From Chlorella sorokiniana (lineage: Eukaryota; Chlorophyta; Trebouxiophyceae; Chlorellales; Chlorellaceae): 64,000 nucleotides of DNA. The stretch covers positions 1,426,001 to 1,490,000 of the forward strand of contig CP084612.1 of assembly GCA_025917655.1 (NCBI GenBank), given 5' to 3'. The translations under genes and the position numbers were made by a program. Positions 1 to 64,000 of this stretch are shown in pieces. Within the stretch, counting starts at the first letter, position 1; each line of letters starts with the position of its first letter. Under the pieces are notes generated by a model. It was given only the letters and a program-made list of their open reading frames with translations, did not search any database and was not told where the DNA came from.

Positions 1-172
1 GCATGGATGTGTGGGTGCGGAGGAGCAGAAAGGGACTCGGTGCTCTCTCCTGGCCGGCAGCTGCCGCAGAAGCTGGCCAGGCCGCCAGCCCTCCCTCACT
101 GCAAGGCCCGTCCTGCCTGCCGCCAGCAAGCTCTTCATTCCGCATCTGCTCCGCCCCCATCCCCGACCGCAG

Positions 173-559
173 CGTACGAAGACAGCTCGTACCTGGCTGC
201 TGACCTGGACAGCATACAGGGCGAGCTGTGCGCCGAGCTGGAGCCAGACGGGCAGCTGTTGGCCGCCGCCGAGGATGCAGGCTTGGCTGACCTGGCGGCG
301 CTGCTGGACAGCGCCCCTGTGCGCCCTGGACTCCCAGCTGCGCCTGTCCGACCTGCTGGCAATCGTGACCGGAGAGGAGGCCTCCAGCGGCGGCGGCGGC
401 TTTGCGGTCAGCCTCAGATCGCTGGCAGCAAAAGCGCTGCACGGCGGCGTCAACCTGAAGGCCGCCTACGCGCTGGGCAAGGCCTTTGCAAAGCACCCGG
501 CGGCGCTGGCGGTGCTGCCGGATATCATTGCCGCGCTAAGCCAGGGCGGCGCGCTGTGA
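173..559 (+). CDS. 3'-terminal exon of an unrecognised gene
   Basis: A splice acceptor (CCGACCGCAG) ends at 172 and opens an acidic coding stretch (AYEDSSYLAADLDSIQGELC) that runs to a TGA at 557-559. The frame moves by one base at the CCCC run near 315. After the shift the protein continues as LDSQLRLSDLLAIVTGEE and ends in an Ala/Leu-rich helical tail finishing LPDIIAALSQGGAL. I do not recognise the family. The 5' exons lie outside the window or in the first 170 bases, where no convincing exon was seen. The GC-rich third positions and the downstream TGTAA signal support a real gene end. The next gene converges on it from the minus strand. Confidence 0.5.
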   Translation, partial: RTKTARTWLLTWTAYRASCAPSWSQTGSCWPPPRMQAWLTWRRCWTAPLCALDSQLRLSDLLAIVTGEEASSGGGGFAVSLRSLAAKALHGGVNLKAAYALGKAFAKHPAALAVLPDIIAALSQGGAL

Positions 560-867
560 TGGCAGCAGCCCTTTGAAGTTGCATGCCGCGGGCACCGCCC
601 CGACATGCTTGCATGGTGACGCCTGCTGGTGCCCCACGCCGCATTTCCAGGGCCGTGGAACGTCGTTACGTGCTCTGCGAGAACAAGTGTAAAGCTTTGT
701 CCAGCCATTCTGCAGCAGCGCAACCAACAGAGCATGCACCCCATCCGCCGTCTCCCTGCTGAGGCGCATCCTTGCACCATGTGCTCACACATCTGCCGAG
801 GTTGCCTTGCAAATAAATGTTGCTGGGCGCATGGCGGTGCAACATCATACAATTCACTCATGAAATA
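560..867. other. Convergent intergenic region, 308 bp
   Basis: Lies between the stop of the first gene and the stop of the glutamyl-tRNA synthetase gene. It holds the probable 3' UTRs of both. Apart from a TGTAA element at 688-692 I see no gene or repeat in it. Confidence 0.5.
688..692 (+). terminator. Putative polyadenylation signal TGTAA
   Basis: TGTAA lies about 130 bp after the stop codon at 557-559. TGTAA is the established poly(A) signal of chlorophyte algae. Position and strand fit the first gene; the cleavage site is not determined. Confidence 0.5.
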
Positions 868-3800
868 TCAGTGCAAGAAGTTGCAAGCATAAATGGAAAG
901 GTCGGCTTGGTCGACGTGCCGCGCAGCGCAGCGGTACGGACCTGAGCCCCCTTCCTGCTTGCGCGCCGCATCAAGGGGCCCATAGGGCGGCTCAGGGGCG
1001 GGCATGCCGGGCTGGGCCTTGGCGCGGCCATCGGGGATGTTGAACAGGATGAGGGGCTGCTGGGGCTGGGTGGGGTCGAAGGGGCGGTCGACGATGTAGT
1101 AGCCCTTGCGCTCCAGCTGGTGTGGTGGTCGGGGGAGCCCACGGAGTGAGGAGCACAGGGTGAGGAGACGGGGAGGCTGGGGGAACAGCAGTGCACCCGG
1201 GAGCAGAGGGCGCCCCGCAGCCGCCTTAGGCGCCCGGCAGCACCGCCTGCTGGCTGGGCAGTTTTATCCAAACACCAACCAGCGGTTCCTCTCTGCGGCG
1301 GCGGCACAGGCCGGCACCCACCTGGATGACCTCGCCCTGCTTCAGGCCCCGCATGTTGGCGTCGCCCACAGCGGCAGTCACCTCCTTCTGCGGCAGCGCA
1401 CGGCGGCAACAGCAGCGGCAGCCCCGGTCAGCGGCAGCTGGCAGAACCAGGGGCACTGGCAAACAAAGGCAACAGGGCGCCGTCCCCAGCCTTCCGTGCA
1501 CGAACAAGGAAGCAGGGCATGCGCTTGGCCCCCCCCGCCCCGCGTCAAGCTAGCAGTCCAGGCAGGAAGTGTGGCAGCAGCAGCCCGGGCTCTGAGGAAA
1601 GCGCGGCGCACCGAGGCACGGTTGACCCAGTCCTCGAAGTTGTCCTCCTCCTCCAGCTTGCGCTTGGTCACTAGGTAGCCAAAGTGCTGCAGCTCCAGGG
1701 CGGGGCACGTCTCGCTGGCCGCCAGCCACGTCAGCTTCAGCTTGGTCTTCTTGAAGTCGCCCTCCAGGTGCAGTTCTGTGGGCGGCGTGGGCAGCCAAGA
1801 TTGGAAGGAAACGGTTTGGAAAAGAACGCGTTTTGGAAGGAAACCAGGACCCAAGGACATGGGAAGCGGAGGCTGGCGTGAGGGCAGGAGGAGCGTGGGC
1901 TGAACGCTATCTCCCCCCGTTGCAGGGCGATGCACGCTGATCCCCCCCCCCCACACACACACGCCACTCTGCACACCCACCCAGCCACCGCCAGCCACTG
2001 CCGCTCACCCGCATCGATGGCCGTCACCGCCCCCGCCGCATCCTTGTGCAGCTTGCGCAGTATGCAGTTGCCCCACCCCATCAGCGTCACCTCCTCGCCC
2101 TCGCTGACCGCCTGCAGCAGGGGCGGAAAGCATCGCTCCCTTGACACCTCCAGCAGACTGATTTGAGGGGGGTTGACTTGGCGCAACCCTGGGCTTGGTA
2201 CCGGCTTCGTGCAGCGTGTTGCGAAGGATTGCCCAAGCAGCGCGCCAGCAGCACTTGGCCACCTTTCTCGCAGCTGCTGCCCACCAGGGCCCACCTGCGC
2301 ATCCGCCTGGTCGAGCCACAGGCTGCTGCTGCGCATCTGCTGCTTGGTGCCCGCGGCGGGGTTCTTGGCGTGCCGCGGCATCTCAACCAGCTCCGTGGCA
2401 GCCGGGCCGTTGCTCAGTGTGACGGGCACCCTGCGGGGCAGGCGGCGGGCAGCGGCGCAGAAGCAGGCGCGTCAGCAGGCCGGACCTCGCAGCAGGAAGC
2501 ATGTGGCCAGCAGGCCGCGGGGAGCGTGTGTGCTGCAGCTGCACTCTTCTTGCAAGTTAGTTTGCAGTTTCCACAGCCCAACATTCCTGCACGGCTGCGG
2601 ATGGGAGGCCGCGTGCCCACCTGCCGGCCGTCTCCACGGCGGTGTGGCGCGGGCACACGGGGTCTATCACGCGCTTGTTGATGGACCAGATCTTGTCCCA
2701 CTCCTGGTACGTCACGTTCTTGGAGGCGCCCTGGCTGCGCGCGGCGGCAGAGGGCACGCAGGCGGCAGGTGGGGAGGCGAAACAGGAGCGAGAGTGGGCA
2801 GGGATGGCCAGTGGGGCCGGGGGGGGCACCGATTCATGGACGTCCCACGCGCACATCCGCAGGCAGGGGCCAGCAGGGCAGGCAGCAAGCAGCGCCTGGC
2901 TGTGTGTGTTGCCCCCCTCCCGTGCGCTGGCGGCGCCCACCTGAGGATGAACTCGCGCAGCGCTCCAGCTGCAGCCCGCGCCGCAGCATGCCCTGCACCG
3001 TGGGCATGCGCGGGTCGGTCCACCCCTCCACCAGCCCCGCCTGCACAAACCAGGTCAGCTTGCGCTTGGAGAGCACGGTGTAGACGAAGGACAGGCTGTG
3101 GGTGGGGAAAAGGGTGAAGGGGGAGTCACACGGTTAGACAGTTTGGCGTGGTGGCGGCAGGGGAGGGCCGGAAGGGGTGAGAAGCTGTGCGGCCGAGTGC
3201 TCCGGCGTGGGTGCAGCGGGGAGCGGAGGGCCTGGCCGGCTGGCTGGGCCCAGCTGCGGCGGCGTCTCACGGCAGGCCGACATGGCAGCGCCTGCACAGC
3301 CCACCGGCTCAAGCCTGCCCAGCAGCTCACCGTGCATAGTCCCAGATGTGAACGTGTGGCAGGCTCGGCCACACGCCCTGCTGCAGCTTCAGGATCATGT
3401 AGAACTGCAGGGTTGGGTGTGGGGTGTGAGATGTGGGGCGTGTGTGTGTGGGGGGGAAGGGGGCACGCTGCCGTGGGAGGTGGATGGTGGTGGGTGGATG
3501 CATGCAGCATCCCAGCTGAAACGGCTTGCAGCCAAGCAAAAGACCGTGCGTGACAGCGTGCGGGTCGTGCCGCTGCCGGCTCCACCCCTGGCCTGCGGCA
3601 GCAGTCCAGCAACACACACACAACACCCACACCCACGCACCCACACACTCACACCCACGCCCGCGCACACGCGCAGGAAGCGTGCCCGCCCACCTGCGCC
3701 TCGCGATCCTTGTACTCGCTGGTGCGCAGCGCGTGGGTCACCCCCTCCAGCGCATCCACAAAGGGGCAGGCAAAGTCGTAGGTGGGGTAGCACTGCGGGG

Positions 3801-6800
3801 AGCGGGGTGGGGCAGTGAGCGGGCGCGTGTTGTCTCTGTCGTGTTGTCTCTTGTGGTGGTGAGGCGCTCAAGGATGGGTTGGGTTTGGAGCGCCCAGCTG
3901 AAACAGTGGCGGTGGCTGGGCCAGGGGCTGTGAAGAGGCAGGCTGCTTGGTGGTTGCAGCTGCACACGAGCGAATCACGCTGCCAGCAGCGGGCCGCTTT
4001 GCCAGGGCTCCCTGCATCTGCGCCGGGGCTGTGCACCTCCAGCCAGCAAGGGCTGCGCAGCCTGCGCGCTGCGGATCCAAGCCGGCTGAAAGCTCGCAGC
4101 ACCCACCTTGTACTCGTGGCCGGTGCGCCAGTGGTGGGTGAGGTTGCAGCGGAAGGCCACGGGGTCCCGCAGCGCCTTGTTGGCGGCGCTCATGTCCAGC
4201 TTGACGCGCATGCAGTTGCGCAGGCCTGGAGAGCGGGGGACACGTAGCGCTGCTGCAATCAGCGCACAGAGGCAAGAAGGGCGACCAGCATGCGCAGCAG
4301 CAGCTGCAGCGCAGCCAGGCACAGCAGGTTGACGCCACCATCGTGCATGCGCGTCTGCGGGGCGGAGCGTTGGCGCCATACGCAGACGCGGGCGGGGCGG
4401 CAGCAGCGCACCCTCCTCGCTGCCGGCAAACATCTCCCCCACAGGCGCAGGTTCTCCTCCACGCTTCGCCCGCGGCAGCGCGACTCGGTGCCCACCATGC
4501 GCTCCTCCCGCATCTGCTCCACCGGCGTGTCGTCCGCATACAGGTGGCCTGCGGCACGGCGGCAGCGGCAACGCGGCAGGCTTGTGGACGAACTGGGTGT
4601 TTCTCCAGTTGGTTCTTCTTTTTATTCAACAAATCCTGGGTGTGATGCAGTCGTTGTGATACGCTCTGTGTGGCACGCTGTGCGTAACAACCAACTCTGT
4701 AACTTACCCTCTTCCCCCGGCGCACTGAATGCTGTGTAAGGCTGCGGAAATGCAAGCCCCGCGCTGGTGTGTGTGGGGCTGCCACGGCGCGCTCACCCGC
4801 CCGGATGAGCCGCTCGCACTCCTTGAGCTGGGTGAAGTAGTCGGAGGTGTAGGTGATGCGGTCGTAGCGCAGGCCCAGGCGCTGGATGTCGGCGATGATG
4901 TTCTCCACAAACTCGTCCTTCTCCTGCGGGCAGAGCGAATATATTTTTAGTTTTGGATTGGGTTGGGGGTGGGGGGGGGGGGGCAGCGGGGGAAGGCGAA
5001 TGCGAATGTGAGTTGGAGCAGGTGGTGGTGAGAGTGCGGTTGGCAGGTGGATGTGCCGTAGTTGCCAGGTTGTTGCGTTGGTGGGCAGGTGGATAAGCGA
5101 GGCAAAAGACGGTAGCGAGCGCCGTGCGTGGCAGCCATGCAAAGGCAGCAGGCAGCGGGTCAAGGGCGGCGGCGCGCCTTGGAGGGGTTGGTGTCGTCGA
5201 AGCGCACCAGCAGCCGCCCCTTGTACATGTCCGCAAACTGCTGGTTCAGCAGCGCGGCCTGCGGGCAGGAGGGCAGGCGCAGCGGCTGTGAGCTTTGAGG
5301 GCGACAGACCGGCAGATGAAGCCACGGGCACGGGCGCTGTTGCGCTACCAGGCCAAGCACCGATCGCGCGCAGAAGCGCCGGCAAGGGTGGCAGGCACAG
5401 CGGGCGGCGACCTCTCGCCATGTGTGGCGTAAAGCTACTGCCCAAGCGGCGCCACAGCGCACCTTGGCATGGCCGATGTGGAGGTAGCCAGAGGGCTCTG
5501 GCGGGAAGCGGGTCACCACCTTGCCCACCTCCGCCCCCGGCAGGCCAATGTCAAAGCTGCCGGTGTCTGCAGATGGGGAAGCGGCGAGGCAGGAAGGATC
5601 TGAAGGACGTGAATAGCAGCGGCGCAGGGATGAGACAATGCACAGGGCAGCAGAGGGTGGGGGTGCAAATGATGGTGCAAATAGTGGTGCCAAGGCCTCA
5701 GCAACAGCCAAATTTGTCCTCATGGCTTGTTCAGCCGGTAATTCCATAGGTAAAGCCATCACGGGCCGGCACTCCCCCGGGTGCAGCGGCAGCTTGCAGC
5801 GGCAGCATGCAGGGCAGTGCACACGATGAGGCTCAGCAGACGAAGCGGCCAGAAGGCAGGCAGCGGAATGGTGGCTGCAGGCGGTGCAGCAGAGCAGCCG
5901 CAGCCACCCACCGCCGCCGCCCTTGGCCTTGTTGAACTCGGCCTCGGCGGCGCTGGCCGCAGGCTTGGGCGCCGCGCCGCGCCGCTTCAGACCGTACTGC
6001 TCAGCGGCCTCGCGCAGCTGCGGTACCTCGCTGCAGAAGTCGTACCTGCGCACGCCCAGGATGACCACATGAAAACAACCATCATGAATGCATGCAGGGC
6101 GGGCAGCCAGGCAGCATGCACAGCCAACCTGCCGGGCAGCTTCTGACACCGGCGATCCGGGACCGCATGGTCCCAATCAAGCGCTAAGTTGCCCCTGACC
6201 CCTGCAGGCAGCCGCTTCGACCTCATCGCCCACCCGGCGCCGCTCAACGCCCCACCCACCAGCGCGCGAGGTGGACCAGGCCCCCGCCTTGCGCAGCCGG
6301 TCCCACTGCAGGGTGAGCTGCAGCTGCGCCCAGCACGCCACGTCGGCCAGGGTGAGCGTGTAGCCCGCCAGGAAGGTGCGCAGGGAGAGGAAGTCGTTGA
6401 TGGAGGCCGCAACGCCCTCAAACGCTGCCCCCGGCACCAGGGTTTGCGAGATGTCCAGCCACTGGTCCACCTGAGGAAGAGGAAAACATAGAGAAGAAAG
6501 GTTGAGGCTGGGACCAGCAGGGCAGGATGCGTGTGTTTGTGCGTGTGTTGTGTGTGGAGGGGTCACTCAGTTGCCCGGGCTCAGCTGCCCGCTTCGGTGG
6601 CAGGCGACAGTGAGATGCTGCACGTGCAGGCATGCAGGTGGCGGAGCGTGTTATGTTGCAATGGCTTGCAGAAGTACGCCTCGCCAGGACAGCACAAGCT
6701 TGCAGAGGATGCTATTGCACCGGTTTTTTGCTGACCAAGCGCTGCATGGGTGCCGCAAGCAGCAGCGGGCACAGCACACCGGCTGCCCAGCTGAGCTGGG

Positions 6801-7288
6801 AACGCTGCTGCACAAGGCCGCACTATGCACCAAGTCGGGAGCGGCAACGGAGCATCCCCTTGTGGCCCTGGACTGCTACTTTGGATGCAGATCATTGGCA
6901 ACCGTTCAAAAGCGCACCTGGCAAGCGGTCAGGGGGTCTGAGCCATACAGCGGGTCCTTTGACTGGGCGGCGCGGCCGACATAGCGAAGGATGCTTGCCA
7001 CGCCCACCAGCTCGTCCCTGCATCGAGCAGCGGGCCACCACGCGTCAATTGGCAGCGGGCACACACCAGTGGGCGTCGCAGCAGCCGCCTGGCCCAACCC
7101 GGAGCAGCGAGTGCTGCATGACCCATGAGGCGGCCCGCTTACCCGCTGGGAAAAGTCAGGGTTGCCGGGGCATCTTTAGCGGCCTTGGCGTCAGGCTTGG
7201 CCTCGATGGCGACCCCAGCCAGCCGGGCAGCAGCAAAGACCGCCAGCGGCGGAGACTTCTCAGGGAAGGCGAGCACTGGGGCTGCCAT
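868..7288 (-). CDS. GluRS: Cytosolic glutamyl-tRNA synthetase, 18 exons
   Basis: Class I synthetase that charges tRNA-Glu with glutamate in the cytosol. ATG at 7288-7286 ([11 protein letters not shown]), stop at 868-870. Exons: 7143-7288, 6918-7017, 6260-6470, 5912-6045, 5463-5566, 5178-5258, 4797-4923, 4412-4548, 4107-4225, 3694-3792, 3331-3404, 2941-3095, 2621-2734, 2295-2430, 2009-2111, 1612-1775, 1322-1387, 868-1116; about 773 residues. The N-terminal part is a GST-C-like domain ([19 protein letters not shown]), as in eukaryotic enzymes. The catalytic core shows the HIGH signature in [19 protein letters not shown], and the KMSKS equivalent in [10 protein letters not shown]. The anticodon-binding beta-barrels follow ([14 protein letters not shown]) up to [12 protein letters not shown]. 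Intron 6 appears to use a GC donor (5177-5176). Three exons need one added base (runs at 6281-6285 and 4436-4440, and at 2961-2966). Identity is secure; individual exon edges are inferred from splice consensus and phase. Confidence 0.93.
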
Positions 7289-7453
7289 GAATGCTATCAA
7301 CCCGATCCACAACGGGCTTCAACTTTCAATACCTACAAACCACCGGGCGGGAAAAAACGGGTCATGCATCGCAGGGCCAATGCTGTTTCATTTTTGTGCG
7401 CTGAAGCTTGTATGCATGCATTTGAATGAAGCGAGAAGCATTTGTTGAACACG

Positions 7454-9220
<1,767 letters not shown>

Positions 9221-9607
9221 TGCTTTTTGGCAGCATAGTTTCTTGCCACTGGTAAACAACACTGTGAAACACACAGCATATTGTATGTAGAGTCTCAATG
9301 CTGCCAGCGTGCAGCCACAATCCTGGGCCGGAGTGCATGCTTGATCCATCAGCCCAGACGGTAGCATCACGAGTCAGGACTGAATGCTGCTCCTGCCAGT
9401 GCTACCTGCTCGGCTCTGTTGCAGTCGCCAGCGGAAGCCGCCGCCGCCAATCCACCGCTGCGCGTTACGCAGCTGTATTACTGGGGACTCGCCATGCAGA
9501 GAGTACCATTCACAGTGATCCATGCTACATAGCGGGTAGACTGTCGAGCTGTTTGATAGTGCACTGTGAAAGTTATCAATTCTACAGCCTTGCACTGAAC
9601 AAGCTAC
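9221..9607. other. Convergent intergenic region, 387 bp
   Basis: Separates the 3' ends of TRM61 and the NEPRO-like gene. It is less GC-rich than its neighbours and presumably holds both 3' UTRs. I see no ORF with family resemblance, no repeat and no RNA gene. Confidence 0.4.
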
Positions 9608-11962
9608 TCATCGGCCCTTGCGGCGCTTGCCATGCTGCAGCTGCTTAGGCTGCGCCGAAAGGGCAGCCATCGGTGCCGCTGCTCCCAGAGGCGCCAGCCA
9701 GTCCTCCCAGCTCTTGGGCGCCTGTGCTGCAGCTGTCGCCGCTGCATCCTGCTGCTGCTGCTGCTGTCGCTGACTCGATGCGTTTGCCTTCTTCCTCTTC
9801 CGGCCAGTGTTGCCCAGGGACAGTGGCGCTGCGCTGGACGTCTTGATTGCCTTGTTTGACGCAGGCGCCACAGCTGCAGCCCCGTTGGGCTGGCTGACGG
9901 CCTGCTGCGCTGGTGCAGCAGCAGCCTCCAGCAGGGTTGCTGCGGTTCTGGGCGGGAGGGTCGCACCAGACACAGACACAAATGCCGGACGGGCGGTGGC
10001 AAGCTGAGAAGAAGGCGTGCCGACCGCAACAAAAGCCGGCTTGGGTGCCACGACAGGCAGCGGCGGCAGCTCTGCCCCAGTGCTGGCTGACGCTGCCAAC
10101 AGTGGTGGTGCCGAAGGTGCGGTGGCGCTGCTCCCGGCCTCCTGCTCCTGCTCCTGCTCCTGCTGCTGCTGGTTCTGCTTCTGCTGGCCTTTAGGCCTCT
10201 GCTCTTCCTGCTGCTGCTGCTTGCGACCGTCCAGGCCGCTGCCAGCAGCTCGGCTACCCCCACTGGCTGCTCCAGGCTGCCCCCGCTCCTTCCTGCCTGC
10301 CTCGCCCGCGCTCATGCCCAGGGACGCCGCTCGGCGGTACAGGTGCCCCTGGCCTCCCCTTCCATCAGGGACGCCACCACCCCGACTCGTCCTCCTCCAC
10401 CTCCGCCGCCGTGTCCTCCACCACCCCCAGCAGCAGCGGATCCGCCGCAACCGGGGCCTGGCCCGCACCCTCCACTCCAGCGCCCGCCAGGCTGGGTGCT
10501 GCGGCCGCAGCCGAGGCAAACGCTTCCCGCGAGATGGGCACGCCACGGTCCTCCACAACCGCCAGCACGGGGGGGGGCGGGCGCCGCGCGCGCCGCCCGC
10601 GCCGCCGGCGCGCCGCCGGCCCCGCTGGCTCCAGCCGCCGCTTCGCCCTCCTGAGGCACGACATGCACGCCGTGGCGCACGCAGGCCGCCGCCGCCTGCT
10701 CCGCGAGGCTCTGCCCTGGCTCGCACGGTACTGCCTGCAGCACGGGCAGCCCGCCCCGCCACCGGGCCCGCAGCAGCTGCGCAGGCTGGTCCCCTGCCTC
10801 GCCCGCCGCACCGCCTGCCGCGCCGCCGGGTGCGCCAGTCGCGGCTGAAGGCAGGAGCGCTGCAGCCTCCGCCAGCACGTTGTATGCCTTGACGGCATCC
10901 AGCAGCAGCTGCCCAGTCAGCACCTGCGGCAGTCGGGCAACAGGCACGCGCTGGGCTGCAGAGCTCACGCGCAGAGTCTGGGATGCCAGGCAGCAGCCTG
11001 GCCGAGGCTGGCCAGGCCGCCCTGGCTCGATGCGTGTGCACTGGTGCACAGGTAGCTGTGAACGGTAGAAGACGGCGGGCAGCCGTGCCGCGCCGGCTCA
11101 CTCACCTGGATGCGCGCCAGGGCGGCCAGGCTGGCGAGGCACAGGGGCATGAAGAAGGAGTGAGCCAGCTGCGCCAGCAGCTGCAGCGCGGCGCGGTGCA
11201 CCGCCGGCGCCAGCTGCTCCGCCAGGCGGCAGGCGGCATGCAGCGCGCGCAGCAGGGCGACGGCGCTGCTGTGGCTGGGAATGCGCCGCTGGTCGGCGCT
11301 GCGGCGGATTTTGGGTGGCAGGTGCACGCTTGGGTCAGAAGCAGGCTGCTGGCCAATCCACGTGCTTGCCAAGCACCCACTGACTTGCTCATTCAGATGC
11401 TTGCAAGTGGCGCCGCACTGCATTACAGTAGGGTGTTGAACGCTCACCCGTGCGCCATCAGCACGCTGCCGGTGGGCAAAGCGCCGCGCTGCTTGGCGGT
11501 GTGGAATGCCGAATGGAACGCGCCCATGCGCTGCCGCAGTTGCATGCTTTTCAGAAGAGCCAGCAAGCGGCGAACCTGCTCCAAGGGCAACAGTGCCAGG
11601 CTGTGAGCACACAGGGAAGGGAGGCGCAGGGCTGGCAACCCAGAGCTCAGTTGCAAGGCAGGCGACCTTGGCAGCGGCGGACCTCCTGCAAGTGTTGAAA
11701 GTGCAGCGAGCCGCGGTGCTGGTTGGCATTTTTGTAAAGCAGCTTTTCCAGCAGCTGGAGCTCTTGCCAGAGGTCGGAACGGGCCAGGGAACCCTGCAGC
11801 AAAGACGGGAGGGTTGCGACATGTGCGCAGCTACCCAGGCTGCAAGCATATACATTATAGACTAATCACCTCCAAGAAGTCGGTGTTCACGCCAGCCACA
11901 GCAAGGGCCCAGTCTGGAGAAACTATGCAAGTCAGCAGCTCTGGAGAGGTAACTTTGGCCAT
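9608..11962 (-). CDS. NEPRO-domain nucleolar protein (RNase MRP-linked family)
   Basis: ATG at 11962-11960 (MAKVTSPELLTCIVS). Exons: 11870-11962, 11683-11793, 11448-11575, 11106-11298, and a long last exon about 9608-10923. Exon 2 carries LLEKLLYKNANQHRGSLHFQ, matching the 'YKN-nQHR' signature of the NEPRO N-terminal domain (nucleolus and neural progenitor protein family). Exons 3-4 continue the helical domain (VRRLLALLKSMQLRQRMG; LALARIQ-type ends). Family members are nucleolar and have been linked to RNase MRP and rRNA processing; that role here is inference. The last exon is low complexity: Gln/Glu runs at about 10140-10225, then Ala/Pro-rich sequence, a basic GRKRKK cluster, and the C-terminal segment PKSWEDWLAPLG with a basic KRRKGR end. 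The frame changes more than once between 10350 and 10850, so the middle of the protein is uncertain. Confidence 0.72.
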
Positions 11963-12213
11963 GGCTGCTGAACAAGAAGCTTTTGACGGCGTTCGCATTT
12001 GCAAGGCACCCTGCGAGACCATCCCAGACTTCTTGAGCTGGCTGTACCGCAGGTCCTTGCTCTCCCCTGAACAGCCGGCCCAGCACACCAAGATCACGGC
12101 TTTTCGCAGGTTTGCAGCGCTCCCGCGCTACACGCGGCGCCTACGGCAGCAGCGGAGGCTTTTCGGCGAACAACAGTTGTTGGAGCACCAATGGTGGCCA
12201 AGCGCGACGGTCG
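11963..12213. promoter_or_regulatory. Divergent promoter region, NEPRO-like gene / MPS1
   Basis: About 250 bp separate the two ATG codons. No TATA box or other named element can be assigned. The MPS1 5' end is uncertain: an open frame continues upstream of its chosen ATG, so part of this stretch could be transcribed exon of either gene. Confidence 0.35.
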
Positions 12214-15200
12214 ATGACTGCAGCAGCCGGCCAAACAGACAAGGAGAACGTGGGGCCGTTTTGTGAGGGTGTTGGCAAGTCACGACAGCCGGTGGCAGTC
12301 CGCGCAGTGAGCGGCAGGCAGGCCCTGGCAAGGGTAGGAAACACACCGAAGAGGAGCACGATGGAGGCTGGAGCGTCCGGGGGCGGCACGGCGTCCAAGC
12401 CAGGCGCCGCTGCCAAGAACAGCGGGCGAGAGACGCCAACAGCACAGGTGGGCAGGCTTTCACCCGCAGCCTGATATGTATGTGTGTGGGTTGTTTCCCC
12501 TTTCGGAAACGCATGACTTCTTCCGGTAACATCATACCAGTCCATCCCATCCATGCAGCTTCGGCAGGCCAGCTGGGACCGCCAGCTCGATGCGTATGTG
12601 CGGCCCAGCGGCGGCAGCCCCGCGGCGCACCGCTCCCTTCGCGCTCGGCTTGCCGACGCCGTCAAGGCCTCCCGAGTCGCCCGAGGGCTGGTGGGCGTTG
12701 CTGCAGCAGGAGGAGGCTTGGGCGGCGGCGGCGGGGGCTACCGCGGGGCTGGAGCGTGGCGCCGCCCGCGGCGGCATCACCCTGCTCGACCTGTACCGCG
12801 CCGCCACCAGGACGGTGCCCCGCCAGAACAACTACGGCAACGAGGCCTTCATCAAGCTCTGGCTGGGCTTCGCGCGGCACCAGTGGTGAGCGGGCTGCAG
12901 CTGCCCCTCGCACGCCGCCCTGACGTGCCGCGCTCGCGTGCCCTGCTGTGCTGCTCACCCCTGAACCGCGCTGTGCCTTGCATGGGCTGCGCTGCAGGGC
13001 GCGCAATGCCGACGACGCCCGGGACGTGTTCAAGATGCTGAAGAGCCAGCACATCGGGGGCCAGCACGCCGCTCTCTACTACGAGTGGGCGGCGCTGGAG
13101 GCGGGCGGCGGCAACGCCTTCAGGGCGCTGGGGGTGCTGGCCAAGGGCCTCAAGGAGCAGGCGCAGCCTTCAGAGTGAGTTTTTGTCGCATTGTTGGGAG
13201 GACAGTTGGCGGGGAAGGCCAGAGCGAGAGCCGGAGCCAGGTCGGGCAGCGCTGCGCGGTTGCCATGCGGCGCTTCAGAAGCCGGTGCATTCCCGCCGGG
13301 TCACCAAGCTCCCTTCCCCAGCCTCGGTGCGCCTGGTGATTCTGAGCTCGGTCAATGTGGTGCAACATTGCTCCCCACCCCCTGTGTCTCGCTTCCGCAG
13401 GTTGCTGGAGCAGGCCCAGAGCGACTTGCAGGCGGGACGGTTTGTGTACCGCCCGCCCTGGGCGCAGGACGGCGGCGGCCGCACCGGCCACTCTGCCGCC
13501 AGCAGCCTGGCCGCCTTCCTCACCCCGGGCGTGCTGGATGAGCGGCGCAGCGCCGCCACTCTAACAGCGGTGAGTTCAGGCGCTGCTGGTGGCGTGGGAA
13601 GTGGGATCGGCATCGGCGGGTGTGACACACGCCAGTGGCTCAATCCCTGGCGGCTGCCTGCGCCACTGGCGGTTGCATGGTCTTCAAGGCTGGGCCGCGA
13701 AATGTTGCAAGGATGATAAGATGCGCAGCCCTGCGATTCAATGCAAATGCAGGATGTGACGGCCACAGGGGCAGGGGCCACAGACACCCTGGTCGTCAAT
13801 CGCGGCGGCCCCGCCCCTCCAACAGCCTGCCCCCGCGCCGACGCCCGCCCGCTCGCGCACAACTGCGGTGACACAGACACCCTTGTGTTTCGAAATGGAC
13901 GGTCAGGTGCAGTGCCGCCCTCGGCTGGGGGACAGCAGCAGCAGCAGCCGAGCGGGGCGCAGCACACGGCGGGGCTGACGGATGGGCTGGGCGGCGGCGG
14001 CGGCCGCACCAGCCACACCATTCACAGCGGCTCCACTGTGGGCAGCGACGATCCAACCGCCACTCTGCGCATGAAGACGCCGGCTGCGGGGCTCAGTGCG
14101 CGCACTGGCAGCAGCACAGGGAGTCTCGGCGAGGAGGCTACGGTGTCGCTCCGGCGGCACGGCGGCGGCGGCCGGCGCAGCGGCGACGGCTTTGGCACCG
14201 CCGACCAGCAGCAGCAGCGCGGGCCGGGCGACGACACGCTTGTGATCAACCGCGCCGCGCTGCCCAGGGCGGCGGGAAGCGGCGTGGCTCCTGCTTCAGC
14301 GGGCAGGGACGGCGCGGGCGGCTGCGTTTCGGCGAGCAAGGAGCAGCCTCAGGCGGGGCTGCTGAAGCCACGGCGGCTGGGCGTGCTGGGCAAGGCTCAA
14401 CGGGTGGTGCCCGGCGCCGTGGGCGTCCGCCGCTCGCGCCGCCCGCCGCCACGGCCGCCCCGCCTGAGGCGCCGCCCGCCCGGCAGGAGATGACGCTGCG
14501 GATGCCAACCGCAAGCGCAAGGCGGAGGTGGAGGCTTTGCTGTCGCCCAAGCCGCCGCTGAGCGTGGGTGACGGCAAGCGGCGGCAGTCGCCGGCGGACG
14601 AGGTGTGTGACCGGGGAATTGCCGCATGGCATGGGCAGGGTGCCACTTTTAATATCAACTGATCTGGGGCCGTGAGCTGAGTGGAGCGCACACCCCATTC
14701 TGTGCAGGGCAAGGCCAGCCGGCCGCCCGGCGGCGAGGCGCCGTCGCCGCAGCGCACGGCGGCAGCCGAGCGGGCGCTGCCGCCGGTACCGCGCTTCGAC
14801 GAGCAGCCTGCTGCACCTTCCTTGCTTGCTGCTGCAGCCGACAGCACTCTTGCCGGGAGACTGGCAGCAGGGCTGCGCCTGCCCGCATGCCGCCGGGTCG
14901 GCCCGCCCACGGCAGGCACGGCGCCCGCAGCAGCGGCGGGCCCTGCGGCGGGCGCGCGCGCGGCAGCAGGTGGTGCTCCGAGAAGGCGAGCGGGGCCGGC
15001 CGGGCGAGGAGGCGGGGAGGAGGACGAGACGGCGCCGGTGGTGTTGAGCAAGCTGGCGCAGCGTGTGCGGAGCGGGCGGCAGAGCCTGGCGCCCAGCAAG
15101 GTGGGGGCAGCATCGCATCCATGCCTGGCTTTCCCGACTGCCGCAGCCAGCGCCGGTCTGTTACCTGCCTGCCTTGCTACTGCAGAATTGCAGGGCCGCA

Positions 15201-18200
15201 GATGTGCCACAGCCGCGCTGCCCTGCCGCTCGTGAGTGCAGATTGTCTTGGGCCGAGACGGCAGCCTGCTGCCGGGCGAGGCGGCGGCTGCGAGCACCCC
15301 GGGCAGCGGGGCGAGGACGACGCTCCCACCCTGCCTGTCAGCCGACCCTGCGTCGCCGCCCGGCGCCAGCCGCCGTGGGGCGCAGGAGGACGCCGACGCG
15401 ACGCGGCCGCTGGCCAGGCACACCGCAGCAAGCAGCTTGCGGGCGGCATCGCCGCCGCCTGCGCGCCCCTCGGCGCCGCGCGTGCAGATTGATGGAGCAG
15501 GCAACGTCGCCGTCGTGCGGCCGGCGGCGCCGGGCGCCAAGCCGCTGCCCGTGCCGCCGCCGCCGCCGCCGGCCCTGGCAGAGGCGGGCGGCGGGCGCAT
15601 GCCGATGGGCCCCCCGCCGCCCAAGCCGGCGCGGGCCGCTGCGCCTGGTGCCAGCGCAGCGCAGCCTGCGGCGCGGCCGGGCGGCGGGTGGTGGAGGACG
15701 AAAATACGGTGACGGTGAAGGTGGGCAGGGCTGGGTGCCGCCCTGGGCCGTGCCTGCACCCTGCCTGGCTGGCTCCCTCGCGTGCCCCACCCACCCTGTT
15801 TCTCCCCCTCTCCCGGTTGTCATGCTGCAACTGCTGCGTGTCGGCTTGCTGACCTCATGCTGGGGCCCGAGCCGGTTTTGCGTCGGCTGGGCCCCTCTGG
15901 CCCCTCTCATCTTCTACCACCGGTGTCCCTCCTCACCCTCTGACCCCTGCCCCCCCCAAAAAAAAAAAACCAACCAAAACAACGAAACAGGACATTGTGT
16001 ACACCAAGCTGGAGTGCGTGGCCGCGGCGGCTCCTCCAAGGTCTACAAGGTCATGGCCCCCAACCGCAAGATCTTCGCCCTCAAGCGCATCCGCCTGCAG
16101 GTGCGGGCGGGGCGGGGCGGGCAGAGCAGTGCGGGCTGGGTGCTGGGGCGGTGTCGCAGGCTGCGGGGGCGCCCTTCCCTGCTGCTGCGTGTGCAGCCGG
16201 CTATGCACTTGTAAACCTGGCTGGAAGGCAGCCCAGTTTTGGCTCTTTTTTGTTGTTTCTTTTTCATCGAGTAAGCGGGCAGTGTGTGGGCCGCACGCTC
16301 CCTCCTCCCGGCCTTCTGTCCCGATGCCCGCCCCGCACCTGCGCTGCCCGCCGCCCGCCTGTCCCCACAGGGGCGCGACGCGGAGGCTGCCTCGGGCTTC
16401 CTGGACGAGATCCGGCTGCTCAACGGGCTGGCGGGCAGGTCCAACATCATCCAGCTCATAGACTCGGAGGTGTGTGCGTGTGTGTTTGAGTGCGGGGGGG
16501 GGGGGGGAGCGGGAGGGGAGCGCAGGGGAGGGCACCGCCGTGGAGGGTTCGAGCCGTGTGCATCAGAGCCGTGGCGCGTTGTGACAGGGCTGCCCATCGC
16601 ATCGCGCAAGGGGCATTGTTGGCGGCCCACCGCCCTGCCGGGCTCCAGCTGGGCTTCTGCCGGCTTCTGGCGGTGTCGCAGACGGTGTCGCTGACGGGGC
16701 GCCCCCTGCTTTTGTGCCCGCCTGCCCGCCCCCGCCCCCCCAGGTGCACCGCAGCGAGGGCCTGATCTACATGGTGCTCGAGTACGGCGACATCGACCTG
16801 GCGCGCCTGCTGCAGGTGGATAGGGGCCTCATCCGCGCCTGCTGCAGGTCGACAGTGGCCTCATCAGCGCTTGCTTGCACATGCGCTGCCGCCTCTGTGG
16901 TGGCTGGCGGGCGGGGCAGGGGGCGCTGCAGGCTGGCCAGGGCTGTGGAGGGGGGCGCTGCGGGCTAGCCAGGGCTGTGCAGGGGGAGGGCGGGGCCTGG
17001 GAGGTGCTAGGAGATGCTGGAAGGAGCGGGGAGGTGCGGTCTGTGAGAGGAGCAGGGCAGCAGCCCCCGCCTGTGCTGACGAGCCGGCGGCGTGCCCCGG
17101 GGCCCCCTTGCGCATCGCAGAAGCACGAGAAGGCGCGGCGGGAGGCGGCGGGGGGTCAGGTGGAGGAGGTAGACGAGAACTTTGTGCGCCTTTACTGGGA
17201 GCAGATGCTGCAGGTGGGCGCCGCCTGCTCCCCCTGCAGCTCACAGCGCTTGATGGCACACTCCAAACCTGCCCTTGCGGCTAGTGCCTTCTGGCGGCCG
17301 CCGGCGTGCTAGGCCCCCTTCCCAAGAACCCTCCACCCTCCCTACCGGCTGCCGGGACACTGCTCCCATCAGCAGCGCCTTGCCTTGCCCCCTGCTGTTC
17401 CATGCTGGCGTCGCCAATGCGCCCCCGCTGCCGCCGTTGCCGCCCGTCAGGCCGTGGACAGCATCCACCGCGAGCGCATCGTGCACAGCGACCTGAAGCC
17501 CGCCAACTTCCTGGTGGTGGAGGGGCAGCTTAAGCTGATCGACTTTGGCATCGCCAAGGCCATCCAGTCGGGTGCGGGGGCGGTGGGGGGTGGCACAGCT
17601 CGTGTGGCGGCAGGGTGGTAGTGAAAGACAGGCTGGGGCGCTGTGCTGCGTGTGCTGTGCGAGCCCGCTATGCTGCCGCAGCAGCCCACCCTGGGGGTGC
17701 TGCTCACTGCATGCTCCCGCCCGTTCCTGCATTGCGCCGCCTGCCCGGCGCTGAGAGTGCGACCTGCACAGCCGCACCGCCCCTCCTCACGCTCCGCACC
17801 TGCCGCCCGCCTGCTCACCCACAGACACCACCTCCATTGCGAGGGAGAGCCAGGTGGGCACCCTCAACTACATGTCTCCCGAGGCCATCCTGGGCGGCCA
17901 GAACAACATCCGCGGCGGACCGCCCATGAAGGTGGGTGCCCCGCTGGGCTGGGTGGGAGCAGGCATTTGAGGGTCTGCATCGGTGGGAGCGCAATGCAGG
18001 GGCAAACCACGAGGGGAGCGAGTGATGCTGGAGTGTGCGTCACGCCGACCCGGGCCTGGGTGGCGGCCCTTTTGGCAGCTTGCGCGAGATCCTGCGCTGC
18101 TGCGGCCGCCCTGGCTGGCCTCGTGAGCCTCACCTGCGGGGCGCTGGAGCAACTACCCAAAGCTGCGTCTGCTGTGTGGCTGCTGTGCAGGTGGGGCGGG

Positions 18201-19709
18201 CCAGCGACATCTGGTCCCTGGGCTGCATCCTGTACCAGATGGTGTACGGCCAGACGCCCTTCAGGTACGACGTACCGCCGCGATACCGCACGCGCAGCCG
18301 TCACCAGCCTCACTTGCAACTACCAGCGCCGCTCTTTGCGCGAGTGCGCTGTGCGCCCCTGCCGCTCGCCGCGCCCCCGCGGCCGCCCTCAGCAGGCAAG
18401 GCAGGCAAGGCCCTCAGCCTCCCAGCCTCCCCCGCCCCCTCCCCCAAGCAGCCACCTGCCCTTCATCCAGAAGATGCACGCCATCATCGACCCGGGGCAC
18501 CGCATCTCCTTCCCCCTGCGCAACGCCGCCCTGGGGACGCCATCCGCCGCTGCCTGGACCGCAACCCGCGCACGCGCATCACCATGCAGGTGGGGGTGCC
18601 GCAGGAGGCGTGTGCGTGGGAGGAGGGCCCTGGGGGGGCGGGAGGTAGTCAGGGAGGGGAGGGTTCAGACCAGGGGGATAAGGCTGCTAAACAGGGCCGC
18701 GGCGGACGCCTCGCCACCGCCGCGCCGCATGCCGATTGCTGCACCTGGGTCCCCTGACGCCTGTCGGCCGCTGCTCACCGTCATGTTGCCCCCGGCCGCT
18801 GACAGCTTCACCTGCCCCTCCAGCCGCCTATCGACGTTCCCACGTCCTTTGCCCCGCATCCTGGCGCCCGCAGGAGCTGCTGGCGCACCCCTTCCTGCGC
18901 CCCACCCAGGCAGCTGCGCACCCCGGCAGCGGCGGCGCTCGCCCGGGCTCGGTGGAGCTGAGCCGCGAGCAGCTGACCAAGCTGCTGGCGCAGGTGGCGG
19001 CGGCAGGGGTGAGCGGCGCGGAGGTGGGCCAGCTGTCGGAGCAGCTGTTCAGCCAGCTGTCCAGCGGCCTCAGCCCAGACCTGGTCAGCCGCAGGGCGGC
19101 GGCACGTGCGGCGGCCCCCGCCCCGCCCCCGCCCCTGCCGCTGCGGCTGCGACTGCGGGCGCGCCGCAGCGCAGCGCGCAGCCGCCTGCCTCGGTGGCGG
19201 ATGCCGCGGCTGCTGCCGCTGCTGCGCGGGCGGGCCAGCGGGCGCAGGCTGTGGCCTCTCTGGAGAGCCGGCCGCGGGCCGCGGCGCCGACACCGGCGGC
19301 AAAGGCGGCCCCCAGCGGCACCGGCCGCGCCGCACTGGCGCCCATCAGCCAGGCAGCGCTCGCGCAGCAGGCGGCGTCCCTGCGCAGGGTGCAGCCCGCG
19401 GACAAGCAGCCTGCGGCGCGGCAGCCGGAGAGCGGGCTTGAGGCGGCGTTGCGAAAAGGTGCTGCTGGCTTTCAACAGGCGGGCGAACTGCGTCCACCGT
19501 GCCCCTCCAGCTTCTTGAGAATGCTCTTCCGCTGCCTCCAGCCTCCTGAGAATGCTCTTTCGCTGGCCTGCCATGCGAGCAGTTGCTTGCCCCGCTCCTC
19601 TGACGCTGCTGCCCCCGTTTTTGTTGCAGGCCTGGAGCGATTCAGGTTTGATGATGCCACCGGCGGCGACGACGGCGGCAACACCACGGGCGGCTTTGGC
19701 GACACGTGA
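12214..19709 (+). CDS. MPS1: MPS1/TTK dual-specificity checkpoint kinase with N-terminal KEN box and TPR domain, 17 exons
   Basis: Spindle-assembly-checkpoint kinase acting at kinetochores. ATG chosen at 12214 ([19 protein letters not shown] box about residue 10). Exons: 12214-12447, 12559-12885, 12998-13174, 13401-13569, 13753-14602, 14708-15100, 15242-15720, 15991-16100, 16371-16469, 16744-16815, 17121-17213, 17451-17571, 17825-17931, 18191-18264, 18452-18589, 18874-19458, 19630-19709. Exons 2-4 form the TPR module ([18 protein letters not shown], then [10 protein letters not shown]). Exons 5-7 are a long disordered linker with DTLV-type repeats. The kinase starts at [11 protein letters not shown] and has the VAIK-type lysine in [25 protein letters not shown], and the family-diagnostic activation segment [13 protein letters not shown], then [15 protein letters not shown]. 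Frame breaks occur at 12671-12673, about 14400-14500, 15686-15688, 16020-16021 and 18533-18536. Kinase identity is secure; the start and linker frames are less so. Confidence 0.92.
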
Positions 19710-19869
19710 TTGGCGGCCTGGCCCCTCCCCACGCCATACCTTGGAGCCTGCAGGGCCGCTGCCTGCGGTTCAGCGGCGGCGGCTGCTTGCAGGCGCAGCG
19801 CATTTTTTTGTTGCAAGCAATGTACGAAAGAAACACGTGCAGCGAGCAGGCAGTAGCAGCAGCAGACGA

Positions 19870-19874
19870 TGTAA
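19870..19874 (+). terminator. Putative polyadenylation signal TGTAA (MPS1)
   Basis: TGTAA lies about 160 bp after the MPS1 stop, within the short convergent gap before the F-box-like gene. This is the chlorophyte poly(A) motif. Confidence 0.5.
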
Positions 19875-19960
19875 CATACAGTGCAGACCAGCGCTGGCAA
19901 GGCGGGGCAGGAACCACGCTGTCTATGCAAGTTGAAATGAATGCATGAATGTTTGGGAGG

Positions 19961-21208
19961 CTACGACGCCAGCGCCGACACTGACAGCTGGCCGGCGGGC
20001 TGTGGGTCGGCAAGCACGAGGTCGAGTCGCGGGCGCGGTGCTGCAGCGCGGGGTCGTGCGTCACGCTGAGCGCGACGCGCCAGCGAGGCGCGTGCGCCGC
20101 CAGCAGGCGCGCCACGTGCGACAGCTCCAGCTCCAGCGGTGCCCGCCCGCCTTCCTCAAACACCAGGCAGCCCGCCGCCGACTCCACGCTGACTCTCACC
20201 AGGCCTGCAGAAGCATCTCGGAGGTGCACAAGCAAGAGAAAATTTAAGGGAGGACGTGAGGGGCAGGCCATCGGCATGTAGCCACTGGGCCACCCCGTGG
20301 CTGACCAGCAGAGCCGCCCGCAAGCTACCCTGCCAGGCCAGCAGCAGCGACCGGCCCGCTCAGGCCGTCAAGCCCGGCCTCACCATGTGCCTCCGCCGCC
20401 GCCAGCAGCCGGTCGGCGACGGACGCGCCCGGGGGGCGGGGGCAGCGCGACGCGGTCGACGTCGAGCAGCGCCAGCTCGGCGACCCGCAGCGGCAGCGCC
20501 GCCAGCTCGGCCACCCCGCCCTCCAGCTGCAGGCTGCGCAGGCACGGCAGCGCCGCGAGGGCGCCCAGCTGCATGGCTGCGGCGTGGCTCTTGTCCCCGG
20601 TGCTGGCATAGTCTTCCACCAGGCCCACCGCCTCCAAGCAAGTGAAGGGGGCCAGGGCGGGGGCGCAGCGCTCGGGCAGGCCCAGCAGCACCCGCAGCGT
20701 GGCTGCCGACCGCCGCTGGAAGGCGGGGTCTCGCAGCAGCTCGGCAACCTCGTTTGCCGCGGGCGATTCCGAGCGAGACAGCAGCCTCACGTCCAGACGG
20801 GCCAGTGCCAGCTGACGCAGCGGGCGGCACAGGCCGTGCGCCGCCGCCGCCGCCTCGCGCTCCACCCGCACGCACCAGCTGGCCTGTTGCAGGACGGCCT
20901 GCACGGCTGCACGCCACCGGAGGCATACCTGCGGCAGAGGAGTGAGGGATGAGGCCGAGACGCGGATGCCAGGGGTGTGCAGTGCAGAGCATAGGCGGCG
21001 CCAACGTCGCGGCAGGCCCTACCAGGCTGAGCCTCACGACGGCAGCGTGGATGGCTGCCGCTGCTGCTTTGCTCTCACGATGCATCAAATAGCGACCATA
21101 CGGCAAGCAACTGTTGCCGCCCAGCGCCAGCTGCACAACTTTCTGCAGCAGAGGGCTGTGCAGGCCAGCCCAATCTACCCCATCCTGCTCGGTTGGCTCA
21201 CATTGCAT
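19961..21208 (-). CDS. F-box-like protein with leucine-rich C-terminal region
   Basis: ATG at 21208-21206 (MQCEPTEQDGVDWAGLHSPL). Exons 21023-21208, 20384-20928, 19961-20204. The N-terminus resembles the degenerate F-box seen in many algal LRR proteins: DWAGLHSPLLQKVVQLA, and after the first intron VRLSLVCLRWRAAVQAVL. F-box proteins recruit substrates to SCF ubiquitin ligases, but the target is unknown. The rest is leucine-rich with repeat-like strands (LPCLRSLQLEGGVAELAALP, then VAELALLDVDRVALPP). Two frame changes, one at the run 20431-20436 and one near 20030, are needed to reach the plausible end LADPQPAGQLSVSALAS. It could instead be a plain LRR protein without a working F-box. Confidence 0.55.
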
Positions 21209-21672
21209 TTCATGCAGATGAACATCGCTTTGAGCGCAGCTTGGACGTCGAAAGCCCTACGCTGAGCTGTCGGAGTTTCTTGTTCGCGCATTTGATCCAT
21301 GCATTTCTTAAGCATTATCAATCTGCAAGCGATGCCTACCATTATCCATTCAAGCCAGCAGTAGGACCGCTTTGCAAACACCACGAGTTCCCGTTTCCTT
21401 ACTGCTCCCCAGCCATACAAAAGCGTGGGCACGCGAAGACAACCTGCAGACAGAGTGGGTGGCATACCAACGGTGGTCCCTTCGCAGCGCCAGGAGCGTG
21501 ACTGGCGTCGTGAGGCCGCCCGGCGCCTCCAGCGGCGCGCACGCGCGTGGTGGCTTGCAGCAGCGGCAGCAGCATCCCAAGCGGCTCCGCCCTTGTTGCA
21601 GCTTGGCGACAAAGGAGATTTTTCGCGGCAGGTGGCGTGTTGTGACTGGCCTGACGCGTTGCAGCCGGTGAG
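21209..21672. promoter_or_regulatory. Divergent promoter region, F-box-like gene / bestrophin
   Basis: 464 bp between two start codons, less GC-rich than the surrounding exons. No repeat, ORF of family type or named regulatory element was recognised. Confidence 0.35.
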
Positions 21673-24390
21673 ATGGCGGGGATGGAGGTGGAGCTCGACC
21701 GGCAGCAGCGCCGCGACTCGTGGCGCCACATCGCCGCCGACTGGGCGGCCTGCTGCCGCGAGACCTGGCTGTGCCAGGAGATGAACCTGTTCAGGGTGCG
21801 CGCGGCGCGGCTGCAGCCTTGCAAGCAGCGGGGGCCAGGGTGCGCACGCATTGCGGCGGGCAGCGCAGCAGCTGCCTCAGCAGCGGTGGCTGCGCTCTGC
21901 TGCCAGTTTCGTGTCGCTGCTTCATGCCTGTTGAGCGCACAGCCACATTCTCTCTGCCGCAGGACGAGCCGTTCAGCCCCCAGGATTGGGAGCGGCACGC
22001 GGGCTGGTGGCGCCACTGCCCGGAGCCCATCATCTGCGTGAGGGTCTTCCGCATCCTGTCCGTCATCGAGGCCTGGATCCTGCTGGTGAGCCGCTACGAC
22101 TGGTCGGCAGGCAGTGCATGGCGCTGGTATCCTGTGGGACAGCACCACGCCGCCTGCCAGGCAGCACTGGGGCAGTCCTGTGCCGTTGCAGGTACAGCTT
22201 GGCACACCGCGACCCGCCCGGTGCCGGCCGACCGCCTCACCCCATCCTCCCACGGCTCCCTCTCACTCTCCCTCTCTTCACTTGTCTTTTCTTTCTTTCT
22301 TTCTTCCCCTGCCAGGTCAGCACCCTGGTGGCCCTGTACGCGACCTTCCTGCAGCCCAAGGCGGGGTGGCCCCGCGCCGTGTCGGGCGACTACGTCATCG
22401 TCTTCCAGCTCACCTCCTTTGCCGTCTCCCTGCTGCTCGTCTTCCGCACCAACACCGCCCACAGCCGGTGGTGGGAGGTGAGTTCAGGCGCCTGCTCGCC
22501 TGAACCAGCTGGCGTTTGTGTGCTATCAATGGGGGATGGGGGTGGGGACGCTTGATGCCCTGCTGTTCCTCAACGCTGTGCGTGCCGTGCTGCCGCCCCG
22601 TGCGACCAGCCGCCGCCGCCCTGCCGCCGCCGCTCCCGCCTGCAGGCGCGCCAGGCCTTTGGCCGCTGGCTCAACTGCGTGCGCAACGCGCAGCGCATGC
22701 TGCTCAGCTGGGCGCCGCCCGGGAGGAGCACCTGGTGCACGAGTTTGCGCGGTGGTGAGGTGGCGACGATGGCGGGGGGGGGGGCGCGGCTGCATCGTCA
22801 TCTGTGCAGCCTGTTGCAGCATTGGCTGCCGCTCGCCCTGGCAGCAGACCGGTGTGCCTGAGAAGGCTGCAGGGCCCGGGTGTAGCGGCAGGCTTGTGCT
22901 GCCAGCTCGCCAGCTCCAACAAGCTGTTCAGGCCCCTCTCAAAACCCCGCCCACCCAACCCACCTGCCCCTCCGCCGCCGCTCAGGAATGCTGCGCTGAC
23001 CACCGCCGCCTGCGCGTACCTGGGCCGCAAGGGGTGCTACTGGCAGCACGTGGAGGGGCTGCTGCAGCCCGGGGAGCTGGCCTGGATGAGCCGCTGCGAC
23101 AACCCGCCCGTCAAGGTGCTCATGATTATGAGCGGCATACTCAAGCGGTGAGGAGGGGTGAGGGGGAGGGCGAGACGGGGCAGCGTGTTCTTTATTCTGT
23201 TTTTTATAGGATGGGGGCGTAATTCGCGGGGTTGGTATCACTCAACTTGCCTGCCCCTGTTGCTCTGGTTGCGTGTCCAGCCGGCTGCTCGTGTGCTGTC
23301 ACTCCACAGCTTGCCCCGCCTCGGCCCCGCCCCACCCCTCCCCCGCAGCACCAGCCTGTCTGTTTGGGAGCGGGCACAGATCGAGCAGCAGCTGTCCGAC
23401 TTTGACGTGTCGCTGGGCGCGCTGGAGCGCATCTCCCGCCAGGCCATCCCCAAGGCGTACACGCGGTGCGCTGCGCCACGCTGCCCCGCGCTGGGCTGCG
23501 CTGTGGCATGCTGAGCCACGGCGCGGCTGCCACCGCCTGTGCTGGCCGCCCAGGGCGCCGCGCCGCCGCCCTGGTTGTCGCCGCGCTTCTGCCGCCCAGT
23601 TCCCGGCACCTCCCCGTTGCTCGCATCAATCATCGTTGCGTCATGGTGCCCCCCCTCCTCTCCCCCAGGCACACCTCTCGCTTCATCATCTGCTACCTCA
23701 CCTTCTTGCCCTTTTCACTGTGGTCCTACCTGGAGTGGCTGCTGCTGCCCACCATGGTGGTGCTCACATTCCTGCTGCTGGGAATAGAAAACATCGGCAT
23801 CCAGGTGTGTTTGTGCGGGTGGTGTGTGTGTGTGAGTGTGTGTGTGTGTGTGTGGTGGTGGTGTGTGTGTGTGGGGGGGGTCAGCTGCGGCTCGTGCAGT
23901 GCCCCGACAGCAGCAGCAGCAACAGCAGCAGCAGGGCAGATTAGGGGACACGCAGGCCGCTGGATGGCCCCCTCGCCCCCACGCTGCGGTGCATTGGTGC
24001 TGCGTGTGCGATGCTGGCACACCGCAACCGTCCATACTGCCCATGGTGTATCTGCCATCGTCACCCATCCCTCCCTGTGCCCCCCCCGCCAACCGCCCGC
24101 CTGCAAACGTGCAGATCGAGAACCCGGTGCGCGTGCTGCCGCTGCACAGCTTCTGCGTGGGCCTCAAGACGGCGGCGCTGTCCATGGTGCGGCACCACCC
24201 AGACGTGCAGCGCGCCATAGACAGCGGGCTGGCGGCGGCGGCGGCCCACCGCCAGGAGGGGCTGCTGCAGAAGCTGAGCGGGCAGCCGGCGGCGGCGGCG
24301 CCGCCCCACGCGGTCGGCAAGCATGCCAACGGGCAGCATGGCGTCGCGGCGGCAGCGCCTGTGCAGCCGGTGCCGGGCATGGAGCGATGA
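21673..24390 (+). CDS. Bestrophin / UPF0187-type anion channel, 8 exons
   Basis: Membrane anion channel. Plastid bestrophins of plants and algae carry chloride or bicarbonate across thylakoids; the location here is not shown. Exons: 21673-21795, 21963-22085, 22316-22477, 22646-22754, 22986-23147, 23349-23465, 23669-23804, 24115-24390. Features in order: an N-terminal helix before FSPQDWERHAGWWRH; TM1 with FRILSVIEAWILL; TM2 with YVIVFQLTSFAVSLLLVF followed by the family signature RTNTAHSRWWE; a cytosolic helical section (ARQAFGRWLNCVRNAQRML); TM3-4 FLPFSLWSYLEWLLLPTMVV; and IENPVRVLPLHSFC. The C-terminal tail is Ala/His-rich and non-conserved. A GT-dinucleotide tract lies in intron 7. One base is missing at 22721-22723 (GGG). 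A second ATG at 21682 is an alternative start. No obvious transit peptide was seen, so an upstream exon may be missing. Confidence 0.85.
23817..23880. repeat. GT-rich microsatellite in bestrophin intron 7
   Basis: Imperfect (GT)n with interspersed GG, ending in a G run, immediately downstream of the intron donor at 23805. Similar shorter tracts occur in kinesin and PAP introns. Confidence 0.8.
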
Positions 24391-24680
24391 GAGCCACCTG
24401 AACTGTACACCTGCCTTCTCTGGCCAGGCCTGTGATCTTCTCAAACCCCATTTCATTTCATGCTTACCGATCAAACGCAAACCCTCTAATATTCATTCAA
24501 GCACTGTCAAGCTGGATGCCCTGACGGGTGGCATGCGATGCTGTGTCCCACCACAGCTCAGGAAAGAATGTCATGTTGGCGGAGCGCGCCTCCGAGCTGG
24601 GCTTGGCACCGACACATCTCGGCTCAACATGGGAATGTAGATGCGGCACGCTCCTTGCTGCTGCCTGGCACACCCGCGGC

Positions 24681-26152
24681 TCAATAGCGGGCCTCCCAGT
24701 GCGCAGGGGCGGCGGCGCTGGAGGTGTTGGCCGTCATCGCGATGAGGCCCTGCCGCTCGTTGGCCTTGGCGGCATGCCCCGCGTCGGGCGGGCCACGCCC
24801 GCGGCCATGCCCGCCAGCTCCGCCTCCGCCTCCAGGTCGCCGCCATGCTCGGGGCCGGGGCCGTACAGCAGCAGCGCCGTAACCGCGGCAATGGCTCCCC
24901 CAGGTACTGCGCCAGCATGTAGACGAAGGCGGTGTTCCAGTAGCAGTTGTAGATGAGGGCGGGGCCCAGCACGCGGGCCGGGTTCAGCGCCGCGCCCGTC
25001 AGCGGGCCGCCGATGAAGGCCGAGGCAAACAGGGTGTAGCCCTGTGCGGCAGGGTGGCCGAGCGGGCAATGCAAAGATATCAGGGAGCAATGGTTCCAAC
25101 AGAATATGATGTGGCTACTCCCTGCCTGCTTGGCCTTCCCCTTGGCTTGCACCCTGCGCCCACCCGCAACCGGCTGCCCGCCCCCGCGCACGCCCCTGCC
25201 GCTGCACCCACCACGGCCAGGGGGCCGATGTTGCCGTGCCCGGGCCTGGAGATGGCCACAGCGAAGACCACGGACACCAGCAGGAAGGTCATCACCAGCT
25301 CCCAGCCCAGCAGCTGATCCACGCGGATGAAGTGGCCGCCCAGGTGGGTGAAGCAGCCCTGCGGCGGCGGGGGACAGCATGCAGCCACCCCATCGCTGGC
25401 TGCTGGAGCATTTAAAGCGAGGAGGCAAGCGCCGTCTGCGGCGCGGTGCCGTCGGCACATGCCTGCCGGCCAGGCGGGCAGCAGCTGCAGGTGGGGGCGC
25501 CGCTCACCGGGCCGCCGTTGCCCATGCCGACGTGTGCGTCCGGGATGAGCGCCGCTTGGAACAGCACGCCTGCAGCGAAACCACCAACATTTTGACTTAA
25601 GAATGCCTCTTAAATGTGGGCGCTAATCTGGCACGGGCTGTCTCAGTACACCAGGAAGCGGGGCCGCACCCACGATGCCGCCCAGGAACTGCGCCGCCAT
25701 GTACAGCAGGCCGCGGCGCCAGGCCAGGTGCCCGCTGATGACGGTGCCGAGGGTCACCGCGGGGTTGAGATGACCGCCGCTGATGTTGGCGGTCGCGTAG
25801 ATCAGCACTGCCAGGGTGAGGCCGTTGCCGTAGGCGGCCGCCTGGTCGCGCGCCTCGCCGCCGTACAGCGCAAACAGCAGCATGCCCGTGAACTCGGCTG
25901 CCAGCGCCGCGTACAGCCTCTTGTTGCTGGGCTCCACATCCCCTCGCTCTCCAAACTGCAAGGGACCCAGGCGGCGAGATGCAACACAAGGCAGGTCTCG
26001 ATGGAGGGCAGCTGGCGCTCTGCTGGCGCAGCTGCAGCGGCTGCCGCTAGAGGCACCATGGACTTGCACCCCCGCACTTTCTGATAGGGCAGCGCCGGAG
26101 AACGGCAGAAATCTATGAAGGCGCGCCACTTGCTCGAAATAAATTCCGCCAT
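24681..26152 (-). CDS. Aquaporin (MIP family), 5 exons
   Basis: Membrane channel for water or small neutral solutes. ATG at 26152-26150 (MAEFISSKWRAFIDFC). Exons 26078-26152, 25670-25955, 25508-25569, 25212-25358, 24681-25041. Both pore half-helices are present with full NPA boxes: SGGHLNPAVTLG in the first half and GAALNPARVLG in the second. The remaining TM helices are visible (LAAEFTGMLLFALYG; LLGWELVMTFLLVSVVFAVA; GYTLFASAFIGGPL; NTAFVYMLAQYLGG). Length, about 315 residues, is slightly longer than typical, with a hydrophilic C-terminal tail ending HWEARY. Frame breaks at 24897-24901 and about 24786-24788 were bridged to reach the stop at 24681. The subfamily (PIP, TIP or an algal MIP group) cannot be decided by eye. 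Confidence 0.88.
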
Positions 26153-26730
26153 AGTCGCTTGCCGCAGGAGCGCTGACCGGCCAGGCTTGCCGGACCAGGT
26201 GTTGAGGTGTGCCTCGACGGACACAAGGTGAGCTGGAACAGCGAAGAATGCTACAAAGAGCAACTTCGCGATGGGAGGGGGCTGCTAGTCAGATGTGCAC
26301 AGCGTTCACAGCATGGCGGCGGTGGTTGTGACAGCGTCCCTGCCTACAGTTGGCATGCTGCTGCTGGATTGAACCGGCCATCCATGCCAAAAACGGTTTA
26401 GCTGCGAGCCTGTCACATCTAGCAGCCGGTGCTCCTGAGCTCTGAAGAGCAGGATGATGGCGCAGCCAAAAATGGTTGACTGCAGGGCTTCCTTCCAGGC
26501 TTCCTTCAAAGCAAGGGGTTATTGATGACTTTACTCACCGGTTTGTACTTTCAAGGGCCTGCTTCTAAGTGCTGCAAATCTGTCGGCATTCCCCGATGGA
26601 GAGAGACGGCTGTGGTCCTACCACGCGGCTTAAAGTACAGTGCAGCAGCGCAGTACAAGCTGTCAGTTGAGATGAAAGGCATGTTGAATGGGACTGCAGA
26701 TTGCGGTTCGGAGGGTCGTGTGTATTCTCA
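26153..26730. promoter_or_regulatory. Divergent region, aquaporin / secreted Cys-rich protein
   Basis: 578 bp between start codons, lower in GC than the coding DNA, probably holding both 5' UTRs and promoters. No repeats or recognisable elements were seen. Confidence 0.35.
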
Positions 26731-28158
26731 ATGCTGTATATCTCATCCACCCGCGGGCTGGGGCGATGGGCCGTGCTCGTGTTGGCTGCGCTGAGCCTCT
26801 GCCTCGAGGCAAACGGTGAGAATGCTCCGCATTATTCGCTGTTCGCGGCGCTGCACTTTGCGGTGCTGGTGCACCGTGCAATCTCGCGATGTGCTGCTGG
26901 GCTGCTATTGGCTGCTGCCACCTGGCGCCCACCTCTTCCACTTGAAGCACCTGGGGACATGCTGCCCATCTGCACCCAAAATGCGCCCCTGACACAGGTG
27001 CACCGACCCCTGACTGCACGGCTGCAACGCTTGGAAGCGATGGTAGCTGCCCAGCAGCCTGTCGCTCACAGGGGCTCCCCTTGAGCTTCCAGCGCTGCAA
27101 GACTTGTGCCCTGTCGGACCCATATGCAAGCGCGACGATGCAGCAGCACCTGTACTGCAGCCAGTGCAAAGCGGGGAATCGCCGCGTTGAGCTGGACAGC
27201 TACCAGAACGTGAGAGAAGTTCTCTCGCATGCTGCCAACTTCCAGCGCCGCACCTGGCGGCTGCCACAGCTTCTGTGCCTGACCCTTGACGCTCTCAGCC
27301 TGTCCCATCCCGCCGCCCCGCAGGAGTGCCTCAAGGCGAAGGAACTGCAGTGCGCCACTTTCGCGCCACAGCTCCCAGGCAGCTTCAACAGCCTGGACGG
27401 TCCTTGCACCTCGTGCGGCAGTGCCACCGTGCCGGTGTACGCAACAAACGAGGGCAGCTTCCAGTTTGCAGGTTGGCCGCGGCATCCGGCTGCCTTAATA
27501 TTTGCAGCCACAGCATGAGCTGAGCAGGTGGATGCCGGAGCACATAGCAGCAGTTCTTCCTCATGTACATTCTGCCACACTGAGCCCGTGGGTCTCTTGC
27601 CATGCAGAGGGGTACTACAGCGCCAAGCGCGTGTGCCGCCGCTGCAGCCAGCTCGGCTGCCCAGGGCGCTGCCGGAAGGGCGTCGGCTGCGTCGCCTGCC
27701 CTCCAGGTGAGCCGCGTGCCGTTGCAGGAGTTGGCGGCGCGAGCGAAGCTGACCCTCCGTCCCTGCTGCGCTGCAGGGTCTGTGCTGCTCCGAGGCCAAT
27801 CCCCGCCGGGCGCCAGCCGCTGGATTGGAGCGGCGCCGCAGTACAACCTGGGCAAGAAGCCGCCGACGCTGCCGGGCGTTTGCTTCAAGATAAAGGTCTG
27901 ATTGGGGTGTGGAGCAGGGTTGCTCGTGTGCTGGCTGTTTGAGCAGTTTGAACAGCTGGCAGCTCACACTTCCAGTTAGCCACAGAGCTGCCGCTGCCGC
28001 TGCCGTTTGCGCAGGACCTGGGCTGCCCCGGGCAGGCCCGACACTACAAGGGTTGCACAGCTTGTCCCTCTGGCAAGAAACTGCAGCGAGTGAGCCCCGT
28101 GAGGATCCAGGGCAGCATCGCGCTGCGCTTCTATGCCGGCGGCAAGGCGTGCCGCTAA
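26731..28158 (+). CDS. Predicted secreted cysteine-rich protein, 6 exons, family unrecognised
   Basis: ATG at 26731 opens a clear signal peptide (RWAVLVLAALSLCLEANG) that fills exon 1 (26731-26815). Further exons: about 27072-27209, 27324-27471, 27608-27706, 27777-27895, 28015-28158. The mature part contains many CxxC and short-spaced cysteines: QRCKTCALSDP, LYCSQCKAG, GPCTSCGS, VCRRCSQLGCPGRCRKGVGC, CVACPPG, CTACPSGKK. The pattern resembles zinc-ribbon-like or TNFR/growth-factor-receptor Cys repeats, but I cannot name a family. The exon 1-2 junction needs one base removed (GGGG run at 27072) to stay in phase. About 220 residues. Secretion to the cell wall or the endomembrane lumen is an inference from the signal peptide. 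Confidence 0.62.
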
Positions 28159-28341
28159 GCAGCGGCAGCCTGGGCCCGAAGGATGGTGGAAGGTGACTGT
28201 GCAGCTCCAGAGCGGCAATAAGACGTGATGTACCAGTTTTCCAGACACGATTCGTTTCTCAACTGCATGCCGCATGCGCAGAACAATGGCAAGTACAAAA
28301 AACGCTATGTAACGCCTTTCAGGCGACACGAGCAAAAGAAT

Positions 28342-28346
28342 TGTAA
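28342..28346 (+). terminator. Putative polyadenylation signal TGTAA
   Basis: TGTAA about 185 bp after the stop of the secreted Cys-rich gene, in the 285-bp convergent gap before the caleosin stop. Confidence 0.45.
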
Positions 28347-28443
28347 ACTAGCAATCGCTATCAATTCAAGGGTTCTCTAGGGTGGGCCTTCAAGCAACAG
28401 GAGCGCAGGTCATTCGTCCTGTCCAGTGCTTCACTTGGGGTCT

Positions 28444-30788
28444 TCACTCCTCCTTGCGCATGAGCGAGTTGCCCTTCTTGCCAGCGGCGGCAGGCTTAGG
28501 CTGCACCCGATCGAAGCCGCCTTGGAACTGGCGCTTCTGGACGCGCTTGGCCTCGACGTCCTCCGCCACCCTGCGGGGGCGGGCGGGGTCCCGTCAGAGG
28601 GTCGGCACATGCGTTGCCCTCCGACGAGGGCGAGCCCACGAGTTTGTAGGACAAGAGCCCCACTCAACCCAACCCCATTCTCACTTGAAGAACAGAGTCC
28701 CATCGATGATGCCGCGCGCATCATCCTTCATCAGCAAGCGGCCCCTGGGGGTGTCCTGCAGGCGCATGCGATGCCTCGCTCAGCGCAATTGTGCTGGCGA
28801 TGCAGCACCCTCAACTCAACCTCCCAATGCTGCTGTCTCCTGGCTCTGAAGCCCAGCTCTGGCGTGAGCCCACCAGATGCCCCAGGCCAGCTTTCCTCCG
28901 CACACCCACCCGCGCCACCAGGTAGTACGTCGTGTTCCACTCCAGCCACTCGGCGGTCCAGCCCACAGGGTCCATGATGTTGCGATTGCCCCGCACCTGA
29001 AAGGCGGGGCGCGGCGGCAGGGAGGCTTGGACCTATGGTGCATCAGCAGCTGGCAAGCAGGATCTTCAGTCGGCAAGCGTGTGGCTGCAGGCGGCAGGGA
29101 CTCGCAGGGCGCCTGTGCGGGAACAGTATACATGACTTCCGGCGGGGAGACATAACAAGCTGCCATACTGCACGCCACCCACCATTTCGTTCAGCTCCGA
29201 CAGCGTCAGACCACCTTTGTTGCCGCGGTCGTACTTGCTGAACACCTCCTCAAACTGCAGCAAGAAGATGTAGGAAGGGCTTTCCTCAGCAGCTTCCAAA
29301 GCACTTCATCAGTGTGAGTGCAATGCCTGAATGCCAGCTGTCCAGTGAGTGAAGACGTGCCATGTTGTGGCATGACCGCAGGGCCAGCCTGTTGAGGAGG
29401 TCAGGTTCTTTCACGAAGCTGGCGCCATCAATCAATCACCTTCTCCGGCACAAAGCGCCCTCTGTGTCAAATGTCTCCGAGTCGCTGCCGTGCTTGGTCC
29501 TGTGGGGGACCAGGTAGGGCATGTCAGCGGCAATCGCTGCAGATTCTGCTCAATGCGAGTTGGCCCCAGTCGACCGAAACCGGTAGCGGGATGGGCAAAC
29601 TCACTTGTGGGCATTCTTGATCTGCAGCCAAGGAAGGGCCGTAAAAGGGCAGGTTGGCAGCAGCGACAGGGAGCTACCATGATCCGCGGCTGTTGCTGCC
29701 CGCAGCCCCGTGCCATCACCCCTGGCTTGCCAGCAGCACCCACGTAGATGCGGAAGAGGGGGTCGGGGATCCAGGAGGGGCCGGACCAGTAGGCAAAGGT
29801 GCCGTGGATGACGGGCACCGCCAGCGCGGAGATGAAGACGTTGAAGCCCAGCCGTCTGTGGCCAGGCAACACGTGAGGGTGGCGCGGGACACTGATGGAT
29901 GTCTCGCGAGTGTTGCACGCACTCGCCGCCACCCCCAGCGCCTGCCGCTCGGCATCCCAGAGCAATCGCCGGCAGACAGCTGGCTGCAAACCACGCACAG
30001 TGGCTCCTACCTGAAGCCGCGGTAGGTGTCCCCTGGCCAGATGATGTTGTCCCTGTCTGCAGGGCAGGCAGAGGCGGCGGAACATGGGAGCCAGCTACCC
30101 GCCCCGCCCCCTGGCTGCGGGCATTGTTGGCATGCAAGCTACTTCAGCTGCAAATGAACACTCCTGTTGGGCGCACCAGGGTCCCAGAACACCAGATGCT
30201 GCTGCATGCTGCAAACAAGACCCCTGGGGGATGCATGATGTGGTGAGGCGCTTGGAAGTTGGGGAGGCACCACACTGCACTAATTCAAACTGCTGCATGT
30301 GCAGCCCCGTGTGCTTACACAGTCATCTCTGGCGGTTGATACGTCCCTGCAGCATCAAGTGATCGAGCCAGTCTTGTGAAGCAGGGGCAGCTTGCAGGGG
30401 CGCTTGCTGGATGCTGGCTGCACGTGTGGCTGACGCCCACCTGTGGGGTGCTCTGCATCCACGCTGAGGTTTGCGCGCGGCACACCTGCACACCAGACAG
30501 ACAGCAAACACACAGGTACTCACTCTGCTAGCACACCGCTGCTTGTTTTGTCAGATTGCAGAACTGCCCACAGCTGCGCCGTCATGCCACGTAGCTCCCG
30601 CTGGCCCGCTGACAAGGCATGCCTGCCGCCAGCCACATGTCGAAGCCTCGCGGCTCACCTGGCTGCGTAACCTTTGAGTCCAGGTTCTGAGGCGGCCGGC
30701 GCTCCTTGGTCACCGGCACGGAGTCGATGCCCGACACAATGTCTGCGCCGTTGTTGGCAGCGGCGGGGCGGCCGTGGGGCTGCACCAT
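28444..30788 (-). CDS. Caleosin / plant-type peroxygenase, 12 exons including micro-exons
   Basis: Calcium-binding, haem-containing oil-body or ER protein with fatty-acid peroxygenase activity in the family. ATG at 30788-30786 (MVQPHGRPAAANNGADIV). Exons: 30659-30788, 30441-30485, 30321-30346, 30177-30201, 30011-30056, 29744-29855, 29605-29621, 29440-29499, 29183-29254, 28910-28996, 28685-28755, 28444-28570; about 272 residues. Features in order: VPVTKERRPPQNLDSK; NLSVDAEHPTG; the haem-ligand/EF-hand block QHLVFWDPDRDNIIWPGDTY; the single hydrophobic hairpin NVFISALAVPVIHGTFAYW with the Pro-rich turn PSWIPDPLF; then IKNAHK-TKHGSDSETFDTEG, which carries the second conserved His. The C-terminal EF-hand remnant and basic tail follow. 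Exons of 17, 25 and 26 nt are required to join conserved blocks. One base is missing near 29455-29460. Confidence 0.92.
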
Positions 30789-31033
30789 TCTGGCAGCAGA
30801 AAGCTCGGCGAATTGGGGTCTCTGGTGCAGCACCAGCTAATGGAAGGAATGACACTTTTGAGAGACAAGTATTGTAAGGCAAATCAGCGATGCAAGACGG
30901 CGGACAAGGGCTAAAACGCTGATGAGGCAAGGTCCCAGTGGACAGGCAGCTGGCATTGTCACGAAGCATTTTTGGGGCGTGCTTGTCGCCTCCATGATTC
31001 CAGAGCCGTTTGTTTCCGCTGAAAGCTGGCGAA
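30789..31033. promoter_or_regulatory. Divergent promoter region, caleosin / SnoaL-like gene
   Basis: 245 bp between start codons. No element could be named. Confidence 0.3.
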
Positions 31034-32070
31034 ATGCAGAATGTGGAGAAGGAGCTGCCTGGTAAGCAAGCTGGAAGTCGGGCAGCGCGCAAGTTGCAGG
31101 GCTTTCATGGTCGCCTCTGCTGCCCCTCACTACTGCAGGCCTCATTCAGGCTCTGCTGCAGTCCCCTGCCCACAAGCAGCGCGCCCTCATCGAGCGCCAC
31201 TACACTCCAGACTGCCGCATGACACATGCGCTGGTGCGGCCGCCCTGCAGCTGCGCTTCCTGGCACAGTGATGCAGCTGCAGACTGCTATAGCAGTGCTG
31301 CACCCTTGCGCACCATGCACTTCAGTCGACAAATCCGCACGCTGCAGGTGGGCGCTGAGAACCGGGAGGAAATCGTTGCCATCTTCCAGTACTGGCGCTT
31401 CATCAACCGCCGCCTGGACGTCGATGTGCAAGAAGTCGGTGAGTGAACCATCCCTCGGGACATCAATCACACCTCCGCTGTTGTCAGATGCCAGAAAGGC
31501 ACCGTGAACTGCAATTTTCGGGCCAGCGCGCAGCCAGCGCGCGGCCCAGTTGCGCTGCCTCCGGCCTGCGAGCCTGCGCCGCGTCGCACCCTGGCCTGAC
31601 TCGCAGTGCTGAACAAGCAGGGCAGCCGGGCGTACTGCCTGCTCACGCAGCACGTGCAGCCGCGCTTCTGGCCCAAGAGCTTCTCGTGGGGCATGCTGGT
31701 GGTGCTGGACCTTGCGGTCAGCCCCAGTGGGCTGAAGCACATAGCGCTGCAGGAGGTTTCCATCCTGCCGGGCGGCCTGCTGCGCACGGTGCCGCTGCTG
31801 GGGCCGCTGGCGGCGGGGCCGGGCAACTGCGCCGTTGCCTTGGGCATCCGCGCCGGCGTGTGGGCAGCGCGCACAGCGTACCGCTCCCTGTACGACACGT
31901 ACGCTGCGCTGGTGGTGGCGGCTGGCGGCGACGCCGGGCCGCCGCCTGGGCTGGCCCACAAAAGGACGCCCAGCCGCGAGGCAGCGCAGCGCTTGCGCAG
32001 CACACAAGCTGCGAATCCAGGCCAGGCTGTTTCCCCTGGGATGGCAGCGCCGCTCGCTGTCCGCTCCTGA
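31034..32070 (+). CDS. SnoaL/NTF2-like fold protein, 3 exons
   Basis: ATG at 31034 (MQNVEKELP) in a 28-nt first exon (31034-31061); then 31139-31438 and 31607-32070. The N-terminal half has the look of an NTF2-like cone: QRALIERHYTPDCRMTHALV, then REEIVAIFQYWRFINRRLDV. The third exon gives RAYCLLTQHVQPRFWPKSF, then hydrophobic strands (MLVVLDLAVSPSGLKHIALQ) and an amphipathic helix region ending in a non-conserved tail. About 263 residues. I cannot assign a named family with certainty, and no catalytic residues can be identified. A second, incomplete copy of the C-terminal half follows immediately. Confidence 0.6.
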
Positions 32071-32131
32071 GCGTGAGCCAGCAACAAAGCACTGAACAGC
32101 CCCTTTGGCTTTCCTTTGCCTGCTCCTCTGC

Positions 32132-32136
32132 TGTAA
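32132..32136 (+). terminator. Putative polyadenylation signal TGTAA
   Basis: TGTAA 62 bp after the stop at 32070. It supports the end of the first SnoaL-like gene here and argues that the following paralogous exons form a separate unit. Confidence 0.45.
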
Positions 32137-32276
32137 ATTTTCTTTGCTGCACTCCAGGTTTCTCAAAGCTCTAGGCAGAGGCTGAGGCTCCAGCTGGGCT
32201 CCGTCTGCCAAGGAGATGTGTGCAGCGCAGCTGCGGCTCATCCATTCCTGACGCAACCGCACCCCAATGCCTGCAG

Positions 32277-32906
32277 TCGTGGACGCATCGGGCGCAAGGT
32301 GTGGGCGCAGATGGTGCAGCACGTCACCGGCTACCAACACTACCTGGCGCCCCCTCTTCTCCTTTTCCCTCCCCATGAGCTGCCTGCTGTACCTCCGAGA
32401 CGGCCCCGGTGGAACTAAGCTCATCGCCAAGCAGGCAAGCGCTGCTGCCCTCCACTGCGGTGGCGGAGCGCGCGACAGGGGTGCCGAGTTGGGCTGAGCA
32501 ACCGTGGGCGTCTACAAGGGGCGTCTACAAGGGGCACCGGTGGACATGGCAGCGGTGCCAGCAAGGGGGTCCTGAGACGCTTGCTGGAACACCCACTCGC
32601 GCTGCTCCTGGCTTGTCGAGCCCCGCAGGTAGACTACCACTCATTCGAGGGCATCCTCTACTGCGCCCGCTCCTGGGCTGGCTCCTGCTGCTCTTCCTGC
32701 GCGGCACCGTCACAGCCTTCATACAGGGCAGCGCACGCCTGGTGGCGACGGCCGGGCCGCCGCTGGAGGGCTGGCTGCACAGCGCGCTGCCCGGAGGCAG
32801 GCAGCAGCTGCGGAGCCTGAAGGCGCGGGCCGCCAGGCTGTGGTGGCGGCAGGCGCCTGATCCAAGGAGGACGCCTGTGCCAGCGCCGTACGACCCACAT
32901 ATGTGA
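32277..32906 (+). pseudogene. 5'-truncated paralogue of the SnoaL-like gene
   Basis: Two exons, 32277-32434 and 32629-32906, are joined by an intron with a GC donor (GCAAGC at 32435). They encode WAQMVQHVTGYQHYLAP, then LFSFSLPMSCLLYLRDGP, GGTKLIAKQVDYHSFEG and a hydrophobic helix LLGWLLLLFLRGTVTAF. Block by block this matches the C-terminal half of the preceding gene (QHV, strand pair, K-IA-Q, PLLG). No counterpart of the N-terminal half (HYTPDCRM block) and no convincing start codon is present. Two frame changes occur, near 32350 and 32670. It could be a tandem-duplicate fragment, or alternative 3' exons of the gene upstream, though the phase does not fit exon 2 of that gene. Confidence 0.5.
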
Positions 32907-33033
32907 ATTATTTGATTGCTGGCCTCACAGGCTGCAAGGTAGTGCAATTTTCTTGCAACATGGTATGCTTACGGGTTGCATGTTTGAGGAAGGAGCAGCA
33001 GGTCAGGTGGAGACTGGTGCTCAGGTCGGCTGC

Positions 33034-34344
33034 TCAATCGCGCGGCAGCTGGCTCGTGTCGTGCCCCAAGCTGTCCAGCATGCGTTTGAAGTCAAACTCC
33101 GACTGGCGGTGGTTGAACGCGTGCACAAAGCCGTACTTCTGCTCTTGCGTGTAGAAGTCGTGCAGCAAGCGGGTGAGCTGCTCCGCCTGCGTGGCAGGGC
33201 AGCGGGCACGCCAGCGACTCGGTGGCCTTGCAACACGCATCACACCGGAGCAAGCATCTGGGAACGCTGACAGCTGCCTCCACAAGAGAGCTTTTCTGTG
33301 CGGTGCAGCCGCGGCAGGTGGCCAGCTGGGCAAGCGACACCAGCCTGTCGTTCAGTTGAGGAAGCAGCGGGAACATCCCGCAACCCCGTCTCCTCACCTC
33401 CCCGCGCGAGCAGGCATTTGGGTGGACAATGTCCCCCGCACCAGCACCACCCCTTTGTCCCCCATCAGCTCCGTGTAGTGTGTCAGCACCAGGTGCGGCT
33501 GCGCCATCGGCCCGCGCCTGCGGTGGACACGGTTGCGGCACAAACGCACACGCGCTGGAGGGCTTGCGTGGGAGCGGCGGGTGGCGGCCTGCAAGGGCCC
33601 TGCATGCCTGCCGCGCCCCCAGCTTCCTCCAAGGAGCAGCTGCTCAGGCTCTTTGAGCGGCAGCCGGAGCAGCAGCGGCCAACGAGGGGCTCACTGCTTG
33701 AACTCCTCGAGCGAGGTGAAGAGCACCAGCGGCAGCTGGCACTGCACCATGAAGTTCTCAAACGCGTTGGGGCCCTTGAACACCGGCAGCACAAACATGG
33801 GGCTGCAGGGGGCCATGCAGGGAGGCGGGGAAGGGGGAGGTGTGCTGAGCAGGGAGAGCGCGCATGCACCAGCCGGCAGTCGGTGCCGCCCGATGCACAC
33901 CAGCAGCAAGGTCGTAGCACGCCCGCAGCGCTGCCGCTTTCGAGCTGCGCGGCATGCACCCCACCTCAGCGCCGCGTTCTCCTGGAACTTGAAGTAGCGC
34001 GGGCGGTGATCACTGCGGCGATGCGGGTCTTAGAAGGGTCCGAGTGATACTGCGGGAGCATGGGGGTTTGCACCGAGAGTGCGTTGGCAGGCCATTGCCA
34101 AGGCTACAACACAATGCATGGCCCTGGTGTGAAGGCCTGATCGGCAAGCCGCCACTGGGGCTCGTACCTGCATCCAGATGTCGCGCACCGCCTCTGCGCC
34201 GTGCGGCTCCAGCAGCCGCCGGTTGACCACATCCCAGAGGCTCTTGCTCGATGGAAGCGTAGAGCCTATAGATTGACTTCTTTGCTGCACGTAGAGCTGC
34301 CACAGCGACTGCGCCGCCTTGCCGCCGCTGCGAGACGCCTGCAT
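33034..34344 (-). CDS. ATP11: ATP11-family chaperone for mitochondrial F1-ATPase assembly, 5 exons
   Basis: Binds free F1 beta subunits and prevents their aggregation during ATP synthase assembly in mitochondria. ATG at 34344-34342 (MQASRSGGKAAQSLWQLY). Exons 34168-34344, 33965-34049, 33695-33802, 33398-33517, 33034-33186; about 214 residues. Family blocks in order: EAVRDIWMQYHSDPSKT; PMFVLPVFKGPNAFENFMVQ; QCQLPLVLFTSLEEFK; PHLVLTHYTELMGDKGVVLV with RG; and FNHRQSEFDFKRMLDSLG. The protein is shorter than typical (about 250-320) and shows only a short basic N-terminus, so a targeting exon may be missing. A one-base break lies at about 33997-34003 (ARYFKFQENAAL). It converges with the SnoaL-like paralogue and diverges from the kinesin gene. 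Confidence 0.88.
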
Positions 34345-34680
34345 GGATTGAACCTCTCGGTGCGGCGCTGTTGGTGCGCTGAATCAGACTCTGAGGTGCG
34401 CCAAATCCTATAGAGATCCTTTCAATCGCGTGAATTGGTCGGGTTCAGCCACTCCCGGCCTGCTCCTCCTCCTGCTGAGAGTGCTGCGCTTGCGAACCCA
34501 TCTGTCCCCGAGTTTCCTCACTTGCGCGCCCATTGTCACTCCCTGAGCTTGTACAGTGAGGTCAGCGTTGTTTCCGGGGCTCGGAGCACCTGGCCGTTCA
34601 AGCGGTTACCGGGAGCCTCCTGCCGCGGCTGAGCAGCTTTCCTGCGGAATCGATAAGTTTCGCGGTGAACATCGTGCCGC
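34345..34680. promoter_or_regulatory. Divergent promoter region, ATP11 / kinesin
   Basis: 336 bp between start codons. No repeat or named element was recognised; an N-terminal targeting exon of ATP11 could lie here. Confidence 0.3.
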
Positions 34681-37600
34681 ATGGCCGCCCAGCCACGGGA
34701 GGCACGCTACTCCCTGGGGAGTGGCACCGCCTCCCGCTCGCCAACCAAGACTGGCGGCCTGGCGGCGCGTAGGCTCAGCACGCTGGACACAGCGACCTCT
34801 AGCAGCCGGCGGCCGTCAACTGCCATGGCCGACCGACCAGAAGGTGGGAACAGCGTTCAGGAGCAGGACGAATGTCCTGGCGGACGGGCAGCCTCCGGTT
34901 CATGCAGCCCCAGCGAGCGGCTCAGCTTGCGGGAGCAGCTCACTCGCATCACACGCTGTGCATGCCGCCATCCCACGCAGAGCGGGTCAAGGTGTTTGTG
35001 CGCATCCGGCCCACCAAAGCGGAGGGCGAGACGCCGGGGGCGCTGCGGCAGAAACCCGACGGCAAGGGCCTGGTCATCCACCGAGAGTGAGCGGCGGCGG
35101 CGGCGGCCGCAGCACCCCCTGCTTCACCCCAGGCGTGCGGGCCGCCTGCATCCGGCTCGAATCGATCCCGTGCCTCCCTGTGTGTCCCATTTCCAGGCAC
35201 GGCAGCATCCCCTCCTCTGAGTTCGAGTTTGACCGGGTGCTGGGCCCCGATGCCAGCCAGAGCGATGTGTACCACGCCGCCGTGAAGCCCATCGTCGAGG
35301 ACGTGCTCAATGGGTGGGCCCCGCTGCCCCCAGCCGCAGTCCCGCTGCGTGCAGCCGCGCCTGCTGCTCCTTAACGCCTGGCGCTCAGCGCGGCCTGCCT
35401 GCCTGGCATAGCTGGTGCCTGCTGTGGCGCACCGCGCCTCCTCATCTCCCCACACGGCACCCCAAGCTCACCGCACCCCTGCCTCTCGCCCCCTCCCGCC
35501 GCAACGAGCGCAGCTACAACGGCACGCTGATGGCGTACGGCCAGACGGGGGCGGGCAAGACCTACTCCCTGTCCAGCATTGCCGCCGACGCGATCGGCAT
35601 GATCCCGCGTGCCGCCGCCGAGATCTTTGCCCACGTGGAGCAGGACGCGGGCCACGAGTACACCGTCTACATGTCGTACGTGCAGCTGTACATGGAGCTG
35701 ATCCAGGTGGGGGTGCGGCGCTGGCAGGGAGGTTGCTGCGCTGGCAGGGAGGCTAGAGAGGAGGTGTGCTGGCGGGGCAGTGGGAGGAACGCCCGGGCAG
35801 CGGAAGCTGGCTGGCGGTTGCTTTCCGTGGGCCGCTGCTCGAGAGCGGGCTGCTGGCAGGAGGCCGCGCCTCTGCGCCGGCTGAATGCCTCTCCGTGCCT
35901 GCTTCCTGCAGGACCTGCTGCGCCCGAGAGCGAGAACCTGGCGATCCGGGAGAACGAGGGCGGCGTGTTTGTGGGGGCGTGCACCAGCAGGAGGTGCAGA
36001 ACATCACGCAGTGCCTGCACCTGCTGCACCTGGGCGACCGCAACCGCACCACCGCCTTCACCGCCCTCAACGCCCACTCCTCTCGTTCCCACGCCGTCGT
36101 CATGCTCACTGTCATCAAGCGGCGCTCGGTGGCGGGCACAGGCGAGGCCGAGATCCAGCGCGTCAAGGTGGGCGGTGGGGGCGGCGCATCGGGCGCGGTC
36201 TGCCGCTCCCACCGCACTGCCGCCACCAGCTCAACTTACCGACCAGCATCCCTGCATCCCCTCCCCCGACAACCTCTCCCCCACACACACACCCCACACA
36301 CACCGTCCAGGTGGGCAAGCTGTTCCTGGTGGACCTTGCGGGCAGCGAGCGGCTGAAGAAGTCCAAGTCTACTGGCCTGCGCGCCAACGAGGCCAAGTCC
36401 ATCAACCTCTCCCTCACCACCCTGGGCATGTGCATCAACGCGCGCGCCGACCCCGCCGCCACCCACGTCCCCTTCCGGGACTCCAAGCTCACCCGCCTGC
36501 TGCAGGTGGGGGAGTCTCCTGCCGGCATGAGGGTGTGAGCGGTCTTAAAAGGCCAGGAAGCGGAAAGAAGTGGGGCCTGGGGGGCAGCGTTTCGCGGTGT
36601 GGGTAAGCGGGCACGTGCTGGAGTGCACAGGAGGTCTTTGCGCAGCCGAGCAGCAGATGCCCCCATCTTCTGTGTCCTTGAAACTCGATCGCTCATCTGC
36701 TGTGTCTCTCATCACTGCCATGCCAGGACTCGCTCGGCGGCAACGCCAAGACGTCGCTGCTGGTGGCGGCGTGCGATGCGTCGGAGCACGTGGACGAGAC
36801 GCTGCAGAGCCTGCAGTTTGGGCTGCGCGCCATGAGCGTGCGCACACAGGTGAGGCTGCCGCTGGGGCCTCAGACGCTGGGCCGGCAGGGCGGCTGGAGG
36901 GTCTGCCCAGCGGCTCTTGCGTGTGCCGCGGCGCGAAGTGCCTGCTCCTCTCCTCATGCTGTGCTAACCAGCCATGCCGAGGCAGTACGCCACGCCAACA
37001 GATCCCTTCCTCTTCCCAACCACGTCCTCACTCTGCCTCTGCCTCTCGCCCTCACCCCTCCCCCGGCTCCCGGCTGCTCCTCAGGCCGTGGTGAATGAGC
37101 GGGTGGACTACTGCACGCTGCACGCTGAGATGATGGCTGCCCTGGAGACCAAGGACCGCAAGTCGAGCCTGCTGGAGGCCAGCCTGCTGGAGAAGGACGC
37201 GCAGCTGGAGGCGGTGCAGGCGCGCCTGGCGGTGAGCGGCGGCGCACAGGGCTGGGGGTTGGCAGGGCTGGGGAGGAGGGGGCGCGCCTGGCGGTTCGCC
37301 TGTCCGCAAGCGCGCGGAGAGGAAGCGGGAGGGTGCATCAGGCGCAAGCCCTGCTACACTGCAGTGCGCACCGTCCGGAACCATTTTGGCTTCGTGACGG
37401 CTTCCGCGCCGGCACCCATGCGCTGCACGCCGTCCTGCCCCTGCAGCAAGAGCAGCAGGAGGCGGCACAGCGGCTGGAGGAGCTGCGGCGGGAGCGGCAG
37501 GCGCTGGAGGCTGAGCGGCGGCGCATGCTGGACGAGCAGGCGGCGCAGCTGGCGGCGGAGCAGCAGCACAAGGCGGACCTTCTGCGGCAGCTGGAGGCCA

Positions 37601-40125
37601 GCAGCGCGGAGGCGCAGGGCCTGGCAGCCGCGCACGAGCAGCAGCGAGCGGCGCTGCAGCAGCAGGTGGAGCAGCAGGCGGCGCAGCTCGCGGAGGCGGC
37701 GGCGGCAGCGTCGGCCGCCGCTGAGGCTCACGCCGCGGAGCTGGCGGCAGAGCGTCAAGCCCACGCAGCGCAGCTGGAGGCCACGCGGGCGGAGGCGGCC
37801 GCTGAGCTGGCTGCCGCCACGGGCAAGCTGCAGGGGAGGCTGCAGCTGCGGCTGCGGCAGCGGCCGAGCAGCTGGCGGCGACGCAGGCGGAGCTGGGCGG
37901 CGCGGCGGCTGCTGCTGGGCTCCCGCGAGGAGGCGCGCATCCTCAGCGAGCACCAGGAGCAGCAGCTGAGGGAGCTGGAGGTGGGCGGCAGCAGGGGTGG
38001 TGGCGGTGTGTGTGGGCTGGTGTGTGTGTGCTGTGTGCTGGGGGGGGTGGCGGTCGGGCTAGGTTGAGATTTGAGAGATGGGTTGGGGAGTGCATGATGC
38101 ATGAGGCCGCAAACAAGCATGCTGGTCACACTTTCCGTGGCCGCATCGCATCCGTTTGATGCGCGTCCTGTCGTTTGTGTGTCCTGCAGGAGGAGTGGCA
38201 GGGAAGGCTGGCCGAGGCGCAGAAGGCCGGAGAGCGGCAGGTCGCGGCGGTGCAGGCGACGGTGGCGGCGCGGGACGGCACCATCGCGCAGCTGCAGGCT
38301 GACCTGGCGGCACGGGACGACAGCATCGCGCAGCTGGAGGAGGCGGTGGCGGCGCTGGAGGGCGGCAAGGCTGAGCTGGCGCGCCAGCTGGCGGCCGCCC
38401 ACGCGCAGCTGGAGGCCGCGGGGCGCCTGCGCCTGCAGCTGGAGCGGGCTCTGGCTGAGGAGCGGCGAGCAGTGGGGCGCTGCAGGCACAGGTGGGGGCG
38501 CTGCGGGCGGCAGCCAGCTGGTTGTTGGCCGCGATGCAACCCCAAGCACGGCAGCGGTGCTGTGCTGTGCTGGCGCTGACGGGGCGAGCCTACGGCGGCA
38601 TCACGCTCCGCTTGCTGCCATTCTCGCCACGCTCCCCTCTGCATTCCCACCTTCCTCCCGGCTTCTCCGGCGTCCCCGCAGGTGGAGGGGTATGAGCGGT
38701 CCCGCATGGCCCTGGCCAAGTCGTTCTTCGAGAACAAGCGCTCCAGCGACGCCGCCAAGGTCATCCAGCGGCACTGGCGCGAGCACCGCCTGCGCCGCAT
38801 GCGCCGCCAGCAGACGGAGGGGTACCAGGTGCGTGTGTGAGGGGGTGAGAGGTGGGGCCCATTTGCTGGCGACGGGGGTGGGAGGGGTACCAGGTGTGTG
38901 CGTGTGTGTGTGCGGATGTGTGTGGGGGTTGGGAGGGGATGCATGGGGTGGGATGGGGCGGCTGCAAGGGTGCACGGGTGCTGGCTGGCATGCAGCCGAA
39001 GATCCGGGCTCTGCTGCCTGCCAAGCGCGCGCCAACAGCCGCCTCCACCTGCCCCGCCTGCTCCGCCTCCCACCCTCCCCTCCCCCACCCACCCCCCAAC
39101 CCCAGGCCCTGACCAACGCCAAGGCCATGCTTGGCACGCTGGCGCAGCAGCACGCCGACCTGGATGCGCGGCGCCGCGCCAACCTGGCCTTCTCGGGCCA
39201 GACGCTGGTGGGCGACAACCTGGATGTGCTGCAGGACGCGGTGGAGTCGATCGTGGCGGCATTCCTGCTGCCCCGCGGGTGGGTGGCTGGCTGGCTGTGG
39301 GGTGGGGACGGCGGTGGGTGGGTGGATGGATGGATGTGGGTTGTGCACGTGTGTGGGCATGGGTGCATGTTGTGCGGGCGCGCGCGAAAGCCATGGGCTG
39401 GTGAGTTGCGCCTGGGTGGCGACTGTCCTTGGCAGCGACTGAGGACGGGCGTTGAGGCCTGGGCCTGCATCAGCCAGGGATGGCAGGGTTCTGCTTTCCC
39501 AAGTCGACGCGTGCCGTGCCTCCCCCCCCCCGCGCCCCACCCGCAGGACCTGCGCTCGCTGCAGCGCTACCAGCAGAAGGTGTCCGGCTTTGCAGCGGCG
39601 CCGGCGCGGCAGAGCATGGCGTATGCGCCCGGCGCGCCCGGCGCCCTCTCCCGCGCCTCCACCGCCAGTGACCTCATCAAGGCGTCGCTGCAGCCCATGG
39701 GCGACTCGCTGCCGAGCTCAGCGCGCAGCACGCCTCGCGACTGGGGGGGCGGCGACGGCGGCGGCGGCGCCGCGTCGCATGCTGCGGCGGCCGCCGCGTA
39801 CCTGCAGCAGCAGCAGCAGCAGCAGCAGCAGTATGGCGGGCAGGCGCCCTGTCGCGGGCAGCCAGTGGGGTGGGGCTGCATGGCGGCGGCGGCGCGGCGG
39901 CGGGATACTCGCACCAGGGGCAGCTGCTAGGGAGGGAGGGCAGCCTGCGGGGGGCTGGCCAACCTTGGAGCCAAGGTTCTGGCGGGGGTGGGGTCCCCCA
40001 TGGACCGCCTGCGCCGCCTCTCCTCCGGCCAGTACCAGCAGCAGCAGCTGGCGCAGCAGCTGCAGCACCAGCAGGCGGCGGCGCCGCCGCAGATGCCGCT
40101 GCAGCAGGCGCGCCAGTTTCGCTGA
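34681..40125 (+). CDS. Kinesin with N-terminal motor, long coiled coil, IQ motif and Gln-rich tail, 13 exons
   Basis: Microtubule motor. ATG at 34681 ([20 protein letters not shown]). Exons: 34681-34843, 34981-35086, 35197-35313, 35514-35706, 35912-36167, 36311-36505, 36727-36849, 37085-37231, 37447-37980, 38190-38491, 38682-38828, 39106-39282, 39547-40125. Motor motifs: [10 protein letters not shown]-loop [10 protein letters not shown]; switch [11 protein letters not shown]; switch [12 protein letters not shown]; and the neck-proximal [17 protein letters not shown]. The motor resembles the plant ungrouped/ARK (KIN-UA) type ([13 protein letters not shown]). Then come about 400 residues of Ala/Glu/Gln heptads, an IQ motif ([19 protein letters not shown]), a helical segment, and a low-complexity tail with poly-Gln at 39806-39832. 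I see no ARM repeats, unlike plant ARK kinesins. Frame breaks: 35923-35925, 35981-35990, 37833-37836, 38474-38477 and several in the tail. Confidence 0.9.
39806..39832 (+). repeat. CAG trinucleotide run (poly-Gln in kinesin tail)
   Basis: Nine consecutive CAG codons in the last kinesin exon, followed by a second, interrupted Gln-rich stretch near 40035-40075. Probably length-variable between strains. Confidence 0.8.
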
Positions 40126-40375
40126 GCCTGGCCCGCGCGGCGCTGTGCCACCCCTGGTGATCGGCGTGCAGCCTGCCTGTATTGCCTTGTAGTGCGGCTG
40201 CAGTATGTTTTGCGGTTGCTGGCCCTGCCCTCTGCCGCCCTCCAAAGCCAACTGGGATCTGCCTGCCCTGTTTGAGCGACACCTCCCAAGCACCCACTCC
40301 TGCTCTGCCGCTGGCCAGCCCTGCTTGCCACTGTAGCTTTCCACGCGTTGTTGACCAACTGACTGACCCTGCCAC

Positions 40376-40380
40376 TGTAA
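40376..40380 (+). terminator. Putative polyadenylation signal TGTAA (kinesin)
   Basis: TGTAA about 250 bp after the kinesin stop codon. Confidence 0.4.
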
Positions 40381-40388
40381 GCCGAGCG

Positions 40389-40393
40389 TTACA
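40389..40393 (-). terminator. Putative polyadenylation signal TGTAA (uL4 gene)
   Basis: TTACA on the plus strand, i.e. TGTAA on the minus strand, about 180 bp beyond the uL4 stop. Confidence 0.4.
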
Positions 40394-40571
40394 AGCGTGT
40401 CGGTGGGGAGGGGAGCGGAAGAGCGGCAGAGGGAACGAAAGGAAGGATTGCCGGGTGTGCCTGCGAGGGGGCAGGCCTGGTGCTGCCACCAGGCCGACTC
40501 AAGGCCCTTGGCCGCTGGCAGGCCCTGCTGGCTGGCAGGCCTGGCTGGCTGCACACGGCTGGGGTGCGGGC

Positions 40572-42229
40572 TCACTGCTCGCCGCCGAACCACTCGTTCA
40601 GGTAGGCGAGGGCAGACTGCTCCACCACGATGCGGTCGGCGTTGAGCACGTCGTACACCTGCGGTACGGCGGTACGAGGGCAGGAGGCACTCGGTGACCA
40701 CCTTGCAGCACGTTCTGGCGCCCATCCGCCCCTCCTGTGCAGCACGCCACTCCTGGTGGGCAGCGCCCGGCGCGAGCCTGTTGTGCGCACGCAGCACGCA
40801 GCAAGCGGCGGCGGTGACGGCGCACCTGCACTGCGTTGGCGGTGTTGATGGCCAGGGTGGGCACGTTGCGGCCCGACAGGTACACCGTCTCGTTGGCCTC
40901 GTTCACAATCAGCAGCACCTTCTCGCCCTGCTCGGGGATAGAGGGGCGCGGTGCGGGCGGAGGTGAGGGGAGGCGGGGCCAGGTGGTTTGATGCAGCAGC
41001 AACACCGCGATACTGCTCGACGTTGTTAGGTGAGGCTTGCGGCCGCCCCGTGCGAGCCGCGAGACGGAACCAGTCCGACCGATGGCCGGCAGGGGCGGGC
41101 AGGACAGGGCGCCAGCGGGCGGCGCCGCACCTCCTCGATGCCCATGGCTGCCAGGCTGGCGACCAGGCCCTTGGTGGACACGCCGGTCAGCCCCTCGAAG
41201 CTCTCCACCACCAGCATGTCGGACGCGGCGCTCTGCAGCGCGGTGGCGCACGCCAGCTTGCGCTCCTTCTTGTTCATGCTGATGGACCAGTCACGGGGCT
41301 GCGGAGGGGGCATCACACAAACAGCACGATCGATGGAGCGGTGGGATGCATGTCTGACGGGCACCGCAGTGAGAGCAACGGATGTGCGAGCAATCCCAGG
41401 CACGAGCTGCCTGGCTTATCGCTGCTTGCAGGCTAAGAAAGGCCAAGGCCGGTGAGGGTGCTCAGCTGCCTGGCTGCCTGCAGGTGGTGCGGCATAGCCA
41501 AGGCGGAAATGCGTACGACAGCCCCGCCAGCCGGCTGTCTGCTGATTCTTGGAGCAATGAACGCCTCGCCTGCAGCCGGGCTGCAGCCGCAGCCTCACCT
41601 TGGGGCCGAAGGAGATGCCGCCGCCGGGCATGAGCGGCGACCGCTTGCTGCCGCGCCGCGCATTGCCCGTGCCTTTCTGCTTGTAGGGCTTCTTGCCGCC
41701 GCCGCGCACCTCCGAGCGGGTCAGGGTGCTTGCAGTGCCCTGCAGGGTGTGGGCTGCCAGCAGGGTGAGGTGCAGACAGGCAGCACGCACACGCAGCGGC
41801 CAAGCCGTGCCAGTGCCGGCGTCGGGGACGGCAGTGAGCCGACGGCGCCCATCCTGCCACGCATTGCCGCTTCCCGCGCGCTGAAAGCTCTGTGTTGGCT
41901 GTCCCCTCCCTTCCCTGCCCTCTGCAAGTTGCGCAGGCGGCCGCTCAGCCGTGCTGCATGGCCCGCAGCCGCACCTGGCGAGCGTTCTGCCGCACGGTGA
42001 CCAGGTAGCGGTGCACCAGACCGTTTGCCGTGTCAGACTCAGCCACCCGCAGGGCAATGGAGGCGTTGCCAGCGCTGCTGCCGTCGAGCTTCTTCACGTC
42101 CAGCTCCACGGGCGCCGCCATCGTGGCTGCCCGCACCATAAAAGCGGGGCGGGCGCTGCTGCTGCGGATTGCTGCCCGGAAGGGCGCCGCGCTGCCCATG
42201 GCAGCCTTCTGCGTGGCGAGGGCCTGCAT
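40572..42229 (-). CDS. RPL4: Plastid 50S ribosomal protein uL4 (L4), nuclear-encoded, 5 exons
   Basis: Structural protein of the bacterial-type large ribosomal subunit in the chloroplast; its extended loop lines the exit tunnel. ATG at 42229-42227. Exons 41975-42229, 41599-41739, 41131-41298, 40826-40927, 40572-40658; exactly 250 residues with every intron in phase 0 and no frame break. The first about 35 residues ([20 protein letters not shown], Arg/Ser/Ala-rich, no acidic residues) look like a chloroplast transit peptide. The tunnel-loop segment is intact: [20 protein letters not shown] followed by [15 protein letters not shown]. The globular part follows ([55 protein letters not shown]). 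The GGG-KP-KQKGTG-AR-GS signature is diagnostic of bacterial/plastid L4, so a cytosolic L4 is excluded. Confidence 0.95.
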
Positions 42230-42543
42230 GGTGTCGCCTCTGCCACAAAATCGACACTTGCGACCTGAACCAAGCTTCAACTGCGATTCCGGCCTCAATG
42301 CGTGTGTCAAGGAGTGGCCTCACCCTGTACCGCATCTTCCCAAGCCTTGTGTCCTGCTTGAGGAGGGTCTGCTTGATAGTGACCGTGGTAGCGCTCTGCG
42401 CCTCGTCGACGTATCTGAGCATCAATTTATTCGCATTGGCGGCCCGCCCGCTGGAGCCGGCAGGCCTCCTGCCCCATTCAAGGCTGATCGTTCGCGGGGG
42501 ACTAGCCGACCTCGGACTGATCCCAGAACCCGCGTGCAGTACC
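42230..42543. promoter_or_regulatory. Divergent promoter region, uL4 / purple acid phosphatase
   Basis: 314 bp between start codons. An open frame runs through it upstream of the phosphatase ATG, so part may be 5' exon. No named element was recognised. Confidence 0.3.
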
Positions 42544-45500
42544 ATGGGGCCTTTATCAAAGAGCCTCTGGCTATCCGGGCTGCTGTGCCTGTCAGCGCTC
42601 GTCGTCGTGCGGCGCAGCCGCCCTGCCGCACACAACCCTCTGGAGCTGTGGGCCCCCACTGGGGACGTGAGCGTGGCGGTGGGCGGCAACAGCGGCATCA
42701 GCATCCGCTGCAACGTGTCGACGCTGGAGGGCACGCACCAGTGGGTTGAGGTGGCATGGAGCGGCCTCGATGCAGGTCCGCCGCCGGGAGGCGGCGCCCC
42801 GTCTCAAGCAGTCTTTGACGGCTGGTCGTTCAGCTTGCACGCTGCCTCATTGTATGGCCCGACAGTTCCCTGGCATGGATTGCTGGCGCTTCCGGGTTCT
42901 TGGCCGATTTCGCCATGCTTGCCGCCACAGGGGCTCTGGACGACTACATTGCGCTCTTCCCCGCCGGCGCCGACCCCCTGGCCACGGCCCCCATCAAGTA
43001 CCACTGGGCCGCTCGCTGCCCCACCCACATGATGCTGGGTGCCGGCAGCGTCAAGTGAGCGGCGGCAGCAGCCGGTTGTGACGCGTACCCCTCGCCTCGC
43101 TGGTTCATGCTGCGGCGCCCGCCGGTGCTCAACGGCTTCCAAGTGCCGGAGCATGGGCAGCACGTACGGACACTTCCCCTGCCCCTCCCTGCAGGTTCCG
43201 CCTGCTCAACATGCGGCAGCCCCTCCGCTTTGCGCTGGTACGCAACGGTCTGCAGTTCCCACGCATCGTGGCGTGGAGCCAGGTGGTGGCGGTGGCGCGG
43301 CCCAATGCGCCCATGCAGGGCCCTGGCGCTGACGGGGCGGCAGGGGTGAGCGCAAAGCCGCTCGGCACCCTGCTGCACGCCGGCGGCGCACCTGGCTGCA
43401 TCATCGCCGCCGCCGCTGGCTTCAGCGCTGCTCGCTGGGCGGCGAGGCAGGCATCCTCCCGCGCCCCTTCATGCACCATTGCCCTCCTTCCCAGCCCCGC
43501 GCTGACCGTGCCCCGTGATCTTCCCCCCCCGCCCTGCCCCCGCAGCGAGATGATGGTGCAGTGGGTGACGCGGGACCGCGGCTCCCCCGGGGTGCGCTGG
43601 GGCCGCCATCCCGGGCGGTACACCGCCTCGGCGCCCGGCGACAGCGCCACCTACGCCCGTGCCGACATGTGCGGCCCGCCCGCCAACGCGAGCGGCTGGG
43701 CGGAGCCGGGCTGGCTGCACGGCGCCGTCATGGGGGGCTGCAGCCGGGGCAGCGCTACTACTACCGCTACGGCGACTTGTCGGCCGACGACGAGGGCGCG
43801 TGGAGCGGGGAGGAGGCGTTTGTGGCGCCGCCCGCCCCTGGCAGCGACGCGGCCGTCACCCTGCTGGCGGTGGCCGACCTGGGGCAGGCTGAGGTGGACG
43901 GGTCCATGGAAGCCAGCGAGATGCTGCCCAGCCTGGCCACCACCGCGCGCCTGGCGGCCGAGGTGGAGGCGGGGGCGCAGCTGCTGGTGCACAACGGCGA
44001 CATCTCCTGTGAGCCTTGCCGCTCTCACCGCCGCTGCCCTGCCCCGCACGCACGCCCCTCCCCCAACTCACTCTGCTGTGCACGCTGCGCACGCTACTCC
44101 TCTGTGCTGCCTTGCCTTCTCGCTGTGTGCGGCTCTCTGGCCACCTGCCAGCCGGGAGGCGTGAGCGCGGCTGCGCTGCCCGCCTGCCGCCCGCGTTGCC
44201 TGCAGATGCGCGCGGTTTCGGCAGCCAGTGGGACGTGTTCTTCGATCAGCTGGGTCCCACCGTCAAGCGCGTGCCGTACATGGTGAGTGTTTTTGTATGG
44301 GGGTGGGTGGGTGGGGGGGGGGGGCTGCCCGCTGCTGGCTCCTGCAGCTGCTGCGCTTGCTGCGGCAGAAGGGTCTGGGGGGCTGGATGCCGCAGGTTGT
44401 TCAAGGTTCACACGCGCCGTGTTAAAGCTGCGGTGCACTGATGTGCTTGACCCTGGATGCTTTGGCCCTCTCCTCGCAGACCACCGTTGGCAACCACGAG
44501 GTGAGAGGGTTCGTACTCAAGCTCTGGTTGTTTTGTAAGCAGGAAGCGCGGCGATGCTGCGCGTTGCTGCCTCGACATAGCCTGCAGGCTGCCGCTGGCT
44601 GGTGCCTGTGCTGCTCGCTCCCAGACCCCCCCCGCCCCACCCAGCTCAGCTCCCTTGATGTGCCTGCCCCTGCAGCGCGACTGGCCCCGCTCGGGGGACC
44701 GCTTCCCTGAGCAGTACGACTCGGGCGGCGAGTGCGGCGTGCCGTACTACCGCCGCACGCGCATGCCCACCCCCAGCGAGGACCGGCCCTGGTATTCGTT
44801 CGACTTCGGCCCCATCCACTTTCTGCAGTTCAGCACGGGTGAGCCGGCCAGCGGCGAGGCGGTAGCACGTTGCCACTGCCTGCCCGTACAGCCGCCTTGC
44901 CTGCGCTGGGCGTCCCACCAGCCTTGCCCGTACCTGACGCTCTCCAGCCGCCGGTCCCCGCCTCCGCCCTCCTTCAGAGCACCTGTTTGAGCCGGGCAGC
45001 GAGCAGTACGCCTTCATCGAGGCTGACCTGGCGGCTGTGAACCGCAGCGTCACGCCCTGGCTAGTGCTGGGCGGGCACCGGCCGGTGAGCCGCACCCGCG
45101 CTGCAGCGTCGCTGCTGGGTCCAAGCTCTGCTCTGCGTCTCTGCCTCCTGCATGCCGCCCTGCAAGCATTGCTCTGAACGCAGTTGGAGTCCTTTGGGTG
45201 TTGGCGCCCCCACGTGATCGTCACGCACCCCTTCCTGCGACCCCCCCCCCCACACACACACACATCCCACCCAGCTCTACATCGACAGCACGTTCTACGG
45301 GCTGCGCCCGACGGCGATCAGTTTGTGGCGCAGCAGCTGCGGGACGCCCTAGAGCCGCTGCTGTACCGCTACCAGGTGCGGGGCGTGAGCAGGTGGCGCA
45401 CCGCGTGGCTGCACATCTCCCCCAGCAGCTGGTCTGGCGTAGCGTTTGAGCATTGTCGGGCTCCTTTCGTGTGGCCCTGCTGTCCCCCTCTGCCACCTCC

Positions 45501-46223
45501 CTGCCCACAGCCTGGTCTGTGCTGCCCCCCAGGTGGATGCCACCTGGACGGGCCACCACCACTCCTACCAGCGCACCTGCCCCGTCTTCCGCGGCCGCTG
45601 CCAGGACGCCGGGGCGGACGGCGCTGCCGGTGGCCCCGTCCACTTGGTCATCGGTGAGTGTGCGGCCCACTTACCTAGCCCTGCCTGGCTGGCTCGTCCG
45701 CCGATCGTATAGCAGCAAGTGACCCCTCCCCCAGACGCTGGCCGCTTGTTGCATCTGCAAGCTTGGCTGCATATGCACGCCAGCGCCTCCCTGTCGGCTG
45801 CTGCTCTGTTCCGTTCATTGCCCTGCTGCCAAGCCGAACTGGTCACATACGTGGGTTTCTCCGCCGCCCCTGCCGTCCTTCTCACCCACCCACCCACCCA
45901 CCCTCCTGCCCGTGAGCGCTGCAGGCCACGCGGGCGCAGGGCTCACCCCCAACATCCACTTCTTCCGCCCCCGCGTCTTCACAAAGGTGCGCCTGCAGCA
46001 CGGCTACATGCGCGTCACCGCCAACGCCACCCACATGCGCCACACCGTGCTTTCCTCCTACGACGGCTCGGTGATGGACGAGTTCCAGCTGGTGAAACCG
46101 CCCGGCTGGCGCTTCCGCCCGCGCCCGCTGCCCCTGGACGGCGGCGAGCAGGCGGGCGGCGGCGCGAGCGGGGCGGCAGCTGGGGTGCGGCTGCCGCACT
46201 CGGGCCAGACGGCAGCGGCTTAA
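42544..46223 (+). CDS. Purple acid phosphatase, plant high-molecular-weight type, 11 exons
   Basis: Dinuclear-metal phosphatase, usually secreted or cell-surface, that releases phosphate from organic esters. ATG at 42544; the N-terminus has a hydrophobic leader (LWLSGLLCLSALVVV). Exons: 42544-42775, 42931-43054, 43195-43345, 43546-44008, 44206-44282, 44480-44500, 44676-44838, 44978-45084, 45275-45375, 45533-45653, 45925-46223. The N-terminal fibronectin-like domain (VEVAWSG, YIALFPAGADP, MMVQWVTRDRGSPGVRWG) precedes the catalytic domain. Metal-ligand motifs: VADLG (Asp), VHNGDISYA (Asp, Tyr), GNHE, VLGGHRP (His) and WTGHHHSYQR (His). The GNHE motif is carried by a 21-nt exon (44480-44500). 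The C-terminal block VRLQHGYMRVTANATH matches plant PAPs. Single-base breaks: 43343-43346, 43732-43737, 45307-45309. Confidence 0.93.
45241..45264 (+). repeat. Poly-C followed by CA microsatellite in PAP intron 8
   Basis: A run of C residues followed by (CA)n just upstream of the intron's acceptor at 45274. It makes the pyrimidine tract of that intron. Confidence 0.7.
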
Positions 46224-46674
46224 TGGCTTGCGGTGGGGCACCCTGCAGCCTCCTGCCTTTTGTCGAGCGCTGTCGCCTCGACAGCATTACTCCTCTGCTG
46301 AATGTTTATTCCAACTAACGGCTGCTTTGTAGCATCGCATGGCTCGCTGCATGTACTTTTATTTTGTTGCGTACACGTCTGCGCCACCATTTTGTTTTGA
46401 TCGCAAGGTTGCCAGCGCTGCGCTGTTGTATTTCCTTTTGTATGTGTATTTTCTCCTGTATGTGGTATTACTCGGCCTGGAAACCAACAGCCTGCATCAT
46501 GAGCTTTGTCAAACTTAAGGAGGGTGGCAAAACAACCTAATTTCTCATCAGCTGTGCCGGGCGGCACAGCGCACCCATTGCACGAGGCTGCGTGCCATGT
46601 ACGGTCGGCCCCGGTTGGATCCATTGTCCTCTGATGTCTTTCGTCTGTCATTAAATCGTTTAGAACCACTGAAA
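46224..46674. other. Intergenic region between two plus-strand genes, 451 bp
   Basis: AT-richer than the flanks. It should hold the phosphatase 3' UTR and the promoter of the tyrosinase gene. No TGTAA was found on the plus strand here, and nothing else was recognised. Confidence 0.35.
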
Positions 46675-48920
46675 ATGAAGCTCCGGTTCAGCATTTTCTC
46701 CGCACTGGCACTGACTTTGCTGTTTGGGTACGTAAACCGGCGTGAAGTTCTTGCATGTTGAGTTTGCCACTTCCATGAGCACATCACGGAGCGGGAAGGG
46801 CCCTTCTCCCCGACAAGCGGCCGACGGCCACCTCATGCCGCGGCGCTTGCCGCCCGTCCTATGACTGCAAGTGTATAACGGTTTTAACAAATTAACATGA
46901 ACTATAAACGTCACGAGGTGTCAGCTCAACAACCGGCGACGGGCGGTTGCTCCGTGACACCCGCCGCCGCTGCCGCAGGCACACACCACGCCGCCGCCGT
47001 CCCACTTTCCCTGCAGGGCATTGGCTGAGTGCGCCCCTGGCGGCGCAACCGCAAAAAGCAGGCCCCGCGTGCGCAAGGAGCTGCGCAGCCTGAGCGATGC
47101 AGAGTACAAGGCGTTTGTGAGCGGGCTGGCGACTCTGATGGCGGTGCCCACCAAGGCGGGGCGCCTGCTGTGGGGGCCCCACTACGTCTCCTACACCGAC
47201 CTGCTCATGAAGCACGCCGTGGCGGCCAACGACCCACGCGGCGACCAGGTGCAGCGCCAGCGGGCGACGCAAGACTGGCAACGCAAGCGGGCGCTTGCGG
47301 CTGGGCACTCGGCCCTGCAGGCTGCTTCGCTGCTGACCGCTGGCAACCCTCCTGCAGGGAGAGGCTCATGTGTGTGATCGCCACCTACCGCCCGCCGCCC
47401 CTGCAGGGACACAACGGGCCTCAGCTGCTGACCTTCCACAGGGCCTGGCTGCTGCAACTGGAGCAGTCGCTGCTGGCGGTGAACCCGTCGCTGGGGGCGC
47501 TGCCCTACTGGCACATGCCCCTGGACCAGCCGGGCGGGCGGTACCACGGCACAAGCCGCTACATCTTCTCGCAGCGCTACGCCGGCAGCATCAGCGGCAA
47601 CCCGCAGGCCGGCTACGGAATGAGCTCAGGTGGGGGAGTGTCGATGCACGGCAGGGGCATGATGGCGTGCGGGCGGGACTGCAGCGCTGAGACCCTGTAC
47701 TCGCCTGTGGCCCCCTCAACGCTGCAGGCGTTTTCGGCTGGCGCCAGGTGCCGGCGTACGTGCCGCAGCAGTGGCCCGCCCGCGTGCAGGCCATTTTCAA
47801 CGGCACTGCCGGGGTCCTATGCGCTCGCGCAATCTGAATGGGGGCCGCTGGTGACTCGGAATCCGACAGCCAACGTGCCGGCGCTGGTTCCCGAGCTGGT
47901 GCCGCAGCTGCCCGCCCTGCAAAAGGCCTTCACGGACGACTTCCTGCAGCGCAGCGGCACCGGGGCCAACGCCACCTGGGCGTTGCGGTACCGCGAGGGC
48001 GACTTCCTGCGCTGCACCGACCCTGGGCGGTGAGTTTTAGGGGGCACCGCTGGCCCCGACTGCCATCCGGCAACAGCACAGCTGCCAGGCGGGCCTACTG
48101 GCCAACGTACCGAGCTGCTGATTGCGCAAATAGAGCAATGCGCTCTTAGCCTCCCCACCCCCCACCCCCACCCCACCCCACCCCCCGTGCCTCTCCGCTC
48201 GTGCAGCTACCGTTCCTGGGTGGAGTGGCACTTCTGCGTGGACTTCACTGTGCTCATGGCCGCTCAAACCGCCAGCAACATGAGCGACGCTGAGGTGGCA
48301 AAGTATGCGGGCGTGTCTGCGGGCTCCACCTCGCTGCTGCACGCCGCTCTGCACGTCAGCGTGGGATCCTTTGGCTCGGGGACATCTCAGGTGAGCCCTC
48401 ACAGGCGGCGCGCTGCGCAGCGGGTGCATGAGCTGCGGGGGCGGGAGCGGCGGCATGCGGGCGAAGCGGGGCGAGGAGGTGCAGCCAGGGGGCCGCCTGA
48501 CGCTCGCCGCCAAACGGTTCCCTCCGTCGCAGATTTGTCGCCCAGCTATGTCGCCCAGCTGGCACCCCCACTCGCAGACAAGGGGGACCTGGCTGACGTG
48601 GCCACCAGCCCCAACGACGCGCTGATCTTCGCCGCCCACCACGCCAACCTGGACCGCTCGCTGATGACCTGGCAGGCCGCCGCCGCCGCCGCGCGCCCCG
48701 CCGCCGCCGCCGGCTCCTGGGGCTACCCCGCCAGCCGGGCGACTACCCGGCGGCGGTGCGGGGGACGCTGCTGCGCGACGTGCTCACCAGTGCCTATCCC
48801 TTCCAGGCGCCGCTGTTCGCGCGGGCGCGCGCCGCAGGGGGCTACACCCACGAGGAGGTGATCCAGCTGACGGTGCCGGGCGTGAGCAGCCCCTACACCT
48901 ACGACACGTTGGTGCAGTGA
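46675..48920 (+). CDS. Tyrosinase / polyphenol oxidase-like copper enzyme, 6 exons
   Basis: Type-3 copper oxidase of phenols. Exon 1 (46675-46727) encodes only a signal peptide (KLRFSIFSALALTLLFG), joined to ALAECAPGGA after the intron, an AxA-type cleavage site. Further exons: 47017-47248, 47407-47629, 47728-48029, 48207-48390, about 48559-48920. CuA site: DLLMKHAVAAND (His), then HNGPQLLTFHRAWLLQLEQS (His, His). CuB site: LLHAALHVSVGS (HxxxH) and TSPNDALIFAAHHANLDRSL (final His of the HHANxD signature). The family-typical aromatic block ALPYWHMPLDQPGG is present. No separate C-terminal shielding domain is evident; the protein ends SSPYTYDTLVQ. Secretion or lumenal localisation is inferred from the signal peptide. 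Frame breaks at 47811-47814 and 48726-48729; the acceptor of the last exon is uncertain. Confidence 0.88.
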
Positions 48921-49055
48921 GGCAGCCCAGCCAGCCACGCAGTTTGTTCTCCGTGCCAGCGGTTGTGGAGGGAGATGGCAAGCCGTGTTCCAGCGGGTTT
49001 TGTTTCATCGTGGTCTGCCAGCCGCCGCGGACCCTACGGGCGAGCGCAGTCCATG

Positions 49056-49060
49056 TTACA
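49056..49060 (-). terminator. Putative polyadenylation signal TGTAA (Rieske oxygenase gene)
   Basis: TTACA on the plus strand, about 250 bp past the minus-strand stop at 49309. Confidence 0.35.
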
Positions 49061-49130
49061 GCTGTTGAGCAGCAAGGCGAAGCGAGCGCTGGATTGCAGT
49101 GACAAATTGATATCATATGATGGCTTGGGA

Positions 49131-49135
49131 TGTAA
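49131..49135 (+). terminator. Putative polyadenylation signal TGTAA (tyrosinase-like gene)
   Basis: TGTAA about 210 bp after the stop at 48918-48920. Confidence 0.4.
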
Positions 49136-49308
49136 CGACGTCGTCCAAAAGGGCATGTGTACAGGGGAGGGTTGGGAGGCTCTACATTGCAAAGTCATGG
49201 CAGTGAGGGCGGCCTTCTGCGGCCCAGCTCAGGAGGCGAACGAGAAGGGAGTCGCTGCCGCGCCGGCGTGCAGCAAACCCGTCTGCAGGAGGGGCCTGGA
49301 GGCATGGG

Positions 49309-52300
49309 CTAGTGCAGCGCGGTCGAGTGCACGTAATCATGGAAGTCAAAGGCGCCGGATCGGAAGCGCTCCAGCCAGGCGCGCACCGCCAGCAGCGCCG
49401 CACCCGCCGCCAGCGCCGCCAGCACCTGCTGCCCGCGCAGCGGCGGCCGCGGCGCCCGCAGCTCCTGCGCCGCCCGTGGCCGCCAGGTAGGCGGCAGCGG
49501 TCCAGGCAGCGGCTGCCGCCGCCAGCAGCGCGCGGCCGATGCGCACCATCCACGCATCCGCCTGCGAGGCGTTTAAGGCGAGATCCTGAAAAAGCCCCAC
49601 ACCAACGCCGCTGCGTGCCTGGCTGAGCATGCATGCCTGCGACAGGGCCGCCCAGCGCCGCCGCCAGGCTGCCTCACCCACAGCCGCTGCCTCACCAAGC
49701 AGCAGCGCCCCCCCACCCCTCCTAAGCCAGCCTACCGTGCGGCACGCGGCGCAGTGCTGCGTGTGGGTGGAGCGCCGGTCGAGCAGCGCGCGACGGTCGG
49801 CGATCAGAGGGGAGTAGTCGGGCAGCCGCTCGGGCGGCGCGCCCCAGGGGCCGTGCCCGCCGGGGCCCTCCAGCCAGCGGCGGAAGGCCAGGATGAGGCG
49901 GTCGGCACCGGTGGGGAGGTAGTAAGACCTGGGTGAACACAGAAAGGTGGGGAGAGCAGGGGGAAGAAAGGAGGAGGAGGATGGGCAGAGGCGGGAGCGT
50001 TGTGTTTGGGGGCAGGCAGCGCACAACGATGCGCCCTGCGCTGACGCGACCCTCCCACTGCCTGCCGCGCATGCTTCCTGCCTCAACCGCAGAGGCAGCC
50101 CGCAGAGGCATCCCCCAGGCACAGCCTCGTGCGTTTGTGCGGCGGCTCACTGTCGCCAGGCCGAGGCGCGGCCGCCCTGCAGGGCCTGTCGGCGGATGAG
50201 GTGCTCCGCGGGGTGCAGCAGCACGAGGTCGGCGTCCACGGTGGGGTTCATCAGGAAGGTGTGCTGCAGCCACTGGGGCACGCGCTGCAGGGGGCGCGGC
50301 AGGCACAGCGTACGCGGGGACGTGTGTGTGTGCTGGTGTGTGCACCATGTGCGTGCGTGTGCGGCATAGTAGTGAGGTGCGGACTGTAGCGACGTGCAGC
50401 GGGCGCGACTCCTCCAGCGTTGCTCCAGGATCAGGTGCCAGCAGAGCCTAGTTGTTGTTCAGCGAAGAATGAAGCACCAGCAAGGGCACGCAGCAGGCCG
50501 CAAACCCCACTGCCAAGCCACACCAGCCGGGCGCAGGCAGCCGCGCGGCGCTTGCCTGCATGAACTTCATGCCCGGCTCGGCGCTGGGCCCCGCGCTGCA
50601 GCCGGTGGCAAAGGAGCGGACCTTGCCGGGGGCGATGGGGGTGAAGTAGATCATCACAGAGGTGAAGGTGCACTGCGGGGGCAGCCATACAAAGAGGCAG
50701 TGGGAGGCGGCGGTCAGCCGGGCGGGTGCGGCTTGGGCTGTGCCTGCGGCGGCACCCTGCGGGCCACGCCGGGCACAAGCCTGCCCGAGGATGGAAACAA
50801 ACAGCGCAACAACTGCCTACAGCGCTCCCCGCTGCGCAGCATGCAGCGCTCTGGTGGCTCTGTCGCCGCCGCCGCAGCCCAGCAAGCAGCAGCCCCTCAC
50901 GTCTGGCAGGCGCTGGCTGTACTGCTGCGCCGTCGGGGTGATCAGCTCCATCTGGGCCCCGTGCCCGTTCTTGGCGCTCTTCCAGCCCATGGCTACGATG
51001 CGACGCCCGCGCTGGCGCCGTTGCCATTGCTGGCGCCGCTGCCGTTGCTGGAGCCATTGCCGTTGCTGGCCTCGGCGTGTTGATCGTCCTGGCCGCCCGC
51101 CCAGGTCTCCCACTGGCCGTACCGCACGGTGGTACTGCAAGCAGCATGAGGCAGGAACCATGATAATGGAACAAACAACAACTCCAGCAACATGGGATCA
51201 GGGCAGCAGACACTTGGCCGGCACGCAGGCGTCGGGCGGAGGGCGCCGACCAGCCACGTCGGTGCTCAGCTCGGCGGTACCACGGCGCCTGCTGCAGGCC
51301 GGAATGCGCTGTGGAAAGCAGCGGGGCACCCACCGGTCGCCCTGCACTTTGTGGTGCGCCCAGTCCACGTGCGCAGGGTCCAGCGCCTGTAAAACAAAAA
51401 GAAACAAGAGCAACTGGGCCAGGGCGAGCGCAGGAAGGGCATGAAGGCGATGGCCGGGGGGCCTCCGTCGCCGGCCGGCCACGCAGACGCTGTCTACGGC
51501 GGCGCGAGCCCCCACCCCTTGGGCGGGCGCTGAGCACCCTCAGACGAGGTTGGCGCAGAGCGAGCTCTGCGCTCAGCCCCTGCGGCCCCCACCTGTTCCA
51601 CAATCAGCGAGTAGTCGGCATTGGTGTCACGCATGTAGGGCTTGATGAAGAACGATACCTCCCGCCCCTCTGCAGGCGAGGAGAGGCAGCAAGAGCGGCG
51701 GCACAATGACAGGCAGGAACCCATGACGCCGCCAACGAGCTGCGCGCAGGACGCGAGGACAGCAGGTAACGGCCAAGGCTGCGCAAACGCAACCAGCGAG
51801 CAGGCGGGGCTGCCGCCACAGGGGGTGCCGCACCCGCCTCCGCCTCAGCCCGCAGCCTGTCCAAAGGCAGCTCATGCTGCCTGGCCTCCAGCGCCGCCGT
51901 CGCGCCGCAGTCCCCCATACAAACAGCACGCCTTGCGCCTCCTGCACGCATTGGGGGCGGCTTGGGGCCATCGAACAGCAAGGCATGGGGGTCACCTCCT
52001 GCAAGCCTGGGGAAGCCGTTGTGGGCAGCCTGCCCCATGCGCTGCGCCTGCTGCGCCTGCAGCGCACGCCGCAGCTGCCCCTCATGCAAGCATGGCTCCC
52101 TGCCCAGGCTGCGAGCAACACGAGGCGGGGAGCGTGCTGCGCCGCATTCTCATGTCATCCTGCCACGCGCCTGGATGGGGTGGGACCTCACGCACGCCTT
52201 GGGCGAGGCGCAGGCTGCGGCCTCGGCCTCTGGCGACCCGGACTGGGGGATGGACACGCAGCCGCCCGCGGAGTTGAAGCGCCAGCCGTGGTAGGCGCTG

Positions 52301-53128
52301 CGGGGGTTGGGGCGATGAAGCGCATCAGTGTGTGTGGGATGGTTGGATGGGTGGGTGTCAGAGGGGGCTCGGTCAGCAGGGCCCGCAGAGCCGTGGGGGC
52401 AGCGCCGCCCTGGCCAGAGCCTCACCACAGCAGGGAGCCGTCGTCCCACACCTTGCCCTCTGCACTCATGGCAAGGTGCAGCAGGGGCAGAGCAGCATGA
52501 GCTCAATGACGCAGCCTGGGCAGCACACCATGGCCCCACACCAAAGGTGCCGCGCACTGGCAGGGCAGGGCACAGCGTGCAGCGCCCGTGGGGTTCAGTT
52601 CTGGCGCGTGCCCACCCGACAGCGGCGCGCCGCGGTGAGCGCAGCGGTCCTCCAGGCAGTGCCAGGCGCCCGCGGCGTCCTTCCACACGGCGAGCGGCGT
52701 GCCCAGCACGGTGCAGGCGTAGGGGCGGGAGGTGTCCACGTCGTCCACATAGGCAACTGCGTACCACTGCTTGCGCCAGTTGACTCTGCCGCCGTCAGGC
52801 TGCGGCACAAGGGAGGCGCAGGGCAGGGTGTCGGCCCCAGGCGGTGGGGCAAGTGTCCCAACCTGCGGGCTGGGCATCCGGGGGCCATGCGGTATCACGC
52901 CGGCAAAGGAAGGCAGGTGCGCACTTTCCCTCCGTCACAGTGCAAATCGCGTCAGATCATACCTGGGCGGCAGTCTCAGTCCTGAAGAAGGGGATGTTCT
53001 CGAAGGACAGGCCGCCGGCTGTTGCGGTGCTGGTGGGCGGCGGAAGTAGCGGCCGGGCAACGACTTCCCCTGCAGGCGGATACACAGGGCGGGACTCGCC
53101 GATGTGCAATTGAATTTGTCAGCTCCAT
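49309..53128 (-). CDS. PAO/TIC55/PTC52-type Rieske non-haem iron oxygenase, 12 exons
   Basis: Ferredoxin-dependent plastid oxygenase of the pheophorbide a oxygenase-like family. ATG at 53128-53126 (MELTNSIAHRRVPPCVSACR), a Ser/Arg/Ala-rich transit-peptide-like start. Exons: 52963-53128, 52616-52799, 52426-52459, 52192-52297, 51834-51941, 51593-51669, 51334-51386, 50901-51134, 50556-50672, 50151-50284, 49736-49928, 49309-49585. Rieske centre: EDRCAHRGAPLSEG (CxH) and LLCAYHGWRFNSAGG (CxxH). Mononuclear iron region: NADYSLIVEQ, then DPAHVDWAHHKVQG (Asp and two His). The C-terminal part has the family's redox CxxC in THTQHCAACRT, a membrane-anchor segment, and the end FDFHDYVHS typical of PAO homologues. 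The substrate (pheophorbide, protochlorophyllide-related or unknown) cannot be told. Intron 9 has a GC donor. Frame breaks: about 53030, 51912-51916, about 51005, about 49450. Confidence 0.88.
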
Positions 53129-53735
53129 CCTACACGTCTCTGGGGGCGGAGCTGGCTGCAAGGCAAAAACCCTGCCACCCCGCGCTTGCAGGCATGATCG
53201 AAGGCCTTTGACGGCAAGATCATCTCCTCACCGCCTTCCAGGATTCAATACGAGAGTTTGTGCCCCTGCTGGCAGGTGTCAGCCGCAGAGAGGGGGCCCC
53301 AACTCCTCTCGCGGCGTGAGACGCCTGCAACCCGCAGAGCACCGCCTTCATGACTTTCAACACTGGAGAGGAGCGAATTCGTTGGGAGATACAAGCAAGG
53401 TCCACAAATACATGAACCCTCAGGCTAGTACAGCTTCCGCCGCCCTGTCGCAGTATTTTGGGTCACATACACAGAAACCTGGAGCTCAGCTCCCTGGTTG
53501 CATGCCCTTGAGCAATGCCATCCACTCACATCCGCGTGCATGAAACATGATCAATTGTTGCAGACCTGTCATGGGGAAAGCACATGCAACATGCGAAGAG
53601 TAGTGGTGACAGACGCCTTGCTGCCGCTCGTAGGGCGCATCCATGGACAGAGATACACAGGTCTCAAACTTAAACGCACTTCATGCTGATATGCGAGGCT
53701 TGAAGGTGTCAAAATGCTGCAGGCAGCCGCTCGCC
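53129..53735. other. Intergenic region, 607 bp
   Basis: Upstream of the Rieske oxygenase and downstream of the next minus-strand gene. Moderately AT-rich, presumably the oxygenase promoter. Short ORFs here have no family resemblance. Confidence 0.35.
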
Positions 53736-54309
53736 TCACTGGGCCCCGGCGCCGCTGCCGCTCCTGCCCTCCCCCTTCATCTGTCGGGCCAGGTCAATGA
53801 GATCGCCCCTCTCCAGCACGCCGGTCAGGTCAGCGCCGCGCGACTCAAGCCAATGCTGCGGTTTGCGGGACAGCAGCATGGGAACGAGGTTGGGGCCAAT
53901 GTTCAGGCCAACAGCGCAAGGCAGCCGCCAGCGAAGTGCAGCTTTACAGGCAGGAAGGTTCGCAGGCAGCAACCTTGAGGTCGTGCGTGGACATGTGCTC
54001 AGGGTCTGCACTTGGGGGATGGTACAAGACAGTGCAGACTCAAAGAATGCTCTCCTGTGATGCTGCGCTTGCAGTGCACTTTTCCCAGGGGCAGGTACCG
54101 GAAGCTGATGCGCCGTTTCAGGCGCTTCTAGAAAGGCAGCCTTGGAACCTGCCTGTGACGCTGTGCAGCTCGCTTCTCTCGTGCTGCTGCGGCCCGCCGC
54201 CTGTGGAGCTGGCGTAGGAAGTGGCGCGGACACCTCCAGCTCCTTCCCTGCTGACGTTTGTGTGGGTTTGCTCGCCAGAAGCACGTGCAGAACCATGGAC
54301 CTCGGACAT
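53736..54309 (-). CDS. Unrecognised small protein, spliced model
   Basis: The best-supported exon is the last, 53736-53941: LHFAGGC, then GLNIGPNLVPMLLSRKPQHW and LESRGADLTGVLERGDLIDL before a Gly/Ser-rich end at the TGA 53736-53738. Upstream exons inferred from splice sites: 53974-54005 (DPEHMSTHDLK) and 54080-54127 (KRLKRRISFRYLPLG, acceptor TTTCTAG). A start at 54309-54307 (MSEVHGSARASGEQTHTNVS) is plausible. An uninterrupted 240-codon frame also covers the locus from 54458, but its middle part lacks conserved character. One base must be missing near 53915 for the last exon. I cannot name the family. It diverges from HflX with only about 180 bp between starts. Confidence 0.42.
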
Positions 54310-54489
54310 GGCGCCTGTAGTCTGAGGAGCGACAAAACTGAGATAACGAGAGTTCCAATGCAAAAGTGTCCACTGAGAAAGGCTTGCATGCTGCGCTCTG
54401 GCGAGTCAGCGCCAGCGCCAGCGGCATGGGAATAGCAGGGGCTACATAGTAGCTTCATCTTGCAGAATGTTGTTTATAGTTGCTGCGAA

Positions 54490-57068
54490 ATGTCACTGCA
54501 GGCTTTAAGGTCCTTGCTGCGCGTCCCTTCAGCCTTGCCCGCATCATCCCGTCCTGTCAGCGGCGTTCTTTGGCAACTGCAGCATCACATTTCTCTAGTA
54601 ACTGCAGTGCAACATTTTGAACGTAACGGGCCGGCCCTCCTTCTCCTGCATCCGGCCAGCCAACCCCACCACAGCCTGGAGGAGGCTGTGCGGCTGGCCG
54701 AATCGCTTTCAGGTGGGAGGGTTTAATCGTGCGATCCTGGAAGCACCTGCAGGCTAAGCTTTCCATCGCCTTGGCAACCACATCAACCGGCCCGCCCGCC
54801 GCCGCCGCCGCCGTGTTGCTGACACAGGAGGCGAGACGCCGGAGTATGCAATCGTCGGCTCTGCCAGCAGATCTCGCCCCTCACCAGCCACTTTCTTCGG
54901 CCGCGGGCAGGTGGAGTCGTTGCAGGCGCGGGTGGCGGCCACCCAGCCGCACAGGTCTGCCGCCCCTTCCGCGATGCCACGACACGCTGAAGCAGGCTCT
55001 GCACGGTGCTTGCTGCTTTCATTTGGTTTGCGTCCTGTTAGTTTTTGTGTGGTGCACCGCTGCCACGAAGTCGGCATGCGCCCAGCCGCAGGGTGTTCGT
55101 CAACCATGGGCTGAGCGGCGTGCAGCAGCGCAACCTGGAGCGCGCGCTGGGCCGCCCGGTGCTGGACCGCGTGGCCCTCATCCTGGAGATCTTTGGGCAG
55201 CGGGCCCGCACCGCCGCCGGCGCGGCTGCAGGTGGAGCTGGCGGCGCTGGAGTACCGGGCCAGCCGGCTGGTGCGGGTGGCAGACCCGTCCACGGGAAAG
55301 CGCACCGCGTTTGGCGCGCTGGGCGACGCGGCAGAGGTGGTGTCTGCCCGCGAGCGCGGCCGCAGCGGCTCCGGCGGGGGCCTGGGCGGCGCGGGGGGCA
55401 GGGAGAGAGCGAGCTGCAGCTGCAGCGCCGCCGCGTCGCCGACAGGCGGCGCCAGCTGCGCCGGCGGCTGGAGGAGGTGCGGCGCACGCGGGCGGTGCAG
55501 CGGGCGGCGCGGCGGCGCAGCGGCAAACCTCAGGTGGGTACGCTGGGCAGCCAGGCACCTCTGCAGGTGCTTCAGAGGCACAGAGGGTCTACATCAGCCT
55601 GCACCTCGGCTGAGAGCTGCCCAGTCCGCACGCCACCCAGGCACCCCACCCCCATGCCTGCATGCTGGCCGGCTTATTGCAAACTCCCCACCCTCTCCTC
55701 TCGCCGTTTCACTCGCAGATCGCCATAGTGGGGTACACCAACACGGGCAAGTCCTCTCTGCTCGCTGCGCTGGCGGGGATGGGCGCGGAGGAGGCGGGCG
55801 CGCAGGACCGGCTGTTTGCCACGCTGGACCCCACGCTGCGGTGCGCTGGGATGGGAATGGAATCAGTTGAAAAATTACAAGAAAACAAAAAGGGTGGCAT
55901 GCACAACCGTCTGGCCCTGCGCTTGCGACTGGGGCAGTCGATGTGCTGGCCAGCAGGCGGGCGGAGGGTGATGCTGCACCTCGCACGGCGGGGCAGTCGG
56001 GCGGCACAGTGGGGCTTGCTGTTCCGCACGCTGCTCTGCACATGAGGGCCCCTTTGCTCTGCCTGCCCGCACAGGCGCGTGCTGCTGCCGCGGTCGGGCG
56101 CGACGTGATTCTGAGCGACACCGTGGGCTTCATCTCCGACCTGCCTACCCAGCTGGTGGAGGCGTTCCGGGTGGGGGCCCGCTGCGCGCGCTGCGCCCCT
56201 CCTGCTGGCGCCTGCCAACAGGGCTGCCTGGCGTGCCGCGAGGCCGAGGGTGTGCTGGGCGCTGGGTTTGAGGTGCACCTTTCACCGCTCGCGCCCTCGC
56301 TTTGGCCCCAAGCCTCCACCCTCTTGCCTGCCGCTTTGCGCTCGCCCCCGGCAGGCCACGCTGGAGGAGGTGACGGAGGCCGACCTGCTGCTGCACGTGC
56401 TGGACGCCAGCAGCCCGCAGGCGCTGCGCCAGCGCTCCGCCGTGCTGGGCGTGCTGCGGGGGCTGGGCGTGTCGGAGGAGCGGCTGCGGGGCTCGCTCAT
56501 CGAGGTGTGGAACAAGGCCGACCAGCTGGCAGAGGGCGGTGGAGGGTCTGCCGGCCAGTTGCAGGATGCAGGGGGGGAAGGTGCACAGCCCAGGAGCTCC
56601 ACAAGGCGGCGGCGCAGCAGCCAGCGGCGATGGCGGCGGCCTCGCAGCAGCAGCGCAGCAGGCGGGGTCGCCGCGCACTGTGGCCGGGGTTCTGAGGCGG
56701 CTGCGGCAGGCGGCTACCGCCCGCTGGCGGTTGCCACCAGCGTGCTTCGCCGGCAGGGCCTGCGGCAGCTGATGGAGGCCATAGAAAGCAAGGTGCGGCC
56801 TTTGCGGGATGTGCAGGCGATTCGATTTGCGGAGCCCGGCTTGCTAAGCAGACGCCCAACATGCTAGCCACCGAGCATTCAATCGACGCCTAATACTAAT
56901 ACGACTAGAGCGACCCGAGCCGCCCGTCTCTGCATGCAGGTGCAAGCGCTCCAGCTGGACAGCCGGCCGCAGCGCTCGCGGCGCAGCGCCAAGATGGCGG
57001 GGGCCAGCGAGATGGCGATGCAGGAGGTCGACGTCATCAGGCAGCTTGTACAAGCCGAGGAGCGGTAG
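54490..57068 (+). CDS. hflX: HflX-type ribosome-associated GTPase (organellar), 7 exons
   Basis: Obg-HflX superfamily GTPase that in bacteria splits stalled 70S ribosomes; plant and algal members are organellar. ATG at 54490 ([20 protein letters not shown]), a basic Ser/Leu-rich leader. Exons 54490-54712, 54828-54954, 55092-55533, 55719-55840, 56075-56170, 56355-56792, 56940-57068. The N-terminal HflX domain shows [18 protein letters not shown] and [20 protein letters not shown], then [15 protein letters not shown] and the [11 protein letters not shown] helix. The GTPase domain has G1 [10 protein letters not shown]3 [12 protein letters not shown] and G4 VWNKAD. Between G4 and G5 lies a low-complexity insert of about 60 residues (about 56535-56700), longer than in bacterial HflX. 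A short C-terminal segment with [15 protein letters not shown] closes the protein. Frame breaks: about 55210 and 56096-56098. Confidence 0.9.
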
Positions 57069-57512
57069 CAGCAGCAGATCTCAAAGCGTCGACGCTGATG
57101 TCTGGGCAGCACGCTGCGCTGCGGCACTGGTTGCGGTGGTGCTGCAGTGTGGGGATGCTGGCTTCCCGTACTGTTGCCTGTGAAGTGCCGTGACGGAGTT
57201 TGTGCTGTAAGCTGCGGCCGGCTGTCCAGCTGGAGCGCCTTTGAGTGTGCAACTTTATAGCGCGCGCCCCTTCGCAAGCAGAAGCAGTCGCCTGTTACAC
57301 TTTCAACTAGATTTGGATCACAAGTTTGCATCGTTTAAGCCTCCCAAATCCAGGACGCGGCACTTCCCAGGGCGCGGTCCACAGAGGTGCCCAGCCGGCA
57401 CGTGCCCCCGACGGCGCCTGTGCTCGCAATCAAGCGCCCAGCCGGCAACCGGCAGCAGCCAGACGGTCACCTCGCCAGTCCCTCCTTGCATTCCAGCAGC
57501 GGCGGCGGCGGC
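57069..57512. other. Intergenic region, 444 bp
   Basis: Between the stop of HflX and the start of the TLC-domain gene, both on the plus strand. Contains the HflX poly(A) signal at 57206-57210 and presumably the promoter of the next gene. Confidence 0.4.
57206..57210 (+). terminator. Putative polyadenylation signal TGTAA (HflX)
   Basis: TGTAA about 140 bp after the HflX stop codon. Confidence 0.5.
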
Positions 57513-58908
57513 ATGGTGGCGGCGGCTAAGCAAGAGCACGGGCCTGCGCCCGTGCTGACCCCGCAAGTCATCCTGCACGACCGCGCCAACCTGGTTGCGC
57601 TGCCCACCATTGGGTGCATGGTGCTGGCGGGGCTGCTGGGCTACATGGACACGCTGCTGGTGCGGAGCAGCTGGGTGGCGGCCTAGTTTTGCAGCGGCCA
57701 TGGCTTTGTGCGGTGGGGGCTGCTGCCCAGCCTCTGCCTGCCAGGTCGTCAGCGAGAAACACAACTCATCGCCTGCAGGTCACCAAGGCATTCACCGTCT
57801 ACATTGTTGTGGACCTGTTCTGGCTGATCTTGGTGAGGCCCCGGGCCTCACAAGGGATGGGCAGCGTGCTGCACCCGGTTCATGCTGGCCGCTAGTGACT
57901 TCGGTGTTACAGTTGTTCCTGCTGAGACCCACTTCCATGAATTGTCCGCCCGCTACTGACGCCGGTTCTACCGTTGTTTCTGCTGAGGCCAGGTGTTCTG
58001 AATTGCCTGCACTCAACAATGCATCGCCTGCTCCGGCTTTTCTCCTGTTTCCCCATGCGCAGGAGCCTGAGGCGGTACCGTCCCGCCCGCGGGTCATCAT
58101 CTGGCACCACGCCGTCACCTTCCTGCTGCTGCAGATCCCGCTGCGCCACCCGCAGCTCGGCCGCTACACATGCATGGTGCGTGCAGCGGGCTGCCAGCCA
58201 CGCGGGAAGCATGCCGCTGCGGCAGGCTTTGGCTCCAGAAACGGAAAACTGCGACAGCAGCAGGCAACTGTTGCTTGAGGACTCTGGCCACTGGCCAAAG
58301 CCACCCACTGCGCATTCCCTCCCCCTCTGCAGGATGGCCTGATAGAGTGGAACACATTCTTCCTGATCGCCCGCCGCCAGTTCCCGCGCCACTACCGCCT
58401 CTTCAACATTCTGTACTGGGTGGGTGGCACCGCAGGCCCCTGAGCGCCTGCTGGGCTGGCAGCCAGGGCAGGCGCAGAGCGGCTGCAGGACACTCTGTTC
58501 TTTGGCGGCGGCCTTTGATGCGCTGCCACCTGCACCGGCTTACACCCGCACCGCCCCCACCCCCTGCTTCCTGCCCACAGGCCACCTTCTACCCCATGCG
58601 CCTCGTCCTCTTCCCGGTGCTGCTGCCGCTGTTCTGGCAGGAGATGCAGGTGGGCCTGGCAGCGGCGCTCTGGCAGTTTCCTGCCCGCAGTGCTTGCGGG
58701 CCCTGCATGGGCCTGGCAGGCGCGGGGCAGGGCATCCCGATGCATTCCCCGCAGTGTTTGCCCAGCCGCCACCTGCCTCGGCCCCGCGCACCAATCCGTG
58801 CAGAACGGCTATGCCTGGTGGGAGACTGCGGCGGTGATGGGCACCCAGACCTCGCTGGTGATCTTCAACTGCTGGTTCCTGGTGGCCAGCTGGATGAGGC
58901 GGCGATGA
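57513..58908 (+). CDS. TLC-domain (TRAM-LAG1-CLN8) multi-pass membrane protein, 6 exons
   Basis: ATG at 57513 (MVAAAKQEHGPAPVLTPQVI). Exons 57513-57659, 57779-57832, 58063-58176, 58333-58419, 58581-58649, 58804-58908; all introns are phase 0 and no frame break occurs, giving 191 residues. TM segments are visible in every exon: LVALPTIGCMVLAGLLGY; FTVYIVVDLFWLIL; the family's conserved His pair in IIWHHAVTFLLLQIP; the acidic residue before TM4 in GLIEWNTFFLIARRQFP; MRLVLFPVLLPLFWQ; TSLVIFNCWFLVASW. TLC proteins act in ceramide synthesis, lipid sensing or membrane-lipid trafficking, mainly in the ER. This short form is closer to TMEM56/TLCD-like proteins than to ceramide synthases; a specific role is not inferable. 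Its 3' end is duplicated at about 61730. Confidence 0.82.
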
Positions 58909-59242
58909 GCCACCCTCCCTTGAGCTGCCAACGCATGCACCTTCCGTGGGACAAGCCTTGGACATGCCAGGCCGGACTGCTCGCTTCTCCTGCCGTGTCA
59001 TTAGCAGAATGTTCTCCCCTTGCACCGCTGCCATTTTGACCAGGCAGCAGCTGCTTCTGTCTTTGCCACAGGCGTTTTGCTCACAACAGCCGCAGCGCAA
59101 TACATCTTCACAGCCAGCCAGCGCAGTGTCCAACCGTTCCACCCTTGCCGCAACGTGTCGCATGCCTTGCGTCACCCGCAGTTTTCTTGGCCCAGCTTGT
59201 CCTCTTTCATTTGCCGCCAAGCTGTCAACAGCATGGATCACA
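58909..59242. other. 3' flank of TLC gene and TenA pseudogene, duplicated
   Basis: 334 bp between the convergent stops. It is nearly the same as 61750-62107 in the distal copy, with scattered substitutions. No independent gene seen. Confidence 0.5.
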
Positions 59243-59980
59243 TCACTCGGCTGCATAGGCCATTGCCCAGAAGTCCCTCTCAAGCTCACACACCTGCTGG
59301 AAGCGGTGGCCGCCGCCACCCTGCAAGCGGCGGCAGGCGGCAGTGCAAGCCGCGGCTTTCAGGCGGCTCGACGGAACCCTGCCGGTCCACTTGCAGCAAA
59401 GGCGCGGCCACCGCGCAGGCCTGGCTGTGGGAGGCTGCAGCAGGCAAGCAGGGGGGCCAGGCTCACCGCTCCGCCTCGCTGGCTGCCGCCAGCGCGTCGT
59501 CGGCCATGCTTTCCAGCTGCACCACGTACTGGCAGAAGGCGTCGCTGCCCCAGCGCAGGCCGATACCTCGGAACGGCTCCACCATGCCTGCATTGTGGGG
59601 GCGGGCAGGTGGGAGAGGGCGAGCGCAGACTGAGCTCGCCCGAGGTCTGGAGCAGCACTCGACGGTTGCTGCCGACGCGCTCACCTACGCCTGGCCGCAT
59701 CCAGCCAAGCACCCCGCCAGCTCAACGTCGCTGTAGTTGCACAGCCCTCGTTGTAGCTGCGCTCTATGGCCCAGGAGGCCACGGCGCGCACAGCGTACGG
59801 CTGCTTGGACACGTTGTGCATGAACTGCAAGTAGCGGCGGCAGGTGGGGTGTGCGGCGGCGTCCTGCGGAAGGCCGCGCTGCGCTGCCAGTTCCTGCGCA
59901 GTGGTGGGATGGAGGAGGCGCACAGGCACTGGTTGCTCGATTCAGGTATGTGGCAGGGCGGCAAGGGGGCGCTTCTTTCC
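59243..59980 (-). pseudogene. 5'-truncated TenA-like pseudogene
   Basis: Matches the last three exons of the intact copy at 62108-63378. Recognisable protein: CRRYLQFMHNVSKQPYAVRA, then SWAIERSYNEG; MVEPFRGIGLRWGSDAFCQY; and the C-terminal FQQVCELERDFWAMAYAAE. Damage: the first two exons (the start and the residues around HPFLADCK and the MKDELLWF block) are absent. In the NEG-W region a base is lost and the intron donor GGTGAGC of the good copy reads GTTGAGC. One T is missing in the last exon (ACCGCTTCC versus ACCGCTTTCC), and Phe-Trp of the active-site region is Ser-Trp. Some single-base gaps could be sequencing errors, but the missing exons and altered donor are not. Confidence 0.75.
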
Positions 59981-60538
59981 ACACTTCCACACAAAACACA
60001 CACAGAGCGACCAGCGGCCGCTGCGTCGTTGGAGGACGTTGAGCGCTGCAGCAGCAGCTGTGCGCTGGAGGCGTACAGGGAGGCTTCCAGATCAGGGGAT
60101 CTCATGAGGGGCTGATATTTTCCAACGGCAGGAGTTACATATGCTGTGCCCAGCACAAAATCGAAACTGCTGTGAAGCCGTTGCATACGAGGAGGCGTCA
60201 CAACACATTTGCTCAATTGCTCAAATCTCATGTGTCCGATGTTGGAGAAGCTCAACTGCCTGTGCAGTTGCCTCAGTGGAGTCTCCGCTGCACAACCTGC
60301 CGCTTCTTGCAGCTGGTGCGCAAGCATATGAGCATCTACATGTTGGGCCAGGGAGGGAGGGCAGGAAAACGCTGAGCACGACCACTGAGTAGCGGGAATA
60401 GCAGCAGCTGCAGCAGATGAATGTCATTCATATCACTGGATCCCGGACAGCGCCGGCCAAACTTCCCCAGAGCTCCGTGTGATCAGACCAGGGACAGCGT
60501 GATGTGGCAGCTGTCTGCCCACGCTGCACACCTCGCTT

Positions 60539-61185
60539 CATGTCTCTATCGTTCACAGCCTGGCTGGATCGCTGCAACAATTCACAATCAGCGTGGCTGG
60601 ATAACCAAGTACAGTGCCGTGCCTCCAAGGCCCGCAACGCTCAGTTAGAGCCACTTTCGGGCGACCCGATCATCAGCAGGTGATCCAACTTGGCACCAAG
60701 GTTGGTGATGCGGTCGCCAAGCCCCGTCCCCTGCTTGTCAATGCATCTGTCCAGCTTGGCATGCAACATGTCGATGCGAGCACCGATTGCACCCACACTG
60801 GTTTCAATCGTGCTGACTTTGCTGTGCAGATGTTTGTTGTCTTTCTCCAAGCCACATGGCCAAGTCAATCGACTTGGAGAAAGGCAACAAACATCTGCAC
60901 AGCAAAGTCGGCACGATTGAAACCAGCGTGGGTGCAATCGGTGCCCGCATCGACACGTTGCATGCCAAGCTGGACAGATGCATTGACAAGCAGGGGACGG
61001 AGCTTGGCGACCGCATCACTAACCTCAATGCCAAGTTGGATCACCTGCTGATGATCGGGTCGGACCGAAAGTGGCTCTACCTGAGCGTTGACGGCCTTAG
61101 AGGCACGGCACTGTACTTGGTTTTCCAGCCGCGCTGATTGTGACCTTTGCAGCGGTCCAGCCAGGCCGTGAACGATAGAGACATG
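60539..61185. repeat. Long inverted repeat (fold-back element), 313-bp arms
   Basis: Left arm 60539-60851, right arm 60873-61185, spacer 60852-60872 (21 bp). Every position i pairs with 121724-i across the whole length, apart from two compensating single-base gaps, with scattered mismatches. The ends read CATGTCTCTATCGTTCAC. Each arm encodes, reading outward from the spacer, the same coiled-coil peptide: DNKHLHSKVSTIETSVGAIG, then ARIDMLHAKLDRCIDKQGTG and DRITNLGAKLDHLLMIGS. The right arm holds a complete 93-codon frame (60856-61137 plus); the left arm encodes the mirror version (minus). A third short copy of ACGGAGCTTGGCGACCGCAT follows at 61186. It lies between the two copies of the segmental duplication. 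It could be a MITE or fold-back transposon, or the head-to-head duplication of one exon. Confidence 0.85.
60856..61137 (+). CDS. Coiled-coil ORF inside the inverted repeat
   Basis: 93 codons starting MAKSIDLEKGNKHLHSKV in the spacer and right arm. Predicted to be almost entirely a heptad-repeat helix (VGTIETSVGAIGARIDTLHA), then a short hydrophobic end (ALYLVFQPR). The arm on the other side carries the same protein in mirror orientation with a stop after LLMIGSPESGSN. I cannot name a family. No intron is needed. Expression is unknown; it may be a captured exon or a remnant of a transposon protein. Confidence 0.35.
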   Translation: MAKSIDLEKGNKHLHSKVGTIETSVGAIGARIDTLHAKLDRCIDKQGTELGDRITNLNAKLDHLLMIGSDRKWLYLSVDGLRGTALYLVFQPR

Positions 61186-61724
61186 ACGGAGCTTGGCGAC
61201 CGCATCAACTTACTGCCCGCCCCCAATCAGCGTAGCCGCCACGATTGGTGCTATCACGGGACGCGCCCACAACCACTGCAACACTGGCAATGGGTGCAGG
61301 TATTAGAGGCAGGCCGCTCAGGTGCCCATCAAGAAAAGGGATCATAAGTATCAAGACAGACCATTCCAGCGTGCTAGGCAAGCATAGGGCACTAGAACTC
61401 GCTTTCCATGAGACGCCGCCATTGCCGCCGCTACCTCCGCTGCCGTCCCCACCAGTGCCGCTGCCGCCACCCGTGCCGCCGCCGCCGTTTTATCCAGTGC
61501 CGATATTATTAGGGTGCCGCAGCTGTCGGGGAGCGAAGCGCACCCGCCTTTGAGCCGCAGCGCGCCAAACCATCCTGCGCCCACCCACCCAGCGGTTCGA
61601 CAGCGGTAAAATCGGCGCTACACGAGACATGGCACGCCCGTTGAAAATGCGAACAACCTAGCAGACGCGACAGAGGTGCATGAGGGCTGTGAGTGACTCA
61701 CAGCAGGCCCAGCATGAAGGTTCT
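61186..61724. other. Sequence between fold-back element and distal duplication
   Basis: Apart from the 22-bp third copy of the arm sequence at its left end and the proline-codon tract at 61417-61495, I see nothing that can be named. Confidence 0.35.
61417..61495 (+). repeat. CCG/CCA-rich tract encoding PPL/PPV repeats
   Basis: Degenerate trinucleotide-based tract that would read [20 protein letters not shown] in one plus frame (part of an open frame from 61245 to 61553). Low complexity; on the other strand it reads Ala/Val-rich. No evidence that it is translated. Confidence 0.6.
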
Positions 61725-62107
61725 TCTTGGTGGCCAGCTGGATGAGGCGGCGCCCAGCGGCGGCGCCGCGGCGATGAGCGCCGGCCCGCCGGCCCCCCCC
61801 CCCCCAAGCACCTTCCGACCGTGTGGAAGCCTTTGACATGCCAGGCCGGCCTGCTCGCTGCTCCTGCCGTGTGCTTAGTTGAACTTTCTCTGCTGCCATT
61901 TTGACCAGGCAGCAGCTGTTTCTGTCTTTGCCACAGGCGTTTTGCTCACGACAGCCGCAGCGCAATGCATCTTCACAGCCCGCCAACGCAGTGTCCAAAC
62001 GTTTCACCCTTGCCGCAACGTGTCACATGCCTTGCGTCACCCCCAGTTTTCTTGGCCCAGCTTGTCCTCTTTCATTTGCCGCCAAGCTGTCAACGACATG
62101 GCCCTCA

Positions 62108-63378
62108 TCACTCGGCTGCATAGGCCATTGCCCAGAAGTCCCGCTCCAGCTCACACACCTGCTGGAAAGCGGTGGCCGCCTCAACCCTGCAAGCGGCGGC
62201 GGGCGGCGGTGCGCCCGCGGCTTTCAGGCAGCCCGACGGGAACCCTGCCACTTGCAGCAAAGGCGGGGCCACTGCACAGGCCTGCCTGTGAAAGGCTGCA
62301 TCAAGCGTGGGGGGCCGAGCACACCGTTCCGCCTTGCTGGCTGCCGCCAGCGCGTCGTCGGCCATGCTTTCCAGCTGCACCACGTACTGGCAGAAGGCGT
62401 CGCTGCCCCAGCGCAGGCCAAAGCCTCGGAACGGCTCCACCATGCCTGCATTGGGGGCGGGCAGGTGGGAGAGGAGACACACAGACTGAGCTCGCCCGAG
62501 GTCTGGAGCAGCACTCGCCGGTTGCTGCCGACGCGCTCACATGTGCCTGGCCGCATCCAGCCTAGCGCCCCCGCCAGCTCACCGTCGATGTAATTGCGCC
62601 AGCCCTCGTTGTAGCTGCGCTCTATGGCCCAGAAGGCCACGGCGTGCACAGCGTACGGCTGCTTGGACACGTTGTGCATGAAGTGCAAGTAGCGGCGGCA
62701 GGTGGGGTGTGTGGCGAGCGCGGCGGCGTCCTGCGGCAGGCCGCGCTGCGCTGCCAGTTCCTGTGTAGTGGTGGGGTCGAGGAGGCGCACAGGCACTGGT
62801 TGCTCGATTCAGGTACATGGCAGGGCAGCAAGGGAGCGCTTCTTCCAGGGGTGCCCCGCATGCATGGAAACCGTGCGGAAGGCGGGCAGCGCGGCGCTGT
62901 AGCGGTCCCGCCCGGCCGCCCACCGCAAACCACAGCAGCTCGTCTTTCATGGCCCCCAAGCCCCCAGCAGCAGGTCCATCTGGGCAGCGGGGGCCTTGCA
63001 GAGCAGGGCGGCTACGAAGCGGGTGAACTCTCGCGCGAAGGTGGCGTCCTGTAGAGGGGGCGCGCCAGGAGGGCTTGTGAAGTGAACAAAGACAGGGAGG
63101 GAGGGCTGCGAGTTGGGCAGCAGCAGGGCCAGGTGCCTGCGCACAACCGTGGAGGTCCACATTGAAGTGCGCTCCTCATGCCCAACAGAACTGCGCGCAT
63201 CGCAACACAGCACGGCGCCAAGGCTCTCAGCACCCGGCCAGGTTCACCTGCACCAGCCATGCGTTGAACTGGGCAGCCTGAATCGCGCCGCTCTTGCAGT
63301 CTGCCAGGAACGGGCGTGGGTGGCTTCGTGCCACGCACCCTGGCAGGCCGCCAGCAGCGCAGCGCAGGAGGACGCCAT
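62108..63378 (-). CDS. TenA/THI-4-family protein (haem-oxygenase fold), about 5 exons
   Basis: TenA proteins salvage thiamin pyrimidine (aminopyrimidine aminohydrolase or thiaminase II activity), acting on degraded thiamin; some eukaryotic relatives have other roles. ATG at 63378-63376 (MASSCAALLAACQGAWHEAT). Exons: 63248-63378, about 62880-63048, 62583-62760, 62325-62445, 62108-62186. Family blocks: PFLADCKSGAIQAAQFNAWL with VQ; DATFAREFTRFVAALLCKAP; GGLGAMKDELLWF; THPTCRRYLHFMHNVSKQPY; AVAFWAIERSYNEGW; and the C-terminal Glu motif CELERDFWAMAYAAE. The Trp/Glu pattern FWAIE-Y-W and LE-FW-A is as in TenA. Frame breaks at about 63320, 62961-62965 and 62900. The end of exon 2 and a possible small exon near 62790-62820 are unsettled. 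No transit peptide is obvious. Confidence 0.75.
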
Positions 63379-64000
63379 CTTCAGTCAGGCAAGGCGGAGT
63401 TGGGGCACCTGCGCATTAGCAAGGTGGCCTGCCTCTGCCGCACCTCTGGCATGCACCACGGCTGCAGGCTGAACAGTCGTCAGCGCAGCAGGCGGACGGT
63501 GCAAGTCAGGGGGAATCGAACGCATTGCCATCTCCTTGAGCGTATGATGCATAGAATGGCGTGGCAAGAAGCCACCAGCGTCCCCTGTCGGCTCGACTAT
63601 ACCACAGCGACTGCACCTGGCGAGACTTGTGCTGTGAGCGCCGACGACGTGCCTCCTTCGACGAATCAAACAGTTGAGCACTAATGCTGGTGATCGAAAA
63701 ACGGTGCAAGCCTTGGACAGCGAAGGCGGCGCAAAATATGACAAGTAGGCTGGCCGCCTCGCCGCGCATCACCCCTGCGATGAAATCCCTGCTCATTCCC
63801 CTTTGTCCGATTATGTCAAGCTCGTTAATCAATTTTACAGCAGCTGTGAGTAACTGAAGGCCTTGCGGCGCATGTGAAAGCCATCCAAAGAACACAGAGC
63901 CACGTGCCCAGCAGCGCAGATATAGCGCAACAGCTGTCAAGCAGCTGCATACACGAAGGCGTCACAGCACATTTGCTCAGATCTCATGTGCCGGCGCTGG
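63379..64000 (-). other. TenA upstream region with a 144-codon ORF
   Basis: Contains a minus-strand frame 63506-63940 that starts MTAVALYLRCWARGSVFFGW and includes a hydrophobic stretch (GEAASLLVIFCAAFAVQG). It could be an exon of a gene reaching beyond the window or chance; I do not recognise it and no splice evidence decides. The right end (about 63930-64000) repeats sequence at 60165-60240. Confidence 0.3.

Follow-up and report, generated by a model that had tools for sequence, protein, structure and literature searches.

Probable fold-back duplication as the origin of a long palindrome in a coiled-coil gene family of Chlorella sorokiniana, and its recurrence at one site of the family

Introduction

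How did a palindrome whose two arms can be read as the same coiled-coil peptide come to lie in the genome of the green alga Chlorella sorokiniana, and what might it do? The original prediction, made from a stretch of 64,000 nucleotides (the window; contig CP084612.1, positions 1,426,001 to 1,490,000, here contig C10), offered three readings: a fold-back or MITE-type transposon, a hairpin small-RNA source, or a head-to-head exon duplication. Allen et al. in 2004 reportedly described miRNA and hairpin RNA (hpRNA) genes as born by inverted duplication of a fragment of their target gene. To our knowledge, this inverted-duplication model for the birth of silencing hairpins has been argued mostly from single cases. 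In this study, the head-to-head duplication turned out to be the best fit among the three readings. As to its origin and its folding potential, the palindrome is probably a fold-back duplication of the coiled-coil end in a tandemly amplified, fast-evolving gene family with a transmembrane (TM) segment and a coiled coil.

Results

Structure of the palindrome

The palindrome covers window positions 60538-61186 and consists of two arms (60538-60851 and 60873-61186) around a 21-nt gap, in agreement with the arms of about 313 bp and the 21-bp spacer first described. Excluding flank columns, the arm alignment has 315 columns, of which 21 are mismatches and 2 are gaps; one flank column per end brings this to 317 columns, 23 mismatches and 2 gaps. 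In a BLAST comparison with itself, the whole palindrome, spacer included, gave 656 columns at 90.9% (E 0.0). The pairing register was thought to be constant (i with 121724-i), which applies to blocks I1 and I3 only; the middle block (60582-60660 with 61065-61143) pairs at 121725, a shift by one because two 1-bp indels cancel each other. In the inner coil part (60662-60850 / 60874-61062, 189 bp) all 10 arm differences are transitions, and the outer arm part holds several transversions and both indels. The predicted RNA fold has a free energy of -611.5 (plus strand) and -626.1 kcal/mol (minus strand), far below the means of 20 shuffles per strand (-229.7 and -234.3 kcal/mol; z -47 and -64), which bears out the very long hairpin that had been expected. 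The gene-sense transcript is predicted to fold into a nearly perfect stem of ~310 bp. The features of the locus are as follows (boundaries of the TM exon remnant by eye).

58934-59977, minus strand (strand of its gene inferred): flanking segmental duplication, first copy, outside the palindrome, 88.6% identical to the second copy
60162-60537, minus strand: 3' flank kept in paralogues, continuous with the left arm
60538-60851, minus strand: left arm, copy in the ancestral orientation, with the end of the coiled-coil gene (LEKDNKHLHSKV...LLMIGSPESGSN*) and ~100 bp of 3' flank
60852-60872, no strand: spacer of 21 bp, with an ATG at 60856 in frame with the right-arm peptide
Spacer and last right-arm bases, minus strand: likely fold-back hinge, CCAAGTC-GATT-GACTTGG
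60856-61137, plus strand: open frame of 93 aa, MAKSIDLEKGNKHL...YLVFQPR*, over spacer and right arm
60873-61186, plus strand: right arm, lying between TM exon and coil as an inverted copy of the left-arm segment, with the coil frame open as far as YLVFQPR*
61185-61207, plus strand: extra 23-bp exact copy of arm piece 60996-61018, on the outer side of the right arm and overlapping it by 2 bp
61213-61275, minus strand: shortened TM exon remnant (...VIAPIVAATLIGGG), ending at the palindrome junction
61276-61714, minus strand: upstream gene part, Gly-rich N-terminal region, homologous to upstream parts of the C10:1517- and 1519-kb units
61805-62844, minus strand (strand of its gene inferred): flanking segmental duplication, second copy, outside the palindrome

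Read along the minus strand, the order is the upstream part (61714-61276; three matches at 66-69% DNA identity), the short TM exon (61275-61213), the extra coil piece (61207-61185), the inverted copy, the spacer, the coil and the 3' flank (60537-60162). Upstream part and TM remnant thus lie beyond the right arm, and the left arm together with the 3' flank is collinear with unduplicated paralogues, namely that at C10:1490.3 kb, which matches at 93% along 100 bp of the outer arm, and that at C10:1491.8 kb, which matches at 77%. These two paralogues match from inside the left arm into the 3' flank; therefore, the left arm is ancestral and the right arm is the added mirror copy. The site does lie between the two copies of a segmental duplication, as had been noted, although not 'exactly', the copies being ~560 and 618 bp away. 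Read on the minus strand, these copies contain FMHNVSKQPYAVRAVASWAIERSYNEG and FMHNVSKQPYAVHAVAFWAIERSYNEGW, respectively, and pieces of the duplicated segment had no Pfam match. TENA_THI-4, considered as an identity for this segment, was discarded, as this Pfam family was matched on C3 only and not here.

The gene family

The genome (38.8 Mb in 15 contigs) was searched with the arm and with its peptide. The arm has at least six matches, itself and its partner included, all on C10 within 33 kb and all in one gene family; the peptide matches additional sites at lower identity. At least 14 family loci were found, 12 on C10, one on C4 (2531 kb) and one on C7 (1733 kb).

Family loci on C10 (kb): 1156.8, 1158.2, 1486.5 (the palindrome of the window), 1490.3, 1491.8, 1517.2, 1519.3, 1565.0, 1566.7, 1568.3, 1569.7, 1571.0

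The gene models (exons, starts), read by eye from the sequence, have a common layout: the N-terminal region is Gly-rich, one exon encodes a lone hydrophobic segment (e.g. FLRELQAPVVAAFLVVGVAAVVGGAISCWCKLDKLE), and a coiled coil and then a tail (for instance GSDRWYNLCLVGLGGTVVYMAAKPR*) follow. In the 1571-kb unit, the coil (C10:1570959-1571231) consists of in-frame KSIADLDTKVA tandem repeats, whose copy number varies among the paralogues. The earlier impression that no described family contains this peptide agrees with the Pfam and PDB results. A Pfam scan of selected members gave weak coiled-coil matches, all below cut-off, the best PDB match (a chain named k-cTRP5) had an E value of 0.0065, and a search of phage DNA for relatives gave no match. 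In the portions of the literature covered by our search, no precedent was recognised for this gene family or for such palindromes in Chlorella. Constraint on the family is weak, with dN/dS ranging from 0.68 to 1.28 in five pairs: 1.00 (1491.8 versus 1490.3 kb), 0.93 (C10:1158 versus 1156 kb), 0.68 (1571 versus 1568 kb) and, involving sense arms, 1.28 (1517-kb sense arm versus 1519 kb) and 0.89 (1571 kb versus 1565-kb sense arm).

Long inverted repeats around a short spacer would suit a fold-back or MITE-type transposable element, and a related cassette is indeed found in another gene on C7 (see below). However, the multiple dispersed copies with target-site duplications that had been suggested as a check did not appear: the arm matches found, at least six, stay in one family on one contig, and a target-site duplication was not seen by eye at the window palindrome. 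In addition, the left edge of the palindrome is collinear with paralogues over 60162-60692. Homology thus runs across the outer edge of the left arm, and therefore this edge is no insertion boundary. The cassette on C7 also takes in the TM exon, which lies outside the palindrome. A transposon is therefore very improbable and was rejected as contradicted by the copy distribution and the collinear left edge; for long palindromes with coding arms, a transposon origin is not to be assumed. Fold-back read artefacts occur in assemblies, and an assembly chimera had also been considered. Such an artefact should leave near-identical arms, whereas the arms here differ at ~7% of positions (21 mismatches and 2 indels) and the palindrome pattern was found again at other loci, so that a chimera is hardly credible.

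Coding content of the arms

It had been claimed that the same outward frame is open in both arms over the coiled-coil part. This holds for the first 63 codons of the coil frame. Beyond them, the right-arm frame continues to ...YLVFQPR*, giving 93 aa counted from the ATG at 60856 and a tail similar to that of the C10:1571-kb paralogue (SDRWYNLCLVGLGGTVVYMAAKPR*), whereas the left arm is shifted and ends with ...GSPESGSN*. Nine of the 63 codons differ between the arms, four of them silently and five by replacement (right/left G/D, G/S, T/M, E/G and N/G), and the differences are thus not notably conservative, contrary to the first impression. Nor is the proposal that coding capacity was kept after the duplication borne out by the counts: four silent changes at 43 sites stand against six replacement nucleotide changes at 146 (pN/pS 0.44, Fisher p 0.24), and another of the six frames for the arms, on the reverse strand and with 4 stops, gave p 0.028. 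Arm pairs at other family palindromes (described below) were mixed. The 1565-kb inverted arm gave pN/pS 0.22 (p 0.005) against the C7 inverted arm and 0.26 (p 0.001) against 1571 kb, but a reverse-strand frame of the latter pair gave 0.25 (p 0.001). The 1565-kb arms against each other gave 0.51 (p 0.12), and the C7 inverted arm against 1571 kb 0.70 (p 0.54). With such mixed values across arm pairs and frames, arm dN/dS was rejected as proof and we therefore make no claim of coding retention.

Recurrence of palindromes in the family

Palindromes were found in four of the 14 family loci (C10:1486.5, 1517.2 and 1565.2 kb; C7:1733 kb), and the other ten had no such palindrome. Besides the one in the window, these are:

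C10:1517204-1517704: second family palindrome, 82%
C10:1565173-1565532: third family palindrome, 79%
C7:1732992-1733287: fourth family palindrome, 80%, at a locus fetched for its TM exon match

All four closely follow the TM exon on its 3' side; in each, the inverted copy precedes the direct coil, and the hinge falls where TM exon and coil meet. The observation is therefore wider than the one first reported: it is a recurrent mirror duplication at one site of one family, in one case also in another gene. A BLAST scan covering 160 kb of C10, limited to pairs separated by less than 2 kb with E no higher than 0.01, gave only three palindromes of more than 350 columns (656, 506 and 381; the next had 182), which are also the only ones with arms longer than ~100 bp, and all three lie on family coils. 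For random placement of these three palindromes, p is ~3e-5, a post hoc value that uses an estimated 500 bp per coil exon. The background for the palindromes comprised 160 kb of one contig and loci fetched for other reasons. The next palindrome in size (C10:1534918-1535094, 177 bp, 79%) is not obviously of the gene family.

Across 411 query bases, TM exon included, the palindrome on C7 and that at 1565 kb are 87% alike, and judged by this similarity they clearly represent one lineage and one event. The gene that holds the C7 cassette has a Pfam match to oxysterol-binding protein (E 3e-8, L038:3314-4672). Another frame there, C7:1732239-1733309 (L038:4239-5309), runs without interruption across TM exon and entire palindrome until a stop, and its first part matches the end of the oxysterol-binding-protein Pfam family with E 0.4, below cut-off. 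In our reading, this frame would be the next exon of the oxysterol-binding-protein-like gene, and the TM exon with the palindrome has the appearance of a chimeric C-terminus or of an insertion at the edge of an intron.

The tail segment was used for a tree, from which the inverted arms of 1565 kb and C7 were left out. The two arms of the window palindrome are sisters (0.998), next to the 1490.3/1491.8-kb units (0.842), and the arms from 1517 kb group with the 1519-kb unit (clade 0.900, inner node 0.199). Over this segment, the arms of the window palindrome are 93% identical to each other versus 81% to the nearest unduplicated paralogue, and those at 1517 kb 86% versus 77%. This pattern is absent at 1565 kb: of 123 sites, 20 distinguish the two arms from each other, and 20 and 23 set them apart from the 1571-kb unit. 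The palindromes are unlike in their outer breakpoints and in their hinge sequences. We read this as at least three independent palindrome lineages.

Alternatively, a single ancestral palindrome might have preceded the expansion of the family, with the inverted arm lost in most copies and the arms kept alike by gene conversion. That all hinges lie at the start of the coil, with the inverted copy always on the 5' side, would fit such an origin, as would the common event behind the 1565-kb and C7 palindromes, the support of 0.199 at the inner node of the 1517/1519-kb group and the 1565-kb arms being as far from each other as from the 1571-kb unit. However, close relatives of the palindromic units (1490.3/1491.8, 1519.3 and 1566.7/1571 kb) are among the 10 of 14 loci without one, and an ancestral palindrome thus needs several losses that restore the TM-coil reading. 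The dissimilar outer breakpoints and hinge sequences speak against it as well. We consider this origin unlikely.

Proposed origin

Repeated fold-back duplication is the reading that we prefer. A nascent strand, synthesised from the 3' end of the gene towards its 5' end, would arrive at the TM-coil junction, snap back on a short self-complementary sequence, copy itself back for ~310 bp and return to the template near the TM exon. The product would have the order TM exon, inverted coil, hinge, coil and 3' flank. The same kind of event would have occurred at the same junction in at least two other family lineages. The hinge centres are short self-complementary sequences in the window palindrome (CCAAGTC-GATT-GACTTGG), at 1517 kb (CTTCA-AG-TGAAG) and at 1565 kb (GGTCAAGCTTGACC), and template switching is the mechanism that we infer for the making of the palindrome. 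Extra antisense pieces at the outer edge (23 bp in the window palindrome and 57 bp at 79% at 1517 kb) suggest that the switching was serial.

The inverted copy could also have become a new intron, with a GCA/GTAAGT donor by the TM remnant (~61213, minus strand), an acceptor at or just after the hinge, and the TM-coil frame kept. By eye, the donor-like GTAAGT is indeed present where TM remnant and palindrome meet, and with either TTTCTCCAAG or CTGCACAG the join would be in the coil frame, but a third of all splice pairs are expected to be in frame by chance. The 1565-kb unit lacks such a donor (by eye), the C7 copy is open straight through, and a 310-bp stem between intron and exon would impede splicing. 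A new intron is quite improbable on these grounds.

The main rival to a function of the palindrome is a neutral relic of the same origin. The palindrome would have broken a family member that is now decaying, recurrence would reflect a mutation-prone spot in a repetitive tandem gene, and there would be no RNA role. We give this about an even chance; our confidence in the fold-back origin and folding potential overlaps with it, the origin being the same. In the window unit, the TM exon is shortened and the left-arm tail is out of frame with that of the right arm, as expected of a relic, and the dN/dS values given above point to a family under little constraint. Less easily reconciled with simple decay are the sense coil, which is open in all three palindromic units on C10, the presence of one palindrome in two places (C10 and C7), and an excess of G.U over A.C mismatches. 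Over four palindromes, the transition-type arm differences in gene-sense orientation would give G.U at 42 of 64 sites and A.C at 22 (p 0.017). Without the C7 copy the numbers are 37 to 18 of 55 (p 0.014), and the direction is the same in all four (11:5, 17:10, 9:3 and 5:4). Selection for pairing would produce such an excess, and a transcription-linked mutation bias could do so too.

Hairpin RNA and silencing

The gene fragment whose inverted duplication makes up the arms persists elsewhere in the genome. As the most likely consequence of the fold, gene-sense transcripts would be Dicer substrates. If the palindrome is transcribed and diced, as we infer, a palindromic member would lower its own mRNA and could yield siRNAs against its closest paralogue. 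A hairpin source of small RNAs, one of the three original readings, is possible, given the Argonaute and Dicer candidates described below, and the palindromes would fit proto-hairpin-RNA loci; a silencing role is plausible from the sequence. The reach of such silencing can be estimated from common 21-mers. The window hairpin has 21-mers in common with one of 12 other regions (33 with the 1490.3-kb unit), and therefore trans-silencing could reach few paralogues. The 1565-kb hairpin has them in common with two of 12 regions (44 with the 1571-kb unit, 68 with C7), the 1517-kb hairpin with one (3 with the 1519.3-kb unit) and the C7 hairpin with three (58 with 1565, 7 with 1568 and 4 with 1571 kb).

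It is tempting to speculate that the family repeatedly made its own coil end into a hairpin at a fixed hotspot, which would restrain the tandem family by siRNA in trans or as a Dicer-cut switch in cis. We regard this larger proposal as doubtful. If true, it would describe an arms-race-like system, with proto-miRNA genes of several ages beside their unduplicated parents.

Discussion

The palindromes described here are of a known kind, the inverted duplication of a gene fragment. What sets them apart is the recurrent mirror duplication at one site of one family. This one family offers palindromes of varied divergence (arms ~93, 82 and 79% alike), each near unduplicated relatives and one also in an unrelated gene. 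With several palindromes and their unduplicated relatives at hand, direct tests become feasible for the mutation itself (hinge, breakpoints and additional switches) as well as for its functional outcome (small RNAs and the influence on paralogues).

The published systems are compared here on the basis of parts of the cited papers. In soybean, the inverted repeat of soy-miR15/49 was subsequently copied to other chromosomes (PMC3903507). As with miRNA and hpRNA genes born by inverted duplication, a gene fragment lies inverted beside itself in the Chlorella family, and the C10 and C7 copies resemble the spread in soybean; unlike in the system as presented there, the inversion falls inside the coil part of the family member itself, was found in at least three lineages, and is here read from the DNA sequence (PMC3903507). 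The hairpin RNAs Nmy and Tmy of Drosophila simulans are similar in that hairpin loci are related to, and match, a fast-evolving gene family. According to the portion of that work used here, however, they are separate autosomal genes with a demonstrated siRNA function, whereas the Chlorella palindromes lie in the family array and are read from sequence (PMC10292708).

Long inverted repeats in coding sequence, gained and lost and with template switching as the proposed mechanism, are also described from the mitochondria of Nematomorpha (PMC6649704). The arms of those palindromes are perfect and both encode conserved parts of the protein (PMC6649704), whereas arm identity here is 79-93% and, in the C10 units, the host frame is interrupted by the inverted arm. 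In the window palindrome, arms of ~93% identity, a frame-shifting indel and p 0.24 for coding constraint between the arms are what was found in place of perfect arms that both code within one functional protein.

Template switching is known to generate RNA hairpins (PMC8794818), and fold-back inversions from single-strand hairpins are known from yeast (PMC7467729). As proposed for the present palindromes, a switch or fold-back in these systems puts a reverse-complement copy beside its source. In comparison with what is excerpted from these two papers, the scale of ~150-310 bp and the recurrence at one site of one family are different (PMC8794818; PMC7467729).

Among green algae, Chlamydomonas provides a parallel for hairpins within protein-coding transcripts. 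Many of its miRNAs originate in mRNA introns and UTRs, DCL3 has substrates in introns, UTRs and exons of its mRNAs, and in dcl3 mutants the levels of some mRNAs with hairpins, including some without small RNAs, rise (PMC4817775). Unlike DCL3 in Chlamydomonas (PMC4817775), the Dicer of the present genome is a candidate read from the DNA sequence. Chlorella and Coccomyxa are reported, in the excerpt cited, to have single Dicer and Argonaute genes (PMC4014436). In the genome searched here, an Argonaute candidate has a Piwi domain over cut-off at C1:3585-3586 kb, and a blindly chosen flank stretch of this locus gave no match in a Pfam scan. The Dicer candidate rests on exon-scale matches: Dicer_dimer is over cut-off (33.3 bits) at C1:1091 kb, and an RNase III match with one TGA at C1:1086 kb, on the same strand and ~4.5 kb away, is below it (25.3 bits). 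The open reading frames scanned there gave RNase III at 21.3 bits and nothing. Two further loci, on C3, have RNase III matches over cut-off.
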